Assembly: GCF_002802875.1 (NCBI RefSeq)
Contig: NZ_PEBI01000001.1
Span: 831,830 to 895,829 of the forward strand
DNA length: 64,000 bases
Direction: 5' to 3'
Source of the DNA: Bifidobacterium primatium
GTDB taxonomy: Bacteria; Actinomycetota; Actinomycetes; Actinomycetales; Bifidobacteriaceae
Below the pieces are notes generated by a model. That model searched no databases. It was not told where the DNA came from and worked only from the letters and a program-made list of their open reading frames with translations. Shown here in pieces: positions 1 to 64,000 of this stretch. Within the stretch, counting starts at the first letter, position 1, and each line of letters opens with the position of its first letter. The translations under genes and the position numbers were made by a program.

Positions 1-244
1 ACAGTTCTCGGATCGCGCAGCAGGGGTTTCTAAAGGGGAAATGAAAGAGAGAGGTTGTCGCAGCTCCTTTGATGGTTGGCGGAGAAGGTCGCTCTTCTCC
101 GATCTGTTGTCAGTCGGTTGATTTGTTCGGTTGTTTCACAGCACATCGCATCAAAACCCGACATCGGCATCACTGCCGTCATCGACGTTTGGTAGACGTG
201 TTGCTTCGCACCTGTCGACATTCACGAAACGGCGTCAACGCCGT

Positions 245-300
245 CTTGTGAGGGCTAACAAGCACATTTTTAGTATAGCAGATGTTAAGGCTCTCACAAG
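245..300 (-). promoter_or_regulatory. Leftward promoter flanked by an inverted repeat
   Basis: On the minus strand a TATACT -10 box (272-277, preceded by TGC as in an extended -10) lies 16 bases from a TTGTGA -35-like box (294-299). An 8-base inverted repeat, CTTGTGAG at 245-252 and CTCACAAG at 293-300, brackets the promoter, with the right arm covering the -35. It would drive a gene to the left of the window. The dyad could be an operator pair or a stem-loop. No regulator can be named. Confidence 0.45.
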
Positions 301-509
301 CCGTTTCGTAATATTTTTCGGATTATTTGATTTCGTTTCCATGCTGCCATCACATCCATGAATCATCGAACATGCCCGCATCCAACGATTCATGAACGGC
401 GCTCCCGTACACGAATCGCAAAATATGCGGGCTACCGACGATTCATCGACGATATAATCGCGCACAAACCACGCAATACATCCATATCAATCAATTCGTG
501 CATGCTTAT

Positions 510-578
510 CCATATCGCGAATCGCGATATGGAGGCATACCAGTTGATTCGTGAACAATGACTTGATTCACGAATCAA
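510..578. repeat. Pair of perfect hairpins in AT-rich non-coding DNA
   Basis: Two palindromes lie close together. Arms 510-520 and 522-532 (CCATATCGCGA and its complement) form an 11-base dyad around one base. Arms 544-555 and 567-578 (TTGATTCGTGAA and its complement) form a 12-base dyad around 11 bases. The surrounding 358-700 repeats words such as ATTCGTG. I see no gene between 1 and 781. Hairpins of the same style recur at 59834-60036. Confidence 0.6.
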
Positions 579-740
579 CGAATACGCTGATAAATGCCCA
601 TTCGTGCGCACAAACAACCGACGACACCGGCAAGTCCACGGCCACGGCCACGACCACGACCCATAATGCCATTCGTGCGTGCAAAACGACGGTGCCGCCG
701 GGTCCCCGAATGGAGAAAGTCCCGACGGCACCGAACCATG

Positions 741-774
741 CGACTACGTAGTCGTATCTACGTAGGTGCACCTA
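741..774. repeat. Two short palindromes downstream of the first GH43 gene
   Basis: CGACTACGTAGTCG (741-754) and TAGGTGCACCTA (763-774) are perfect palindromes just past the end of the leftward GH43 gene. They could help end its transcript. No clear U-tract follows, so a terminator role is only possible. Confidence 0.4.
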
Positions 775-781
775 TGCGCTT

Positions 782-3700
782 CTATGCACGGCGACGGCGC
801 AGCACGGCGGCAGCGCCGGCAGCGGCCAGCAGCGCGACGGCGAACGCGACGCCGCCGACGGCGACACCGGTCTTCGACAGCTGCTTGCCACCGGCCTGCG
901 AACCGGCCGAACCGGCGGCATTCGCGGAGGAACCGTCGGTCTTGCCACCGGTCTGCGTCGCGTTGCCCGAACCGCTGCCCGAACCATTCGCACCCGCGTT
1001 ACCGGCCTCGCTGCCCGAATTCGAACCGCCGCCGTTCTGCCCCGGCGTCGGCCCGACGGAAGCCGCCTCCTTGATCGTGAAGGTCACGGTCTTCGTGCCC
1101 TCGTAGAGGCCGATGCCGGCCACGGTCACGGTCGCCCCGGTGCCGGGCTTGACGTTGTTCGCGTAGGCGACCTTGTAGTCGGCGCCGGCCACGAGCGTCT
1201 TGTCGCCGAGCTTCACGGTGACGCCCGGCTTCTTCTCCGAACCGTCGGCGGTGTACTCGGTCTTCTCGAGCGTCACGTCGGCGTCGGCGATGCTCGTGCC
1301 GGCCACGGTCACGGTCGCCTCGACGGGCATGCGGGAGTCGTCCTGCGCCACGCCCTTGACGGTGAACGTGCCGGTCTTGGCGTAGTCGTCGGCGGAGATC
1401 TTCTCCCAGACGACGTCCACATCGGCTTCGGAACCGTCGACGTGGGTGAGGTGCGCCTTGGCCGGCAACGTGCCGGTCGGGTCCTCGCCCACCTTGGTCG
1501 AAACGGCCATGGCATCGACCGACTTCACGGCCACGTTCTTCGCATACGCCTCGAGCACCTTCTGGTACTGGGCGCGCGTCACCGGCACGACGGTGCCGTG
1601 ACGCGGCTTGCCGCCGTCGGAGTTGGTCGGCAGGCTCTTGTATTTCACGGAGGTCACGTCGCCGGTGGCCAGATTATTGACCTTGAAGCCGATGTAATGG
1701 TTCGGCCCGCCGTGGTAGCCCGGCTGGTCGATGAACAGATACCACTTGTTGCCGTTCACGTCACCCTCGTTGGCGGGGAACACGGACGGGCCTTCGCCGC
1801 CGGAGAACGTGCCGCCGTACTGGTTGTTCTGGCCGTTGCCGATCTGGTCCCTGACGAGTGTCCACTGGGCGGATGCGGCGAGGCCGGTCTGCTTCGGCAG
1901 CGTGCCGGGCGTCGTGGCCGAGCCGATCGTGGCGAGCAGGTTCGTGGACTGCTCCTCGCGGATCTTCATCTGCGATTCGTCCTTGTAGAAGCGGTAGTAG
2001 ACGCCGTTCTCCTCGGCGATGGTCGCGTCGATCATGCCTTTGCCCTGGCCCTGGTTGACGTTCACCCACACCTGTGGGTCGGAGAAGCTGACGAAGTCGT
2101 CGGTCGTCACGTAGATCATCTGGTTGTAGGTGACGTGGGTACGCACGGACAGGCTGTTGTCGGTCGTGTCGTACATGTTCGACGCCCAGTAGACGACGTA
2201 CTTGCCGATCGCCGTGTCGTAGTACGCCTCGGGCGCCCACGTGTTGCCGGCGTAGTCGGAGCTCACCTTCACATGGCTCTGCTTCGACCAATTGACCAGG
2301 TCGTCGGACTTCCACACCTCGATGTACTTCGAGCCGTTGCGCTGGCCGGAGTCGAATCCGCCGGAACGGCCGTCGATCTTCAGATCGGTGGCGAGCATGT
2401 AGAACCTGTCGCCGTCCTTGGAACGGATGATGAACGGGTCGCGCAGGCCCTTCTCGCCGTATTCGGACGTGAACAGCGGCGTGCCGCCGTTGAGCGTGTT
2501 CCAGTCGAGCGCGTCGTTGCCCTTGGAGGCGGCGAGGCTGATCTTCTCGGCACCCGCGCCCTCTCCGGTGAAGAACGCCCATACGTAGGCCTCGTCCTTC
2601 TCCTCGGAGGCCGGCATCGGCTGAATCTCGACGGTGAAGTTCTTCGTCTCGGTGGCCGTGCCGTTGACGACGGAGGCCTTGAGCGTCACACTCACGGCCT
2701 TCGTGCCGGCGGCCGGGCGCTTGACGTTCACGGTCACGTAACGGCCGTCGGTCACGTCGCCGATCGCGGCGCTGTCGCCGCCGTCGGCGACCGTCCACGT
2801 GATCTTCGAACCGTTTTCGCCGGTCACGGGCAGGGAGATGTTGGAACGCACGTCGTCGGAGGATTCGATGGCGATGGCGGCCGCGTCCTTCTGCGCCTTG
2901 TCGGCGTCGGACAGCTGCTTCGGCACGTTGACGGTGTAGGCAGCCGTCCTGGTGTCGCCGCCGAGCGTGAATGTGGCGGTGAGCGTCACCTTCGCGTCGC
3001 CGGCGGCAGCGGCGGGCCGTGTGACGGCCGCCTTGCCGGTCGTGTTGTCGACGGCGATGGCGGCGTTGTCGGACCGCCATGCGATGGTCGCGCCGGCGGC
3101 GGCCGTCGGCAGCGTGAAGTCGGCGTCCGCGGACGTCGGCACAGAGGACGCGATCGACGACACGGCCTTCTCCAGCGCCTCCGTGTTGTAGAGGTCGGCC
3201 ACGGCGTCGGCGCTCAGGGCCGTGCCGTAGACGGCGTAGTCGTCGACGTCGATCTTCGTGTTCGGGTCGGAATACGCCGACCTGCCGATGTAGGCGACGA
3301 GGTCGCCGTAGTTCGCCAGGCCACCTTCGGGGATGGCGTATGTGGCGTCGCCGACCGGCTTGCCGTTGAGATAGAAGCTCATCGTGCCGTCGGCGCCGTT
3401 GATGACGGTGGTGTAGAGCGCGAGGTCGGCGGTGGCCTTCGTGCCGGACGTGGCGGCGTTCGTGGCGCCAGGGCCGACCTCGGTGCCCCACGGGCTGCCG
3501 TTCGGAGTGGCGGCCGTGGCCGTGGTCATGACGGACTTCACGTATCCGCTCGGATTGGCGGGGTTGAGCAGGAAGTAGCCGTTGTTCGGATAGTTGCCGG
3601 TCTTGGCCGCACCGATGTAGGCGGCGGCCGTGTTGCCGTTGCCGTAGTTGTTCTTCAGCCAGATGGAGACGGTGACGTTCTTCTGGTCCTTGAGGGCCGT

Positions 3701-3961
3701 GGTCGGCACGCTGATGGTCTGCGAGCCGGTCAGGCTGATTCGGCCGTCGGCGACGGCGGCGTCGCCGCTGAGCGTGGCGTTGGCATCGCCGGCGCTGCCC
3801 TCGTTGGCGATGGTCTTGCCGGCGAGCGCCTTGTCGAACGAATAATGGATGAGCGGCTGCGCGGTGGCGTCCGCGGCCGATGCCGTCATCGGCACCAGCA
3901 TGCCGGCCGCGAGCGTCGCCGCTCCGACCGTGAGGCCGATGGCCTTCTTCCAGATTCCCAT
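782..3961 (-). CDS. Cell-wall-anchored GH43 glycosidase (arabinan or arabinoside type)
   Basis: A 1059-residue secreted glycosidase. An N-terminal signal peptide (hydrophobic stretch ending near TASAAD) is followed by a LamG/concanavalin-like domain (about 35-260), two Ig-like repeats (about 270-470), a GH43 five-bladed catalytic domain (about 470-830), a Big_4-type Ig domain, one more Ig-like repeat, a Gly/Ser-rich linker and a C-terminal sorting signal. Likely catalytic residues are Asp508 in LRDPF (base) and Glu723 in GEGPSVF (acid). The sorting motif reads LSKTG at 1028-1032, then a hydrophobic stretch and RRRR. GH43 members mostly release arabinose or xylose from plant polymers. The arabinan assignment is inferred from family habit in bifidobacteria, and the subfamily cannot be fixed by eye. 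GAGGAG lies just upstream of the ATG. The gene follows a similar GH43 gene in the same direction. Confidence 0.85.
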   Translation of the reverse strand: MGIWKKAIGLTVGAATLAAGMLVPMTASAADATAQPLIHYSFDKALAGKTIANEGSAGDANATLSGDAAVADGRISLTGSQTISVPTTALKDQKNVTVSIWLKNNYGNGNTAAAYIGAAKTGNYPNNGYFLLNPANPSGYVKSVMTTATAATPNGSPWGTEVGPGATNAATSGTKATADLALYTTVINGADGTMSFYLNGKPVGDATYAIPEGGLANYGDLVAYIGRSAYSDPNTKIDVDDYAVYGTALSADAVADLYNTEALEKAVSSIASSVPTSADADFTLPTAAAGATIAWRSDNAAIAVDNTTGKAAVTRPAAAAGDAKVTLTATFTLGGDTRTAAYTVNVPKQLSDADKAQKDAAAIAIESSDDVRSNISLPVTGENGSKITWTVADGGDSAAIGDVTDGRYVTVNVKRPAAGTKAVSVTLKASVVNGTATETKNFTVEIQPMPASEEKDEAYVWAFFTGEGAGAEKISLAASKGNDALDWNTLNGGTPLFTSEYGEKGLRDPFIIRSKDGDRFYMLATDLKIDGRSGGFDSGQRNGSKYIEVWKSDDLVNWSKQSHVKVSSDYAGNTWAPEAYYDTAIGKYVVYWASNMYDTTDNSLSVRTHVTYNQMIYVTTDDFVSFSDPQVWVNVNQGQGKGMIDATIAEENGVYYRFYKDESQMKIREEQSTNLLATIGSATTPGTLPKQTGLAASAQWTLVRDQIGNGQNNQYGGTFSGGEGPSVFPANEGDVNGNKWYLFIDQPGYHGGPNHYIGFKVNNLATGDVTSVKYKSLPTNSDGGKPRHGTVVPVTRAQYQKVLEAYAKNVAVKSVDAMAVSTKVGEDPTGTLPAKAHLTHVDGSEADVDVVWEKISADDYAKTGTFTVKGVAQDDSRMPVEATVTVAGTSIADADVTLEKTEYTADGSEKKPGVTVKLGDKTLVAGADYKVAYANNVKPGTGATVTVAGIGLYEGTKTVTFTIKEAASVGPTPGQNGGGSNSGSEAGNAGANGSGSGSGNATQTGGKTDGSSANAAGSAGSQAGGKQLSKTGVAVGGVAFAVALLAAAGAAAVLRRRRA

Positions 3962-4052
3962 AATGCTCCTCTGCGATTGGATGGGATGGTTTTTGGGAGG
4001 GGGTGATTTGCGATATTGAGTTATGGATTACGTGGTTGGTGACGCGGCTCGG

Positions 4053-4092
4053 CCGAACCGGCTCCTCTCAGCCGTGAGAGGAGCCGGTCCGG
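4053..4092 (-). terminator. Hairpin after the second GH43 gene
   Basis: Arms 4053-4070 and 4075-4092 (core CCGGCTCCTCTCA) pair around a GCCG loop, immediately downstream of the leftward gene ending at 4100. There is no long T run, so termination may be partial and allow read-through into the next GH43 gene. Confidence 0.55.
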
Positions 4093-4099
4093 ACGGACG

Positions 4100-7000
4100 T
4101 CAGGCGCGACGGCGACGCAGGGCGATGACTCCTGCTGCGGCCATGGCGACTGCGGCGAAGGCGAGCGCGGTGACGGCCGTGCCGGTCTTCGACAGCTGCT
4201 GCCTGCCGCCGTACTGGTTGCCGGAGGCCGCGGTCGTCTTGCCGTCGGACGGCTTGGCGGTGGCGTTGCCGTTGTCGCCGGCGTTGTTGCCACCGGCGTT
4301 GTTGCCGTTGCCCGTATTGCCGCCGGTATTGCCGGAGCCGTTGCCGTTGTTCGGTTCGTTCGGCGTCGGCTTGGTGGAGGGCTCGGACTTGAACGCGAAG
4401 GTGTAGACCTGCGTGACGGCGCCGTCGGGGCTGGTGACGGTGAACACCTGGCCGGCGTCGGTCGTGGCCGCGTCGGTCTTCCAGCCGGTCGGCACGCCCT
4501 GCAGCTTGACGGTGCGTCCCTTGTCGATGCTTACGGGGTCGGACTTCCGGAAGTCGAAGCCGGCCACGGTCGCGCCGTTGTCGGTGTACACGGCGGTCAC
4601 CTTGGCGAGGTCCTTCACGCCGTACTTCGTGGCCTCGATGTCCTTGACCTCGGTGGAGGAGGCGTTGACGAGCTTGTCGGTGTAGCCGTCGTAGGCCACC
4701 GCGACCGCGCCGGAGACGTCGCCCGGCACCGTGACCGTGGCCTTGCCCTTGGCGTCGAGCTTCACGGTCTTGGACCACTTGCCGTCCGCGGTCGAGAACT
4801 TCACCGAACCGGCGACCGTGCCCTTGTCGTTCGCCTCAACGGTGGCCGTAATCTCACGCGAGCCGGCGTCGTACGTCGCGGTGGTCGTGGAATCCACGGC
4901 GGGAATCTTCGTCGGATTGGCGGAGGTCCACTTGTGCATGTTCTCGGCGATGGCGGCTGAAACGTTCACGAACGCGCCGTGACGGGTCGGCGTCGGCATG
5001 TTGGTCGGGGTGACCTTGCCGGTCACGCCCGGACCCCACTGCTTTTCGGTGTACCAGCCGTCGGTGGCCGACAGACGGTTGGTCCAGCCGGACGCGGCGA
5101 GCGCGGACTCGGAGGTCATGAACGGCTTGTAGCCGCCGGAGTCGGCCATGATGATCATGGCGTCGCCCTTGTCGTTCTGGTTCGGATCGCCAGCGTTGAG
5201 CTTGATGGATTCCGGCCCCTCGAACGGCAGGATGTTCTGGTCGACGAGCTGCCAGGTCTTGGTGATGTCGGCGTTCGGGTCGGCCGACGTGGTGGTGCAG
5301 GTCAGGCACTTCGAACGCTCGAGGAACGTGGACTTGCCGTTGGTGATGTAGTCGCCGGCCTTGCCACCCTCCTCGTTCTTGGTCAGACGGTAGTAGGTGT
5401 CGCCGATCTTGAACACGGTGGAGTCGATGCGGGAGTATCCGGTGTCCTGCCACTTCTCGGCCGGGGTGAAGGTGCGGAAGTCGCGCGTGGTGGCCATCAC
5501 GAGGATGTTGTATGCGTTGCCGGTCTTCGAGCTCTTCACCGCGGTCTTGCGGGTGGCGTCGGTGTATTCGCGCGACGACCAGAACACGACGTAGGAGTTG
5601 AGTTCATCGCTCCAGAAGGCTTCGGGCGCCCAGGTCATGCCCATGTTGTCGGCGTTGACCTTGATGCCGGTGTCGCCGTCCTCGGCGTTGGTACGCGTCC
5701 AGTTGACCATGTCGGTCGACTCCCATGCCTCGAGCTTGAGGGAGCCGTACTGCTGGTTCTGTCCCCATCCCTGCGATGAGACCTTGAGGTCGGTGGCGAT
5801 CATGTAGAACTTGTCGCCGTCCTTGGACTTGAGCACGTACGGGTCGCGCAGGCCCTTGGTGTCGGTGTTCGACACGATGACCGGGTTGGAGCCGTTGATC
5901 TCCTTGAACGAGAAGAAGTTGTTGCCGTCGGTGGCGGATTCGTACAGCGCCTCGCCGATCTTGCCGTTCGTGGTGGCGGCGTCGGAAAGGAACGTGACGG
6001 CTGCATACGCACCGTCGGGCACTTCGCGCGTCTTCTCCCTGACCGTCACCTGCACGCTCTTCGTCACCTTCTCGCCGCCGTTGTAGCTGGCGGTGGCGGT
6101 AAGCGTGACGGGCTTGGAATCGCCGTCGCCGTAGGCCGGGCGGGTCACGACGCCGGCGCCCTTGTACGGGTCGGCCATGCCGTTGGCGGGGGCCTTGTAG
6201 TCGGCATCCGTGCCGGTGATGAGCTTCGGGTCGGATGAGGCCCACGTGATTGCGGAACCGTTCTCGGAGCCCTTGGCCGCGAGCGGCAGGTTCTCGTCGA
6301 CGGTGGTCTTCAACGCGGCGATGGCGGCGTCGAGATCGGCGCTGGCGGCGTCATGCGCGTTCATCGGGTTCACGGTCACGGTGATGGAATCGCGCTTGTC
6401 GCCCAGCTCGCTTGTGGCGGTGATCGCGGCCTCGCCGGCCTTCACGGCGGTCACGGTGCCGTCGGCGCTTACCTTCGCGACGGATTCGTCGGAGGATGCC
6501 CACGTGACGTTCTTGCTTACGGCATCGTCGGGCTTGACGGTGGCGGTGAGCCTGGCGGTGGCCTTCTCGATGAGCGTGAGCCTGCCGTCGGCCACGCCGG
6601 TGCCGGAGATCGCGACGGATTCGGGCAGCGTCAGCTCGGCGCCCTTGTAGACCTTGATGTCGTCCATGGCGCCGTTCCAGTACTCGTCGCCGCCGTAGAA
6701 CGACTTGCCGATGTATGCGGTGGCGGCGCCGAGATCGCTCATCTTGATGCCGGTGTCGGCCTTGAAGATAATCAGGGCGTCGTCGCGGAACACGGCGAGC
6801 CTGGTGCCGTCCACGACGATCTTGAAGTTGTGCCACACGTTGTCGTTGTTGGAGACGTTGACCTTGGCGCCCTGCTCGTTGCCCCAGTTGTTGTCGGAGA
6901 TGACGCCCTTGACGGTGGTCTTGCTGTTGTAGAACATCAGGTACTTGTTGGCGTTGTCTTTATCGGACGTGCTGGAGTCGTTCGAACCGTCCTTGCCGAT

Positions 7001-7459
7001 GATGAGCGAGAAGAACTTGCCGCTGTCGTCGTGGCGGGTCTTCGCGGCGAACTCCATGGTGAAGGAGTCGCCGGCGTCCTTGAACAGCTGGTCGTCAATC
7101 TGTGCGTACTGGCTACCGCCGCGCAGCGACAACGATTCGTTGTTGTTGCGGTCGCCGTACTGCTCGATCTTGGCGCCGCCGTCGAGCGTCAGGTCGTATT
7201 TGCCGGTGGAATCGGCGATGGCGCCGCTGCTCGTGCCATTCTTGCCGGTGAAGTCCCAGCTGGCGAGCAGGGTCGGTTTCGCGTCGGCGGCTGCGGTGGC
7301 TGCGGTTGTGGTCGTTGCGACTGCGGTCGCTGCGTTGGCGGTGCTGTCGGCCATCGCCGGCACGCCCACGCACAGCGAGAGCAGCGACGCCGCAGTGGCG
7401 CTCACCGCCACCAGGCGCCGGCCCAGGCCGTTTCGTTTCTCTGCGGGAGCAGAACTCAT
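4100..7459 (-). CDS. Cell-wall-anchored GH43 glycosidase with LamG and Ig-like domains
   Basis: A 1119-residue secreted enzyme and a domain-level relative of its downstream neighbour. After the signal peptide (ending near PAMADS) come a LamG-like domain (about 50-260), a Big_2 Ig domain (about 265-350), another Ig-like repeat, the GH43 catalytic domain (about 460-850), a C-terminal beta-rich region, an Asn/Gly linker and the sorting motif LSKTG (1089-1093) with a hydrophobic tail and RRRR. Candidate catalytic residues are Asp539 (LRDPY) and Glu747 (FEGPE). The start was chosen at 7459 because GAGGAGG sits six bases upstream; in-frame ATGs at 7465 and 7588 have poor spacing or none. A promoter with a LacI-type operator lies about 280 bases upstream. 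Arabinan or arabinoxylan debranching on the cell surface is the probable role. Confidence 0.85.
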   Translation of the reverse strand: MSSAPAEKRNGLGRRLVAVSATAASLLSLCVGVPAMADSTANAATAVATTTTAATAAADAKPTLLASWDFTGKNGTSSGAIADSTGKYDLTLDGGAKIEQYGDRNNNESLSLRGGSQYAQIDDQLFKDAGDSFTMEFAAKTRHDDSGKFFSLIIGKDGSNDSSTSDKDNANKYLMFYNSKTTVKGVISDNNWGNEQGAKVNVSNNDNVWHNFKIVVDGTRLAVFRDDALIIFKADTGIKMSDLGAATAYIGKSFYGGDEYWNGAMDDIKVYKGAELTLPESVAISGTGVADGRLTLIEKATARLTATVKPDDAVSKNVTWASSDESVAKVSADGTVTAVKAGEAAITATSELGDKRDSITVTVNPMNAHDAASADLDAAIAALKTTVDENLPLAAKGSENGSAITWASSDPKLITGTDADYKAPANGMADPYKGAGVVTRPAYGDGDSKPVTLTATASYNGGEKVTKSVQVTVREKTREVPDGAYAAVTFLSDAATTNGKIGEALYESATDGNNFFSFKEINGSNPVIVSNTDTKGLRDPYVLKSKDGDKFYMIATDLKVSSQGWGQNQQYGSLKLEAWESTDMVNWTRTNAEDGDTGIKVNADNMGMTWAPEAFWSDELNSYVVFWSSREYTDATRKTAVKSSKTGNAYNILVMATTRDFRTFTPAEKWQDTGYSRIDSTVFKIGDTYYRLTKNEEGGKAGDYITNGKSTFLERSKCLTCTTTSADPNADITKTWQLVDQNILPFEGPESIKLNAGDPNQNDKGDAMIIMADSGGYKPFMTSESALAASGWTNRLSATDGWYTEKQWGPGVTGKVTPTNMPTPTRHGAFVNVSAAIAENMHKWTSANPTKIPAVDSTTTATYDAGSREITATVEANDKGTVAGSVKFSTADGKWSKTVKLDAKGKATVTVPGDVSGAVAVAYDGYTDKLVNASSTEVKDIEATKYGVKDLAKVTAVYTDNGATVAGFDFRKSDPVSIDKGRTVKLQGVPTGWKTDAATTDAGQVFTVTSPDGAVTQVYTFAFKSEPSTKPTPNEPNNGNGSGNTGGNTGNGNNAGGNNAGDNGNATAKPSDGKTTAASGNQYGGRQQLSKTGTAVTALAFAAVAMAAAGVIALRRRRA

Positions 7460-7729
7460 TGACATCCTCCTCAATGTCTGCGGCGGCGGGGACTCCTCTT
7501 TCCCCTTCGTCGCGCTTTTCCCTGTGCCCGGCGCATTCGACGCGGTTCGTTCGGCGGCTGCTTCGCCCGAACGGCGTCGATTCGTCATGCAAGGTCTGTT
7601 GTCGATACCGTGAGCGCCTGCGGTCCTCCTTGGCCTTGAAAACTACACGCACACGGTGTTCGCACGGCGTTCCGAACGACGTCTCGCCCGGCATGTCCAG
7701 CAATGCTTCACACAGTGTTTCGCACAATA

Positions 7730-7771
7730 TGTGCGCGCTCACAATATATCATCGACCATTGTAGCCCACAA
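7730..7771 (-). promoter_or_regulatory. Promoter and LacI-type operator of the GH43 gene
   Basis: Minus-strand boxes TTGTGG (7766-7771) and TATATT (7743-7748) are separated by 17 bases. Directly after the -10, at 7730-7743, is TGTGCGCGCTCACA, close to the LacI-family consensus TGTGAGCGCTCACA, so a repressor there would cover the start point. The 5' untranslated region would be about 270 bases. The rest of 7460-8234 shows no gene apart from the two dyads listed next. Confidence 0.6.
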
Positions 7772-7881
7772 ACCATACCGCCCGAAACCACCCGTCCACC
7801 CCGTCCGCGCGACGACAAATCAGCATGATGATCCGGCAACATCATCGGTCATCACGCAAAACGGGAAATGGGGAATGAGAA

Positions 7882-7918
7882 GAGGGCCGAGATTTTCCAT
7901 AATGGAAATCCGACCCTC
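7882..7918. repeat. Imperfect 37-base hairpin
   Basis: GAGGGCCGAGATTTTCC pairs imperfectly with GGAAATCCGACCCTC. It lies between the GH43 promoter and the small membrane protein gene. On the minus strand a moderately T-rich stretch follows, so it could stop leftward transcription. No gene needing it is visible. Confidence 0.4.
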
Positions 7919-7977
7919 AACATCCAAATAACCAGGGATCAAGAACCCTGACGGCTCGACTCCGGTTGGCAAAGTCT

Positions 7978-7991
7978 ATGTTGGCCAACAT
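7978..7991. promoter_or_regulatory. Perfect 14-base palindrome, possible operator
   Basis: ATGTTGGCCAACAT is a perfect palindrome about 245 bases upstream of the small membrane protein gene. GGTTGGC lies just before it, so it may also take part in a larger hairpin. The binding protein is unknown. Confidence 0.35.
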
Positions 7992-8234
7992 AAGCGCCAT
8001 CCGGTCGAGACAGCCTTGCCGCTCCTCCATTATGCACCATTTTTCACGGACGTGCCATACCGGGAATCCACGCACACTACGCGCTGCACAACATACAAAC
8101 AGAATCACCCACATCCCTCTTGTCTTCAAGCGTTCTTTGCCCCCATACTCCGAGTCCACTACAGTGGGCAGCGGCCAAAGCGGTTCGAGACCCGCAAAGG
8201 CTGAAATCCAAATAACAAAATCAAGGAGGTATCT

Positions 8235-8396
8235 ATGGATACGAGCCAACAGAACCATCTCAGTTCCTCGTTCACGGTAATCGCCACGGCGTCAATCGTG
8301 ACGTTGGCCGGCCGGCTTACACCGGATATGGCCATGGTCGCCTACATGGTGGTCATCACCTATGCGGCGGTGTCCGATTGGCTCGATAGGAGATGA
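8235..8396 (+). CDS. Orphan small membrane protein (53 residues, two hydrophobic helices)
   Basis: The ATG has a near-perfect Shine-Dalgarno AAGGAGG five bases upstream (8223-8229). The 53-residue product has a short polar N-terminus, a hydrophobic segment (about 12-27), a turn with a conserved-looking proline (about 30), a second hydrophobic segment (about 32-47) and a DWLDRR end. A strong hairpin terminator follows. The last 43 residues align without gaps to the small protein at 33529-33711, sharing S-x-F near the start, the turn proline and an Asp/Trp/Arg-Arg end. I do not recognise the family. A holin-like, toxin-like or membrane-complex role is possible, but nothing in the context decides it. 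Confidence 0.65.
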   Translation: MDTSQQNHLSSSFTVIATASIVTLAGRLTPDMAMVAYMVVITYAAVSDWLDRR

Positions 8397-8413
8397 GATA
8401 ACGGTTCAGGCCC

Positions 8414-8443
8414 GCTCTTGCGCCTCCGTGGAGGCGTAAGAGC
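8414..8443. terminator. Bidirectional hairpin terminator
   Basis: GCTCTTGCGCCTC (8414-8426) pairs with GAGGCGTAAGAGC (8431-8443) around a CGTG loop, with one G-T wobble. It lies between the convergent small membrane protein gene and the AEC transporter gene and can serve both. Confidence 0.7.
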
Positions 8444-8467
8444 CTCATTCACCACACCCCGAAGGGG

Positions 8468-9562
8468 CTAGAAAATGAAGGCGGAGACGGCGGTCAGGGA
8501 GACGAGGGAGAACAGCGTCGTCACGAGCACCAGGCCGACGGCGTATTCCGGCATGTTCTTCGCACGGCCGGAGAACATGGCGATCGTCGTCATCGTCGGC
8601 AGACCGGAAATCAGCGACATCATCTCGATCATCTCGTGGGTGAGCGGCAGGCCGGTCACGCCGGCGAACCACGTCATCAGCGCGTAGAAGCCGACGGGAA
8701 ACAGCAGCATCTTCGCCACCATACCGACGTACAGCTCGTATTTCGCGAACACGCCCCACCATTTCGTCAGCGCGAACAGGCCGCCGAGATAGAACAGCGA
8801 CAGCGGCGTCGACATCTGGCCGATCGTGTGCAGCGGCGTCAGAATCACCGTCGGCACGCGCACGCCGGCGACGATGATCGCCAGTGCGATGAGAATGCCG
8901 ATGAACGCCGGATTCGCGAATCGCCTGAGAAAACCGAGAATGCGTCGGGAAAGAGGAATCGTCGCGGTATCGGCGACGGCCTCCGAACGGACGGTCGACG
9001 CAGCAGTCACACCCGATCGGGAAGCACCGGAACCGGAGCCGGCGCCGCCGGCAACGGAGCCAGCGCCGTTCTCGCCGGCCGCTCCCCCACGAACCGGCTC
9101 GCGAACCGGCTCGCACAGCCACACGCCGTACGACCACAGCAGCGCCTGGTCGACGAGCGACATCAGCACGATGAAGATCGCGCCGTCCTTGGGAAACAGC
9201 GCCATGACGAGCGGAATGCCGATGAAGCCCGCATTGCCGAAGATGAATCCTGCCTGGAAGAGATGACTGCGGCTGCCGCGCAACCGCAACGCCCACGCGA
9301 CCAGCGCGAACACCGCCATCAGCAATCCGTACATGATGGCCGTGAGCAGAATGATGCCCCAGTTGCCTACGAGATCGGCGCGCGTGGTGTCGGCGACGGC
9401 GTTGCTGAACACGAGCACGGGGATGAGCACCTTCGTCAGCAACATGCACATGCCGTCGAGCGTCTTCATCCCGTAGAACCGCAGCCGCACGCAGCCGTAC
9501 CCCACCATCATCATGATGAAGAACCCGACGATCTGCCCGACCACGATCTCGAACTGCGTCAT
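8468..9562 (-). CDS. AEC-family auxin efflux carrier-like transporter
   Basis: A 364-residue integral membrane protein with about ten hydrophobic segments and a central hydrophilic loop rich in Gly, Ala and Ser (about 155-215). This matches the AEC (auxin efflux carrier / bile-acid-arsenite fold) family. The two membrane halves and the loop between them are typical. In bacteria such proteins move organic acids such as malate or unknown small anions; the substrate cannot be read here. AGGGAGG precedes the ATG. The gene stands alone and its promoter lies within a 9-base inverted repeat at 9613-9654. Confidence 0.8.
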   Translation of the reverse strand: MTQFEIVVGQIVGFFIMMMVGYGCVRLRFYGMKTLDGMCMLLTKVLIPVLVFSNAVADTTRADLVGNWGIILLTAIMYGLLMAVFALVAWALRLRGSRSHLFQAGFIFGNAGFIGIPLVMALFPKDGAIFIVLMSLVDQALLWSYGVWLCEPVREPVRGGAAGENGAGSVAGGAGSGSGASRSGVTAASTVRSEAVADTATIPLSRRILGFLRRFANPAFIGILIALAIIVAGVRVPTVILTPLHTIGQMSTPLSLFYLGGLFALTKWWGVFAKYELYVGMVAKMLLFPVGFYALMTWFAGVTGLPLTHEMIEMMSLISGLPTMTTIAMFSGRAKNMPEYAVGLVLVTTLFSLVSLTAVSAFIF

Positions 9563-9612
9563 GTCCGCCTCCCTTTGCCCATCGGGGCATGATACTCAGA
9601 GGCGTCAACGTG

Positions 9613-9654
9613 GGGACGAATCCTTATATACGAACGTGTTTTTTAATTCGTCCC
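9613..9654 (-). promoter_or_regulatory. Dyad around the AEC gene promoter
   Basis: GGGACGAAT (9613-9621) and ATTCGTCCC (9646-9654) are perfect inverted arms with 24 bases between them. The enclosed DNA contains, on the minus strand, a TATATAAG -10-like box and A/T runs. It is about 50 bases upstream of the AEC start, a layout typical of an operator pair or a leader hairpin. Confidence 0.45.
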
Positions 9655-9740
9655 GAAGGAAGATTGACGACGAAGGAGCCGGGACGCGAGTCGGAACGGC
9701 GGCCAGCCGATAAGCCATGACGGCCTGCCGGCCGGGCGCG

Positions 9741-11213
9741 TTACGAGCGTTTGACGGCCTTGCGCAGGTCGCGGTCCTCCAGCCTCTGCCTCCACTGGCA
9801 GAATCCGCCGAACACGACGAGCCATACGAGGCCCGCGATCGCCGGGCCTCGCGTATCGGTCGAGATGAACAGCGTGCAGTACACGAAGACGAAGAACGCG
9901 ATGGCCAGCGTATTGGTGAACTTCCACGCCGGCATCACATAGCCGTCGGCGATGAAGTCGGCCGAGACGCGGTAGCGACGATGCGCAATCATCGTCAGCG
10001 TGTAGATGAAGATGATCACCGCCGACGACGCCGACGAGAACAGCACGAAAGCGCTGGAAACCTGCGGGAACGCGTTGATGATCGGCGAGAGCACGATCAT
10101 GCAGGCCGACACGATGATGGCCTTCGCGGGCACGTGGTTCTTCGAGACGACGCCGAGGCGCTGCATGGCTGGCGACGGCGATTCCTTCGCCAGCTGGTAC
10201 AGGTGGCGGCCGGCGGAATACAGCAGCGAGTTCAACGCCGACGACGCGGCGGTGATCACCACGAAGAACACGAGCGCGGCGGCCCAGTCAAGGCCGGCGT
10301 ATTTGAACACCATGATGAACGGGGAGGCGAACGATCCGTCGGCGTTCGGCTGGAAGTTGCGCCACGGCACGATCACCATGATTGCCACGAGCGCGCCGAC
10401 GTAGAAGATGAGCACGCGCAGGATGATCTCGTTGATGGCCTTGGGCAGCACCTTGCGCGGGTTTTCGGTCTCGGAGACGGTCACGCCGATGAACTCGATC
10501 ATCTGGTAGGCGTAGAACACCATCTGGAAGCTCATGAGCAGGGCCAGCCAGCCGTTCGGCGCGAGCGAGAACCCGTCGGTGATGTTGGCGATGCTCACCT
10601 GGCCGGCGGGGCTGATGTGGTCGGAGCCGGTGATCTGCACGGCCGGGTAGTGGTAGCCGATGACGAGCATCACGACGGCGGTGGCTATCATGCCGCAGAT
10701 CAGCGTGATCTTGATCATCGAGAACCAGAATTCGGCCTCGCCGAACACCTTCACCGCAATCAGGTTGATGCCCGACAGCGCCACAAGGAAGCACAGTTCG
10801 ATCAGCCATTTCCAATGGCTGAGGTCGATGCCGAACGTGTCGAAGAACGTGACGAAGTATGTGGACACGGCCGTGATCTCGCTCATGCCGATGAGGATCA
10901 GCACGATCCAGTACGTCCATCCGGCGAAGTGCCCCCAGCCGCGGCCGAGATACCGCGTGATGAAGTTGATGAACGTGTGCTGGCTCGGATCGCGGTACAT
11001 CATCTCGCCGATGCCGCGCATCAGCAGGAACATGATGATGCCGACGGCGATGTAGACGAAGACGATGCTCGGACCGGTGAGCGAGATCGACTTGCCGGAA
11101 CCAAGGAACAGGCCCGTTCCGATGGTGCCTCCGATGGCGATGAACTGCACGTGGCGGTTCTTCAGCCCTCGGTTCATCTGGTTTTCCGCGTCAAGTTCCT
11201 CGACGTCCTGCAT
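9741..11213 (-). CDS. APC-superfamily amino-acid permease
   Basis: A 490-residue, twelve-helix permease of the amino acid transporter (AAT/GABA permease) branch of the APC superfamily. The glycine-rich GGTIGTGLFLGSG segment in helix 1 (about residues 25-40) is the family's substrate and ion-binding motif, and FYAYQMIEFIGVTVSETENPRK-like residues near the middle fit the same branch. It would take up a neutral or aromatic amino acid by proton symport; specificity is not deducible. The start at 11213 was chosen because GGAG lies just before that ATG and the domain begins soon after. The longer in-frame ATG at 11315 adds a Cys-rich stretch unlike the family. Spacing to the SD is short, so the start is only fairly sure. 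Confidence 0.82.
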   Translation of the reverse strand: MQDVEELDAENQMNRGLKNRHVQFIAIGGTIGTGLFLGSGKSISLTGPSIVFVYIAVGIIMFLLMRGIGEMMYRDPSQHTFINFITRYLGRGWGHFAGWTYWIVLILIGMSEITAVSTYFVTFFDTFGIDLSHWKWLIELCFLVALSGINLIAVKVFGEAEFWFSMIKITLICGMIATAVVMLVIGYHYPAVQITGSDHISPAGQVSIANITDGFSLAPNGWLALLMSFQMVFYAYQMIEFIGVTVSETENPRKVLPKAINEIILRVLIFYVGALVAIMVIVPWRNFQPNADGSFASPFIMVFKYAGLDWAAALVFFVVITAASSALNSLLYSAGRHLYQLAKESPSPAMQRLGVVSKNHVPAKAIIVSACMIVLSPIINAFPQVSSAFVLFSSASSAVIIFIYTLTMIAHRRYRVSADFIADGYVMPAWKFTNTLAIAFFVFVYCTLFISTDTRGPAIAGLVWLVVFGGFCQWRQRLEDRDLRKAVKRS

Positions 11214-11390
11214 GTACTCCTCGTTTCCCGCCGCGGCTTCGGTGCTGTCGTTCCCGCACATGCGCATGTATTCGCATGTACTCGCGCGGCTATCGCAATA
11301 ATGCACTAATCGCAATAGTGCAATAGATTACAAAACCTACGGGAGATTTATGTAACGAGGGAAGATTTTCAGACGGGGTTTACGTTGGTT

Positions 11391-11512
11391 GCTCACTGAT
11401 TCCCGCCACGGATTCGATCACTCGTCAATCTCCGCCACGAAACGGCCGGATAGTCAGCGTGTCGTGGCGGAGAACAGTGAGCGACCGGGTTCGCGGCGGA
11501 TCTGATGAGTGA
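11391..11512. repeat. Four-copy palindromic repeat array
   Basis: Two direct copies of a roughly 20-base unit ending in CCGCCACG (11391-11410 and 11417-11439) face two inverted copies (11463-11482 starting CGTGGCGG, and 11492-11512). CTCACTG pairs with CAGTGAG in the outer arms. The array fills most of the gap between the permease gene and the end of the S9 peptidase gene and could form alternative hairpins. Confidence 0.6.
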
Positions 11513-11564
11513 ACGCGGGCGGGGCGGGACGAGCACGGCACCCGTCTCGCCCCGCCCCGCAGCG

Positions 11565-14378
11565 CTACTTGGCCAGCGCCTTCTTCAGGAAGTCGCGCTG
11601 GAAGAGGAGCAGGTTCTCGGCGACGGTCTCGTCGTTGGTCATGTGGGTGATGCCGGTGAGCGGCAGCACCGTGTGCTCGCGGCCGGCGGCGAGCAGTGCG
11701 GAGCTCAAGCGCAGCGTGTTGGCCACGGTCACGTTGTCGTCGGCGAATCCGTGGATGAGCAGCAGCGGGCGGCGCAGGTTCGGCGCATCGGTAATGAGGC
11801 TGTTCTTCGCATACACACGCGAATTGAGACCGAGGTACCGCTCGGTGTAATGGGTGTCGTAGAGTGTCCAGTCGGTGGGCGGGGCGCCGGCGCAGGCCGC
11901 GGCGAACACGTCGGGCGCGCGCAGCACGGCGAGCGCGGAAAGGAAACCGCCGAACGACCATCCGATCATGGCCACATGGTCGAGGTCGGGCCTCGGCACG
12001 ACGCCGTTCCGGCCATCGCCGTCCGCAAGCGCCGCCATCGCCTCGGGCAGGGCGCGCACGGCGTCGACCTGGTCTTCGAGCGAGACGTCGGCGAACTTCT
12101 CGAACATGGCGTGGTCCCACGCGAGTCCGCGGGCGCCGGTGCCGCGTCCGTCGGCCGCGACGACGATGAAGCCCTGGTCGGCCCACCACTGCGAATCCCA
12201 GTGCATCGACTGCGCGAACATGGCTTCGCGATGCATCGGCCCACCGTATGGCTTCATCAATACGGGCAGCGTTTCGGCGCCGGCGTACGGGCTGTCGGCC
12301 GACGGCAGCGTGATCGCCGCGTGCAGGCGACGGCGGCCGAGACGCACGAACGTCGTGTTCGGTGTGAATCCGGGGGTTTCGGCATGGTTGTCGATCGCCG
12401 CGCGGGAGTCGCCGACGATGTGCAGCATGACGGCCTTCGCATCATGCATCGTGCGGCCGGAGATCACCAGGCCGTCGCCGGAACGCGAGGCGGTCCAGAC
12501 GCCCGGTTCGGGATTCAGCACGACCGGCGTGGATGATTCGGAGTGCGGACCGTTGGCGCCGGCAGCGGCGAACTGGTTGCCGAAACCGCTGGCCGTGCCG
12601 GCTTCGGAATCCGATGCCTCGCAGCTGCCGCAATCGCCGCAGCTGTCGCACGATTCATTGGCGTCGCCTTCATGCAGTTCCTGCCAGTACGAGCCGAGGA
12701 ACTCCTGTCCGGCCGGCGGCAGAGGGAAGCTCACCACGTCCACGTCGCGGGCGTCGCGCGTGGCGCACGCCAGCACATCATGGTCGGTTACGTCGAGCAC
12801 GGCGAGAATCTGCCATCCGGCGGGCGTGAACGCGTGCCCGTCGACCGCCAGACGCATGGTGTCGGTCTCCTCGTCGGGCATGGCGGTGATCAGGCGCCCG
12901 TCGGGCGTCCATGACGGGCAGCCGTGAATAAGGTCGAGCCAGTATCGGCTGCCGCTCACGGTGAGCGTCGTCGTCGGCAGCCAGCGCTTGCCCGATTCCT
13001 CGGCCGCAAGCGCGCCGCCGTCCTGCTCCAGCGCGAATCCGTCGAGAATGCTCTGCTGCGGCGCATATCCGACGTTGGGATTGCTGCCTTCGGCACCGAT
13101 CGACAGCACCTGGTCGGCGGTCTGCCGACGGTTCTGCACGAGCAGCAGCGGATCGCCGCCGCGGCTCCAATGCACGTCGGCGAGGTATTCGTAGCCGCGA
13201 CGATCCCACCAGACCTCCGGCAGGTCGACGATGCTGGAGTATGCCATGTTGCCGGCGCGATGCTCGGCCGAACCGATGTCGAAACGGAACAGCCGCACGT
13301 CGGCGTTCTTGGTGAGCGCCTGCGGATAATGCCGCGTGCGGGCCGGTGCGGTCGGGTTCGCCGGGTCGGTAATGTGCCAGACCGGCTCCTGCGATTCGTC
13401 GGCGCGCTCGATCAGCAGGCTTTTCGAATCGGGCGACCACCAGAAACCGTCGTAACGGTCCATTTCCTCGCCGGCTGCGAATTCCGCGAGGCCGACGGTC
13501 ACGTTCGGATCGTCGTAGACGCCGCAGATGGAGCGTTCGTCGTCGGGTTCGCCGTTCTCGCCGATGACGACGAGGTTGATCATGCGGCCGGTCGTGTAGG
13601 CGACGAGCCTGCCGTTCGGCGAGATGCGCGGGTTGAGCACCGGACGGAACAGGCGGCCGGGATGGCCGTTCACGGCCATGGCGGAAACGTACCAGGTGTC
13701 GCCGAGTTCGCGCGTGACGGCATGGAGTTCGCCGTCCTCGACGTTCACGCGGGTAGGACCGGCGGACGCGTCTGCGGCGTCGCCGGCGTCGGCGTCGGGT
13801 TTCTCGAGATCGCCGATGAATTCGATGTCGCCGTCGAACACGATGGTCGTCAGCCACAGACGTCCGTCGACGGTGAACACCACGCGATTGCCGGAATCGT
13901 TGACGCTGTAGGACACGATGCCGCCGGCGGATTCGCGGGCGCGCTCGCGTCGGGCCTTCTCCTCGTCGGGCACGGACGCCTTGGCGGCGGCCAGTGCGGC
14001 ACCGGCGTTCGCGCCGTTGCCGGCCGCCAGCAGGGCGCGGGGGTCGGCCAGCAACGTCTCATGATGCCTGCCGGCGCCGTCGAACCAGCTCATCCACAGG
14101 CAGGTGACGTCGTCTTCCGGGCCGCGCGAGCGCAGGAACAGCGCACGCGAACCGTCGTCGAGGACCTTGGCCGTGCGAGGCGCGCCGAGCGAGAATCGTC
14201 GGGTTCGCGCCTTCGCGCGCGGATACGCCGCGATCGCCGCGCTGACGCCGGCGATATCGGCGGCGGCCGCATCGGTCGCATCGGTCATTGTGGTCTGATT
14301 CGACTGTGCCATATCAGGCTGTTCCACGTCGTTCTGTGCCATGGTGAGTTCCGTCATGATCCGTCTGTCCCCGTTCAT
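11565..14378 (-). CDS. Prolyl oligopeptidase / dipeptidyl peptidase IV family peptidase (S9)
   Basis: A 937-residue serine peptidase, large for the family. A polar N-terminus and a beta-propeller-like region rich in WxS/PDG motifs (for example WWSPDSK and SWTPDGR) lead to a C-terminal alpha/beta hydrolase domain. The nucleophile is Ser808 in GWSFGG. The catalytic Asp is probably in GFADDNV and the His in GITHM near the end. The family cleaves dipeptides or proline-containing peptides. No signal peptide is visible, so it is probably cytoplasmic and handles imported peptides. ATGs at 14384 and 14378 are both possible; GAGAG spaced six bases favours 14378. A Cys/Ser-rich insertion (CDSCGDCGSC) lies in a loop. 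Confidence 0.8.
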   Translation of the reverse strand: MNGDRRIMTELTMAQNDVEQPDMAQSNQTTMTDATDAAAADIAGVSAAIAAYPRAKARTRRFSLGAPRTAKVLDDGSRALFLRSRGPEDDVTCLWMSWFDGAGRHHETLLADPRALLAAGNGANAGAALAAAKASVPDEEKARRERARESAGGIVSYSVNDSGNRVVFTVDGRLWLTTIVFDGDIEFIGDLEKPDADAGDAADASAGPTRVNVEDGELHAVTRELGDTWYVSAMAVNGHPGRLFRPVLNPRISPNGRLVAYTTGRMINLVVIGENGEPDDERSICGVYDDPNVTVGLAEFAAGEEMDRYDGFWWSPDSKSLLIERADESQEPVWHITDPANPTAPARTRHYPQALTKNADVRLFRFDIGSAEHRAGNMAYSSIVDLPEVWWDRRGYEYLADVHWSRGGDPLLLVQNRRQTADQVLSIGAEGSNPNVGYAPQQSILDGFALEQDGGALAAEESGKRWLPTTTLTVSGSRYWLDLIHGCPSWTPDGRLITAMPDEETDTMRLAVDGHAFTPAGWQILAVLDVTDHDVLACATRDARDVDVVSFPLPPAGQEFLGSYWQELHEGDANESCDSCGDCGSCEASDSEAGTASGFGNQFAAAGANGPHSESSTPVVLNPEPGVWTASRSGDGLVISGRTMHDAKAVMLHIVGDSRAAIDNHAETPGFTPNTTFVRLGRRRLHAAITLPSADSPYAGAETLPVLMKPYGGPMHREAMFAQSMHWDSQWWADQGFIVVAADGRGTGARGLAWDHAMFEKFADVSLEDQVDAVRALPEAMAALADGDGRNGVVPRPDLDHVAMIGWSFGGFLSALAVLRAPDVFAAACAGAPPTDWTLYDTHYTERYLGLNSRVYAKNSLITDAPNLRRPLLLIHGFADDNVTVANTLRLSSALLAAGREHTVLPLTGITHMTNDETVAENLLLFQRDFLKKALAK

Positions 14379-14544
14379 TACCATCTCTCAGCGGACAAAT
14401 TCAAATCAACCACAATACCCGAACTTCGGCAAGTATGCGACGGGTGTTTTCGTGACACGCTTCTTGATGGCGGGGAAGGCAGGAAATCAACTAATCGTCA
14501 TTTCGTGGCTTACGGGAGAACCATACGACTCGGCCGGCAGCCAA

Positions 14545-15756
14545 TCAACGGCCGATGCGAATCAATCGACCCACGTTTTCGGCGGTGCGTTCGAGATTCG
14601 CCGGACCGTCGGCGAGCGCACGGTCCAAGGGCACGGCGGCGGGGACGATGCCGAACACCGCGTCGATGCCAAGACCATACAGCTGGTCGATGCCCTCGCC
14701 CACGTAGCCGGCCAGCGCAATCACACCGATTTCAGGATTGCCGCGATGCACGGCCTGCGCCACGCCCATCGGGGTCTTGCCGTACTGCGTCTGGAAGTCG
14801 ATGCCGCCCTCGCCGGTGAGGCAGTAGTCGGCGCCGATTGCGCGGTCGGCCAGGCGCACAGTCTGCGAGACGATTTCGACGCCGGAACGCATGGTCGACT
14901 TCGTGAAGGCGAGGAGCCCCGCGCCGAGGCCACCGGCACCGCCGGCGCCCGGCGCATCGGCCACCTCGATGCCGAGGTCGCGACGGATGACATCGGCGTA
15001 ATGTGTCAGGTTCGCGTCGAGTCGCGCGACCATATCCGGCGTGGCGCCCTTCTGCGGACCGAACACCGCGGACGCGCCCTTCGGACCGACCAGCGGGTTG
15101 GTCACGTCGGAGGCGATGAGCATACGGGTTTCGGCGATGCGCGGGTCGATGCCGGAGACGTCGATATGGTCAAGACGATCGAGGAAGCCGCCTCCGCGTG
15201 GAATCGGATTGCCGTCCACGTCGAGGAACCGCACACCCAGCGCCTCGGCCATGCCGGCGCCGCCGTCGTTCGTGGCCGATCCGCCCACACCGAGGATGAT
15301 CGTGCGGGCGCCGTCGTCGAGCGCGGCACGAATCAGCTGACCGGTGCCATACGTGGTGGTGACGAGCGGGTTCCGGGTCTTGTCATTCACGAACTGGATG
15401 CCGCTGGCGGCGGCCATCTCGATGACGGCAGTGAGGCCGGCGGAATCGGAGGCCGCGCCGGCGGCGACGTCGGCATCAGCGCCGGCAGCGGCACCGTCGA
15501 TGCCCGCCGCAGCTCCCAGCAGGCCGTACTCCGCAACGGCCCGCCGCTGCAACGGGTCGAGCACGGTCGCCTGCCGCAGCTCGCCGCCGGTGGCGTCGAC
15601 CAGCGACTGCACGGTGCCCTCGCCGCCGTCGGCCATCGGCACCATCACATACTCGGCGTCGGGGAACACGCGGCGCAGGCCGGCGCGCATGGCCTCGGCC
15701 GCCTGCCTGGCGGTCATGCAGCCCTTGAACGAATCCGGCGCGATAACGAACTTCAT
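14545..15756 (-). CDS. glxK: Glycerate kinase (GarK/GlxK family)
   Basis: A 403-residue enzyme starting MKFVIAPDSFKG, the hallmark N-terminus of bacterial glycerate kinases. The glycine-rich GVGGSATNDGGAG motif (about 130) and GAGGAGGLGAG (about 280) are typical nucleotide and substrate loops. It phosphorylates glycerate to phosphoglycerate. It includes an Ala/Gly-rich loop of about 20 residues near residue 90. AAGGAG is seven bases upstream of the chosen ATG; an in-frame ATG eight codons earlier lacks such spacing. It lies downstream of the GntP permease gene in the same direction and is presumably co-transcribed under the divergent CdaR-type regulator. Confidence 0.92.
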   Translation of the reverse strand: MKFVIAPDSFKGCMTARQAAEAMRAGLRRVFPDAEYVMVPMADGGEGTVQSLVDATGGELRQATVLDPLQRRAVAEYGLLGAAAGIDGAAAGADADVAAGAASDSAGLTAVIEMAAASGIQFVNDKTRNPLVTTTYGTGQLIRAALDDGARTIILGVGGSATNDGGAGMAEALGVRFLDVDGNPIPRGGGFLDRLDHIDVSGIDPRIAETRMLIASDVTNPLVGPKGASAVFGPQKGATPDMVARLDANLTHYADVIRRDLGIEVADAPGAGGAGGLGAGLLAFTKSTMRSGVEIVSQTVRLADRAIGADYCLTGEGGIDFQTQYGKTPMGVAQAVHRGNPEIGVIALAGYVGEGIDQLYGLGIDAVFGIVPAAVPLDRALADGPANLERTAENVGRLIRIGR

Positions 15757-15866
15757 GACAATCTCCTTTGATTTCAACAATATGGTTGCGATACGTTTTT
15801 CGATACTGCGGTACTGCGATGCGTCCTGCGATACGGGAAGCGGAACGCTCGGAACACCGAAGACAC

Positions 15867-17174
15867 TCAGAACAGCGTGTAGACGAGCGTGGCCACGATG
15901 GTCATCGTCAGGCCGACGATCGACTCGAACGGCACGCTCTTCATGCGCTCGCCGACCGTCATCTTCATCGCCTGGCCGGAGACGTGGAAGTAGTTGCCGT
16001 GCGGCAGGTGGTCAATCACCGTGGCGCCGGCCTGCATGGTCACGGCGGCGGCGACCGGGGTCACGCCGAAGTCGAGGATGGACGAGCCGAACGAGCTGCT
16101 GCCGAGGATCACGCCCGTGGAGGTGGATGCCGTGGCCGCCGCCATGAGGATGCCGGCGAGCGGGGCGAGCAGGGAGCCGGACACGCCCCACGCCTTGATG
16201 AGGTTCACGATCTGCGTGGAGAGGTCGGAGTTGGTGATCAGGCCGCCGATGGCGCCGGCGCCGATGAGGATGAGGACCACGTCGGTCATGCGGGCGAGGC
16301 CGGCCTTGGTGCAGTCGAGCAGGTGACGGCCCTGGCCCATGACGAACAGCCCGATCACGGCGGCGAACGGCAGGATGTACATGGCGTCCACCTGGAATCG
16401 CGTCAGCAGGCCGATGCCCAGCACGCTGCCGATCGGATTGACGAGCAGCAGCACGATGGCGATGACCGGGGCGACCAGGGCGCGACCGATGGTCGGCAGT
16501 TCGCGGGCGGATTCGCCGTTGCCCGCGTCGCCGTTGCCGGCCTCGGCGAGGGTCGGCGCGGCACCGTGGTTGCGCAGCAGCGTGGCCAGCAGGACCGCCA
16601 TGGCCAGACCGCAGACGGCCGGGATGAAGCTGCCGACCATGACCGCGGACGGCTGGATGCCGAAGCCGGAGGCGGCGGCGATGGTGTTCGGGTTCGGGGA
16701 GATGATGTTGCCGGCCTTGCCGCCGCCGGACAACGCCACCAGCAGCGCCAGCTTGGAGATGCCCAGACGGTTGCCCACCTCGAGGGCGATGGGGGCAACG
16801 ATCAGCACGGCCACGGGGATGAACACACCTACCGCGCAGATGATCATCGTGGCGAACGCGAGCGAGAAGATCGCTAGGCTTTCGCCGAACTTCGCGACGA
16901 TGGTCTTGGCGATGCGGTCCGCAGCGCCGGACTCCATCATCACACCGGCCAGCACGCCTGCGGCGAGCACGCGCACGATGGTGCCGACCACGCTCTGGCC
17001 CCCGGCGACCACCACGTTCACGGTCTGCGCGAGCGAGGCGCCTCCGATAAGACAGCCGACCACGGCTCCCAGCAGCAGCGCGTACGTGGCGTTGAGCTTC
17101 CTCAGAATCAGCACGATCGCGACGGCAAGGCCGACCAGCGCCGCCCACCAGGCGATCGACACACCTTCCACCAT
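15867..17174 (-). CDS. GntP-family gluconate/glycerate permease
   Basis: A 435-residue polytopic protein of the GntP (gluconate:H+ symporter) family with about twelve helices. Typical stretches are SGGGKAGNIISPNPN (about 150) and ASTSTGVILGSS near the C-terminus. With a glycerate kinase immediately downstream, the substrate is most likely glycerate or a related sugar acid. AAAGGAG is well spaced before the chosen ATG. The reading frame extends another 46 codons upstream, but that part lacks family similarity and runs over the intergenic promoter region. Confidence 0.88.
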   Translation of the reverse strand: MVEGVSIAWWAALVGLAVAIVLILRKLNATYALLLGAVVGCLIGGASLAQTVNVVVAGGQSVVGTIVRVLAAGVLAGVMMESGAADRIAKTIVAKFGESLAIFSLAFATMIICAVGVFIPVAVLIVAPIALEVGNRLGISKLALLVALSGGGKAGNIISPNPNTIAAASGFGIQPSAVMVGSFIPAVCGLAMAVLLATLLRNHGAAPTLAEAGNGDAGNGESARELPTIGRALVAPVIAIVLLLVNPIGSVLGIGLLTRFQVDAMYILPFAAVIGLFVMGQGRHLLDCTKAGLARMTDVVLILIGAGAIGGLITNSDLSTQIVNLIKAWGVSGSLLAPLAGILMAAATASTSTGVILGSSSFGSSILDFGVTPVAAAVTMQAGATVIDHLPHGNYFHVSGQAMKMTVGERMKSVPFESIVGLTMTIVATLVYTLF

Positions 17175-17349
17175 GACATATCTCCTTTGATTACGTGGTA
17201 TATGGACCAATGCTTTCAATAATGATTGATCTTGATGCTTCCATTTTCCAAGGAAAGTCGCTTGTTTTCCATATCCCCCGGAACGGAAAGACCGATATGG
17301 CAGCCGCCTCAAAATAGTACTGGTAACAGTCGGTTATGGGAATGTCGTC

Positions 17350-17361
17350 TATACTGACGTT
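17350..17361 (+). promoter_or_regulatory. -10 box giving a leaderless cdaR transcript
   Basis: TATACT at 17350-17355 is followed by six bases and then the ATG of the regulator gene. With usual spacing the RNA starts at the A of the ATG, and there is no Shine-Dalgarno sequence. Leaderless initiation is therefore inferred. The -35 is weak, which would suit an activator-dependent or autoregulated promoter. Confidence 0.5.
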
Positions 17362-18531
17362 ATGAACATCGATTCCCGCATCGCGCAGACCATCGTGGAG
17401 AATCTCAAGAACATCATTCGCCACGACATCAACTTCTTCTCCCCCGACGGCGTCATGATCGCCAGCACCGATCCGGCCCGCATCGGCTCACGGCATGATG
17501 CGGCGCGCCTCGCGGCGGCGGAGCGATGCACCATCGCCGTGGACACCGACAGCCAGTTCGAGGGCGCGAGGCATGGCATCAACGCCCCCGTGATGCTGGG
17601 CGACGACGTGGTCGCGGTCATCGGCATCACCGGCGAGCGCGCCGAAGTGGAGCCGTTCGGCGAGGTGATCCGCAAGATGACCGAGATTCTGATTCGGGAG
17701 AACATGGACCAAGTCACTCGGTTCGACCGGCGCATGATGGCCACGAATCTCATCGGCCTGCTGGGCGCGCAGGACCACGACCGCGGTCTGGTCGAGTATC
17801 TGGCGACCACGTTGGGCCTCGATATGAAGACGCCCCATCGCATGGCCATCGGCCGCTGCACGCAGCAGGATGCGGACCACTCCGGCCGCGACGACATCTA
17901 CGATATTCTCTCCCGTCATCTGGCGAATCGCGCGGACACCGTCTTCGCGGTGTCCGCGCAGGGTTTCCAGCTGCTGCTCGGCGAACGGGCCGATGACGAA
18001 GACAGCAACAGCGGGAACGGCAGCAACGACGACAAACAGCCGCTGCTCGACACGCTTGAAGCCATCCGGAAGGACATCGAGCATGCGCTCGACCGGCCGA
18101 TCAGCATCGGCGTCGGCGAGCGCGCGCTGACGGCGGACCGATGCTGGCGCAGCTACGGTCAGGCCCGCACGACCGTCGACTGGCTGCGGTTCACCGATCA
18201 GGCCCGCGTGGCGGATTACGATTCCATCGGCCTCGGCATCGTGGCGTCGGCAGTCGACCGCGATACGGCACAGCGGTTCGTGGCCCAGGTGTTCGCAGGG
18301 CTTTCCGAGCAGGACATCGACCATTTCCACACCACGTTCGAGGTGTACACCCGTCATAACGGCAGCATCAACCGCGCGGCCAACGAACTGTTCCTGCACA
18401 AGAACACCCTGCAGAACCATCTCAATGCCATGGCCCGTCGCACGGGCTACAATCCGCGTGATCTCGCCGACCACGATACATTGGCGATGGCTTTTCTGCT
18501 GCGCAGCCATCTCGCCTTCCGCGCGCAGTAG
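17362..18531 (+). CDS. cdaR: CdaR-type sugar-diacid/glycerate regulator
   Basis: A 389-residue transcription regulator. The N-terminal sugar-diacid recognition domain (about 1-130) begins with the typical IAQTIVENL...NIIRHDINFF pattern and contains a GHxINAPV-like segment. The C-terminal PucR-type helix-turn-helix (about 330-389) has NGSINRAANELFLHKNTL. CdaR proteins activate uptake and phosphorylation genes for glycerate, glucarate and galactarate. It is divergent from the GntP/glycerate kinase pair, which it probably controls. A small Ser/Gly/Asn insertion lies near residue 215. Confidence 0.88.
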   Translation: MNIDSRIAQTIVENLKNIIRHDINFFSPDGVMIASTDPARIGSRHDAARLAAAERCTIAVDTDSQFEGARHGINAPVMLGDDVVAVIGITGERAEVEPFGEVIRKMTEILIRENMDQVTRFDRRMMATNLIGLLGAQDHDRGLVEYLATTLGLDMKTPHRMAIGRCTQQDADHSGRDDIYDILSRHLANRADTVFAVSAQGFQLLLGERADDEDSNSGNGSNDDKQPLLDTLEAIRKDIEHALDRPISIGVGERALTADRCWRSYGQARTTVDWLRFTDQARVADYDSIGLGIVASAVDRDTAQRFVAQVFAGLSEQDIDHFHTTFEVYTRHNGSINRAANELFLHKNTLQNHLNAMARRTGYNPRDLADHDTLAMAFLLRSHLAFRAQ

Positions 18532-18603
18532 CGGAGCAACAGCGGAAAGCCGCAGCGGGCACACCGCCCGGATGGCGGCGACTGGGCACGCAGGATATGG
18601 AAC

Positions 18604-18648
18604 GGCCCGGTCCGTGCGGCACCCGATGGGTGCCATACGGACCGGGCC
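18604..18648. terminator. Strong bidirectional terminator
   Basis: GGCCCGGTCCGT (18604-18615) pairs with ACGGACCGGGCC (18637-18648), and inside it GGCACCC pairs with GGGTGCC. It separates the convergent cdaR and subtilisin genes and can end both transcripts. Confidence 0.8.
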
Positions 18649-18695
18649 TTACGTTACCGGCTCACGCTACTGATTTGCGCTGCCGAGCCGGCGAT

Positions 18696-21600
18696 TCAGT
18701 AGCGGCGTCCGCCACGACCGCGGTGGCTGCCGTGCGCGCCGGACGCGGTGGAGGCCCCGCCGAACCGGCCGAGCGTATCGCCGACCAGCGCGCGCAGACG
18801 GTCGGAGCGCATGGCGACGGCGGCTGCGGCGAGCAGCATCACCACTGCGGCGAGCGCGGTGACCGCGACGCCGGTACGGGAGAGCGCGGACGCGTGCCTG
18901 CCCGATTGTTCGGTCTGCTTGCCCTTGCCGGCATCGCCGGACTGGACGCCGTCCGCGGACGAACCGGCGTTCGAGGCGGAACCGGAACCGTTCGTCGAAC
19001 CCGAGCCGTTGCCGTTGCTGCCGGAACTGGACTCATCGGTCTTGTCGGCGGAGGCCGTGAACGCCTTGACGGCGTCCCTGAGCGCATCCTGCGCATGCGT
19101 CACCTCGTCGGCGGTGGCCGAACCATTGTCGAACACCTGCTGCGCCGAGGCGATGGCATTCTGCAGCGCCTTCCACGCCTCGTCGGTCTTCTTGCCCTGC
19201 TCGAGCGCCTTCGCGGCGGCGATGTCGTCGCGCAGACCGGACTTGTCGACCGTGGCCGGCTTGTCGGCGGAGTTCTTGAACGCGGCGATGGCAGCGTTCA
19301 GCGCGTCGACGGCGGCGGTCACGTCGGAGTCCTTGGCCGAGTCGGAGTCGGCGACCTTCTGCGCGGCGGCGATGGCGTCCTGCAGCGCCTTCCACGCCTC
19401 GTCGGTCTTCGACCCCTGCTCGAGCGCGCGGGCCGAAGCGATCGCCGCGGTCAGTGCGGACTTGTCGACGTCGGCGCCGGGCGTCACGTCCTTGGCGTTC
19501 GCCAGGTCGAAACGGACGGGGCCGGTGCCGAACGCGCCGGCGTAGCCGTTGATGGTCACGGTGAATCCGTTGAGGTCGGCGAGGTCGAACCGCCAGGTGA
19601 TCACGTTGTCGTAATCGTCGAGCGAGCCCTCCACGGCCACGGCCGACTTGTCGGCCGCAACCCCGTCGCCGATGCCGTCGCCGTAGGTCGGCGCCTTGCC
19701 GAAGCCGGCGGACGAGCCCGTGGTGATCAGCGCCTCATACTTGCCGTCGCGGTACGTCACCCTGGCCGGCTTGAGGCCGGAGAAGGTGCCGTCGGTGTTG
19801 TAGAAGTACACCGAGTACTGCTTGGAGTCGTCGAGCTGGATCGGGATCTCGTAGGTGTGGCCTTCGACCGGCGTGGGGCCGGTCGACGAGCCGTCGGCCG
19901 ACGCCTTGAACGCGGCGACCGCCTTGTTCAGGGCGTCCGTGGACTTGCGCACGTCGTCCTGCGTGGCCGAGGTATTGTCGTAGGCCTTCTGCGCGGCGGC
20001 GATGGCGTCCTGCAGCGTCTTCCACGCCTCGTCGGTCTTCGAACCCTGTTCGAGCGCCTTCGCCGAGGCGATGGCGTCGCCGAGCGCGGTCTTGTCGACG
20101 GCGATCGTGCCGGTCCTGGCGTCGGCCGAGACCGAGTACCAGGTGACGTCGCGTGCGAACGCGCGGACGATCAGGCCGTCGGCGCCGGCCGGCACCGTCC
20201 ACGAGGCGGTGGAGGCGTCGCTCCAATCCTGCAGGACGGTGGTCTTGCCGGACTTGTCGATGGCGACGAAGCGGTACTGCCTGGCCACGGCCTTGCCGTC
20301 GACCTCGTCGACGCCGCCGGCCGCCTTGGCGGCGACGGTCAGCTTGGCGCCGGCGGTGATCTCGCCGTCGACGGTCGCCGTCAGCGTCAGCGGCGTGTAC
20401 GCCTTGACGCGGTCGGCGCCTACGGCGGCCACCGCGGTCCTGTAGCCGTCGGTGTCGGCCGGCGCGTACACGACGCCGTTGCCGGCGAGCTTGAGCTTCG
20501 CAAGATCGGACGGCACCACGACGACGCTCGGCGTATCGGAGATGTTGACGTTCGTCATGCCCTTGCCGAAGTAGGCGGTCTGCATGCCTTCGGCCATGAT
20601 GCCGCCGGAGTAGCTGCCGTTGACGCCGCCGCGCACCACGAGGTGCGTCGGGCGGTGGCCCCAGAACTCGTCGGCGATGGACTTCGTCTTGGTGCCGAAC
20701 TCCACGTACTTCAGGCCTTCGGCGAACAGGAACGACGACTTCGAGCGTTCGAATCCGTCGGGGAAGACGACCTCCTCAAGCGCGTCGGCCGAGTTGAACG
20801 AACCGGTCGTCGTGCTCTTGAGGCTGGCCGGCAGCGTCAGCTTTCGCAGCGTGTGGTTGTTGCGGAAGGCCTGCGCGTCGATGGCCACCGTGCCGTCCTT
20901 CACCGTGTATTCGGTCGTCGGATTGCCCGGTGCCGACAGCACGAGGTGCAGGCCGTCGGTCTTGTTCTGGTAGAGCACGTTGCCCGTGGCCGAGAACACC
21001 GGGTTCTTGTCGGAGACGGTGATCTCCGCCAGTTCGTTGGCGCCGGTGAACACGCCCTCCACGCCGGTCGTGATGCCGGCGCCGAGGTGCACGGACTTCA
21101 GCGACGTGATGTTGCTGAACGCGTCGCCGCCGAGGTCGGTGACCGAATCGGGGAAGTCGAGCGACCTGATGGCCGCGGACTGGCCGAACGCGAGCGAGCC
21201 GAACGTCTTGAGACGCGCGTATTCGGGCCGCATGTTGATGTCGGTGAGCACCGGGTCGGAGTAGAACGCGCTGCCACTGACGGTGACGGTGCCGCCGAGG
21301 TCCACGGACTTCAGGCCGGCCATGCTCATGAACGCGGCGTGCGAGACGGTCTCGAGGCTCTTCGGCAGCACGACCTCGGTGAGGTTCGTCTGCAGGAACG
21401 CGGAATCGCCGATGGTCTTGAGTCCTTCCGTGAAGTTCACGCCCTTCAGCGTGCTGTTGAGGTAGAAGCCGTACGCCGCGATCTCGGTGACCGTCGCGTC
21501 GAATCCGGCCGTCGTCTTGGACGGGATCGTGTAGACGCCGTCCTTCGGGCCGGACGCGTTCGCGTTCGGGTAGTCGATGAGCGTGGAGCCGGCCTTGTCG

Positions 21601-24600
21601 AACAACACGCCGCCGAAGACGCGGTAGTGCTTCACGTCGTCGGACGCGGTGAACGTGGCGAGCTTCGGATCGTTGGTGAACACGCCGATCAGAGCACGGT
21701 CGGGGATGTTCCGGCCCAGCGTGACCGAGACCAGCTTCGGCATGTCGCAGAACGCGCCGCTGCCGACCGCGGTGACGGAGTCGGGGATGACGACGTTCCT
21801 GCCGTACGTGCCGGAGAACGCGTTCGCGCCGATGGTCACGAGGCCGTCGTTGAGCACGAAGTCGGCCTTGACGAGGGCGAATGCGGAGTCGCCGATGGTG
21901 CGCAGTGACTTCGGCAGTTCGACGGTGCCGGTGAAGTTCGTGCCGGCGAGCGCGCCGCCGCCGATGGTTTCGAGCTTCTGCGGCCACTGCTTGGTCACGT
22001 TGCCTTCGGCGTCGGTGAGCTTGAACTCGCCGAAGCTGAGGTCGGCGTTGAACGCGTTGTCGCCGATCGCCGTGGTGTCGGCGGAGATCGTGACGTCGTA
22101 CAGCTGCGCGGAGGCGTTGAACGTGTCGGCGGGGATTTCGGTCAGGCTGGCGGGCAGCGTGACGTGGCGCAGCGTGGAGTTGCTGAACACGCTGGTGCCG
22201 AGGGTGAAGTCCCTGGCGCCGGCCGGCAGGTTGACGGTGTCGAGCGAGCCGGTCTGGTCGAAGGCCTTGTCGCCGATGTGCTTCAGCTGGCTCGGGTGCT
22301 TCTCGTCGTTCTCGAACGTGACCGTGGTGAGCGCGCCGGCGTAGGTGAACGCCTGCGCGCCGATCTTCTCGACGCTGGCCGGCACGGTGATGGTGACGGC
22401 CGAGGTCTGGGCGAACGCCTGATCGGCGATGGCCTTGGTGTTGTTCGGGATGACGATCTCGCGCGCGCTGCCGGTGTAGCCGAGCAGCGTGGTGCCGTCC
22501 TTGTCGAAGACGAACTTCGCGAAGTCGCTCGGCTGCACCTTCACGTCCATCGTGGCGGACTTGCCGTCGACGGTGGCGGTGATCTTCGCGGTGCCGACCT
22601 GGTCGCCGGCGGTCACGGTCGCCGTCGTGGACGACTGGCCGGCCTTGGTGGCGACGATGGCGACCTTCTCGTCGGAGCTCGTCCACGAGATCTTCCTGCC
22701 GGCGAGGCCCGGGGCGACGATCGCGGTGACGTCGATGCTCTTGCCGGGTTCGACGGTGGCCGAATCCTGCGACATGACGATGCCGGTCTCCTCGGAGACG
22801 TCGGCGACGGTGACCTGCGTCGTGGCTTTGACCGACGGGTTGAGCTTCGAGGCGGCGGTCACCGTGACGGGCTTGTCGCCGGTCGGGGCGACGGCGGTGA
22901 GGGTGCCGGCGGCGTCGACCGTGACCTTGGACTCGTCGGCGCTCGACCAGTCGAGCTCCTTCTCGGTGGAGTCCTCGGGCTGCACGGTGGCGGTGAGCCT
23001 GGCCTTCTGGCCGGGGGCGAGCGTGAGGGCGGTCTTCGAGAGGGTGATGCCCGTGGCGGCGACCGGCGTCATGACGGCGTCGGCCTTGGCGCTCGGGTTC
23101 ACGCCGTAGTCCCATGCGTACAGCGGCACGGAGTTGGGCAGCGAGCCGCCGATCTTCGACGCCGTCCAGGCGGCGGCGATGTCGGAGACCTTCACTTCGA
23201 AGTGCCAGGTCCTCGAACCGTCGGTGTTGGTCGTGTAGTCGTCGCCGGCGAGGATGCGCTTGAAGTAGGCGCCCGTGGTCGGATCGTGGAAGTCGACGGC
23301 GGAAAGCCAGCTCGTGTCGGTGGCGTCGAAGGAGAACGTCTTGGCGTCGCCTTCGCCGGCGAGCTTCATGTTCGAGATCTTCGGGCCGGCGGTGTCGAGC
23401 GTGACGTTGTACTTGCCGCTCTTCTGCTTCGCGGAGCCGGGGCCGGCGGTCGTGCCGGTCTGCTGGAGCGTATACGTGCCGTCGGGCAGGTTCTTGCCGT
23501 TGTCGTCCTTGCCGTCGAAGGCTCCGGCGCCGTTGCCCAGTCGGGCCTCGGCGTAGAGCACGGAGCCGGAGGACACGTTGAGCGTGGACTTCGGCACATG
23601 GTCGTAGCTGTCGCTCTTCACGACGGCGCCCTTGGCGTCGGTGTACTCGTAGTCGAGCTTGTCGACGTTGCGCAGCAGACCGGTGAGGGGCCATGCGGCG
23701 GTGGGCGAGACGCTGTAGTTCGTGCGGGAGACGACCATCTTCGCCGGGTCGATGTCGTACAGCGGGCCGGCGGTGGCGGATTCGTCGAGCGGGTTCACGC
23801 CCAGCGGCGCGCCCGTGGTCGGGTTGGCCAGCGCGGTGCCGTAGATGTGGTAGGCGTTGGAGCCCTTCTCCCACAGGGCGGAGTCGAAGACCGGGGCCTT
23901 GCTCCAATCGCCGTAGAAGCCCACGAACGGTGCGGAGAGGTCGGCGCCGTCGGCGGCGGTGTCTCCGGTGGCGCGCAGCCTGGCAAAGCCTTCGACGAAT
24001 GCGCCGTTCGGCAGGTTCCCGGCCACGTAGTCCTTGAACGCGGCTTCGGCGGTCACGCTTACGGTGAGCTGCGTGGTGCCACCGGCCGGCACGGTCACGA
24101 CGCCGGTCTTGGCGTCGTATGTCTTGCCTGAGTAGGCCACGGCGATGCCTTTGCCCGTCCAGTTCCGGTCGGTGTTCTGCAGCAGTCCGTCGGCCACCTG
24201 TTCGCTCAGTGCCTGGGCGTCGGGCGTGTAGGTCCGGTCCTTGTCGCCGAGGTTGTGGAGGGTGAGCGTGAAGGAGTACCTGCCGTCGGCACTTTCGCCG
24301 AGGTCGGCCTTCGGGCGGGAATCGTCGGACGCGCCGTCGACGGTCAGGTAGACCGGCGTCTTGACGGCGGCGGCCGCGTCGGCGAGGCCGGCACCCTGCT
24401 GGCGCGGCGAGGCGTACGAATCGCCGGATGCGACGGGCCTGGCGGTGCTCATGAGCAGCCGCGTGACCATCTTCGCCTTGTCGGCTGCGGAAAGATCCCT
24501 GAACTTCGCGTCGTTCTCCACGTATTCATGGATCTGCGCGGAGATGCCGGCCATCTGCGGGGTGGCCATCGACGTTCCCGACATGTACTCGTACTTGTCG

Positions 24601-26789
24601 CCGGGCACCGACGACCAGATGTTGCCGCCGGGGGCGGTGATCTCGGGCTTGAGCTTCAGGTCGGGGGTGACGCCCCAGCTGGTGAAGTCGCTCATCGTGT
24701 AATCGCTCGGCGTGGCGGTTGTGCCCTTCTTCAGGGTGATTGTCTTGTTCGCGGCCTTGACGAGGGCTTCGCCGTCGCGGCCGGAGATGGCGACGACCGG
24801 GTAGTTCACCACGGTGCCGTCCTTGATGGCCACGCCGGTGAGCGCGGCGTCGGAGTTGTTGTAGAAGACGACGGCCGCGGCGCCGATCGCGGTGCCCACG
24901 TTGAGCAGCTTGTCGGTGAAGGTGAGCGAGTGGCCGTCGGTCGGCTCGGTGCCGCCGCGCTTGACCAGCACGATCTTGCCGGAAAGGTCGAAGTCGTAGG
25001 CGTTCGCCAGTCGGGTCTGGTCCTCGCTGGAGCCGATGCCGCCGTCGACGAACTCGTACTTGCCGTCGGCGAGCGTGTGGTCGCCGGTGTAGAAGTCGGG
25101 GGTCGTCTGGCCGGTGGACTGGCCGCTGTCGGAGGCGAAGCTCAGCAGGTTGTAGCCGATGGCCCTGCCATCGGGACCGAGGAAAGCGGACTGCGGCTGC
25201 GCGTTGTTCACGCTGGCCACGGAGAACGCGTCGCCGAACGACGACGGCGAGGAGATCACGGAGCTGTCGGGGTCGGAGGCGTACGGCAGGTTCTTGCCGG
25301 ACTGGTTGCCGGAGGCGGCCGTGCCCGCGTTGCCGGCGGCCACGTTCACCGTGGCGCCGCCGTCGCGCAGCGTCTTCATGGCGTCGCCGTACGTGGAGGT
25401 GGCCTCGTCGGCGAAGCCGGCGTCGGAGCCGAGCGACATGTTCACTGTGTCCACGCCCAGCGCGGCGGCGTCGTCGATGGCGGCGAGCAGCGCGGAATCG
25501 TAGATGCCGCCGGAGAAGTCGTCGGCCACCTTCATCGGGATGATCTGCGCGTTCGGCGCGGTGCCGCGAATCTGGTCGCCGGAGTTGGCGGCGGCGATGC
25601 CGGCCACGTGCGTACCGTGCTCCATGCCGTCGAGATCGCTCGGGGTCACGTCATCGTCGTTGTCGGCGTAGTCGTGGGCGAACGGAATCTTCTCGGAAAC
25701 GTACTTGCCGTGGCCAAGCTGCCTGATCTTCGCTTCGGCGTCGGCCTTGGTCTCCTTCACCTTGGCGTCGTCGAGGTCGCCCTTGAACGCCTCGTGCGCG
25801 GTATCGAGACCGGAGTCGATGATGGCGATGGTCTGGCCGTCGCCCTTCTGCGAGATCCTGTCGGCGGCGGTCATGTCGAGTGACGACTGGTTCTTCAGCG
25901 TCGAGGACTTCGCCGTCTGATCGTCCGGAATGCTGTAGCGGTGCTCCACGAACGCACGCTTGACGCCCGGCAGGCTCCTGATCTCATCGAGGATGCCGGC
26001 CGGCGCCTTCACGGCGAAGCCGTCGATGGCGTGGTAGTAGTCCTGTACGTCCTGCACCTTGGCGCTGGCGGTGTCCGTGGAGTCGCCGGCTGCGGCCGCG
26101 GCGGCGGACTTCGTGGCGCTCTTCGCGCTCTTGAACGAGAGCGACGAGGTCGCCGGCTGCTGCGCGGCGAGCTCGCGGATGCTGTTCTTGATGGACTCGT
26201 GGCGCTTTTCCTTGCTCACGCCGAACAGCGAACGGAACCACGGCACGCCGGCCGTCGTGTTGTCGAGCTGCACGACGATGGTGACGTTGCCGTCCTTGGA
26301 TGCGGTGCCGGCGATATCGCCGCTGCCGGTGTCGTCGCCGACGAGCAGTCCCTTGCCGCTCTTGTCGGCGGAATTCTTCGCGGCCTTTGACGCCTTCGCG
26401 CCGTTCGCGGCGGCGCCGGATTTCGATCCGCTTTCGGCGGCCTTGCTCGCCGGCGTGAGCAGCGAATCCTTGGCCGATGCCGACGACGCGTCCTTCTTGG
26501 CGACGTTCGATTTCGCCGTGCTGTCCGACTTCGCCGCGTTGCTCACGTCGGACTTCGCCGTTGCGGCCGCCTTCGTCGCGGCGGCGTTCGGCTTCGTGTT
26601 GTCTACAACGGTGCTGTCCGCCGTGGCGTTGCCTGCAGCGGTGGCGGCCGTTTGCACGGCCTGCGTCTGCGATTGCTGCGTCTGTGCATCCTCCGGCACG
26701 GCGAACGCCATGTTGGCGGGCAACAGCATGATGCCCGCCACGGCGAAGGCCACACCCGATCGCAGCACACCAGTGCGCCGAGAAACCAT
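18696..26789 (-). CDS. Giant cell-wall subtilisin with BspA leucine-rich repeats and FIVAR modules
   Basis: A 2697-residue surface S8 peptidase. Order: signal peptide (ending near NMAFAVPE), Ala/Ser/Lys-rich linker (about 30-175), I9-like propeptide, catalytic domain with Asp325 (IIDSGLD), His391 (HGTHVAG) and Ser740 (GTSMATP) and a PA insertion between His and Ser, an Fn3-like region after residue 780, two or more Big_2 Ig domains (about 1240-1415), BspA-type LRR_5 repeats (about 1420-2080), three FIVAR modules (about 2230-2295, 2440-2510, 2515-2585), a Ser/Gly linker and the sorting motif LSRTG (2636-2640). The catalytic triad is complete, so it should be active. The start at 26789 has GAGGGGAA upstream. 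The in-frame extension to 27092 crosses AT-rich promoter-like DNA and is rejected. After the hydrophobic anchor comes an unusual 37-residue Arg/Gly/His-rich tail. It resembles C5a-peptidase/lactocepin-type enzymes, and a role in host-protein cleavage and adhesion is inferred. Confidence 0.88.
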   Translation of the reverse strand: MVSRRTGVLRSGVAFAVAGIMLLPANMAFAVPEDAQTQQSQTQAVQTAATAAGNATADSTVVDNTKPNAAATKAAATAKSDVSNAAKSDSTAKSNVAKKDASSASAKDSLLTPASKAAESGSKSGAAANGAKASKAAKNSADKSGKGLLVGDDTGSGDIAGTASKDGNVTIVVQLDNTTAGVPWFRSLFGVSKEKRHESIKNSIRELAAQQPATSSLSFKSAKSATKSAAAAAAGDSTDTASAKVQDVQDYYHAIDGFAVKAPAGILDEIRSLPGVKRAFVEHRYSIPDDQTAKSSTLKNQSSLDMTAADRISQKGDGQTIAIIDSGLDTAHEAFKGDLDDAKVKETKADAEAKIRQLGHGKYVSEKIPFAHDYADNDDDVTPSDLDGMEHGTHVAGIAAANSGDQIRGTAPNAQIIPMKVADDFSGGIYDSALLAAIDDAAALGVDTVNMSLGSDAGFADEATSTYGDAMKTLRDGGATVNVAAGNAGTAASGNQSGKNLPYASDPDSSVISSPSSFGDAFSVASVNNAQPQSAFLGPDGRAIGYNLLSFASDSGQSTGQTTPDFYTGDHTLADGKYEFVDGGIGSSEDQTRLANAYDFDLSGKIVLVKRGGTEPTDGHSLTFTDKLLNVGTAIGAAAVVFYNNSDAALTGVAIKDGTVVNYPVVAISGRDGEALVKAANKTITLKKGTTATPSDYTMSDFTSWGVTPDLKLKPEITAPGGNIWSSVPGDKYEYMSGTSMATPQMAGISAQIHEYVENDAKFRDLSAADKAKMVTRLLMSTARPVASGDSYASPRQQGAGLADAAAAVKTPVYLTVDGASDDSRPKADLGESADGRYSFTLTLHNLGDKDRTYTPDAQALSEQVADGLLQNTDRNWTGKGIAVAYSGKTYDAKTGVVTVPAGGTTQLTVSVTAEAAFKDYVAGNLPNGAFVEGFARLRATGDTAADGADLSAPFVGFYGDWSKAPVFDSALWEKGSNAYHIYGTALANPTTGAPLGVNPLDESATAGPLYDIDPAKMVVSRTNYSVSPTAAWPLTGLLRNVDKLDYEYTDAKGAVVKSDSYDHVPKSTLNVSSGSVLYAEARLGNGAGAFDGKDDNGKNLPDGTYTLQQTGTTAGPGSAKQKSGKYNVTLDTAGPKISNMKLAGEGDAKTFSFDATDTSWLSAVDFHDPTTGAYFKRILAGDDYTTNTDGSRTWHFEVKVSDIAAAWTASKIGGSLPNSVPLYAWDYGVNPSAKADAVMTPVAATGITLSKTALTLAPGQKARLTATVQPEDSTEKELDWSSADESKVTVDAAGTLTAVAPTGDKPVTVTAASKLNPSVKATTQVTVADVSEETGIVMSQDSATVEPGKSIDVTAIVAPGLAGRKISWTSSDEKVAIVATKAGQSSTTATVTAGDQVGTAKITATVDGKSATMDVKVQPSDFAKFVFDKDGTTLLGYTGSAREIVIPNNTKAIADQAFAQTSAVTITVPASVEKIGAQAFTYAGALTTVTFENDEKHPSQLKHIGDKAFDQTGSLDTVNLPAGARDFTLGTSVFSNSTLRHVTLPASLTEIPADTFNASAQLYDVTISADTTAIGDNAFNADLSFGEFKLTDAEGNVTKQWPQKLETIGGGALAGTNFTGTVELPKSLRTIGDSAFALVKADFVLNDGLVTIGANAFSGTYGRNVVIPDSVTAVGSGAFCDMPKLVSVTLGRNIPDRALIGVFTNDPKLATFTASDDVKHYRVFGGVLFDKAGSTLIDYPNANASGPKDGVYTIPSKTTAGFDATVTEIAAYGFYLNSTLKGVNFTEGLKTIGDSAFLQTNLTEVVLPKSLETVSHAAFMSMAGLKSVDLGGTVTVSGSAFYSDPVLTDINMRPEYARLKTFGSLAFGQSAAIRSLDFPDSVTDLGGDAFSNITSLKSVHLGAGITTGVEGVFTGANELAEITVSDKNPVFSATGNVLYQNKTDGLHLVLSAPGNPTTEYTVKDGTVAIDAQAFRNNHTLRKLTLPASLKSTTTGSFNSADALEEVVFPDGFERSKSSFLFAEGLKYVEFGTKTKSIADEFWGHRPTHLVVRGGVNGSYSGGIMAEGMQTAYFGKGMTNVNISDTPSVVVVPSDLAKLKLAGNGVVYAPADTDGYRTAVAAVGADRVKAYTPLTLTATVDGEITAGAKLTVAAKAAGGVDEVDGKAVARQYRFVAIDKSGKTTVLQDWSDASTASWTVPAGADGLIVRAFARDVTWYSVSADARTGTIAVDKTALGDAIASAKALEQGSKTDEAWKTLQDAIAAAQKAYDNTSATQDDVRKSTDALNKAVAAFKASADGSSTGPTPVEGHTYEIPIQLDDSKQYSVYFYNTDGTFSGLKPARVTYRDGKYEALITTGSSAGFGKAPTYGDGIGDGVAADKSAVAVEGSLDDYDNVITWRFDLADLNGFTVTINGYAGAFGTGPVRFDLANAKDVTPGADVDKSALTAAIASARALEQGSKTDEAWKALQDAIAAAQKVADSDSAKDSDVTAAVDALNAAIAAFKNSADKPATVDKSGLRDDIAAAKALEQGKKTDEAWKALQNAIASAQQVFDNGSATADEVTHAQDALRDAVKAFTASADKTDESSSGSNGNGSGSTNGSGSASNAGSSADGVQSGDAGKGKQTEQSGRHASALSRTGVAVTALAAVVMLLAAAAVAMRSDRLRALVGDTLGRFGGASTASGAHGSHRGRGGRRY

Positions 26790-27011
26790 CGGTTCTTCCC
26801 CTCGTTCCGTCGATGTCGCACGTCGTCCTCGCGAGCGCGATACCGTCGTCACCTTCCAACCGATGCCGCAGGCCATCAATGCGCCGCGATCACGACGCAC
26901 ATGGGCATACGACGCACTAACCCCGTCGCACGCCGTTGTCCATCGAAACCAAAATTGCACGGACACCATAACGGCACGAAAAATCAAAAAACAAGTCTTG
27001 ATTTTGGAATT

Positions 27012-27033
27012 TTTATGCGGTATATTGCATAAA
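27012..27033. promoter_or_regulatory. AT-rich dyad upstream of the subtilisin gene
   Basis: TTTATGC and GCATAAA are perfect arms around GGTATATT. -10-like hexamers lie inside on both strands. It is about 225 bases upstream of the protease start, within the AT-rich stretch 26960-27060, and may be the promoter/operator. The remainder of 26790-27201 shows nothing else that I can support. Confidence 0.35.
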
Positions 27034-27201
27034 TTTTTCCTGGAGGAACCTTCGGCGCATCCACCCTCCAACCACACCTGAAAAGCGCTCACACCCCCAT
27101 GATTGCAACGCTGAATATCCCTATGTCAAACGATTCACCTTCGCCGAATCATCCGTCCATATGCACGCGACCATACGCACCATTGCATAATCGGCCGACG
27201 C

Positions 27202-27242
27202 AAAACCGCCGCCTCCGAACGAATCGGAAGGCGGCGGTCTTC
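27202..27242 (-). terminator. Terminator of the first ilvC copy
   Basis: On the minus strand GACCGCCGCC pairs with GGCGGCGGTTTT, and a T tract closes the hairpin (arms 27205-27218 and 27225-27238, some mismatches). It follows the hairpin array behind ilvC. Confidence 0.7.
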
Positions 27243-27250
27243 AATCACGC

Positions 27251-27366
27251 TTGGTCAGTGATAAATCACTGCCAGTGCCGATTGGTCGGTGAGCAAGCTC
27301 ACTGCCAATGTTGACTGGTCAGTGATAAATCACTGGCCGCGCCATTGGTCAGCGACTGGCGTCACT
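27251..27366 (-). repeat. Tandem hairpin array starting at the ilvC stop codon
   Basis: Read leftward from the ilvC stop, short hairpins of the type CAGTGA-TTTA-TCACTG recur at least three times, alternating with CAGTGAGC-TT-GCTCAC forms and TTGGTC/GACCAA linkers. The first CAGTGA contains the last Gln codon and the TGA stop itself. A shorter version follows the second ilvC gene (28759-28811). The array lies before the terminator and could protect the 3' end of the mRNA. Confidence 0.6.
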
Positions 27367-28414
27367 GAACCTGGGCGCGGGCGATCTTGCCGGTGAAGGA
27401 GTTGGCCTCGTCGGCGTCCTTCACGGCGTCCTTGTTCCAGGAGAACATGGCGCGCAGCTTCGGGCCGACGGTCTCGATGCGCTCGTTGGAGTACTTCTCC
27501 TGCAGCTCCTTGAAGTGCGGGGCGCCGGCGTCCTGATCGTCGATGAACTCCTTGGCGAAGGAACCGTCCTGGATGCGGCCCAGGTGGTACTCCATGCGCT
27601 TGCGGCAGTCCTCGTTGATGACGGTGTTGGTGTAGTCGCCGTACTGGGCGGTGTCGGAGCAGGACCAACGGGCCTTGTTCAGACCACCCTCGTTCATGAG
27701 GTCGACGAGCATCTTCAGCTCGTGGCAGACCTCGAAGTAGGCGATTTCCGGCTGGTAGCCGGCGTCGGTGAGGACCTCGAAGCCCATCTCGACGAGCTTG
27801 TTCACGCCGCCCATGAGCACGTTCTGCTCGCCGAAGAGATCGGTCTCGGTCTCCTCCTTGAACGTGGTCTTGATGGCGCCGGCGCGCAGGGCGCCGAGAG
27901 CCTTGGCGTAGGCCAGGGTCAGAGCCCAGCCGTCGCCACGCGGATCCTGCTCGACGGCCACGACCACCGGGACGCCACGGCCGGCGGCGTACTCACGACG
28001 CACGATGTGGCCCGGGCCCTTCGGAGCGACCATGAAGACCGGGTGGTCGGCGGTCGGCTTGATGTAGCCGTAGTGGATGTTGAAGCCGTGGGCGAAGGCG
28101 ACGGCGGCGCCTTCCTTGATGTTGGGCTCGATGTCGTTGGCCCAGATCGTGCGCTGGTACTGATCGGGGGCCAGGATCATGATGACATCGGCTTCGGCGG
28201 AAGCCTCGGCCACGGACTTGACCTCGAGGCCCTGCTCCTTGGCGAACTGGACCGACTTGGAGGTCGGACGAAGGCCGACGACCACGTCGACGCCGGAATC
28301 GCGCAGGTTCAGCGCGTGGGCGTGACCCTGGGAACCGTAACCGATGATGGCAACCTTCTTGCCGGCGAGGACGGAGAGATCGCCGTCGTTTTCGTACCAG
28401 ATCTGTGCAGCCAT
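27362..28414 (-). CDS. ilvC: Ketol-acid reductoisomerase, copy 1
   Basis: A 350-residue class I enzyme. It converts acetolactate and acetohydroxybutyrate to dihydroxy acids with NAD(P)H and Mg2+ in valine, leucine and isoleucine synthesis. The Rossmann motif [13 protein letters not shown] (about 25-37) and cofactor-selecting loop LRPTSKS are present. The C-terminal helical domain has the metal-binding DLFGEQ...E and CHELK...E patterns. AAGGAG precedes the ATG. It shares most residues with the neighbouring copy, with differences concentrated in the last 60 residues, so a tandem duplication is clear. Between the copies lies a terminator, so each is probably its own transcription unit. Confidence 0.95.
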
Positions 28415-28703
28415 GTAAGCACTCCTTAACTACTGCGAATGTTGTTGTGGTTGCGCATAAGCGCCGCGCGTGATGCGCGTGGTGTCCGATGCCTGGACGA
28501 CTGCCGGCTCATTCACCCGCGTGGCGTGCACACCCCGCGCAACGATCATGAACCGCTCGATCGTCCACTCAGACGAGCTCATCTGAGGATTTTGTCCTGC
28601 AAACTGCCCACCATCCTACCGATAATGTCGCTTTCGTCACATCGGCGTCCACAACGTGGGCGCTTCCTTGAGTCGGCACAGCTCAGGTTCGGTTTTGCAT
28701 ATA

Positions 28704-28743
28704 GAAAACCGCCGCCCCGAAATATTCGGGAGCGGCGGTTTTC
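28704..28743 (-). terminator. Terminator of the second ilvC copy
   Basis: GAAAACCGCCGC pairs with GCGGCGGTTTTC around an AT-rich loop (28704-28743). It lies downstream of the leftward ilvC copy 2. The rest of 28415-28805 upstream of copy 1 shows no gene and probably holds its promoter. Confidence 0.75.
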
Positions 28744-28758
28744 TACGCTATCGAAACG

Positions 28759-28811
28759 TCAGTCAGCGATAAATCACTGGCAGCGCCATCGGTCAGCAAG
28801 CAAGCTCACTG
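28759..28811 (-). repeat. Stop-codon hairpins of ilvC copy 2
   Basis: Leftward from the stop codon: CAGTGA (with TGA as stop), a GCTTGC duplicate, then CAGTGATTTATCGCTG and TGACTGAC. It is a shorter relative of the array behind copy 1, suggesting that the 3' tail was duplicated with the gene and then amplified at copy 1. Confidence 0.5.
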
Positions 28812-29858
28812 AACCTGGGTACGAGCGATCTTGCCGTTGAAGGACTCAGCCTCATCGGCGTCCTTGGCCGGGCCGTTGTTCCAGGAGAACATGGCGCGCA
28901 GCTTCGGGCCAACGGTCTCCAGGTGCGGGTGAGAGAACTCTTCCTGCAGCTTCTTGAACTTCGGGGCGCCGGCGGCCTGGTCATCCATGAACTCCTTGGC
29001 GAAGGAGCCGTCCTGGATGCGCTTGAGCTGGTACTGCATGCGCTTCTTGGTCTCCTCGGTGATGACCGTGGAGGTGTAGTCGCCGTACTGGGCGGTGTCG
29101 GAGCAGGACCAACGGGCCTTGTTCAGACCACCCTCGTTGGCGAGGTCGACCAGCATCTTCAGCTCGTGGAACACCTCGAAGTAGGCGATCTCCGGCTGGT
29201 AGCCGGCCTCGGTCAGCACGTCGAAGCCGAGGTCGCACAGGTGGTTGATGCCGCCCATGAGGACGTCCTGCTCGCCGAACAGATCGGTCTCGGTCTCTTC
29301 GGTGAAGGTCGTCTTGATGGCGCCGGCGCGCAGGGCGCCGAGAGCCTTGGCGTAGGCCAGGGTGATGGCCCAGCCGTCACCGCGAGGATCCTGCTCGACG
29401 GCCACGACCACCGGGACGCCACGGCCGGCGGCGTACTCACGACGCACGATGTGGCCCGGGCCCTTCGGAGCGACCATGAACACGGGGTGATCCTCGGACG
29501 GCTTGATGTAGCCGTAGTGGATGTTGAAGCCGTGGGCGAAGGCCAGAGCGGCACCCGGCTTCAGGTTCGGCTCGACGTCCTTCTTGTACACGGCGGCCTG
29601 GTACTGGTCAGGCAGCAGGATCATGACGATGTCGGCCTCGGCGACGGCCTCCGGCACGGACTTGACCTCGAGGCCCTGCTCCTTGGCGAACTCGACGGAC
29701 TTGGAGGTCGGACGAAGGCCGACGACCACGTCGACGCCGGAATCGCGCAGGTTCAGCGCGTGGGCGTGACCCTGGGAACCGTAGCCGAGGATGGCCACCT
29801 TCTTGCCTTCGAGCACGGACAGATCGGCGTCCTTCTCGTACCAGATAGTTGCTGCCAT
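28806..29858 (-). CDS. ilvC: Ketol-acid reductoisomerase, copy 2
   Basis: A 350-residue paralog of the adjacent enzyme, with the same [13 protein letters not shown] nucleotide-binding motif, LRPTSKS loop, and conserved Asp/Glu metal ligands (DLFGEQ, E-L-K regions). Both copies look catalytically intact, so they may differ in regulation or substrate preference (acetolactate or acetohydroxybutyrate). AAAGGAG is well spaced before the ATG at 29858; the in-frame ATG three codons earlier is not. It probably has its own promoter at about 30003-30030. Confidence 0.95.
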
Positions 29859-29885
29859 GATTGGCACTCCTTTATATTGTTTGGT

Positions 29886-30030
29886 GATTGCCGAGCGATC
29901 GGACGTCCGGCAATCGGGTGAGATTGCTGACGGCCTTCGGCGAGAAGGATTGTGTCCTAGACGTTGAAAGTCATCTTCACTAGGGGCTATTTCTAGTCCT
30001 CCAGCGTACGACGCGGAAGTCCGCGTCCAA
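29886..30030 (-). promoter_or_regulatory. ilvC copy 2 promoter and leader hairpin
   Basis: Minus-strand TTGGAC (30025-30030) and TACGCT (30003-30008) with a 16-base spacer form a fair promoter. The spacer carries a palindrome (30010-30027, GACGCGGA and complement). Near the gene, GATTGCCG (29886-29893) pairs with CGGCAATC (29908-29915), placing a hairpin just before the ribosome binding site. No run of Ile, Leu or Val codons is seen in this leader. Confidence 0.4.
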
Positions 30031-30182
30031 ATATTGGATATTCAATTTTCGTATCGCGGATGGCGGTCATTCGACCGCCGAATCCGCGCTGTGTTCATTC
30101 GACCATCGTCGAATGAACGGGAGCTGAATTCCATCAAAGAATCCGATGAAATCAGCCGCCGATAATCCTCAGAACAACACCA

Positions 30183-31535
30183 TCACTTGGTGAAATCAAC
30201 GTTCTTAGTCTCATGGCACGAAAGCACTGCAACGAGGCAGCACACGGCCATGACGCCGAGGTAGAGGCCCACCGAGTGCACGCCGAAGTGGCTGGACAGC
30301 CAGGTGGCGATGGTCGGCACGAAGGCGGCGCCGACGATGGCGGCAAGGTTGTATCCGATGCCGGAGCCGGAGTAGCGCACGTTGGCGTCGAACAGCTCGG
30401 GCAGGAAGGCGCCGATCGGGCCGAAGGCGGTGCCCATCAGGGCGAAGCCGACGCACAGGAACACCATGTTGGCGAAGAAGTTGCGCTGGCCGACGATCTG
30501 GCCGTTCAGCAGGAACGGGAACAGGGCGGCGAACACGACGAGCAGCACGGAGGAGGTGATGATCACGCGCTTACGGCCGAACTTGTCGGCGTTCACGCAG
30601 GAGATCACGATGAAGGCGGCGAACACGCAGATGGCGATCATCAGCATGAGCAGGTACTCCTGGTTGGTGAAGCCGAGGCCGCCGCCGCCCTCGCCCTGGG
30701 CCTTGGTACCCCAGGCGAGCGACCAGGTGGCGAGCGTGTAGAACAGCGTGTAGGTGACGGCAACGAGGAACGTGGCCTGCAGGACCTGGACCCAGCTCTT
30801 GCGGAACACTTCGACGATCGGGGCCTTGACGACCTGCTTCTTCTCCTGGGCCATGCGGAAGATCGGGGTCTCCTCCATGTGGACTCGCACGACGAGGCCG
30901 ATGATCACGAGGATGGCGCTCAGCAGGAACGGCACACGCCAGCCCCAGGCCAGCATGGCGGCGGAGTCATTGAAGGATTCGAGCACGAAGTAGGTGCCGT
31001 TGGAGAGGAAGAAGCCGATCGGGGCGCCGAGCTCCGGGAAGGAGCCGTAGAGGGCGCGCTTGTTCTCGGGCGCGTTCTCGGTGGCGACCAGTGCGGCGCC
31101 GGACCATTCGCCGCCCAGGCCGATGCCCTGCACGAAGCGCAGCAGGCAGAGGATGGCGACCGCGGCGATGCCCCAGGTGTTGTAGGTCGGCAGGCAGCCG
31201 ATGAGGAACGTGCCGACGCCCATCGTCATGAGGGAGACGACCAGCGTGGTCTTGCGGCCCATGCGATCGCCGAAGTGGCCGAACACCAGCGAGCCGAGCG
31301 GACGGGCGATGAAGGCGATGGCGAAGGTGAGCAGGCTCATCAGCAGGGCGACCGTCGGGTTCGCCTTGTCGGAGAAGAAGATGTGCGGGAAGTAGTTCGC
31401 AGCGGCGGTGCCGTATGCGTAGAAGTCGTAGAACTCGATGGCCGTGCCGACCATGGAGGCGGCGATGACGGTCTTGACGGAGTCACGTGCCATCGTCTTG
31501 AGTTTGCTATCAGTCGTAGCCTCGACTGCTGTCAT
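30183..31535 (-). CDS. MFS transporter of the metabolite:H+ symporter type
   Basis: A 450-residue, twelve-helix member of the MHS branch of the major facilitator superfamily (ShiA/ProP/KgtP relatives). It has the ASxxGTxxEFYDFYxYG start in helix 1 (about 25), the loop 2-3 motif GHFGDRMGRK (about 95) and the RFVQGIGLGGEWSGA signature (about 135). The family carries mono- and dicarboxylates, betaine or shikimate. Here a leader peptide with three Ile codons and a terminator lie upstream in the same transcript, so a branched-chain amino or keto acid substrate is inferred. A GGAG with adequate spacing sets the start at 31535; the longer frame lacks support. Confidence 0.85.
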   Translation of the reverse strand: MTAVEATTDSKLKTMARDSVKTVIAASMVGTAIEFYDFYAYGTAAANYFPHIFFSDKANPTVALLMSLLTFAIAFIARPLGSLVFGHFGDRMGRKTTLVVSLMTMGVGTFLIGCLPTYNTWGIAAVAILCLLRFVQGIGLGGEWSGAALVATENAPENKRALYGSFPELGAPIGFFLSNGTYFVLESFNDSAAMLAWGWRVPFLLSAILVIIGLVVRVHMEETPIFRMAQEKKQVVKAPIVEVFRKSWVQVLQATFLVAVTYTLFYTLATWSLAWGTKAQGEGGGGLGFTNQEYLLMLMIAICVFAAFIVISCVNADKFGRKRVIITSSVLLVVFAALFPFLLNGQIVGQRNFFANMVFLCVGFALMGTAFGPIGAFLPELFDANVRYSGSGIGYNLAAIVGAAFVPTIATWLSSHFGVHSVGLYLGVMAVCCLVAVLSCHETKNVDFTK

Positions 31536-31696
31536 TTCTCTAATCTCCTGTGTAGTCCGTGAATCTTCTGTCCGGGGGCCAACGGTTTCTCTCTGCAAGC
31601 GGCCGTCCGTCCGATTCCCGGGTTTCTCAGTTTCTTGAGTTGTTTTCCGCCGTTCGTTTTTTCATTCCGTGTATCGGATTGCGATCGTGCGACATG

Positions 31697-31722
31697 AAAA
31701 AAGCCCCGCTTTTGGCAGGGCT
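31697..31722 (-). terminator. Intrinsic terminator of the isoleucine attenuator
   Basis: On the minus strand AGCCCTGC pairs with GCGGGGCT around CAAAA and is followed at once by TTTTTT (31697-31702). It sits between the leader peptide and the MFS gene with no other gene to terminate. An upstream segment, GCGGGGTT near 31745-31755, mimics the 3' arm and could pair with AGCCCTGC as an antiterminator. Confidence 0.7.
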
Positions 31723-31789
31723 CAAAACTGGATTTTGTCTGTTCCAAACCCCGCCGCGTTGACGGGATCGAACAGTGAAAAATGCCGAA

Positions 31790-31876
31790 TCAGTCCGCCA
31801 ACGAAGACGGAATAATAATTCGGCCGGACACAGCGGCGCTCATTTCAGCGGTAAGTGCAGCGGTCATTCCGTTCAT
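31790..31876 (-). CDS. Leader peptide with Ile-Ile-Ile codons
   Basis: A 28-codon frame with a strong ribosome site AAAGGAGG nine bases before the ATG. It begins MNGMTAAL and contains R-I-I-I-P, with three successive ATT codons (residues 20-22), an unusual choice in this GC-rich DNA. The Ile codons lie in a loop closed by GCCGAAT (before the codons) and ATTCGGC (just after the stop). A ribosome stalled on them would open this stem. A terminator follows about 70 bases after the stop, and the MFS gene comes next. This is the layout of a classical amino-acid attenuator of the ilv leader type. The peptide probably has no function after synthesis. Confidence 0.65.
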   Translation of the reverse strand: MNGMTAALTAEMSAAVSGRIIIPSSLAD

Positions 31877-31938
31877 CTTGGCGAACCTCCTTTCGGTGTC
31901 ATACATCTTTGCGGGCCGTTCGACCCGAACCACTGTGA

Positions 31939-31967
31939 AAGATAGGCGCGGGTGCGGGCCGGCACAA
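31939..31967 (-). promoter_or_regulatory. Promoter of the leader peptide / MFS unit
   Basis: TTGTGC (31962-31967) and TATCTT (31939-31944) on the minus strand are separated by exactly 17 bases. The start point would be near 31932, about 56 bases before the leader ATG. Confidence 0.55.
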
Positions 31968-32108
31968 TGCGAGGGTCACTATGTGGACAGTTCGGCGTTC
32001 ATGTTACGAACACCGTACTTCGTGACGTCAACGCTGCCAACGGAACGGAACCGAAACGTGCGATCGGTTCCTGTTGGTTGCGTATAGGTCGGTTGCGTAT
32101 AGACGCGG

Positions 32109-33140
32109 TCAGCGCGTGGTCTCGCCGGGGACGAGGGCGACGGGGACGAGACCGGCCGTGTCACCGTCGGGGCCGGAGCGCCTCTCCCCCATGGCCGCTG
32201 TCATGGCCGAGGCAAGACGGTCGGCGATGGCGTCGATATCCTGACGGACCGTGGTGATTCTACGGCCGGCGAGCGCGGTGACAGGAGTGCCGTCGTAGGC
32301 GATAATCTGCAGATCGTCGGGGATGCGACGACCGCGGGCGATGGCGAGGCGTACGCAATGGGCGGCGGCCAGGTCGGGCGCGATGATGGCGTCGGCGTCG
32401 GGGAACCGTCGGAACGCCTCCTCGGCGGTCTGTTCGAACAGATCGAGGTCGCTGACGTGTTCGACGGTGATGTAGTCGCATCGAATGCCGGCTTCGGCGA
32501 GGTCGCGTTCGAATGTGCGGTGATAGCGCACGGTGGGGAACGTGGTGTCGGCCGCGGTACCGGCCGTGGCGGCGAGGTCGTGGAACTGCGAGCGCGGGCC
32601 GCCAATCTCGACGACGTGGCGCACGCCGGTGTCGATGAACCGTTGCGCGGCGAGATGGCCGCCGGTCTCGTGGTCGGAGCAGACGGAGGGGATGCCGTCG
32701 CCGAGATAGCGGTCGAATGCCACGATGGGCCGGCCGATGGACTGCCAGTAGGCGGGCGGACGGCTGGTGTGCGAGCCGATGATGATGCCGTCCATCGTGT
32801 GGCGGCGGAGCATGTCGATGTATTCGGCCTCGCCTCGGTCCTGGTCGGCAGTGGAGCAAAGCATCACGCGCAGCCCGGCCTTGTGCAGCCGGCCTTGGAT
32901 GGCGGCGGTGAGCTGCGCGAAGAACGGATGGGCGATGGTGGGGATGGTCACGCCGACGAGGTTCGTGCGGCCCTGCGAAAGGCTGCGGGCGAGGTCGTTG
33001 GGCACGTAGTCGAGTTCGGCCATGGCGGCCTCGATGCGCTCGCGCGTCTCGTCGGCCACGTAGCCGGTGCCGTTCACCGCCAGTGACACCGTGCTCAGCG
33101 ACACTCCGGCCCGACGCGCCACGTCCCGCATCCCCACCAT
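32109..33140 (-). CDS. LacI-family transcriptional repressor
   Basis: A 343-residue regulator. The N-terminal helix-turn-helix (MRDVARRAGVSLSTVSLAVNG, about 4-25) and hinge helix (about 45-60) are typical LacI. The rest is a periplasmic-binding-protein-like sensor with a conserved effector-pocket layout. AAGGAGG lies five bases before the chosen ATG; the frame extends 20 codons further over a likely terminator. It is near the GH13 alpha-glucosidase gene, whose upstream region holds a palindrome at 35706-35719 of LacI-operator type. Control of alpha-glucoside use is therefore inferred, as with agl regulators in bifidobacteria. Confidence 0.88.
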   Translation of the reverse strand: MVGMRDVARRAGVSLSTVSLAVNGTGYVADETRERIEAAMAELDYVPNDLARSLSQGRTNLVGVTIPTIAHPFFAQLTAAIQGRLHKAGLRVMLCSTADQDRGEAEYIDMLRRHTMDGIIIGSHTSRPPAYWQSIGRPIVAFDRYLGDGIPSVCSDHETGGHLAAQRFIDTGVRHVVEIGGPRSQFHDLAATAGTAADTTFPTVRYHRTFERDLAEAGIRCDYITVEHVSDLDLFEQTAEEAFRRFPDADAIIAPDLAAAHCVRLAIARGRRIPDDLQIIAYDGTPVTALAGRRITTVRQDIDAIADRLASAMTAAMGERRSGPDGDTAGLVPVALVPGETTR

Positions 33141-33171
33141 CGTCGCCTCCTTGCGTATGGGCCCGCATATG

Positions 33172-33211
33172 AAAAAGCAAGAGCCAGCAGCCTTATTCAA
33201 GCTACTGGCTC
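33172..33211 (-). terminator. Terminator upstream of the LacI gene
   Basis: On the minus strand GAGCCAG...CTGGCTC arms (33205-33211 and 33181-33187, extended by AGC/GCT) are followed by TTGCTTTTTC. It ends a short transcript that begins near 33360, or attenuates transcription into the LacI gene 30 bases further on. Confidence 0.65.
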
Positions 33212-33217
33212 AACAAC

Positions 33218-33373
33218 TCAACGGGCATCAGACAATGCCTTTACGCCTGCATAAAGAACACCGAAACGACGACCAGTCACCGAGGGGACGACCTTGAGCA
33301 CGATTCTCACAAAGCTTTACTCTGTTCTGTTGCGTTCCGGTTGGCCTGTCTTTGTGTAGGCATTCCCAGTATA
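33218..33373 (-). ncRNA. Possible small RNA or mini-ORF leader
   Basis: A TATACT -10 box (33368-33373, minus strand) precedes about 150 bases ending in a good terminator. The RNA could fold: CACAAAG pairs with CTTTGTG (both between 33308 and 33353), GGCAT pairs with ATGCC near 33225-33240, and AATGCCT at the 5' end is complementary to AGGCATT near 33236. It also holds an 18-codon frame (33363-33307) whose TGA overlaps the GTG start of a 30-codon frame (33310-33218, 4-base overlap). Either a structured RNA or tiny coupled peptides is possible. No known family is recognised. Confidence 0.3.
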
Positions 33374-33528
33374 GCGCATGAACGTAGAAACACTCGAGAC
33401 CGCGGCCCCGTGACAAATCATCGATAATGGCAATGTGCCATGCATCATCCCTTGGCCGGGACTGACGCATTTTAGGCACAGGCAATGAGCGCAAGCTCAA
33501 ACAACTCAACACAGAAAGGACAGTCATC

Positions 33529-33711
33529 ATGGCCAATGATGATCGTCCCCCGCAGGGGAAATCGCATAACAGCGGTTCGATGTTCCAGACCCTCGGCGGA
33601 ATCGCCTTGGTGATTCTTGCCGCAAAGGCCGGACCCACGTGGTCGGCCATCATCGTCGCAGGCGTGCTAATCGCAGCCTTCGCGTTTGATGTTTGGAACA
33701 GACGTCAGTGA
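33529..33711 (+). CDS. Orphan small membrane protein (60 residues, two hydrophobic helices)
   Basis: A 60-residue product with GAAAGGA before the ATG. A polar N-terminus (about 1-17) leads to a first hydrophobic segment (about 20-34), a short KAGPT turn, a second hydrophobic segment (about 38-52) and the end FDVWNRRQ. Residues 17-59 align without gaps to the last 43 residues of the protein at 8235-8396, with S-x-F, the turn proline and a D/W/RR end in common. A terminator follows directly. It is monocistronic and convergent with the GH13 gene. Function unknown. Confidence 0.7.
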   Translation: MANDDRPPQGKSHNSGSMFQTLGGIALVILAAKAGPTWSAIIVAGVLIAAFAFDVWNRRQ

Positions 33712-33716
33712 ATGCC

Positions 33717-33749
33717 GGCCCCGTATCCAGTAATGGATGCGGGGCCTTT
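33717..33749 (+). terminator. Terminator of the small membrane protein gene
   Basis: GGCCCCG (33717-33723) with ATCCA pairs with TGGAT and CGGGGCC (to 33746) around GTAA, followed by TTTC. It lies six bases after the stop codon. Confidence 0.75.
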
Positions 33750-33773
33750 CAGCATCATAAATGTCACGGCATT

Positions 33774-35651
33774 CTACAGTTCGTAGGCGAAGGCCTCCCA
33801 GGGGGCGAGCTTGCCGAAGAGCACGTCGGCGGCGGTCTCCTCCGACGCGTAGTTGCTGATGAGGATGCGGTCGGCGCTCACGCCGCCGAGCGTGGTGCCG
33901 GCGAGTCCGAGACCGAGCATGTCGGCGGCCTCGGCGGGGATCTTCGCCGACTCGCCCGACATGTTCACCACGACCACGATCTTGCGTTCGCCCGAACCGT
34001 CGATGCCTCCGCCGACGCCGTCCTCATGCAGCGTGCGCACGAACGCGTACACCTGCGGGTCGCCGGCGTCGAGCATCCTCCAGTCGCCGGCGGCCACCAC
34101 CGGGTTCTCGTGCCGCAGCGCGATGAGCTTCTTGTAGAAGTTGTATACGGAGTCGGGGTCGCGCTTCTCCTTCTTGGCGTTCACCACGTCGCGGTTCTCG
34201 TTGACGGGCAGCCATGGGGCCGTGGGCGCGTAGGGCGCGGTGAATCCGGCGTACTTGGTGGCGTCCCACTGCATGGGCGTGCGGGCGTTGTCGCGGCTGA
34301 TGGCCTTGAGCGACGCCATCATCTCATCCGGGGTCATCACGCCGGCCTCGGTGAGCTGATGGTACATGTTGATGGATTCGAGGTCCTGGTACTGGTCGAG
34401 CGAGTCGAAGTAGGCGTTGGTCATGCCGAGCTCCTCGCCCTCGTACACGTACGGGGTGCCGCGATGCATGTGCAGCAGCAGGGCGATGGCCTTGGCGGAG
34501 CGCACGCGCGACTCGTCGGTGGAGTCGTCGCCCCAGCGGGAGACCACGCGCGGCTGGTCGTGGTTGTTGAAGAACAGGCTGGTCCAGCCGGTCTCCTTCA
34601 CTGCGGCCTGATGCCCGGAGAGGCAGTGCTTGAGGTGCGCGAGCTTCCACGGCGCGGCCGTCCACTTGGACTGGCCGCCGCCCGGCTCCACATGGTCGAA
34701 GAGGAACAGCATGTCGAGCTCGCGGTTCGCGGGATCGGTGATGTGCTGGTTGCGTTCGGGCGTGATGCCGGGCGCCTCGCCCACGGTGATGGTGCCTTCG
34801 CGCCCGTCGAACACCTCGCGGTGCATTTCGGCGAGGAACTCGTCCTGCCGCGGACCGTCGGCGCAGAACGGATTGGGGCTGGAGTATCCGTCCTCCCCCA
34901 CCGGTCCTGCGGATTCGGTGTTCGCGCCCACGCCCGGCAGTTCGCCGTTGGCGTCCACGTGCTTGGAAATCAGCGTGATCACGTCCATGCGGAATCCGTC
35001 GATGCCGCGGTCGAGCCACCAGTTCATCATCCTGTACACGGCGGCGCGCACCTCGGGGTTCTCCCAGTTGAGGTCGGGTTGCTTCTTCGAGAACTGGTGC
35101 AGGTAGTATTCGCCGCGCTTCGGGTCGTATTCCCATGCCGAACCGCCGAAGTACGAGCCCCACTGGTTCGGCTCCGCGCCCGGCGTCCCCGGCTCGTGGC
35201 CCTCCTTAGCCGGACGCCACCAGTACCAGTCGGCGTGAGGGTCGTTCTTGTCGCGCGAGGCCTGGAACCACGCGTGCTCGTCGGACGTGTGGTTCACCAC
35301 CAGGTCCATCACGACCTTGATGCCGCGGCTGTGCGCCTCCTCCAGCAGCTCGTCCATGTCGTCGAGCGTGCCGAACATCGGGTCGATGTCCTGATAGTCG
35401 CTGATGTCGTAGCCGTTGTCGTCCTGCGGCGACTTGTACACCGGCGACAGCCAGATCACGTCCACGCCGAGGTCGGCCAGATAGTCGAGGCGCGACGTGA
35501 TGCCCGGAATATCGCCGTATCCGTCACCGTTCGTGTCCTGGAAGCTGCGCGGATAGATCTGGTACACCACCGCGTTCGACCACCACGGGTTCGGCGTCGC
35601 GCCGTTGGTGTGAATCGTGTCGGGAAGCGCCGCGCGCTGTTCGGTCGTCAT
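33774..35651 (-). CDS. GH13 alpha-glucosidase (oligo-1,6-glucosidase type)
   Basis: A 625-residue cytoplasmic glycoside hydrolase family 13 enzyme. N-terminal WWSNAVVYQIYPRSFQD and DLVVNHTS are conserved. The nucleophile is Asp223 in GFRMDVI and the acid/base Glu292 in TVGEAPG, with the third carboxylate in NNHDQPR. It hydrolyses alpha-1,6 or alpha-1,4 linkages in isomaltose-, panose- or sucrose-type oligosaccharides. AAGGAGG six bases before the ATG at 35651 fixes the start; an ATG two codons earlier touches the SD. Its length is near that of bifidobacterial AglA/AglB proteins. A LacI-type operator lies upstream and a LacI gene is close by. Confidence 0.9.
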   Translation of the reverse strand: MTTEQRAALPDTIHTNGATPNPWWSNAVVYQIYPRSFQDTNGDGYGDIPGITSRLDYLADLGVDVIWLSPVYKSPQDDNGYDISDYQDIDPMFGTLDDMDELLEEAHSRGIKVVMDLVVNHTSDEHAWFQASRDKNDPHADWYWWRPAKEGHEPGTPGAEPNQWGSYFGGSAWEYDPKRGEYYLHQFSKKQPDLNWENPEVRAAVYRMMNWWLDRGIDGFRMDVITLISKHVDANGELPGVGANTESAGPVGEDGYSSPNPFCADGPRQDEFLAEMHREVFDGREGTITVGEAPGITPERNQHITDPANRELDMLFLFDHVEPGGGQSKWTAAPWKLAHLKHCLSGHQAAVKETGWTSLFFNNHDQPRVVSRWGDDSTDESRVRSAKAIALLLHMHRGTPYVYEGEELGMTNAYFDSLDQYQDLESINMYHQLTEAGVMTPDEMMASLKAISRDNARTPMQWDATKYAGFTAPYAPTAPWLPVNENRDVVNAKKEKRDPDSVYNFYKKLIALRHENPVVAAGDWRMLDAGDPQVYAFVRTLHEDGVGGGIDGSGERKIVVVVNMSGESAKIPAEAADMLGLGLAGTTLGGVSADRILISNYASEETAADVLFGKLAPWEAFAYEL

Positions 35652-35705
35652 TTGCATCCTCCTTGATCGCCCAGAAACCCGGAAACCGTAATCCCCGCCA
35701 ATTTT

Positions 35706-35719
35706 ACCGTTCAAGCGGT
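35706..35719. promoter_or_regulatory. LacI-type operator upstream of the GH13 gene
   Basis: ACCGTTCAAGCGGT is a near-perfect 14-base palindrome 55 bases before the GH13 start, suited to repression by the nearby LacI regulator. The pairing of the two is inferred. Confidence 0.45.
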
Positions 35720-35942
35720 CTTTTCCGATGCTTCCACGGACGTTTTCATCGGCAAACCGCGAGTTGCGCACGACCGTTCTACGACGCCCGCGCCACGAAA
35801 CCGCAGGAACGTCGGCAGGAACGTTGCAATCACGCAATGTCCACGGCTTTTCCCGCAATGCGAACACCTACAACTCGCATATTCCACGTCCCGCCAAGAC
35901 CTCCTATGATGTGCTTGAGGCAATACGACCGGGGAGTGAAAG

Positions 35943-37568
35943 ATGACCGATACGAGCGGCGGCAAGGCCGATGACAAGGCCGGCGGCAAGCCGGCGAGGA
36001 ACAACGAAAAGTCGTTGTTTGACGACGAATTCACGGCGGCGAATCTGGCGGCGTCGAATCTTCGCATCGACGACGAGGGCAACATCGTCGAGTCGAAGTG
36101 GGACATCCCCACGCTGTCGTTCCCTGCTTTCGATGAGGACGCCGATACGACGCCGAAAGCATCGGCATCGGGCGCGGCGACGCCGGCCGACGACGGCACG
36201 GCCGCGTCACCGACGACGGCCGGCACATCGACGCCGGCATCTGCGACGGCCGAGACGGCCATAGACCCCGCCCATTCACTTGAGGACACCGCGTCCATCC
36301 CGCCGGTCGAGGAGAGGGTGACGGCGCTGCGCGACGCATTGCAGACCATCCGGCCGGCAAGCACACCGTCCGACGCCGCGTCGACGGCAACGACAGCGAC
36401 GGCGGCGACCATAGCCTCGGAGGCGACCACGGCGATGCCGGCCATCGCGCCGGATACGCCTGCGGACGCGGCGGCCGCCGAAGACGGCGCCACGGTGGTA
36501 ATGCCGTCGGCAGGCATCTCCGCGGGCGCGGGCACCAACGCGGGTGTGCAGCCGGCCGCGGTCAAGCCGCTGACCACTGCGGACGCCACCACCGTCGTCG
36601 CTCCGGCAACGGCGGCGAACGCCGGCGCGAATACAAACGGACAGACCTCGAAGCCGGTGCAGAACCATGCGTCGCACGGCTCCTCGGCCAAGGCCCGGAA
36701 GAAGCTCATACGCACGACAGCCATCGCGGCGGTCGTCGTCATCGTGCTGGCGGTCGCCGGATTCGCGGTGTGGAAGCACGTCAGCGACAACAAGGCGCAT
36801 GCCGACGCCATGGAGACGTGCTCGCAGTCCGTCACCGACTACAACAACGCACGCAAGAAGCTGGACTCGGCCATCACGAGCGCGCAGAAGAAGCTGCCGG
36901 CCGACACCACGGGTGCCGGCACCGCCACGACGACGCTGCAACAGCGGCTGAACACGGCGAAGTCCACGAACTCGGATGGCCGCGAATGCGCCTCCACCAT
37001 GCCGACCGCACAGCTGGAGGCCAACGGCAACGTGAATCAGAAGCTGGCCTCGTCGTTCACGAAGACCACCGAGAACCTCACCAAGGCCGTGAAGGCGTTC
37101 GAGAAGGCGCAGTCCTCCGCCGAAAGCGACAGCACCGGCACCCAGGGTTCACAGTCCGGTTCGGGTTCGGGCACGTACGGCGACGGGTACTCCAACGGAT
37201 ACAAGAGCTACGGCAATTCGTACGGCAACAACTACTCCAACGGGTACGGCAACAGCTACTCGAACAACTCGTACGGCAACGGGTACTCGAACAACGGCTA
37301 TCAGTACGGCACGAACGGCTACGGCAACGGGCAGTACTCCAACGGATACAACTACTCCGGCAACGGCACCAACAACAACGGGACCGACAGCAAGACCACG
37401 ACCAACAACGGCAGCGGCAGCACCAAGACCGACACTGATAAGACCACAACCGACAACGGCGGCGATAAAACCGGAACAGATACCGGCGATAAGACCGGCA
37501 ATGGCGGCTCCGGCAGCGCCAACACCGGCAGCACCGGCACGGGCACGGGAACAGGCGCCGGCAAGTAG
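35943..37568 (+). CDS. Membrane-anchored protein with Tyr/Gly/Asn-rich repeat tail, function unknown
   Basis: A 541-residue protein. Residues 1-250 are low-complexity, rich in Ala, Thr, Asp and Pro, and probably disordered and cytoplasmic. One transmembrane helix (about 256-276, TTAIAAVVVIVLAVAGFAVW) follows. An extracytoplasmic helical segment (about 280-395) with two Cys is next, then a stretch of Tyr-Gly-Asn-Ser repeats such as SYGNSY and NGYSN (about 412-480), and a Thr/Asp/Gly/Lys-rich end. GGGGAGTGAAAG precedes the start. I do not recognise the family. The topology suggests an envelope protein whose repeat tail contacts the wall or other proteins. A strong terminator follows. Confidence 0.75.
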   Translation: MTDTSGGKADDKAGGKPARNNEKSLFDDEFTAANLAASNLRIDDEGNIVESKWDIPTLSFPAFDEDADTTPKASASGAATPADDGTAASPTTAGTSTPASATAETAIDPAHSLEDTASIPPVEERVTALRDALQTIRPASTPSDAASTATTATAATIASEATTAMPAIAPDTPADAAAAEDGATVVMPSAGISAGAGTNAGVQPAAVKPLTTADATTVVAPATAANAGANTNGQTSKPVQNHASHGSSAKARKKLIRTTAIAAVVVIVLAVAGFAVWKHVSDNKAHADAMETCSQSVTDYNNARKKLDSAITSAQKKLPADTTGAGTATTTLQQRLNTAKSTNSDGRECASTMPTAQLEANGNVNQKLASSFTKTTENLTKAVKAFEKAQSSAESDSTGTQGSQSGSGSGTYGDGYSNGYKSYGNSYGNNYSNGYGNSYSNNSYGNGYSNNGYQYGTNGYGNGQYSNGYNYSGNGTNNNGTDSKTTTNNGSGSTKTDTDKTTTDNGGDKTGTDTGDKTGNGGSGSANTGSTGTGTGTGAGK

Positions 37569-37629
37569 CCAACGCGCCGCACGACCCACTGGGGTTCATG
37601 CCACGCGTGCCCATGCACGTCACAGACCA

Positions 37630-37675
37630 AGAGCCGTCACACGGGCATCGCATTCAGCCCGTGTGACGGCTCTTT
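37630..37675. terminator. Perfect 17-base-pair terminator
   Basis: AGAGCCGTCACACGGGC (37630-37646) pairs perfectly with its complement at 37657-37673 around a ten-base loop and ends in TTTC. It is shared by the Tyr-rich protein gene and the convergent TSUP gene. Confidence 0.85.
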
Positions 37676-37809
37676 CGCATCATCAAACAACCCGCCATGA
37701 GGCATCGCGTGCCACATGGACTGTTCGGTCGGCATCAACCGGTATCAAGCCCGACCCGCCACAAACTACGACGGTCGCGAACCCGTGCCTGCCGTTTCCT
37801 TATCAGCGC

Positions 37810-38862
37810 CTACCGCTTCATCAGGCGCTCGCGCAGTCCCGGCGTGATTTTCACGGCCGTCCACAGGCTGCGTACGAACAGCACGCCCAGATACGCGGCG
37901 AACAGGTTCGCACCCATGCGCGGCGACACCCATCCGGCCACGATCGTGCCGAACGGCGCGACCACAGCCGCCGTGATGCCGATGGCCAGTCCGTTGCGCA
38001 AGTGCACCAGCCTGCGCCGCGTATTCGCCACGGTTCCGGCGATGGAGCTGGGGAACATGGCCAGCAGCGACGTGCCGCGCGCGATCAGGTCGCTCGCGCC
38101 GAACAGCACCGAAAGCGACGGCACCATCACCGCGCCGCCGCCGATGCCAAGCAGTCCGGCCAACGTGCCGATGCCCACACCGAGCAACGCCAGCAACGCA
38201 CCGGTCGCGATGGTCATATGAATCACATGGTCGCGCGACGGCGTGAACACGATCTGCGAAAGAATCACGAACATAAGGAACACCACGAACACCCAGCGCA
38301 ACACGACCTCCGGCAGCCGCGACAGCAGCCAGCTGCCGATCTGCGCGCCGACGATCATGCCGCACGCCAGCAGCAGTGCGGCGACCCAATCCACATCACC
38401 GCCGGTGGCGTATGAGATCACGCCGGTGATGGACGTCGGGATGATGGCCGCCAGCGACGTCGCCGCCGCATGACGCTGCGAAAGCCCGAGGAACACCAGC
38501 GCAGGCACGATCACCGTGCCGCCGCCGATGCCGAACAGTCCCGAAAGAAAACCGGAAAGGATGCCCACGCCGATGAGCATGGCCCAGACGTGGCTCGCCG
38601 GACGCCCCTCCCCCAGGGTCGCCGAACCCTCGCCGCTGTACGCCGGCCCGTTCACGCCTCGCACGGCGCCGTGTCCACGGTCCGCAGCGTCATTCGCGCG
38701 TCCGTCGCTATGCTCGTTATGAGCCGCATGGCCGTTCACGCCTCGCACGGCGTGCACACCGTCGTCCGCGGCGCCACGTCCGCGGCCTGTGGCATTGTCC
38801 GTGCGTCCGTCTTCCGCATCCGCAAAGCCCTGTTTCGTCATATCGTCACTCACGTCGGTCAC
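37810..38862 (-). CDS. TSUP (TauE/SafE) family exporter with polar N-terminal extension
   Basis: A 350-residue protein. The last 260 residues form the eight-helix TSUP fold, with the duplicated GLFGIGGGTVIVPAL and GLLGIGGGAVMVPSL motifs, each followed by a small-residue helix. TSUP proteins export sulfite, sulfoacetate or other organosulfur anions; the substrate here is unknown. The first 90 residues are polar, His/Asp/Gly-rich and contain a repeated AVRGVNG unit, which is unusual for the family. The start is GTG with GGGGAG four bases upstream, and an ATG follows eight codons in. A palindromic repeat array lies upstream. Confidence 0.8.
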   Translation of the reverse strand: MTDVSDDMTKQGFADAEDGRTDNATGRGRGAADDGVHAVRGVNGHAAHNEHSDGRANDAADRGHGAVRGVNGPAYSGEGSATLGEGRPASHVWAMLIGVGILSGFLSGLFGIGGGTVIVPALVFLGLSQRHAAATSLAAIIPTSITGVISYATGGDVDWVAALLLACGMIVGAQIGSWLLSRLPEVVLRWVFVVFLMFVILSQIVFTPSRDHVIHMTIATGALLALLGVGIGTLAGLLGIGGGAVMVPSLSVLFGASDLIARGTSLLAMFPSSIAGTVANTRRRLVHLRNGLAIGITAAVVAPFGTIVAGWVSPRMGANLFAAYLGVLFVRSLWTAVKITPGLRERLMKR

Positions 38863-38908
38863 TTTACTCCCCGTCGCATTGCCTCAACATCGTCATCCCA
38901 CGACAGAA

Positions 38909-39097
38909 CGTAGGTTATAACGCATGGATGCGCAAAACCCTACGCATGGCACGTCCACGTGGCGGTTATAACGCACGGATGCGAGAAACCCTACGCTGAG
39001 TCGTCACCAGCGTCGGGTTTTACGCACGGATACGCAAAAACCTACGCGTAGCAGTCCTACGCGTAGGTTTTATCTCATGGATGCGTTATAACCGACG
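38909..39097. repeat. Four-copy array of 36-base palindromic repeats
   Basis: Four units at about 38909-38944, 38961-38996, 39011-39047 and 39062-39097 recur every 51 bases. Each has the form CGTAGGTT-TAACGCATGGATGCG-AAAACCCTACG and is itself a quasi-palindrome centred on GCATGGATGC. The copies vary at several sites. They lie between the TSUP promoter side and the end of the GPH symporter gene. They look like REP/BIME elements or a terminator cluster. No Cas genes are near, and the spacers are short and unequal, so it is not a CRISPR. Confidence 0.7.
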
Positions 39098-39114
39098 CTC
39101 GGTTCGCACGCGAA

Positions 39115-40566
39115 TCACGCGGCGGCGTCGGCGATGGCGCGACGCTTGGCGAGTTCGGCGCGGATGAACGGCTCGTTCTTCTCGAAGTGACGGTAGCCGA
39201 GCATGATCACGATCACGACGGCGTACACGATCACCGGCAGCCAGATGAAGCAGAACTGGATGGCGTTCAGAGCCTCGGGGGTCTGCGTCTGGTTGGCGAC
39301 GTATCCGGCGGCGGCCATGATCTTCGACGGGATCAGGTTGCCGAGGCCGGAACCGAACTGGATGCAGAAGGAGGCGCCGACGGCGGAAAGCAGGCCGGCC
39401 GCGCGGATGCCGTTCTTGTATTCGCCGTAGTCGACCGTGTCGGCGAGCATGGCGAACGGCATGGCGAGCGCCATGGCGGCGCCGAGGATGGAGATGGCCC
39501 AGAACACGACGAACAGGGCGAAGCTGTGCGACGCGGTGAGCAGCAGCAGCTGGCCGATGATGGCCATGACCATGCCGAGGATCATGGTGTCGGTCTTGCC
39601 GGCCTTGCCGAACTTCTTGGAGATGACGGGGATGAGGAACGTGGTAATCAGACCGAGGATCTGCATGCCGTTGAGGATGGTGGCGAGGTTCTCGTTGTTC
39701 AGGTTGTACTTGGCGTAGTACACGGCCACGGACATGCGGTCCTCCTGGGCGATCCAGAATATGACGAACGCGACGATGAGGATGATCCACGGCCAGTTGC
39801 CCTTGATGGCGTGCAGGCTCTCCTTGAACGGCAGCGGGTTCTGGGTCTTGGGATCGTAGTTGTGTTCCTTGATGTTGCGGAAGGCCCACAGCAGCAGGGC
39901 GATGGCGATCACGCCGTACAGCGCGAACGTGAACATGAAGCCGACCTTCTGGTTGGAGGCGCCGGTGAGCGCCTTGCCGGCCCAGTTGACCAGCGGAATC
40001 GTGCAGACGGCGGTGATGAACGTGCCGAACAGGCCGCCGGACAGACGGAACGTGTTGGCCTTCACGCGCTCGGCCGGGTCGGGCGTGAGGTTGGAGAGGA
40101 TGGCGGTGATCGGCGTCTGGATGCCGGTGTACACGAGGCCGGCGGCCAGGATGTAGGTGACGGCGGCGTACACGGCCTTGCCCATCGGAGGCAGGTTCGG
40201 CGCGGTGAACGCGAGGAACACGGTGATGGCGAACGGCACGCACATCCACAGGAAGAACGGACGGCTCTGACCCCACTTGGTCTTGGTGTGGTCCACGATG
40301 GAGCCCCACACCGGGGCGGAGATGCAGTCGCCGATACGGGCGATGAGGAGAATCCAGCCGGCTGCGGCGGCGGTGATGCCGAACACGTCGGTGTAGAAGA
40401 ACATGATGTAGGTGCCGAGCGAGGAGTACAGCAGGTTGCCTGCCATATCGGTGCTCAGATACGCGACCTTCTCGCGGACGGGCAGAACCCCGTCGAATTT
40501 CTTTCCGGTAACGGTGCCGTGGACCGCGCTCGTCGCGGCGCTGGCGTTCCTCGTTGTAGCCGACAT
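39115..40566 (-). CDS. GPH-family sugar:cation symporter
   Basis: A 483-residue, twelve-helix transporter of the glycoside-pentoside-hexuronide family. The N-terminal REKVAYLSTDMAGNLLYSSLGTY and the D-x-T-K-T-K-W-G-Q-x-R-P loop after helix 2 (about 85-100) are diagnostic. It probably imports a galactoside, xyloside or arabinoside with H+ or Na+. AAAGGGG is upstream of the chosen ATG. No hydrolase gene is adjacent, but the upstream LacI-type operator resembles that of the GH43 gene at 7.7 kb. It is divergent from the aldehyde dehydrogenase genes. Confidence 0.88.
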   Translation of the reverse strand: MSATTRNASAATSAVHGTVTGKKFDGVLPVREKVAYLSTDMAGNLLYSSLGTYIMFFYTDVFGITAAAAGWILLIARIGDCISAPVWGSIVDHTKTKWGQSRPFFLWMCVPFAITVFLAFTAPNLPPMGKAVYAAVTYILAAGLVYTGIQTPITAILSNLTPDPAERVKANTFRLSGGLFGTFITAVCTIPLVNWAGKALTGASNQKVGFMFTFALYGVIAIALLLWAFRNIKEHNYDPKTQNPLPFKESLHAIKGNWPWIILIVAFVIFWIAQEDRMSVAVYYAKYNLNNENLATILNGMQILGLITTFLIPVISKKFGKAGKTDTMILGMVMAIIGQLLLLTASHSFALFVVFWAISILGAAMALAMPFAMLADTVDYGEYKNGIRAAGLLSAVGASFCIQFGSGLGNLIPSKIMAAAGYVANQTQTPEALNAIQFCFIWLPVIVYAVVIVIMLGYRHFEKNEPFIRAELAKRRAIADAAA

Positions 40567-40782
40567 TGGTTGTCGCCCCTTTGCTTTGTTTTTCCTCTGT
40601 TGCGGCGTCATGCGCATCGTGCGCACCCTGCCCGCCGGGATATCCGGGTTCGGTGCGCGCTTCCGTCACGTCGTGCACCGCGGTGCACCATGAGTACGTC
40701 GTGCACTGCGGGCGCGCACGTGCGCATGCCTCTTGACGCCGCGGAAAACGATATCGCCGCGAATCTCGGAAACCGGCGAATG

Positions 40783-40873
40783 TTATCGTTCCGCATCCGT
40801 TCCGTTATGGATTCTTCATTTGATAACGGCGATATGGGAGTGTCGTTATCTTGCGGGTGTGAGCGCTATCACA
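40783..40873 (-). promoter_or_regulatory. Operator cluster between GPH symporter and dehydrogenase genes
   Basis: TGTGAGCGCTATCACA (40858-40873) matches a LacI-type operator with one extra base. Three GATAAC hexamers, in both orientations (40783-40788, 40822-40827, 40845-40850), lie between it and the symporter start. Carbon-source control of the symporter is likely. The rest of 40567-41140 shows no gene. Confidence 0.5.
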
Positions 40874-41140
40874 TTTGTTGTCGTTTCGTTGCGTTCTGTT
40901 AGATGTAACCGATTTCATTAGTGCGAAACACGATTGCCGCATACTCGGAATCGAAATCCGAAAACACCGAACCGCCGGACCGAACGGGAAGTCGCGGCAA
41001 ATGCTCGCCAAAACGCCCGCGCCGCGCGACAATGGAACCTGTAGGACCACATCGATGCCGCACCCGCACGGACGGCACGCCCCGAACGGCGGCCATCCGC
41101 ATACGGCAACGGCGTCGGCACGCATGTGAGGAGGCCAACG

Positions 41141-42511
41141 ATGGCATACGCAACAGTCAACCCCTACACCGGAAAAACCCTGAAGACGTTCCCCACCGCC
41201 ACGCTCGAGGAGGTGGACGCGGCGCTCGAGACCGCGCACGCCGCGTTCGGAGTCTGGAAGAACGAGCCGATCGAGGAACGCACGTTCATCCTCGACAAGG
41301 CGGCGTCGCTCCTCGAGGCCGAACGCAACGAATACGCCGAGATGCTCACCACCGAGATGGGCAAGATCATGTCGGAGGCGCAGGCCGAGGTCAGCGTCTG
41401 CGTGGCGATCCTGCGGTATTACGTGGAGCACACGAAGGACCTGCTGCGGCCGCGCATGCTGCTCACGCAGGGATTCGGCGAGACCGACGTGCATCTCGTC
41501 AACGACCCGACGGGCATCATCTTCGCCGTCGAGCCGTGGAACTTCCCGTATTATCAGGTGATTCGCGTGGCCGCGCCGCAGCTGGCCGCCGGCAATGTGG
41601 TCATGCTCAAGCACGCGTCGAACGTGCCGCAGTGCGCCGCGCTCATGGAGCGGCTGTTCCTCGAGGCGGGCGCACCCAAGGGCGTGTTCACGAATCTGTA
41701 CTTGCCGCATGATCTGACGGAACATGTGATCGCCAGCCCGTACGTGCGTGGCGTGGCGCTCACCGGGTCGGAGAAGGCCGGTGCAATCATCGCATCGCTG
41801 GCCGGAAAACATCTGAAGAAGAGCACGCTGGAGCTCGGCGGCATGGACGCGTTCATCGTGCTGGATGACGCCGACATCCAGCTGGCCGCCGAATGGGCCG
41901 TCCGCGGCCGCAACCGCAACGCCGGCCAGGTGTGCGTCTCGTCGAAGCGGTTCATCGTCGTCGACGCCGTATACGACGAGTTCGTCCGCCGCTACCGCGC
42001 GGAGGCCGCGAAACTCGTGCCCGGCGATCCGGCCGATCCGAAGACCACGCTGGCTCCGCTCTCCAGCGCGACGGCGAAGCAGCAGGTCGAGCGGCAGGTG
42101 GCCGACATCGTGGCGCAGGGCGCGAAGATCGAGTATCTCGTCGACGTTCCGAAGGAGGGGAACTTCTTCCCGTCGGCGTTGCTGACCGACATCCCCGAAG
42201 GTTCCGAGGCCACACGCACCGAGATCTTCGGACCGGTCGCACAGCTGTACCGCGCGAAGGACGAGGCCGACGCGATCCGCATCGCCAACGACTGCCCGTA
42301 CGGACTCGGCGGATCGGTGTTCACGTCGGACATCCACCACGCGCAGGAGATCGCCCGACAGTTGGATACGGGAATGGTGACCATCAACCGCGCGAGCGCC
42401 TCCGGACCGGACATCCCCTTCGGCGGCGTGAAGAACTCCGGCTACGGCCACGAGCTCATCGACCTCGGACTGAAGGAATTCCTCAACCAGAAGGTCGTCA
42501 TCAACGGGTGA
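41141..42511 (+). CDS. NAD(P)-dependent aldehyde dehydrogenase, copy 1 (succinate-semialdehyde type)
   Basis: A 456-residue aldehyde dehydrogenase. Its shape fits succinate-semialdehyde or broad aldehyde dehydrogenases. FAVEPWNFPYYQV (about 130), the catalytic Glu in LELGGMDAF (about 232) and the nucleophile Cys265 in GQVCVSSKR are all intact. It oxidises an aldehyde to its acid. GAGGAGG lies before the ATG. It shares the domain layout and Cys265 position with the gene 350 bases downstream, so the two are a tandem duplication. The GPH symporter is divergent, suggesting a link to sugar-derived aldehydes, but the substrate is unknown. Confidence 0.88.
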   Translation: MAYATVNPYTGKTLKTFPTATLEEVDAALETAHAAFGVWKNEPIEERTFILDKAASLLEAERNEYAEMLTTEMGKIMSEAQAEVSVCVAILRYYVEHTKDLLRPRMLLTQGFGETDVHLVNDPTGIIFAVEPWNFPYYQVIRVAAPQLAAGNVVMLKHASNVPQCAALMERLFLEAGAPKGVFTNLYLPHDLTEHVIASPYVRGVALTGSEKAGAIIASLAGKHLKKSTLELGGMDAFIVLDDADIQLAAEWAVRGRNRNAGQVCVSSKRFIVVDAVYDEFVRRYRAEAAKLVPGDPADPKTTLAPLSSATAKQQVERQVADIVAQGAKIEYLVDVPKEGNFFPSALLTDIPEGSEATRTEIFGPVAQLYRAKDEADAIRIANDCPYGLGGSVFTSDIHHAQEIARQLDTGMVTINRASASGPDIPFGGVKNSGYGHELIDLGLKEFLNQKVVING

Positions 42512-42517
42512 CAGCGC

Positions 42518-42770
42518 CGCCACCTCCATCCAATAAGCTCCCCTTGCCAGGGGAGCTGGCCGCCGCAAGGCGGACTGAGGGGTAGTCGACACCTTGAAAT
42601 GCCGCCACCTCCAACCAACAGGCTCCCCTTGCTAGGGGAGCTGGCCGCCGCAAGGCGGTCTGAGGGGTAGTTTGACACCTTGCAATGCCGCCACCTCAGG
42701 TATCACTGCCCCCCAGTCACACATCCACGTAACAGCTCCCCCGACAGGGGGAGCCGACAAAGCCCCTGCA
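42518..42770. repeat. REP-like palindromic repeats (GGCTCCCCT family)
   Basis: Two near-identical units of about 80 bases run in tandem (about 42518-42597 and 42600-42682). Each has a hairpin of AGCTCCCCTTG or GGCTCCCCTTG with GGGGAGCT, a second hairpin GGCCGCC-GCAA-GGCGG, then CTGAGGGGTAGT and GACACCTTG. A degenerate third part follows at 42690-42770 (GCTCCCC/GGGGGAGC). The same family recurs at 44255-44466 and as a single hairpin at 45135-45159. Confidence 0.75.
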
Positions 42771-42858
42771 AACATAGGCAAATTCTTGTGCGTCTCATGG
42801 ATCTCCCGATATCGTCATAAGTGTCGATTAGTCAACGCAGACGATCGAAAGGGGAAAC

Positions 42859-44247
42859 ATGACATATCAGACCATCAATCCATACACCGGGCAGACCATA
42901 CAAACATTTCCGGACGCCACCGAAGCCGAGGTGGACGCCGCTCTGAAGACCGCGCACGACACGTTCCTCGAATGGAGGAGCAGGCCCATCGCCGACCGCG
43001 TGGCCGTGCTGGCCAAGGCCGCGGAGATCCTGCAGGAGAACCGCAGCGACTACGCCGCCACGCTCACCTTGGAAATGGGCAAGATTACGGCCGAGGCCGA
43101 AGCGGAGGTCGACCTGTGCGTGGGTATGCTGCGCTACTACGTGGAGCACGGCGAGGAGCTGCTCGCCCCGCGTCCGATCCCGGCCAAGGGGTACGGCGAC
43201 ACCGACGTGCAGCTGGTCAACGACCCGATGGGCGTGATCTTCGCCGTCGAACCGTGGAACTTCCCGTACTACCAGGTCGTGCGTATCACCGCGCCACAGG
43301 CGACCGCCGGCAACGTGGTCGTGCTCAAGCACGCGTCGAACGTGCCGCAGAGCGCGGCGCGCATGGAGCGGCTGTTCCTTGAGGCAGGCGCACCCGAAGG
43401 ACTGCTCACCAACCTGTATCTGCCGCATGATCTCACCGAACACGTCATCGCCAGCCCGTACGTGCGCGGCGTCGCGCTCACCGGCTCGGAGAAGGCCGGC
43501 GGACACGTGGCCTCGCTCGCCGCGAAGCATCTCAAGAAAAGCACGCTGGAACTCGGCGGCGCCGACGCGTTCATCGTGCTCGACGACGCCGACGTGGACA
43601 AGGCCGCCGACTGGGCGGTGTTCGGCCGCAATTGGAACGCCGGCCAGGTGTGTGTCTCGTCGAAGCGGCTGATCGTGACCGACGCCGTATACGATCGTTT
43701 CCTCGCCCGGTACCGCGAAGGCACCGCCAAGCTGGTGGCCGGCGACCCCGCCGATCCGAAGACCACGCTTGCGCCGCTTTCCAGCGCCGGCGCCGTGGAA
43801 ACGTTGAAAAAGCAGGTGGCCTCGGCCGTGGAGCAAGGAGCCAAGGTCGAATATCTGGCGGAGGTCCCCGATCAGGGCGCGTTCTTCCCGCCGGCGATCG
43901 TCACCGGCATCACCGAGGACAACGATGCCTTCCACACCGAATTCTTCGGACCGGTCGCGCAGATCTATCGTGCCAAGGATGAGGATGACGCCGTGCGCAT
44001 CGCCAACGACTCCCCGTTCGGTCTGGGCGGATCGGTGTTCAGCAACGACATCCATCACGCGCAGGAGGTGGCCCGCCGCCTCGACACGGGCATGGTCGCC
44101 ATCAACCATCCGACCGTCGTCGCGGCCGACATCCCGTTCGGCGGCGTGAAGAACTCCGGCTACGGCCACGAGCTGCTCGACCTCGGCCTCAAGGAGTTCG
44201 TGAACCAGAAGGTCATCGCCGTGGCCGACATCGACGGCGCGTTCTAA
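42859..44247 (+). CDS. NAD(P)-dependent aldehyde dehydrogenase, copy 2
   Basis: A 462-residue paralog of the upstream enzyme. The nucleotide-binding FAVEPWNFPYYQV, catalytic Glu in LELGGADAF and Cys265 in GQVCVSSKR are present. Residues around the substrate channel differ from copy 1 (for example VNHPTVVAADIPFGG against INRASASGPDIPFGG), so the two may use different aldehydes. AAAGGGG precedes the ATG. It is separated from copy 1 by REP-like repeats that probably end or stabilise the first transcript. Confidence 0.88.
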   Translation: MTYQTINPYTGQTIQTFPDATEAEVDAALKTAHDTFLEWRSRPIADRVAVLAKAAEILQENRSDYAATLTLEMGKITAEAEAEVDLCVGMLRYYVEHGEELLAPRPIPAKGYGDTDVQLVNDPMGVIFAVEPWNFPYYQVVRITAPQATAGNVVVLKHASNVPQSAARMERLFLEAGAPEGLLTNLYLPHDLTEHVIASPYVRGVALTGSEKAGGHVASLAAKHLKKSTLELGGADAFIVLDDADVDKAADWAVFGRNWNAGQVCVSSKRLIVTDAVYDRFLARYREGTAKLVAGDPADPKTTLAPLSSAGAVETLKKQVASAVEQGAKVEYLAEVPDQGAFFPPAIVTGITEDNDAFHTEFFGPVAQIYRAKDEDDAVRIANDSPFGLGGSVFSNDIHHAQEVARRLDTGMVAINHPTVVAADIPFGGVKNSGYGHELLDLGLKEFVNQKVIAVADIDGAF

Positions 44248-44254
44248 AACGCCG

Positions 44255-44466
44255 CTGCCCCAACCAACAAGCTCCCCTTGCTAGGAGCAAGGTAAGCCGC
44301 GAGATAAGGGCCGTCACCTCCAACCAACAGGCTCCCCTTGTTAGGGGAGCTGTCACGCGAACGCGTGACTGAGGGGTAGTTGATACCTGAAGTGGCAGCA
44401 CCTCAAGGTGTCGACTACCCCTCAGACCGCCTTACGGCGGCCACCTCCCCTGACAAGGGGAGCCTG
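44255..44466. repeat. REP-like palindromic repeats after the second dehydrogenase
   Basis: Three members of the same family: a truncated one (44262-44305), a full one with a different second hairpin, TCACGCG-AA-CGCGTGA in place of GGCCGCC/GGCGG (about 44318-44392), and an inverted one (about 44408-44463, reading ACTACCCCTCAG then CCGCC/GGCGG and GGGGAGCC). Exchange of the second hairpin while the flanks stay constant points to a modular repeat. Confidence 0.7.
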
Positions 44467-44474
44467 AAAATGAA

Positions 44475-45095
44475 TCACAAGCTCAGGAAAAGCTCGTGGA
44501 TCCTGGTGTCGTCGGTGAGTTCGGGGTGGAACGCGGTGGCGATGATCTTGCCCTGACGCAGGCCGACCACGTTGCCGTTCACCTCGGTCTCGACCGTGGC
44601 GTCGTCGCCGACGGAGACGACGAACGGTCCGCGGATGAACACCAGCGGGAAGTCCTTGATGTCGCCGAAGTCGGCGGTTGCGGCGAACGAGCCGAGCTGG
44701 CGGCCGTACGCGTTGCGGCGAACGACGGCGTCAAGCGCACCGAAGTACACGTTGTCGTCGTTGTCGAGCTTCCTGGCGAGCAGGATCATGCCGGCGCAGG
44801 TGCCGAAGACCGGCTTGCCGGCGGCGATGTGCGCGGCGATCTTCTCGAACAGCCCGGTGGAATGCAGCAGCTTGCCCTGCGTGGTCGATTCGCCACCGGG
44901 CAGGATCACGCGGTCGATGGAATCGTCGAAGTCCTCGGCCGCGCGCAGCAGCTTCCACGGGGCGCCGAGGCGGTCGAGCATGGCGGCGTGTTCGGCGAAC
45001 GCGCCCTGCACGGCGAGGATGCCGGTCACGCCGTGGTCGGCGGATTCGGCGTCGGTCGACTCCTCCTTGGAGATGTATTCAACGGCTACTACCAA
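44475..45095 (-). CDS. pdxT: Pyridoxal 5'-phosphate synthase glutaminase subunit
   Basis: A 206-residue class I-like glutaminase that passes ammonia to PdxS in vitamin B6 synthesis. ILAVQGAFAEH starts the domain, followed by the LPGGEST oxyanion region, the nucleophile Cys100 in FGTCAGM and the His-Glu pair in AFHPEL. The start is TTG at 45095 with AGGA upstream, which gives about 20 residues more than usual before the core, so it is somewhat uncertain. It follows pdxS in the same operon. Confidence 0.93.
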   Translation of the reverse strand: MVVAVEYISKEESTDAESADHGVTGILAVQGAFAEHAAMLDRLGAPWKLLRAAEDFDDSIDRVILPGGESTTQGKLLHSTGLFEKIAAHIAAGKPVFGTCAGMILLARKLDNDDNVYFGALDAVVRRNAYGRQLGSFAATADFGDIKDFPLVFIRGPFVVSVGDDATVETEVNGNVVGLRQGKIIATAFHPELTDDTRIHELFLSL

Positions 45096-45134
45096 TGTTG
45101 TGTCCTTTTACGTGAAACGATATATATACCAAAT

Positions 45135-45159
45135 GGCTCCCCTCGAAAAGAGGGGAGCC
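45135..45159 (-). repeat. Hairpin in the pdxS-pdxT gap
   Basis: GGCTCCCCTC (45135-45144) pairs perfectly with GAGGGGAGCC (45150-45159) around GAAAA. It lies in the 89-base gap between the two genes, has the core of the REP family, and may tune pdxT expression relative to pdxS. Confidence 0.6.
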
Positions 45160-45184
45160 GAAGAAGCAACGGCCGAAGCCGAAA

Positions 45185-46060
<876 letters not shown>

Positions 46061-46440
46061 GTTTCCTCTTTTGTCGTTGTTGTCGTCGTACCGATGCGGC
46101 GTATCGGAATACGTCGATGCGGCCTGTCGATCGGTCGTTTATCGTCTGGCTCCCTTCGCCGGGCCTCGCGGCCGAGCGCTGCCGTGCCCGGTCGTGCGGT
46201 TCGCCGGAGGTGCAAACACACAAACACCAATGCTAAATACACTGCGTTACATTCATGTGCATTGCCCACATTCCGGCGCAAAACCCACGTTTATGAGATA
46301 ACAAAATCCGATAACGCGTTACAGCGGCGCCGTGACCCCGTCGAATTCGTCGATTCCGACGTTTTCCCCGCGCAAATCATCGAAATCAACCCCCATTCGC
46401 GACGATTCGGACGGGGAAACCTCCGATTTCGGCCCCAGAC

Positions 46441-46454
46441 TATGCTTAAGTACC
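46441..46454 (+). promoter_or_regulatory. -10 box close to the ClC start; rest of gap empty
   Basis: TATGCT (46441-46446) lies eight bases before the GTG chosen as the ClC start and there is no Shine-Dalgarno sequence, so the mRNA may be leaderless or nearly so. Between 46061 and 46440 I see only the presumed pdxS promoter region (an AT-richer part near 46210-46310) and no gene. Confidence 0.35.
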
Positions 46455-48140
46455 GTGAAATCCCAGATCCACCGCTTCCTCACCGATTTCAACCGCGCGA
46501 AATGGCGCATCGCCGCGAAGGGCGTAATCGGCGGGTTCGCGGTCGGCCTGCTCGTGGTGCTGTACCGTCTCGGCATCGAATACGGCACGCGGTTCGCACA
46601 GGTCATGTACGGCACGTTCCGCGAGCATCCGATATATATCCTGCCGTGGGCTGCGGCCGCCGTCATCACCGGTCTGTTCGTCGCGTGGCTGGTGCGTTGG
46701 GAGCCGATGGCGTCGGGCAGCGGCATCCCCCAGACCGAGGGCGTCGTCACATGCGGCATGCGCATGCGATCGTGGTCGGTGCTGGTCGTGCGATTCGCCG
46801 GCGGACTGCTGTGCGGACTGTTCGGCCTTTCGATGGGCCGTGAGGGCCCGTCGGTGCAGATCGGCGCGGCCACGAGTCAGATGACCGCCGGTCGGCTCGG
46901 CCGCAGCAACGTCGAACGCAACGTCCTGACGACGGCGGGTGCCGCTGCCGGCCTGTCCGCCGCGTTCTGCGCCCCGCTTTCCGGCGTGATGTTCGCGTTG
47001 GAGGAGATTCACCGCAGCTTCTCCCCCACGATCCTGCTCACCGCCATGTCGGCGTCGCTCACTGCGGATTTCGTGGCCAAGCAGTGCTTCGGCATGACGC
47101 CGGTGCTTGATTTCACGCGGGTCGAGCAGCTTCCCATCGAGGAATACTGGTGGCTGATTCCGCTGGGACTGATGATGGGCGTCGTCGGCGTCGCAATGAA
47201 CCGGCTGCTGCTTGGCATGCAGACGCTGATGAACCGCATCCCCGCCGCCGTGCGACCGATCATCTCGCTGGCCTTGGCCCTGCCGTGCGGCATGTTCCTG
47301 CCGCTGACGCTTGGCGGCGGCAGCAATCTCATCGCGTTCGTGGAGCAGGGCGGCGCCGCGTTGTCGCTGCTGCTCGTGCTGCTGGCCGTGAAGATGACGT
47401 TCACGGCCACGAGTTTCGGCAGCGGCTGCCCAGGCGGCATCTTCATGCCGATTCTGGCGGTCGGCGCGCTGGCCGGCGGCATCGTCGCGACCATCGGCGG
47501 GTATTTCGGCGGGTTCGCGCATCTCGACGCGCGCTACATCTCCGTGTTCGCGGTGATGGGCATGGCCGGCACGCTGTCGGCCGCCGTGAAATCGCCGGTC
47601 ACGTCGGTGCTGCTCATCGTCGAGATGTCGGGGAACATCACGCATATGCTGCCGGTCGCTACATGCGCGTTCCTCGCGCTGCTGGTTTCGGACCTGTGCG
47701 GCACGAAACCGATCTACGAGGCGCTGCTCGACCGGTATCAGCGCTCGCACGGCATCGGCGGCGATATCGGTGACGGCGTTGCCGCGAATGCCGCAAATGC
47801 CGGAGCCGGCAATGCCGCCACGAATGACAGCGACGACATCGACGACGTGGACTTCGAGGATGGGGACTTCAATCCGGCCAATGCGCGGCCGAGCGCGATT
47901 CGCAGCGGCGTGATCGAGCATCCGGTCGAGATCGGCAGTCCGATCGCCGGAACGTTGGTGCGCAACGTGCCGTTGCCCGACGGCATGATGATCATCACGA
48001 TTCGCCGCGGCAGCCGCGATTTCGTGCCCGGCCCCGATACGCCGCTGCACGCCGGCGATTACGTGGTCGTGCTGTTCAACGGCCACGACGAGCCCAAGGC
48101 CCGCATCACGCTGAACCGCCTCTGCCGCGGCACCGGCTGA
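46455..48140 (+). CDS. ClC-family chloride/proton antiporter with TrkA_C domain
   Basis: A 561-residue ClC protein. Selectivity motifs GSGIPQ (about 90) and GREGPSVQIGA with gating Glu130 are intact, together with GSGCPGGIFMP in the second half, so an H+-coupled Cl- exchanger is expected rather than a channel. The fluoride-type ClC motif is absent. After about ten helices comes an acidic linker (NDSDDIDDVDFEDGD) and a TrkA_C/RCK_C-type domain (about 490-561) that may bind a regulator. The start is taken as GTG 46455, where family similarity begins; a GTG at 46332 would add 41 unconserved residues. Convergent with two CrcB genes. Confidence 0.88.
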   Translation: MKSQIHRFLTDFNRAKWRIAAKGVIGGFAVGLLVVLYRLGIEYGTRFAQVMYGTFREHPIYILPWAAAAVITGLFVAWLVRWEPMASGSGIPQTEGVVTCGMRMRSWSVLVVRFAGGLLCGLFGLSMGREGPSVQIGAATSQMTAGRLGRSNVERNVLTTAGAAAGLSAAFCAPLSGVMFALEEIHRSFSPTILLTAMSASLTADFVAKQCFGMTPVLDFTRVEQLPIEEYWWLIPLGLMMGVVGVAMNRLLLGMQTLMNRIPAAVRPIISLALALPCGMFLPLTLGGGSNLIAFVEQGGAALSLLLVLLAVKMTFTATSFGSGCPGGIFMPILAVGALAGGIVATIGGYFGGFAHLDARYISVFAVMGMAGTLSAAVKSPVTSVLLIVEMSGNITHMLPVATCAFLALLVSDLCGTKPIYEALLDRYQRSHGIGGDIGDGVAANAANAGAGNAATNDSDDIDDVDFEDGDFNPANARPSAIRSGVIEHPVEIGSPIAGTLVRNVPLPDGMMIITIRRGSRDFVPGPDTPLHAGDYVVVLFNGHDEPKARITLNRLCRGTG

Positions 48141-48141
48141 A

Positions 48142-48525
48142 TCATGCGATGAGCTGCCAGCCCAGGGCGGCGCAGATCACCGGCACGATGATGCAGGCGA
48201 TGAGATAGTAGCCGGCCATCGACAGCCGCTGCTTGCGTCCAAGCGTCACGACCTCGTTGATGGCCGTCGAAAATGTCGATAATCCACCCAGGAATCCGGT
48301 GACTGCCATGAGATGCCACGGGTCGGGGAACGCCGACGACGCGGCCGCCGCGCCCGCCATGCCGGCCAGGAACGACGCGATGATATTGATGACCAGCGTC
48401 GAGAGCGGGAACGCGTTCTTCCACACGAGTTTGACGGCGGTATCGAGCACAAACCGCGAAACGGCGCCAAGACCGCCGCAGATGCAGACGCCCAGAAACA
48501 CGAAAATGGCAATGAAGAAACTCAT
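48142..48525 (-). CDS. crcB: CrcB/Fluc fluoride channel subunit (short)
   Basis: A 127-residue four-helix protein of the Fluc (CrcB) family that exports fluoride as an antiparallel dimer. GGLGAVSRFVLD near the N-terminus and GFLGGLSTFSTA (about 75-86), with the Phe/Ser/Thr pore residues, are typical. Its ATG overlaps the stop of the upstream crcB by four bases (48522-48525), so the two are translationally coupled and probably form a heterodimer. Confidence 0.92.
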   Translation of the reverse strand: MSFFIAIFVFLGVCICGGLGAVSRFVLDTAVKLVWKNAFPLSTLVINIIASFLAGMAGAAAASSAFPDPWHLMAVTGFLGGLSTFSTAINEVVTLGRKQRLSMAGYYLIACIIVPVICAALGWQLIA

Positions 48526-49343
48526 CGACGGGCCTCCTTGTCGGACGAAGCGTCGTCATCGGTCCACAACGTACGCGGATTATCGGCGTTCGCCGACACG
48601 GAACGCTCCTTATCGACCGGCATGGTGCCAGACGCCGACGATGCGGCGCCGCCGGATGCCGCTGCCTCGGCCATTTTCGCGGCGATCGTCGGCGGCAGTC
48701 CCGAAGTGTCGACGGCCGAAGACGCAACGGCCGGCGACGCATCGGAACCGGAATCGGAATCATCGTCGCCGGAATCAACGTCGGCGCGCTTCGCCTTATG
48801 TCCGGCGATGCCGAGCGCCAGACGCACGCCAAGATACGCGGCCATGAGTCCCACGCCGAAGCTCAGCACGACGTAGATCAGCACGCCGAAAACGTTGCCG
48901 CGGGCCAGATCGCCGAACTGCTCGAACGCGAGCGTCGACATGGTGGAAAGGCCGCCGCACATGCCCATGCCGAAGCCGCGCGAGATGACGTCGCGGCTGC
49001 GCTTGCGAATCCACGTCGCCTGCGAAAGGTATGCGGAAAGCGCGGCGTAGATGAAGCATGCCACGATATTCGCGGTGAATGTGCCGAGGTGGATGGCCGA
49101 CCATACGCCACCCGCTCCGACCGCGTTCGCATCGGCGCCGGTGCCCACCGTCGCCGCGTTGGTCAGCGACAGGCCGTATCGCATGCCGGTGCCGAGGCAT
49201 CCGCCGAGGAACACGACCAGATACAGCGTCGAGTCGGCGAGCGCCGGGCGCTGTTCCGGCGCGTTCGCGCCGCCGCGTGCCGCGACCGATGGCGCGGCCA
49301 CGTTCGCCGCGACGCCGGGCTGCGAGGATTCTGCTTCTGCCAT
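48522..49343 (-). CDS. crcB: CrcB/Fluc fluoride channel subunit with polar C-terminal tail
   Basis: A 273-residue Fluc homolog. GGCLGTGMRYGLSL (about 45) and GMCGGLSTMSTLAFEQ (about 125-140) mark the channel domain. The last 100 residues are Ala/Ser/Asp-rich and polar, which is unusual for Fluc and may be cytoplasmic. The start at 49343 follows GGAAGGAC; a longer in-frame stretch to 49520 lacks family features. First gene of a two-gene operon with crcB. No fluoride riboswitch pattern is visible upstream. Confidence 0.85.
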   Translation of the reverse strand: MAEAESSQPGVAANVAAPSVAARGGANAPEQRPALADSTLYLVVFLGGCLGTGMRYGLSLTNAATVGTGADANAVGAGGVWSAIHLGTFTANIVACFIYAALSAYLSQATWIRKRSRDVISRGFGMGMCGGLSTMSTLAFEQFGDLARGNVFGVLIYVVLSFGVGLMAAYLGVRLALGIAGHKAKRADVDSGDDDSDSGSDASPAVASSAVDTSGLPPTIAAKMAEAAASGGAASSASGTMPVDKERSVSANADNPRTLWTDDDASSDKEARR

Positions 49344-49725
49344 GCCTTGTCCTTCCTTCTCCCTTGTGGAAGGCGAATCGGGCAGAGCAGCTAAAGAGTA
49401 TGCGCAATCCGCCGAAATCCGACCGTCCACGATGCCTGCACCCCACGCTCCACGCGTGTCACACACATCAGCATCCATGCGATTGCACACGTATGCGCCC
49501 GTCGCATGAAAGTTCTGCACACGACCTCGGGCGGAACCCGAGCATCGTCTGTCGAATCATAGGAACTATCAGCGGAAATGCGGTTCGGATGTTCGGCGTC
49601 AAGCCGTGCGACTGCGAGGAATCGCTGCCGAGCACCCTGGTGAGTTCCATCACCGCGCAATAATATACGCCGATTGCGCGCGCTCGGCAATGCCAGCAGC
49701 AGGCGTTTCGCTCCCTGGGAACGCG
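49344..49725. other. Intergenic stretch without visible genes
   Basis: Between the crcB operon start and the inverted repeat I see no gene. A minus-strand CATACT-like box near 49398-49405 could be the crcB promoter. The short open frames here are antisense or low-quality. Confidence 0.4.
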
Positions 49726-49842
49726 AAAAACCGAGTTGTGAGGCTTTGCTGGCGAAAACCGCTTTTTTGCCGTTGGAATTGCAACGATTACGAGGGCGTA
49801 TTCCCGTGTTGTCCCGGAACGAAGCCTCACAACTCGGTTTTT
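49726..49842. repeat. Perfect 21-base inverted repeat enclosing 75 bases
   Basis: AAAAACCGAGTTGTGAGGCTT (49726-49746) returns as its exact complement at 49822-49842. The 117-base unit contains no gene. It looks like a short mobile-element remnant (MITE-like terminal repeats) or a very stable hairpin. It lies downstream of purA and upstream of the crcB operon. Confidence 0.65.
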
Positions 49843-49844
49843 GA

Positions 49845-49887
49845 CGAAAATCGGCTCCCCCGCCTTGGCGGAAGGAGCCGGTTTTCG
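49845..49887 (-). terminator. purA terminator
   Basis: CGAAAA-CGGCTCC pairs with GGAGCCG-TTTTCG, with CGCC/GGCG inside. The hairpin lies just after the purA stop and is followed on the minus strand by TTTTCG. Confidence 0.75.
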
Positions 49888-49936
49888 TTACGTGTGCAAG
49901 TGCGTCGACGCCTGCAGCGCCCGCATCATCGTTTCA

Positions 49937-51238
49937 TCAGTCGATCAGCGAGTTGATGGAGATGATGTGGTCGCGCTGCGGACCGGTGCCGATGGCGGAG
50001 ATACGGCAGTTGGAGATCTCCTCGAGACGCTTCACGTACGCCTGGCAGGTGGCCGGCAGATCCTCGAAGCTGTGCACCTTGGAGATGTCCTCGGTCCAGC
50101 CCGGAAGCTCCTCGTAGATCGGCTTGGCGGCGGCGAACGCGGCCTGGTCCACAGGCATGTCGTCGTAGCGCGTGTGGGTGCCGTCGGGGTTCTCCACGTC
50201 GTAGGCCACGCACACCGGAATCCTCTCAAGGCCGGTGAGCACGTCGAGCTTGGTGAGCACGAGGTCGGTCAGGCCGTTGACCTGCGAGGCGTAGCGGGTC
50301 ACCACGGCGTCGAACCAGCCGCAGCGGCGCGGACGGCCCGTGGTCACACCGTATTCGTGACCCTGGGCGCGCAGCCAGTCGCCCTGCTCGTCGAACAGCT
50401 CGGTGGGGAACGGGCCCTCGCCCACGCGGGTGGTGTAGGCCTTGGCCACGGCGATCACACGGTCGATCTTGGTGGGGCCGACGCCGGTGCCGGTGCAGGC
50501 GCCGCCGGCGGTCGGGTTGGAGGACGTCACGAACGGGTAGGTGCCGTGGTCCACGTCGAGCATGGTGGCCTGGCCGCCTTCGAACAGCACGGTCTTGCCG
50601 TCGTCGAGCGCCTTGTTCAGCACGAGCGACGTGTTGGCGACGTACGGCTTGAGCTTCTCGCCGAGGGCCAGCAGTTCGTCGGTGGTCTGGTCCACGTCGA
50701 TCGGGCGGCGGTTGTACAGCTTCACCAGCATCTGGTTCTTCTGGTGCAGGCTGGCCTCCACCTTGTCGTGCAGGTGCTCGGCGTTGAACAGGTCGTGCAC
50801 GCGGATGCCCACGCGGTTGATCTTGTCGGCGTACGCCGGGCCGATGCCGCGGCCGGTCGTGCCGATCTTGTGCTTGCCGAGGAAGCGCTCGGTCACCTTG
50901 TCGATCGTGCGGTGATACGGCGCGATGATGTGCGCGGATTCGCTCACCAGCAGTCGGGAGCAGTCCACGCCGCGGGATTCGAGGCCTTCGATCTCCTGGA
51001 ACAGCACCTCGGGGTCGACGACGACGCCGTTGCCGATCACCGGGGTCACGTTCGGGCTGATGATGCCGGAGGGCAGCAGGTGCAGCGCGTACGATTCGTC
51101 GCCGACGACCACCGTATGACCGGCGTTGTTGCCGCCGTTGAAGCGGGCCACGTAGTCGACCTTGGTTCCGATAAGGTCGGTGGCCTTACCCTTACCTTCG
51201 TCGCCCCACTGCGCACCAATCAAAATAATTCCAGGCAT
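49937..51238 (-). CDS. purA: Adenylosuccinate synthetase
   Basis: A 433-residue enzyme that joins IMP and aspartate with GTP in AMP synthesis. The GTP loop [14 protein letters not shown] at the N-terminus, [10 protein letters not shown] (about 40), [12 protein letters not shown] (about 130), and the C-terminal [10 protein letters not shown] are all canonical. GGAGGAG before the ATG at 51238 sets the start; the frame runs 11 codons further without support. Terminator directly downstream. Single-gene unit. Confidence 0.97.
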
Positions 51239-51501
51239 GATCTCCTCCGAAGCCGCGTGATTTCGCCGCAAACAGATTACCTTACGCCCTGAACCTCATA
51301 CGGTAACGGTTCATCTTTCAGACACGCCGCCGCACGATCGCCGCACGGCGCGGCACGTCACGGCACACGTCGTGCCATGGACGACGACAATGGCGACGAC
51401 GATGCAAGGCATCGAAAGCGGTGAGCGACAATGTGTGAAAACAGTGCGTGAACGTTCACTGGAAAAACGGAAACACACGGTGTTTGTACCCCCTACGCTC
51501 G

Positions 51502-51507
51502 TACAAT
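51502..51507 (+). promoter_or_regulatory. -10 box of the deacetylase gene
   Basis: TACAAT lies about 34 bases before the GTG start of the NodB gene. The -35 is not clear. Otherwise 51239-51541 shows no gene. Confidence 0.4.
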
Positions 51508-51541
51508 CTGATGTGGAGAGAGCCGAGAAAGGAATCGCAAC

Positions 51542-52879
51542 GTGAACAACGCAGCACGCGACGACGCGTCCATTGAGGAGCTTGATTTCGGAGGAAGCGC
51601 ACGCGGCGCGAACTTCGACGACTTCCTTGAGGACGACGATGAATCCCCCCGTAATGGAGGCCGCGCAGGAAACGGCAAGCGCCGCAGCCCCGGCAAGATA
51701 GCGTTCATCATCGTGCTCGTCATCGCCTTGCTCGCCGGTTCCGGCGTCGGCGGCTACTGGCTGTGGGAGAACCGGCTCCGGCCGATCACCGTCAGCGTCA
51801 ACGGCGCGGTCACGCGCACGCATATCAACGTTTCCATCGACGACCTTATGAACGACAACGATTCGTTCGGCACCAAGCCGGGCAATCTGCTGTCCGTCTC
51901 CAACAAGGTGCTGGACGCCAACGGCGGCGGCAAGCAGGCGGTCGTCGTCAACGGCGCCACCGTCAAGGCCTCCGACTGGCAGAACACGCGCCTGCAGCCC
52001 GACGCCGTCGTGACCGTCACGAACGGCAAGGACACCGTCGAAAAGCACACCGTCAAGCGCGAGACCATCGCCCACAAGGGTCCGAGCCTCGACAGCGTGA
52101 ACCTCATGGGCGGCGGCGCCATCCAGTACGTCGAATCGCCCGGCCGCGACGGCTACAGCGAAAAGTGGACCGGCGAGATCTCGAAGGAGACCGTCGACAA
52201 GGGCGTCGTCAAGAAGCCCGAGGACTTCAAGGTCACCACGAAGACCCCGCAGCCCAAGGACGGCAAGAAGTACATCGCCCTCACCTTCGACGACGGCCCG
52301 AGCGAATACACCGCCCAATACCAGCAGATCCTCAAGGAGAAGGGCGTCAAGGCCACGTTCTTCAACCTCAGCGAGGAGGCCGCCAACTACGGCGAGCAGG
52401 AGAAGTCGCTGGCCGAGGACGGTCACGAGATCGCCAGCCATTCCGTGAGTCACAAGTACCTGCCGAAGCTTTCGCGCGACGAACTGCGCAACGAGATCGG
52501 CAAGTCGTTCGGCGTCATCGAGAAGAACAGCGGCCAGAGCTGCCGCATGTTCCGCTCCCCGTACGGCGCGTTCACGGCGCAGCAGTGGCTTGATTCCTAC
52601 GACATCATCAGCTCGAACGTGCTGTGGACCATCGACACCGAGGATTGGAAGCGTCCCGGCGCCGACAAGATCAAGTCGACCGTGCTCTCGCAGGCCGGCA
52701 ACGGATCCATCGTGCTCATGCACGACGGCGGTGGCGACCGTTCGCAGGACGTCGAGGCACTGCCCGGCATCATCGACGGACTGAAGGCCGAAGGATTCAC
52801 CTTCGTCACCGTCTCCGAGATGATCAGGCTCGACGGAACGTTCCCGGAGTGGGTTGCGAACAACCAGCCCGCCAAGTGA
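51542..52879 (+). CDS. Membrane-anchored NodB polysaccharide deacetylase (CE4)
   Basis: A 445-residue protein. A cytoplasmic acidic N-terminus, one transmembrane helix (about 58-76), two ubiquitin-like/G5-like modules (about 80-220), and a C-terminal NodB domain (about 245-440). Catalytic features: TFDDGPS with Asp250/Asp251, HSxxH with His300 and His304 for the metal, RSPYG and a late VLMHDGGG. It should remove acetyl groups from peptidoglycan or a wall glycan outside the membrane. The start is GTG with AAAGGA six bases upstream. Such enzymes give lysozyme resistance in other Gram-positives. Confidence 0.9.
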   Translation: MNNAARDDASIEELDFGGSARGANFDDFLEDDDESPRNGGRAGNGKRRSPGKIAFIIVLVIALLAGSGVGGYWLWENRLRPITVSVNGAVTRTHINVSIDDLMNDNDSFGTKPGNLLSVSNKVLDANGGGKQAVVVNGATVKASDWQNTRLQPDAVVTVTNGKDTVEKHTVKRETIAHKGPSLDSVNLMGGGAIQYVESPGRDGYSEKWTGEISKETVDKGVVKKPEDFKVTTKTPQPKDGKKYIALTFDDGPSEYTAQYQQILKEKGVKATFFNLSEEAANYGEQEKSLAEDGHEIASHSVSHKYLPKLSRDELRNEIGKSFGVIEKNSGQSCRMFRSPYGAFTAQQWLDSYDIISSNVLWTIDTEDWKRPGADKIKSTVLSQAGNGSIVLMHDGGGDRSQDVEALPGIIDGLKAEGFTFVTVSEMIRLDGTFPEWVANNQPAK

Positions 52880-52883
52880 GGTG

Positions 52884-52990
52884 ATTCGGCGCAGGACGCG
52901 CGTGGCTTCTTCATGGCGGAAGGCAAAGGCGTACGAAGGTACGTCGAGTCTTCAGCCATAAAGAAGACGCGCCGCCTCCGCCGAATCGCC
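52884..52990. terminator. Long imperfect hairpin between convergent genes
   Basis: ATTCGGCG (about 52884) pairs with CGCCGAAT (about 52978), followed inward by GCGCGT/GCGC, CTTCTT/AAGAAG, ATGGC/GCCAT and GTACG/CGTAC with internal mismatches. The arms span about 105 bases. It probably ends both convergent transcripts. Confidence 0.55.
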
Positions 52991-53793
52991 TACGCTGTGT
53001 GCAGTTCCTCCAGGAAATAGTTCTGCAGCTGTTCCACGATTTCGGGGGTGCCGGTGACGATGCTGCTTTCGAGGGCGTTGCCGATCTGCTGGCCCTCCCA
53101 GTTCATGGTGACGCCGCCCGCCTCGGCGATGAGCAGGCGCCCGGCGGCGCAGTCCCACAGTTTGACGCGTCCCTCGAAGTAGGCGTCGAGCCGGCCGGCG
53201 GCCACCCAGGCCATGTCGAGGGCGGCGGAGCCGGAACGGCGGATATCGGCGCAGCGTTCGAACACCTCGCGGATGATGGTGAAGCTCGATGCGGCGAGGT
53301 CGCGATGGTAGGGCGAGGTGCCCACGCCGATGAGCGCCATGCCCATGTCGCCCGTGGTGCTTACGTGAATGGGCTTGCCGTTGAGGAACGCGCCCTGCCC
53401 CTTGACCGCAGTGAACATCTCATCGAGGTAGGGGTTATAGATCACGCATTTGACGGAGTAGACGCCTTCCATGAGCGCAAGCGAGATGGCACTGTGATGG
53501 TAGTCGTGGATGAGGTTGCTGGTGCCGTCGACGGGGTCGAGCACCCAGTAGGTGCCGCTGAAGTCGACGTTCTGCTCGCCGTTCTCCTCGCCGAGGAACT
53601 GGATGTCGGGGTAGCGCTTGAGCAGTTCCGCGTGGATGAAGTTCTGGATGTCGGAATCGACTTCGGTGACGAAGTCGCCGAGCCCCTTGACCTGGATGCG
53701 GCGGGCGGCGACCTTGTCGTACATATATCGTTTCGCGGCCTCGCGCACAATATCGGTCAGTACGGTTATTTCCACGTGATCGGCACCCGTCAT
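52990..53793 (-). CDS. Inositol monophosphatase family phosphatase
   Basis: A 267-residue Li-sensitive-type phosphatase. Metal ligands are visible in GEENGEQ, DPVDGTSN and the C-terminal WDCAAG. Substrates in the family are inositol phosphate, fructose bisphosphate or phosphoadenosine phosphate; by length and motifs it is closest to the SuhB/IMPase group. GGAGG five bases before the ATG at 53793 supports the start; an ATG four codons earlier is less well placed. Confidence 0.88.
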   Translation of the reverse strand: MTGADHVEITVLTDIVREAAKRYMYDKVAARRIQVKGLGDFVTEVDSDIQNFIHAELLKRYPDIQFLGEENGEQNVDFSGTYWVLDPVDGTSNLIHDYHHSAISLALMEGVYSVKCVIYNPYLDEMFTAVKGQGAFLNGKPIHVSTTGDMGMALIGVGTSPYHRDLAASSFTIIREVFERCADIRRSGSAALDMAWVAAGRLDAYFEGRVKLWDCAAGRLLIAEAGGVTMNWEGQQIGNALESSIVTGTPEIVEQLQNYFLEELHTA

Positions 53794-53959
53794 CGCGTCC
53801 TCCATCGTTCGGCTGCTATGCCTGCTGTTACATACTTGTCTCAGTTATAGTCAGGAACACTGGCGGAGATATGAATATGCAATAACAATGACATAACAAC
53901 ACCACAATTTTCGGCGAACGGGGACGCATGCCGGCCATGCGAGTCACACCGGCCGGCTT

Positions 53960-53991
53960 ATGTCGTACGGGCCGCACGGCCCGTACGACAT
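53960..53991. terminator. Perfect 14-base-pair hairpin
   Basis: ATGTCGTACGGGCC (53960-53973) and its exact complement (53978-53991) around GCAC. It lies 15 bases after the stop of the leftward PASTA protein gene. Confidence 0.7.
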
Positions 53992-54005
53992 CACCTCCCC
54001 ACCGT

Positions 54006-56432
54006 CTACTTCTCGATGCGCTCGTAGGTTCCGGGGATGGATTCGTCGGCGACGCCCATGTTGACGATGAGCCAGTCCTTCGGGCCGCTTTCCCATTCGC
54101 CGCGGTTGCGCAGCACCGTCTGCGCGCCGGAGCCGAAGGTGCTCGCCGAGGTTCCGGCCGGGTAGGCGGTGAATGTGGCGCAGGGGTCGAATCCGGCCTG
54201 GATGGCCTTCGCGCTGTCGTCGATCTTGAACGCGGAGGCGTCGCATTGCAGCGTGTAGGTGCCGTTGTCGCCGGCCTTCGCCGACGAGAACCGGCCGCTG
54301 AACCTGGTCTGCTTGCGCGGCGCCTCGGCCACGGAGGCGCCGCTGCTGAGGTCGGCCTCGTCCGTCGTTCCGCTGAACGTGCCGTCGGATTTCAGCGTCA
54401 TCGTGGCGTAGGCGCTGCCGTCGCCGGTTTCGGCGAACGCATACTGCGAGCCGGCGAGCTCGGCGAAGATCTTCGCCGACGCCGCGTCGGCTCCCGACGT
54501 CGTGCTCTTGGAATCGGAGTCCGACGAAGTCGACGACTTCGACGAGGACGCTCCCTGATTGATGTCGGCGTCGTTCAGCGACTCCCAGTCGACGGATGCG
54601 CCACCGGCCTCCACGAGGTAGTAGGCGCTGGCGTTCGACGGCGCCGGCTTCATCTTCACCGATTCGGTCTTCTGGGCGGCCTTCGGGTTCGCCGGCAGGA
54701 ACGGGTTCTCCGCCCACTGCGTGCGGCTGATCTCGGTCTGCGACTTGCTGTACAGCGACTTGTCTCGCATGACGATGAACGGGCGGCTGGTGTCGACGGC
54801 CTTCTCCTTCTTCGCCTTGGCGAGCGCGTCGGCGTCGAAGTAGCCGGAGGATTCCACGCTCTTGACGTCGGAGCCGACGGGGAAGTACGTGTAGAAGCTG
54901 TCCATGCGCTGCGTGAGTCCGGACTGGGCGCTCGAGCCGGAGTTCATCACCTTCTGCCCGTTCACGCAGGAGACGCCGGGGCTGTCGCCCATCGTCTCGT
55001 CGCCGCAGTACAGGCCGCCCATGGCCGAGGCGAGGGTGAACAGTTCGAACGCGCCGGTGTCGCCGTTGATGAGCAGGCCGTCGTCCTCGGTGCCGGGCGC
55101 GACGCCGAAGCTCTGGTAGCTGCGCGACGCCGTGAGCATGCGGTCGGTGTCGGAGTCGTCGGCGAGGTTGTAGAGGTATTCGAAGCCGCTGGAGCCCTGG
55201 GTTTCCAGACCGAGCGTGAAGCAGTCGGACGAGCCGGCCTTGCAGTAGCGGCCGGTGAGGAAGTCGCCGGGGTTGGCCATGACCTTCTGGCCGCTCATGG
55301 TCGTGGTGAACAATGTCTTGACCTGGCTGGAGTCGACGCCGTAGTAGAGCGTCACGCTGTCGCCGGATTCCAGCGGCGTGCCGAACGCCGGATCGGCGTA
55401 CGAGATCTTGCCGAGATACTGCTTCGACGAGAAATGCGGCTTCAACGTGACCGAATATCCTTGGGATTCCAGTTCGGACTTCGCCTTGTCCTTGTCCATG
55501 CCAAGCAGGTCGTATCCGACGCCGTCGCCCTTGGTGGCGACGCCGACGTTGATGGTGCCGTCGTAGTCGTCGGTCAGGGCGTCGCCGTCGTCGGGCGACG
55601 TGGCGACGACCTCGCCGGCCTTGTATTTCGACGTGTCGTTGACGACGATCTGACGGTATTTCACGGTGGCGCCCATGTCCTTGAGGGTGTTGACCACGGC
55701 GGTGGCCTGCTTGCCGACCGTGCCCTTGGGCACGCCGGGGCCCATGGATTCGTTGACGGTCACCGTCTGGCCGGATTGCACGCGGTCGCCGGATTTCACG
55801 CCGTCGAGGCCGGCGAACTCGCCCTTGGATTTGCCGGAGTAGACCTTCTTCACCTCGGTTTTGATACCGCTGTCGTTGAGCTGCTTGGCCACGATGTTGG
55901 CGGTGAGCTTCTGGCCGGCCGGCGGCTGGAACTCCTCGACGTTCGGCACGACCTTCGCACCCCAGATGCCGGCGCGATAGGTGACAAACGCGCCGCCGCA
56001 GACCACGAGCGCGACGGCCACGACGGCGGCGATGATCATCATCGTCTTCTTGGGAAGGGCTTTCGTCGCGGCGGCTGCGGATGATGCGCCGGACGCAGGC
56101 GAGGCCGGGGCCGCGTCAGAACCGGCGTCGGAACCGGCGGCAGAGGCGGCGGCGTCCTCCTCGGAGCCGATTGCGGCGCCCGACGTCGCCGAGGCGTTCG
56201 CGGCGGCAGGCATCGACGGCAACGGCACCGCCGGCACGCCGGAGGCCGGAGCCGAGGACTGGGACTGGGACGAAGCGGGAACGGGGGACGCGGCATCGGG
56301 CGCGGCAGGCGCGGCATCGGGAACGGCGGGCGCAGCGCCGGAAGCGGTGTCGGGGACGCTCAGCGGATGGCCGCATTTCTTGCAGAACTTCGAGGTCTCG
56401 GCGTTTTTCGTGCCGCACTCCATACAGAACAT
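54006..56432 (-). CDS. Zinc-ribbon membrane protein with PASTA-like domains
   Basis: An 808-residue protein. An N-terminal zinc ribbon (Cys3, Cys6, Cys17, Cys20: CMEC...CKKC) is followed by a Pro/Ala-rich linker (about 25-120), one transmembrane helix (about 126-146), three PASTA-like repeats (about 155-400, with conserved VPKGTVG and SPDDG turns) and a large C-terminal region of about 400 residues with Cys pairs that I do not recognise. The topology puts the zinc ribbon inside and PASTA outside. PASTA domains bind peptidoglycan or muropeptides, so a cell-wall sensing or attachment role is inferred. No kinase domain is present. No clear ribosome site was confirmed for the start, but the zinc ribbon begins at once. 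Confidence 0.8.
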   Translation of the reverse strand: MFCMECGTKNAETSKFCKKCGHPLSVPDTASGAAPAVPDAAPAAPDAASPVPASSQSQSSAPASGVPAVPLPSMPAAANASATSGAAIGSEEDAAASAAGSDAGSDAAPASPASGASSAAAATKALPKKTMMIIAAVVAVALVVCGGAFVTYRAGIWGAKVVPNVEEFQPPAGQKLTANIVAKQLNDSGIKTEVKKVYSGKSKGEFAGLDGVKSGDRVQSGQTVTVNESMGPGVPKGTVGKQATAVVNTLKDMGATVKYRQIVVNDTSKYKAGEVVATSPDDGDALTDDYDGTINVGVATKGDGVGYDLLGMDKDKAKSELESQGYSVTLKPHFSSKQYLGKISYADPAFGTPLESGDSVTLYYGVDSSQVKTLFTTTMSGQKVMANPGDFLTGRYCKAGSSDCFTLGLETQGSSGFEYLYNLADDSDTDRMLTASRSYQSFGVAPGTEDDGLLINGDTGAFELFTLASAMGGLYCGDETMGDSPGVSCVNGQKVMNSGSSAQSGLTQRMDSFYTYFPVGSDVKSVESSGYFDADALAKAKKEKAVDTSRPFIVMRDKSLYSKSQTEISRTQWAENPFLPANPKAAQKTESVKMKPAPSNASAYYLVEAGGASVDWESLNDADINQGASSSKSSTSSDSDSKSTTSGADAASAKIFAELAGSQYAFAETGDGSAYATMTLKSDGTFSGTTDEADLSSGASVAEAPRKQTRFSGRFSSAKAGDNGTYTLQCDASAFKIDDSAKAIQAGFDPCATFTAYPAGTSASTFGSGAQTVLRNRGEWESGPKDWLIVNMGVADESIPGTYERIEK

Positions 56433-56687
56433 AGGTCTCCCCTTCCGCGGAACTCTCTACGCCTCAGCCTACCCCACCCCCTCTGCTTTGCGTAGGCCCA
56501 TGGAAGGCACGCATCTCGCGGCCGGCACGACACGGTCGTTGCGTCATGGACGCTTGTCGTGACCATTATTTCGTTGAAGTTATTTCGTTGAAGCCTTCTC
56601 GATAAGACGGCCATCACCTTAGCCGGAAACCCCACGATGTCACGCCCACTGCGTCATCCTCATACCGTCATCCTCACCGCGCTGGCC

Positions 56688-57590
56688 TCACTTCGCCGCC
56701 CGCACCTTGGCGATGGCGAACTGCGCGCCCTGCGTCTGCGAGCCGTCGGAGAAGTACCGTGCGTGCTCCTGCTGTTCGCCGCCCTGCTGGCAGACGATGT
56801 CCTTTGCCGCGCAGAAGTCGGCGATGCGGTCCTTGTAGGCGTCGAGCTCACCTGTGCCGCGCGGCGAGAACGAGCCGTTCACCGCCGCGTCGAACGTGCC
56901 GCGATTGTATGCGGCCCTGCCGTTGAACCGCGGGTCGCCGTACATCACCACGGCGGCGATGCTCTTTCCCGCAGCCGCGGTCAGTTCGTCCTTGTTGCCG
57001 CTCGGGTCGAAGCGGTTGCGCGGCGCGACCAGCGCATCGCCGACGACGATCGCGCCCTGCGAGAATCCCATGAGCACGGTCTTCTGCGCGGGACATTGCT
57101 GCGCCTGGCCGTTGAGCATGGCCACGAGCCGGCCGACGCCGGTGTCCACGCTGTCGACGTCGAAGGTGGCCGGATAATCCAGCGACGTGATCTGCACGTC
57201 GCCGCCGAACGCCGCCGAAATCTGTTTCGCCACGGGGTTGAGCAGACCGTTGTCGGCGCTTTCGTTGGTGCCGCGAGCCATGATCACGCGCACGCCCTGC
57301 TTCGAGCAGCCGGAGTCGCCCCAGTCGCGCTTCGCCGACGAGGAGCCACCCGACGCGCCGGATGACGATTCCGCTGAGTCACCCGGAGACGAGCCACCCG
57401 GCTCCCCCGCCGACGACCCCGCCGACGCAGACGCGGAAGCCGATGACGACGAGCCACTCGAACCTGCCGGCCCCGAACCTGCCGGAGACCCGCACGCCCC
57501 CAGCGCCGCCATCGCCACCATGACCGCGATGACCACGCACATCACCGCCGCATTATGCAGCGCCCGCACGATTCGCGGATTCATCCCCAT
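56688..57590 (-). CDS. Cutinase-family esterase lipoprotein
   Basis: A 300-residue secreted protein. The signal peptide ends in LGACG, a lipobox with the lipidated Cys at about 33. A Ser/Gly/Ala-rich linker (about 35-85) leads to a cutinase fold: VRVIMARGTNES start, nucleophile Ser177 in GFSQG, VMYGDPRFNG and a late Asp in CAAKDIVC with flanking Cys for disulfides. The family hydrolyses carboxylic esters such as lipids or cutin. Substrate unknown here. AAGGA seven bases before the ATG at 57590 sets the start. Cutinases are best known in mycobacteria and fungi, so presence here is notable. Confidence 0.85.
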   Translation of the reverse strand: MGMNPRIVRALHNAAVMCVVIAVMVAMAALGACGSPAGSGPAGSSGSSSSASASASAGSSAGEPGGSSPGDSAESSSGASGGSSSAKRDWGDSGCSKQGVRVIMARGTNESADNGLLNPVAKQISAAFGGDVQITSLDYPATFDVDSVDTGVGRLVAMLNGQAQQCPAQKTVLMGFSQGAIVVGDALVAPRNRFDPSGNKDELTAAAGKSIAAVVMYGDPRFNGRAAYNRGTFDAAVNGSFSPRGTGELDAYKDRIADFCAAKDIVCQQGGEQQEHARYFSDGSQTQGAQFAIAKVRAAK

Positions 57591-57937
57591 CGCACATTCC
57601 TTTCCTCCCGCCCCTGACTGGGGGAAGTTGACCAGCATCATACAACCGACCCGTATCCTCACGGCCATCCACTGCGATACATCCCCGAATTCCCCGAATC
57701 GGCAACAATCCGATAACAACGATTGCGAATTCATAACGGTTTTCGCCGTTGTTATCAATGGCGTCACGTTGCGGACACCACAAAACACCACTCCATCCCG
57801 TTTACGTCCGAATCCCGCCAAATCCAACAATCACAAGGAAAATGTCGTCTTCACACGACACGATTCCCAACCGTAAACCATCGAGTTTTGTGGCTTTTCC
57901 CGCCCGAAACGCATTATCCGATTGTTATCTTCCGATA

Positions 57938-58068
57938 TTGACACCGTTTTCCCAGCCTCCTAGCATGAGCAACTGCGTTAGCGTTCACATAGGGTTATTC
58001 ACGGGGCATTTCGGTTATTCGTCGTTGATGCCTCAGTTCCGTCATCCCTATGTGAAAGCGATTTCATT
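57938..58068 (+). promoter_or_regulatory. Promoter and operator pair of the second GPH symporter
   Basis: TTGACA (57938-57943) and TAGCAT (57961-57966) have a 17-base spacer. Downstream, TGCGTTAGCGTTCACATA (about 57974-57991) and TATGTGAAAGCGATTTCA (about 58049-58066) carry the half-site TATGTGAA in opposite orientations. The pair may allow repression by looping with a LacI-type protein. Between 57591 and 57937 I see no gene. Confidence 0.6.
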
Positions 58069-58117
58069 TCGCAGGCATGGCGCCCGCGAAACACCGGGAA
58101 AAGGAAAGAGGAGCGTA

Positions 58118-59557
58118 ATGAGCAGCGCCATTACCACCAGCTTCAAGGAGAAGCTGGGACTCAAGGACTATGTCGCCTACGGCTTCGGCGATATGGCCAT
58201 CAACTTCACGTTCGGCTCTCTGGGCATGTTCGTGGTCTACTTCTACACCGACATCGTCGGCATCTCCGCAGCCGCGGTCGGTACGCTGATGCTGATCTCG
58301 CGTTCGTTCGACGGCATCATCGACGTCTGCGTCGGCACCCTCGTCGACAAGACCCACTCCCGTTGGGGCAAGGCCCGTCCGTGGCTGCTGTTCGGCGCCA
58401 TCCCGTTCGGCATCCTCACCGTCACGCTGTTCGCCGTCCCGCAGCACGCGTCCGACACCGTGAAGATCATCTACATCTTCATCTCCTACAACCTCCTCAT
58501 GATCGCGTTCTCGTCGATGGCCATCCCGTACGGCACGCTGAACTCGCTGGTCACGCAGGATCAGGGCCAGCGCGAGAAGCTCAACCTCTCCCGTATGTTC
58601 CTCGCCCAGTGCGGCATCCTCATCATCACCAACGCCACCATGCCGCTGGTCAACGCCTTCGGCGGCGGCCAGATGGGCTGGGTGCTCGCCTACGTCGTGC
58701 TCTCCGTCATCGCCTGCGCCCTGTTCTGGGTCGTGTTCGGCACGCAGAAGGAGCGCGTGAAGATCGCCAAGGGCACCAAGAAGAAGAGCCAGTACCCGTT
58801 CAAGGTCGAGGTCAAGGCATGGCTCAAGAACAAGTACTGGTTCATGGCCTTCGGCTTCCTCGCGTTCTTCCACGTCGCCTACTCCCTCACCCAGGGCTCG
58901 CTCGTCTACTACGCCAAGTACTACCTGCACCAGCCCGACGCGGTCGGCGTGCTCACCCTCGCCTACCTGCTTCCGGCCATGGTCGGCATCCTCGCCTGCA
59001 CCAAGCTGTTCCCGAAGTTCGGTAAGACCCGCGTGGTCATCGTATGCCTCGTCGTTTCGATCATCGCCTACATCCTGCCGCTGTTCGCCAAGGAAAGCTA
59101 CAGCTTCATCGTGTTCACCCAGATCATGAAGGGCATCGTGTACGGCCCAATCCTCGGCTCCATCTGGGCGTTCTTCCCCGACACCATCGAATACGGCTAC
59201 TGGAAGACCAAGATCCGCGTTGAGGGTCTGCTCTACTCCGGTGGTTCGCTCGGCCAGAAGATCGGTCTGGGCATCGGAACCGCAATGGTGGGCTGGGTGC
59301 TCGCCGCGGGCGGCTACGACGGCGCCAAGGCCGTGCAGTCCGCCGGCGCCATGGGTGCCATCGACATGATCTACGTGTGGCTGCCGATCATCTTCTTCGC
59401 CGTCTGCATCGTGCTCATGGCCATGTACCGCATCGACAAGATCTTCCCGAAAGTCATGAGCGATCTGGCCGACTGGAAGGTGAACGGTGCCCCGGCCCCC
59501 GACGCCGAGTTCCAGAAGCTCCTCGACGAGGCCGACGCCAAGGCCAGCGACAAGTAG
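58118..59557 (+). CDS. GPH-family sugar:cation symporter
   Basis: A 479-residue, twelve-helix transporter related to the one at 39.1-40.6 kb but closer to galactoside permeases. VAYGFGDMAINFTFGSLGMFVVYFY and the loop DKTHSRWGKARPW (about 85) are typical. It probably imports a beta-galactoside or similar disaccharide. AGAGGAG precedes the ATG at 58118. No beta-galactosidase gene is nearby in the window. The promoter has paired operator half-sites. A strong terminator follows. Confidence 0.88.
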   Translation: MSSAITTSFKEKLGLKDYVAYGFGDMAINFTFGSLGMFVVYFYTDIVGISAAAVGTLMLISRSFDGIIDVCVGTLVDKTHSRWGKARPWLLFGAIPFGILTVTLFAVPQHASDTVKIIYIFISYNLLMIAFSSMAIPYGTLNSLVTQDQGQREKLNLSRMFLAQCGILIITNATMPLVNAFGGGQMGWVLAYVVLSVIACALFWVVFGTQKERVKIAKGTKKKSQYPFKVEVKAWLKNKYWFMAFGFLAFFHVAYSLTQGSLVYYAKYYLHQPDAVGVLTLAYLLPAMVGILACTKLFPKFGKTRVVIVCLVVSIIAYILPLFAKESYSFIVFTQIMKGIVYGPILGSIWAFFPDTIEYGYWKTKIRVEGLLYSGGSLGQKIGLGIGTAMVGWVLAAGGYDGAKAVQSAGAMGAIDMIYVWLPIIFFAVCIVLMAMYRIDKIFPKVMSDLADWKVNGAPAPDAEFQKLLDEADAKASDK

Positions 59558-59691
59558 TCATACGGTCGTTCGTCGGTAATCGTCAATTGTCGTCGGCGCA
59601 GTCGTCGGCGTAATCGTCGGCGGCGGTGAATCATCGCCGATACGGCACGGTCACTACCGCGACGACTACCGACACTAGATCCCCGACACTC

Positions 59692-59740
59692 AAGGAAGGC
59701 TCCCGCCCGAATATTTCCGGACGGGAGCCTTCCTTCGTTT
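59692..59740 (+). terminator. Terminator of the second GPH symporter
   Basis: AAGGAAGGCTCCCG-CCG pairs with CGG-CGGGAGCCTTCCTT (59692-59709 and 59717-59735), followed by CGTTT. Confidence 0.8.
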
Positions 59741-59833
59741 ATTTACGTTTATTTATATTTATTCGTTCGTTCGGCGTTCTATTTATTCATGCACGACGTT
59801 CTAATCCACGAAGCATTCGAAACCTCCGTAATC

Positions 59834-60036
59834 GACGATTCGTGCGCAACAATTCGCTGCACGAATCGTCAGATATACCCATAATCCGCGATTTACCTAC
59901 GTTATTTCGACGCATGAATCATCGAATACCCACATATATCGGAATTCGTGCGCAACAATCCAATTCGCAAATCATGAATTACTTCCATATCTCGCGATTC
60001 ATGCACGCCAAGCTGGTTCATGAATCGCGAGATATG
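59834..60036. repeat. AT-rich region with perfect hairpins
   Basis: Arms 59834-59845 and 59859-59870 (GACGATTCGTGC and complement) form a 12-base dyad around 13 bases. Arms 59986-60003 and 60019-60036 (CATATCTCGCGATTCATG and complement) form an 18-base dyad around 15. ATTCGTGCGCAACAAT occurs twice (near 59838 and 59944). Both hairpin types resemble those at 510-578. No gene is seen between 59558 and 60160. Confidence 0.65.
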
Positions 60037-60050
60037 CGGATAATTGGCGG

Positions 60051-60146
60051 TTCGTGCTGGGTTCGTATGATTCGTGCTGGGTTCGTATGATTCGTGCCGG
60101 GTTCGGGCGGGCCCCGCACCAGGTTCGGGCGGGCTCCGCACCGGGT
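60051..60146. repeat. Short tandem repeats (20 and 22 bases)
   Basis: TTCGTGCTGGGTTCGTATGA is repeated exactly at 60051-60070 and 60071-60090, then a third copy changes into GGGTTCGGGCGGGC-CCGCACC, which is repeated about twice with single changes (to 60146). It lies just downstream of the leftward HTH gene. Confidence 0.7.
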
Positions 60147-60160
60147 TCGAATGGATTGCG

Positions 60161-60586
60161 TCAGGCTTGGTGTGATACGCGGCGCGAGAGCAGGGCTCGC
60201 AGACGACGGACCTCGATTTCGAGGGCGGCAATGCGGGTCGCCTGCTCGCGAATCAATATGTCGCGGGGGTCCGTGCCGCCCGTCGCCGCCAACACCCGCG
60301 TACTTTCATCGTATCGTTCGAGCGCCGTCTGCAGATTGGGGTCGGAACGCCATCGGCTCATGCATCGTTCGATGCGCTTCGACCCCACCAGCTCGGAACC
60401 GAGACCTGCCTCGCGGAATATGCGGGCGGGAGATTCTCCCCTACGGTCGCGACGCAGACATTCGAGCTTGAACGCATCCTCATAGGTGATGCGGGCCTGC
60501 GTGGCGTGGCGCACTGCAGGCAGCGAATTGAGGTAATCGATCTCCTCCTCCAGGAAAATCCGCTTTCCATGCCCCATCGTGCTCAC
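60161..60586 (-). CDS. OrfA-like helix-turn-helix protein with coiled-coil end (copy 1)
   Basis: A 141-residue basic protein. An N-terminal segment YLNSLPAVRHATQARITY leads to a helix-turn-helix (about 38-80) with ESPARIFREAGL and VGSKRIERCMSRW. The C-terminal helix (about 112-135, IREQATRIAALEIEVRRL) has leucine-zipper spacing. The pattern recalls the DNA-binding OrfA of IS3-type transposons, but there is no integrase partner or terminal repeat. The neighbour at 60722-61369 is a paralog. A role as a regulator or domesticated transposase part is inferred. The GTG start at 60586 is uncertain; an ATG lies at 60577. Confidence 0.65.
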   Translation of the reverse strand: MSTMGHGKRIFLEEEIDYLNSLPAVRHATQARITYEDAFKLECLRRDRRGESPARIFREAGLGSELVGSKRIERCMSRWRSDPNLQTALERYDESTRVLAATGGTDPRDILIREQATRIAALEIEVRRLRALLSRRVSHQA

Positions 60587-60721
60587 CTGCCCTTCCGTAA
60601 TCGCCGTTCACGAATCATCATCTACCGGCCATCAATCGTTTCGTGTACCGGCCGCGTTCCGGATGACGACCGACTATGTTCCGACCGATAGCCGTGTTCC
60701 ACATAACGGTTTCTTTCCGCC

Positions 60722-61369
60722 CTACGAGACGGTTTCACTCGGTGCGCCGGTTTCACTCTGTGCGCCGGCTTTGCTCTCATGCGTATGCCGCGCATGCCGC
60801 GTCTTGCCGGCGGCCAATTCGCATTCGAGTTCGGCGATTCGCTGCTCCAGCATGACGATGTAATGCGATTGCTGAGAGATCACCAGTTCGGGGACCATTC
60901 CCGATTCGGTCGGAACATACCACGACATCGCTCGGTCCTTCGCCTTTACCGCCGAGGCCGAAGTCGCAACAGAAGCCGAAGCGGCGGTGGATTTGGAACC
61001 GGGGTCGGCACCCATCTCGACTGTGATCGGATGCTTCTTCCATCGGGCGATGCAACGTTCGATACGCTTCGCGCCGATCAGGGTGGGAGAAAGCCCCGCC
61101 TCGCGGAACAGTTCGGTCGGCGACGCGCCGGCCCGATATCGTTCCACGCAGTGCCGCCTGAATTCCGACGAGTATTGGATGCGGGTCTCCGACACCTCGC
61201 GCACGGCCGGCAGACTTCTCAGATACGCCTGCTGCTCGAGGGTGAATCGCTTCTTCGGATTCTTCCCGCCCGAGCGCTCCTCCGCCAGCTCCTCCGCAAT
61301 TTCATCCGCCAGCTTCTCCGCGGACTTATCCGTGGGCTCCACTGCTGTGGAATCGTTCCCGCTCATCAT
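60722..61369 (-). CDS. OrfA-like helix-turn-helix protein with coiled-coil end (copy 2)
   Basis: A 215-residue paralog of the next gene downstream. An acidic N-terminus (about 1-35) precedes YLRSLPAVREVSETRIQY, the helix-turn-helix (about 65-110, SPTELFREAGLSPTLIGAKRIERC) and a Trp. A linker with Ala/Ser (about 125-150) leads to a second helix, QQSHYIVMLEQRIAELECEL (about 167-186), with heptad spacing. A polar tail ends the protein. AAGGATGG is upstream of the start, with adjacent ATGs at 61369 and 61366. The pair shares about half of the HTH residues. They may form homo- or heterodimers. Family not characterised to my knowledge. Confidence 0.68.
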   Translation of the reverse strand: MMSGNDSTAVEPTDKSAEKLADEIAEELAEERSGGKNPKKRFTLEQQAYLRSLPAVREVSETRIQYSSEFRRHCVERYRAGASPTELFREAGLSPTLIGAKRIERCIARWKKHPITVEMGADPGSKSTAASASVATSASAVKAKDRAMSWYVPTESGMVPELVISQQSHYIVMLEQRIAELECELAAGKTRHARHTHESKAGAQSETGAPSETVS

Positions 61370-61461
61370 TATCGACCATCCTTGCGAACGTGGTGGGCCG
61401 CTGGAATCGTCATTGTCCTACGCAACCCATTCATCATGTCCGTCGAAAACATAAACGAAAG

Positions 61462-61494
61462 GGGCATGAAGGCAAATCGCTCGCCTCCATGCCC
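61462..61494 (-). terminator. Terminator after the pilin gene
   Basis: GGGCATG pairs with CATGCCC, with AGGC/GCCT inside, and the minus strand continues CTTTCGTTTATGTTTT. It stands about 155 bases past the pilin stop and closes the transcript before the HTH genes. No gene lies between 61495 and 61650. Confidence 0.65.
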
Positions 61495-61650
61495 GTCATA
61501 TCGACTCGCCTTCCCTCCCTCCGACTTTGCGGAGAAGAGGAAAGGCGAATCATCGAATCAGGTCGTCGGCGCGGCACCGGCATCAATCAGCCGTACCGCA
61601 CCGACGACGGTCGGCGCAACCGCCGCGTCAGCGTCCAGTGCGAGGCACTG

Positions 61651-63345
61651 TCAGCGACGCAGTGCGCGGCTGGCGCTGCGGCTCTTGGTGTGCACCGCGA
61701 AGGCGGCACCCGCGAGCACGAGGCCCAGAGTGACGAACATCGCGGTTCCAGCGGCACCGGTGAGCGGCAGCTGGGTGATGTTCTTCGCGTTCTGCAGGGT
61801 GATGGTGGCCTTGGCGGAGTCCACCGTGGCGAAGGACTGCAGTCCGCCGCCGCTGGCCAGCGTGTACTTCAGGTCGGTGACCGTGGCGTCGGCACCGGTG
61901 CCGGTGATCTTGCCGCTGATGGTGAACTTGAAGGTCGCGTCGGAAGGCAGGACGTGGCCGGCCGGGGCCTTGGTCTCCTCCACCGTGTAGGTGTGGGAGA
62001 AGGAGAAGTTGCCGGCGTCCGCGTCGGGGAGGAAGATGCCGCCCAGGCCGTCGAGCGAAAGCTCGCCGTTCGAGCCGGTCTTGCCGCTCCACGTGGCGCC
62101 GTCAGGGCCGGTGACCGTGAACTCGGCATCGGCAAGCTTCTGGCCGGTGGTCTTATCGGTCTTGATGATCTTGACCGGGAAGTTGAAGATCTTCTTTTCC
62201 GGACCGGGGTTGTAGCCGGGCTTGTCCTTGTCGTTCTCCTCGCCGGGCTTGTTGGAGTATTCCACGCCCGGGGTGTTGATGACGCCGGTCGTGCCGAGCG
62301 CGGCGTTCACGTGAACCTTGTACTTCACGATCACGGGCTTGCCGGCCAGGGCTTCGGAGTAGAACACGGAGTCGTCCGCAACGGTGCCGGTGAACTGCTT
62401 CTGGATGTAGTCGGAGAAGTCGATGCGGAAGGCCACGGCCTTCTTGGCGTCCGTGGTGACGGCCGTCATGGCTTCGTCGGTGTAGTAGGTCACCGTGTAG
62501 TCGTTGGCGGTCAGCGTGTCGTCGCCGATCTTGACCGACGGGAATTCGCCGGTGTAGTTGACCTTGCTCGGAGCGTCCTTGGGGGCGAACTTATCAACGA
62601 GGCGGTAGGTGTAGTTTTTCACGCGGTAGCCCACGTAGTTCGGCACGTTGGAGTTCAGCGTGTAGGTGACGTCCTTGCCCTTGGACGGGGTCACGTTGTC
62701 GACGTCCTTGGTGACGGTGGGGAGCTGGTTCTTCATCTCCACCGTGCCGGCGGAAAGATCTTCGGTCAGGCCATCGGCCTTGGTCCACGGGGTGCCGACG
62801 AGGATCGGCAGCGCCTTGGTGGAGGACTGGCTCGGAGCCTGGTCGACGATCAGCCACAGGCCGACGGAACCGAGGTCGACGGTGCGGGAGGTGCCGGTGC
62901 CGGTCACCTTGGAGGCGTCGAGGTTGGTCAGCGTCAGGTGGGCGGCCAGGTAGTCGGCGAACTTGCGGGTCGTGCCGTTGCCCAGCCAGTTGCCGGTGCC
63001 GGACTGGTCGAGCTTGTTGTTTTCGACGGCCCACTCCAGCGGATCGCCGGTCGTCGGCACGCCGGTCACGCCGGCTGCCTTCAGCGCCTCACGGTACGTG
63101 GTCTCGTTGCCGGTCGGGGTCGTCACGCCGGCGGCGCCGCTCGTCACCGCGTAATTGGCGACCTTGGTCACCTTGTAGGTGTGGCCGGTGAACTGCGCCT
63201 CGTCGGTCGCGTTCAGCGTGACGGTCGTAGTCGTCGGCAGCGCCACGGCAGCATTGGCCGCGGTCACGCCGAGAGCGAGGCCGCTGATGCCGACCGCAAG
63301 GGAGGCAAGGGCGGCGAAGCCCTTTTTGAACAATGAACCCTTCAT
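61651..63345 (-). CDS. Sortase-anchored pilin (fimbrial backbone-type subunit)
   Basis: A 564-residue surface protein. The signal peptide ends near VTAANAAV. Several Ig-like pilin domains follow (about 45-480), with a YTVEETKAPAG E-box (about 450-470) that supports isopeptide cross-links, and a C-terminal LPLTG motif, hydrophobic stretch and basic end. It fits SpaA/FimA-type backbone or minor pilins. GAAAGGAATG upstream sets the start at 63345. A second LPLTG protein gene lies upstream, but no pilin sortase follows; a terminator and the HTH genes do. Pili of this type mediate adhesion to host and matrix. Confidence 0.85.
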   Translation of the reverse strand: MKGSLFKKGFAALASLAVGISGLALGVTAANAAVALPTTTTVTLNATDEAQFTGHTYKVTKVANYAVTSGAAGVTTPTGNETTYREALKAAGVTGVPTTGDPLEWAVENNKLDQSGTGNWLGNGTTRKFADYLAAHLTLTNLDASKVTGTGTSRTVDLGSVGLWLIVDQAPSQSSTKALPILVGTPWTKADGLTEDLSAGTVEMKNQLPTVTKDVDNVTPSKGKDVTYTLNSNVPNYVGYRVKNYTYRLVDKFAPKDAPSKVNYTGEFPSVKIGDDTLTANDYTVTYYTDEAMTAVTTDAKKAVAFRIDFSDYIQKQFTGTVADDSVFYSEALAGKPVIVKYKVHVNAALGTTGVINTPGVEYSNKPGEENDKDKPGYNPGPEKKIFNFPVKIIKTDKTTGQKLADAEFTVTGPDGATWSGKTGSNGELSLDGLGGIFLPDADAGNFSFSHTYTVEETKAPAGHVLPSDATFKFTISGKITGTGADATVTDLKYTLASGGGLQSFATVDSAKATITLQNAKNITQLPLTGAAGTAMFVTLGLVLAGAAFAVHTKSRSASRALRR

Positions 63346-63538
63346 CAGAATCCATTCCTTTCTCCAACTCCTTCGACGCCGGTGATCAACCGGTAGGATG
63401 AGGAGCTGATTGTTGTTGGTTACCAACCGCAATCAACCCGTTCGGCGGCGTTTCTCACGCCAATGAACTCCGCTGCCGAACGGCCTAATCGCATCCGTCG
63501 CACGCAATGCCGCATGCCACGGAAGTCTCTTTTCAATG

Positions 63539-64000
63539 TCAGATCATCGTCACCGTCTTGCGACGACGCCATTCGTTCCAGATCGCCCCGGCGAGCGCGG
63601 CGATCAGTCCGATGCCGCCGCCGACGATCAGCCACGCGCGGGCCGTTCCATCGCCGCCGGTGAGGGGCAGGAAGGACAGGAACGGACGGTTCGGGACCGG
63701 AAGCACCTGACCTGCGCTGGCACGGTCCGTCCACTTCCACTGCCACTTGTTGGTGGACGTGGAGCTCGAGTCATACCACACGCTCAGCACGCGTTCGGTC
63801 GTGTCGAGCCGGTAGCCGTCCGGGGCCTTGGTTTCGACCAGTTTGTACTGGATCGGATCGTCCTTGGTGGCGTATCGGGTCGGGGTGATCTGCACCTTCA
63901 GCCAGCCATCCCGACTGTCGAGATCCGAATCTCCGTTGTCGACGACCGAGATGGTGTCATAGGAGTTGCGCGTGTTCGTCAGCTGCCATTCCGATCCGGG
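63539..64000 (-). CDS. C-terminal part of an LPLTG pilus adhesin or tip protein (cut by window end)
   Basis: The 153 visible residues hold an E-box-like YKLVETKAPDGYRL, a short domain, and the sorting signal FLPLTG with a hydrophobic stretch and RRRK. The rest extends beyond 64000. By position before the backbone pilin it is probably the large tip or adhesin subunit. The start and full domain order are outside the window. Confidence 0.8.
   Translation of the reverse strand, partial: PGSEWQLTNTRNSYDTISVVDNGDSDLDSRDGWLKVQITPTRYATKDDPIQYKLVETKAPDGYRLDTTERVLSVWYDSSSTSTNKWQWKWTDRASAGQVLPVPNRPFLSFLPLTGGDGTARAWLIVGGGIGLIAALAGAIWNEWRRRKTVTMI

Follow-up and report, generated by a model that had tools for sequence, protein, structure and literature searches.

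Ribosome-mediated attenuation with the layout of the his leader is a known kind of control, in which RNA segments A to F pair either as A:B, C:D, and E:F or as B:C and D:E, with control codons in a leader peptide and with an intrinsic terminator. For the Corynebacterium ilvBNC leader (the ilvB-II motif), the available parts of two papers describe an upstream open reading frame (uORF) rich in branched-chain codons, together with a terminator, an antiterminator, and an anti-antiterminator (PMC10272879, PMC11857589). Leaders of ilvB were also predicted in Corynebacterium, Mycobacterium, and Streptomyces by Seliverstov et al. in 2005 (PMC1262725), and the accessible portion of that paper gives, for Bifidobacterium longum, a cbs leader and a LEU-like element within a transposase gene.

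In the window (the whole 64,000-nucleotide stretch of Bifidobacterium primatium DNA analyzed here), a leader of about 250 nt stands ahead of a 450-codon MFS transporter gene, with two ilvC genes behind it; the leader and all three genes are on the minus strand (Table 1). The DNA carries an in-frame leader ORF, rare codons before segment 1, conserved and mutually exclusive predicted helices, and a predicted terminator 5' of the transporter gene. We consider it likely, at a probability of roughly 0.87, that this is a transcription attenuator of the ribosome-mediated, six-segment type, reading the charging of Ile-tRNA, with an NdgR/LtbR-type regulator acting upstream and a branched-chain importer as the product. 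A sequence-only reading of this DNA had proposed that the transporter leader responds to Ile-tRNA charging, and conservation and compensatory changes in the sequence support that proposal as a prediction.

Table 1. Features of the leader and its neighboring genes, in window coordinates
Feature	Position	Strand	Evidence
MHS-like MFS transporter gene	30183..31535, ATG 31535	(-)	TIGR00883; Pfam Sugar_tr and MFS_1 above cut-off
ilvC1, ketol-acid reductoisomerase	28806..29858	(-)	NF004017, 510 bits
ilvC2, ketol-acid reductoisomerase	27362..28414	(-)	NF004017, 519.2 bits
15-bp palindrome-like site GTCCACATAGTGACC, NdgR/LtbR-like candidate operator	31974..31988	(-)	Leader comparison; published consensus
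-10-like TATCTT	31939..31944	(-)	CTA[TC][CG][GT]T box in 54/84 leaders
Shine-Dalgarno sequence AAAGGAGG of leader ORF	31886..31893	(-)	Read in sequence
Leader ORF, 28 codons, MNGMTAALTAEMSAAVSGRIIIPSSLAD	31790..31876, ATG 31876, TGA ends 31790	(-)	Sequence; frame conservation
Control box CGA ATT ATT ATT	31811..31822	(-)	Kept across leaders
Segment 1 (CCGTC), inside ORF	31806..31810	(-)	Pairs with segment 2, 99.6% of cells, 55 unique leaders
Segment 2 (TTCGTTGGCGG), inside ORF	31795..31805	(-)	2:3 pairing
Segment 3 (CCCGTCAACG)	31757..31766	(-)	2:3 pairing
Segment 4 (GGCGGGGTT)	31747..31755	(-)	4:5, 96.0% paired
Motif GACAAAATCC, between segments 4 and 5; also upstream of both ilvC genes	31730..31739	(-)	
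Segments 5 (AGCCCTGCC) and 6 (GCGGGGCT), predicted intrinsic terminator, six T	31697..31723	(-)	Terminator scan; 5:6 covariation

The assignment of the transporter to the MHS family, made in the same reading, holds loosely: the best match is TIGR00883 over the whole profile length and Pfam places the protein in the MFS, but the score of 410.7 bits does not reach the cut-off of 443.45. The two ilvC genes said to stand beside it were both seen. Over 457 residues the transporter shows 100% identity to its B. saimiriisciurei counterpart, and orthologues, taken at an E value of ≤1e-200 (a limit chosen after a gap to 9e-157 was apparent), are present in 119 of 189 Bifidobacteriaceae genomes; one more, cut by a contig end and with its leader present (G025), lies outside that count. 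An ilvC gene on the same strand was found 1.2 to 5 kb past the transporter start in 78 of 80 orthologous loci. Directly upstream of the leader in the window is a LacI-family regulator gene (32109-33143, minus strand). In the stretches examined, some of them short, no LacI-family homologue was found in 47 of the 80 loci, and the gene is therefore probably unrelated to the leader.

The comparison of Ile codons across Bifidobacterium that had been suggested as a check was carried out, and the leader box was present upstream of the transporter in all 80 orthologous loci, with two or three successive Ile codons in 78 and ATT-ATG-ATT in the other two (L097 and L100). A covariance model (R1) spanning the Ile box to segment 4 was built from an alignment (A1) that took in 45 of the 55 unique leaders and omitted those outside the 80 loci along with a few near-duplicates. 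It gave 124 matches in 117 of the 189 family genomes, and these are not independent because the model was trained on 45 leaders of that family. A match lies 92 to 521 bp upstream of 114 of the 119 transporter orthologues; the remaining 5, which belong to two family genera (g8 and g11), carry a diverged leader with the box CGAATTATTA and with RII in the leader ORF. In the three leaders of genus g11 (L198, L199, and L200), the peptide is Val/Leu/Ile rich and 64 to 80 codons long, the usual form being short. When R1 was run against 396 genomes of the order (35 of the family and 361 outside it, a split judged from the order of listing), all 23 matches fell inside the family. On the strength of the leader conservation and of this confinement to the family, a chance origin was rejected; the leader is real and far beyond chance.

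The Shine-Dalgarno sequence, the 28 codons, and the three ATT codons in a row that had been described for the window leader were all located (Table 1). For the wider comparison, 88 leaders (that of the window, those of 78 loci, and 9 others) were collected with the pattern CGN-ATH-ATH and a stop 5 to 12 codons on. In 70 of these, AGGAGG is followed by ATG 4 to 12 nt on, and in all 70 the box is in frame with that ATG without an intervening stop, at distances that take 17 values from 8 to 69 codons. The other 18 leaders, which have weaker Shine-Dalgarno sequences or other starts, are outside this frame count; an SD-like start is present in 84 of the 88 and is missing from L118, L125, L129, and L137. 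The commonest ends of the leader peptide are RIIIPSSLAD (31 leaders), RIISPSSLAD (13), and RIISPSSPAD (9), with 22 more forms among the 88. In 37 of the 88 leaders (36 by a tally of the codons), the run is limited to two Ile codons, and the third codon (AGC in 33, AAC in 2, and ACC in 1) encodes Ser, Asn, or Thr.

Six segments were recognized, of which 1:2, 3:4, and 5:6 (the terminator) compete with 2:3 and 4:5 (the antiterminator). The terminator GAGCCCTGCC-AAAA-GCGGGGCTTTTTT with six T, named in the sequence-only reading, was recovered as the longest stem (9 pairs) of 8 terminator-like sites in 27200-32300 (shuffle mean, 3.8), and the upstream segment 4, which had been put forward as a rival of the terminator's 3' arm, does pair with the 5' arm through 9 pairs, as judged by eye. 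Helices 2:3 and 3:4 are additions to the elements named there. Among 55 unique leaders, 99.6% of cells were paired in 1:2, 91.2% in 2:3, 85.7% in 3:4, 87.3% in 4:5, and 94.3% in 5:6, and each of the five fractions beat 500 of 500 shuffles; these shuffles, like those of the alignment counts below, do not preserve relatedness, and kinship inflates the significance.

Counted on alignments (alignment A2 held 47 of 50 leaders, the long-linker leaders L096, L108, and L125 being left out), helix 2:3 was 95.0% paired, a level reached in 0 of 500 shuffles and falling to 25 to 64% when slid. It contained 9 two-sided cells (0 of 500 shuffles), and its 2 pairs with two-sided changes do not exceed what shuffles yield (322 of 500). 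The terminator helix 5:6 was 97.8% paired (0 of 500 shuffles; 44 to 60% when slid), with 20 two-sided cells (0 of 500). The antiterminator 4:5 was 96.0% paired, compared to 26 to 48% when slid, and was not above shuffles in either pairing (149 of 500) or covariation score (72 of 500); the same was true of 1:2 and 3:4 taken jointly (165 and 485 of 500). Compensatory changes, the other feature for which a check had been suggested, were thus present in 2:3 and in the terminator, but 1:2, 3:4, and 4:5 did not rise above shuffles. Segments 3 and 4 meet in a C·A mismatch in 35 of the 55 unique leaders, and at that position an A-U pair lies between segments 4 and 5 in 39 of the 55, the pattern expected of an antiterminator under selection.

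The 10 of 88 leaders whose Arg codon and stop codon are not 10 codons apart were left out from terminator scoring on. In 72 of the 78 leaders scored, at least 4 of 6 bases following the hairpin are T; the 6 with fewer are L115, L118, L135, L137, and the ilvC2 leaders of L141 and L142. The leaders of L118 and L137 were also left out of the 55-leader pairing set and the 76-leader folding set, and no clear terminator was seen in L130 and L131. In genus g6, the ilvC2 leaders of L141 (minus strand, 10249) and L142 (minus strand, 6356) keep CGAATTATTA and RIIS, and no clear terminator was found in them ahead of ilvC; control there may act at translation or may have been lost.

In the mechanism that we propose, a shortage of Ile-tRNA would stall the ribosome at the ATT codons, where it would cover segment 1; 2:3 and 4:5 would then pair, the terminator 5:6 would be blocked, and the transporter would be made. 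With ample Ile-tRNA, the ribosome would reach the stop codon and cover segment 2, so that 3:4 and 5:6 would form and transcription would end near 31697. An NdgR/LtbR-type regulator would act in addition at the upstream palindrome, and the transporter would import a branched-chain amino acid or a 2-oxo acid precursor.

Equilibrium folding of transcripts that start 15 nt downstream of the P-site codon's first base backs this switch only in part. With the ribosome at the stop codon, the predicted probability of 3:4 was above 0.5 in 75 of 76 leaders, and with an Ile codon in the A site that of 2:3 was above 0.5 in 53 of 76 (first codon) or 42 of 76 (second codon). In the window leader, 2:3 stood at 0.51 versus 0.48 for 3:4 when the A site holds the second Ile codon and segment 5 has yet to be transcribed. 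In pre-terminator transcripts, the antiterminator was higher with the ribosome stalled at the second Ile codon than at the stop codon in 73 of 76 leaders, and at the stop it was still above 0.5 in 36 of 76, including that of the window (0.96). Full-length folding of the window leader gave an antiterminator probability of 0.90 to 0.91 when stalled and a terminator probability of 1.0 at the stop. Across the set, full-length equilibrium folding put the antiterminator higher in the stalled state, as expected, in only 32 of 76 leaders. The terminator probability passed 0.5 in 37 of 76 with the ribosome at the first Ile codon, in 34 at the second, and in 39 at the stop codon; the model therefore relies on folding during transcription. 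When no ribosome was placed on the leader, 2:3 won in 64 of 76, and an untranslated leader would therefore not be clearly shut.

Among the elements named earlier for this region, the promoter is the weakest. The 17-spaced arrangement TTGTGC-17-TATCTT is there, but it agrees with the consensus at 7 of 12 positions by our own count and was not listed by a scan requiring 9. Of 84 leaders, 54 have a CTA[TC][CG][GT]T box 25 to 100 nt ahead of the start, and no conserved -35 element was seen in 30 upstream regions. Matches of at least 11 of 15 to GTCCACATAGTGGAC, a reference taken from the same leaders that it scores, were found upstream of 74 of the 84 leaders with a start and in 33 of 1,680 mononucleotide-shuffled controls, and 72 of the 74 sit 102 to 136 nt before the leader start. 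The genome also contains an IclR_C gene (C2:76859-77317) divergent from leuC (C2:77876), an arrangement like that of ndgR and ltbR, which stand divergent to leuC; the NCBIfam IclR-type matches of this gene are all below cut-off. The accessible text of PMC8222616 gives the NdgR/LtbR consensus as KTYCRSMWYSYGRRM, and NdgR sites are placed at branched-chain genes in the available part of PMC4340878. Against KTYCRSMWYSYGRRM, the window palindrome agrees at 13 of 15 positions, and the best site reaches at least 13 of 15 in 76 of 84 leaders. The stretch between the IclR-family gene and leuC has no 15-mer scoring above 9 against GTCCACATAGTGGAC; within it, TTTCACATTATGAGA fits 14 of 15 positions of the degenerate NdgR/LtbR consensus. 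Neither of 2 other genome sites with 0 or 1 mismatch lies before an obvious branched-chain gene, as judged by eye. Two further stretches, GCCCACGTTGTGGAC upstream of ilvC2 (28661-28647) and ATCCAATATTTGGAC upstream of ilvC1 (30039-30025), resemble the candidate operator. One regulator may act on the transporter, ilvC1, and ilvC2, or the likeness at the ilvC genes may be due to chance, since 12-of-15 sites occur at four other places in the window.

A separate motif, GACAMAATCY, is shared on the minus strand by the transporter leader and the regions upstream of both ilvC genes (29956-29947 and 28596-28587 for the latter). Its 3 occurrences in the window compare with 0.33 expected, and 1 of 100 shuffles reached 3. 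Across the 80 loci, the gene strand carries 113 copies of GACAMAATC and the opposite strand 7; the motif lies 1.2 to 2.0 kb past the transporter start, before ilvC, in 60 loci and in the leader in 20. In the ilvC contexts examined it often follows a TATGAT-like box, with complementary bases flanking it (AGGACAAAATCCT). A role as a general regulon motif was rejected, as the genome has 10 matches, 3 of them here, and most of the other 7 appeared by eye to be genic or due to chance.

The most constant part of the leader is its codon box. CGA-ATT-ATT was found in 88 of 88 leaders, a count limited by the CGN-ATH-ATH selection, which could not return Met codons, and the codon after it always consists of A, any base, and a pyrimidine. 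Both codons are rare in the transporter genes (80 genes), where CGA makes up 51 of 1,353 Arg codons and ATT makes up 103 of 1,600 Ile codons. The box sits just before segment 1, the critical position for control codons. ATC is decoded by the same tRNA as ATT, and plain sensing of Ile therefore fails to explain the fixed ATT. Pairing does not explain it either: the outer stem GCCGAAT/ATTCGGC described earlier around the Ile codons is present in the window, and yet the partner ATTCG follows in 60 of 88 leaders and CGAAT is found in 88 of 88, so that the idea of CGAATTATTA being held by the outer stem was rejected. The near-fixed, rare CGA-ATT-ATT is thus not explained by amino acid sensing alone. 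A nascent peptide or a slow CGA-ATT pair might instead cause the stalling, and the leader would then sense translation speed or another signal rather than Ile-tRNA charging. The constancy of the rare box, where Ile sensing should allow ATC, speaks for this, as does the first A of the next codon, kept in 88 of 88 leaders as the residue varies among Ile, Ser, Asn, and Thr. We nevertheless regard it as unlikely, because the conserved stretch after the box (mostly PSSLAD) overlaps RNA segments 1 and 2, because the targets are branched-chain genes or their neighbors, and because the box is not absolute. Exceptions with ATG are CGA-ATT-ATG-ATT in L097 and L100, the same ATG in G078, G085, and G086, and CGA-ATG-ATT-ATT in the BASS leader of G133; a weak match in G117 carries CGA-ATT-ATC-ATC. 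The near-invariance of the ten-base box at the nucleotide level would also suit a riboswitch or protein site, with CGAATTATTA bound by a ligand or protein and the ORF incidental. That such a structured element accounts for the leader is very improbable given that all 70 leaders with AGGAGG and ATG keep a frame free of stops, at lengths of 8 to 69 codons, and that the box is located directly before segment 1. Moreover, an Rfam scan of the window gave no family at its gathering score, and a T-box or other Rfam identity was rejected, the leader matches at an E value of ≤5 being anti-hemB (0.0022), Trp_leader (0.52), and RyhB (0.65), all subthreshold. The same gathering scan gave no match to ilvB-II or ilvB-OMG, motifs that may be absent from Rfam.

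The attenuator that we favor is not confined to the MHS-like transporter. The leader also precedes ilvC in G072, ilvC2 in G140 and G141, and genes for PanS/BASS-like transporters in G030, G072, G133, and, weakly, G117 (E value, 2.9e-4). It was weakly matched before transporter paralogues in G072 (5.7e-4) and G117 (9.1e-4), and a narrow pattern search found none at the 57% paralogues L010 to L018. The BASS protein of G030 scored 139.6 bits against Pfam SBF (cut-off, 24.3) and stayed below the cut-offs of TIGR00841 (250.4 of 326.3) and PanS (239 of 400); BASS proteins of other genomes were recognized by their near-identical sequence to it. At E ≤1e-120, the sole MHS-like transporters of G030 and G072 are of the 57% kind, and replacement of the MHS-like transporter by a BASS protein is suggested there; G133 and G117 have both. 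According to the accessible part of PMC10645422, pyruvate and chain-elongated 2-keto acids are substrates of BASS members, PanS has been linked to the transport of ketopantoate and pantoate, and a Neisseria homologue bound pantoate and not ketopantoate. The presumed branched-chain relevance of the transporter is strengthened by the presence of the leader on ilvC and PanS/BASS-like genes and by the NdgR/LtbR-like operator, and the putative substrate can reasonably be guessed to be a branched-chain 2-oxo acid. Family resemblance leaves the direction of transport unfixed, and the protein could be an exporter that relieves branched-chain excess, like BrnFE of Corynebacterium, which exports excess branched-chain compounds; this we think quite improbable, as an attenuator that would be on in shortage would fit import. 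More tentatively, it is conceivable that CGA in the P site followed by ATT provides a built-in slow step heightening the sensitivity of the attenuator to Ile-tRNA, within a family-wide switch tuning the import of branched-chain 2-oxo acids through the MHS-like transporter or through a PanS/BASS-like transporter in its place.

The main text of a study of actinobacterial leader genes (PMC4833913) has no mention of isoleucine, ilv, a transporter, or MHS, and our literature search, with most subscription journals outside its scope, yielded no paper recognized as dealing with this leader. The transporter target, the family-wide spread, the near-fixed rare-codon box, and the use of one leader on two unrelated transporter families therefore appear to be unreported, no print of them having been found. 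The locus would add a predicted ribosome-mediated attenuator at a transporter, of a kind not found described in the literature searched, to this group of gut bacteria. It also provides an unassigned transporter, present in 119 of 189 Bifidobacteriaceae genomes, with a role in supplying branched-chain amino acids that can be put to the test, and the position of a predicted Ile-shortage switch beside Ile/Val synthesis genes hints at the cargo. With near-fixed codons at the predicted stall site, the leaders offer a natural series for directly testing how codon identity affects attenuation.

Compared to the his attenuator of E. coli and Salmonella, the leader shares the six-segment alternatives, the control codons in a leader peptide, and the intrinsic terminator; it differs in having Ile for His, a transporter rather than a biosynthetic operon as its target, and 2 to 3 control codons, and in its host family, the Bifidobacteriaceae. 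The candidate operator resembles the sites of the NdgR/LtbR regulon, which the available parts of PMC4340878 and PMC8222616 describe as a 15-bp imperfect palindrome, GTCCAC...GGAC, at branched-chain genes, and the accessible text of PMC8222616 has no mention of Bifidobacterium. The leaders in the available part of PMC1262725 are likewise actinobacterial attenuators, theirs standing at ilvB, with no transporter leader described in that part. Like the Corynebacterium ilvBNC leader, with which it is compared by the accessible published description only, the leader is a predicted actinobacterial uORF attenuator; in contrast to that leader, which governs ilvB/ilvBNC, it would govern a transporter.
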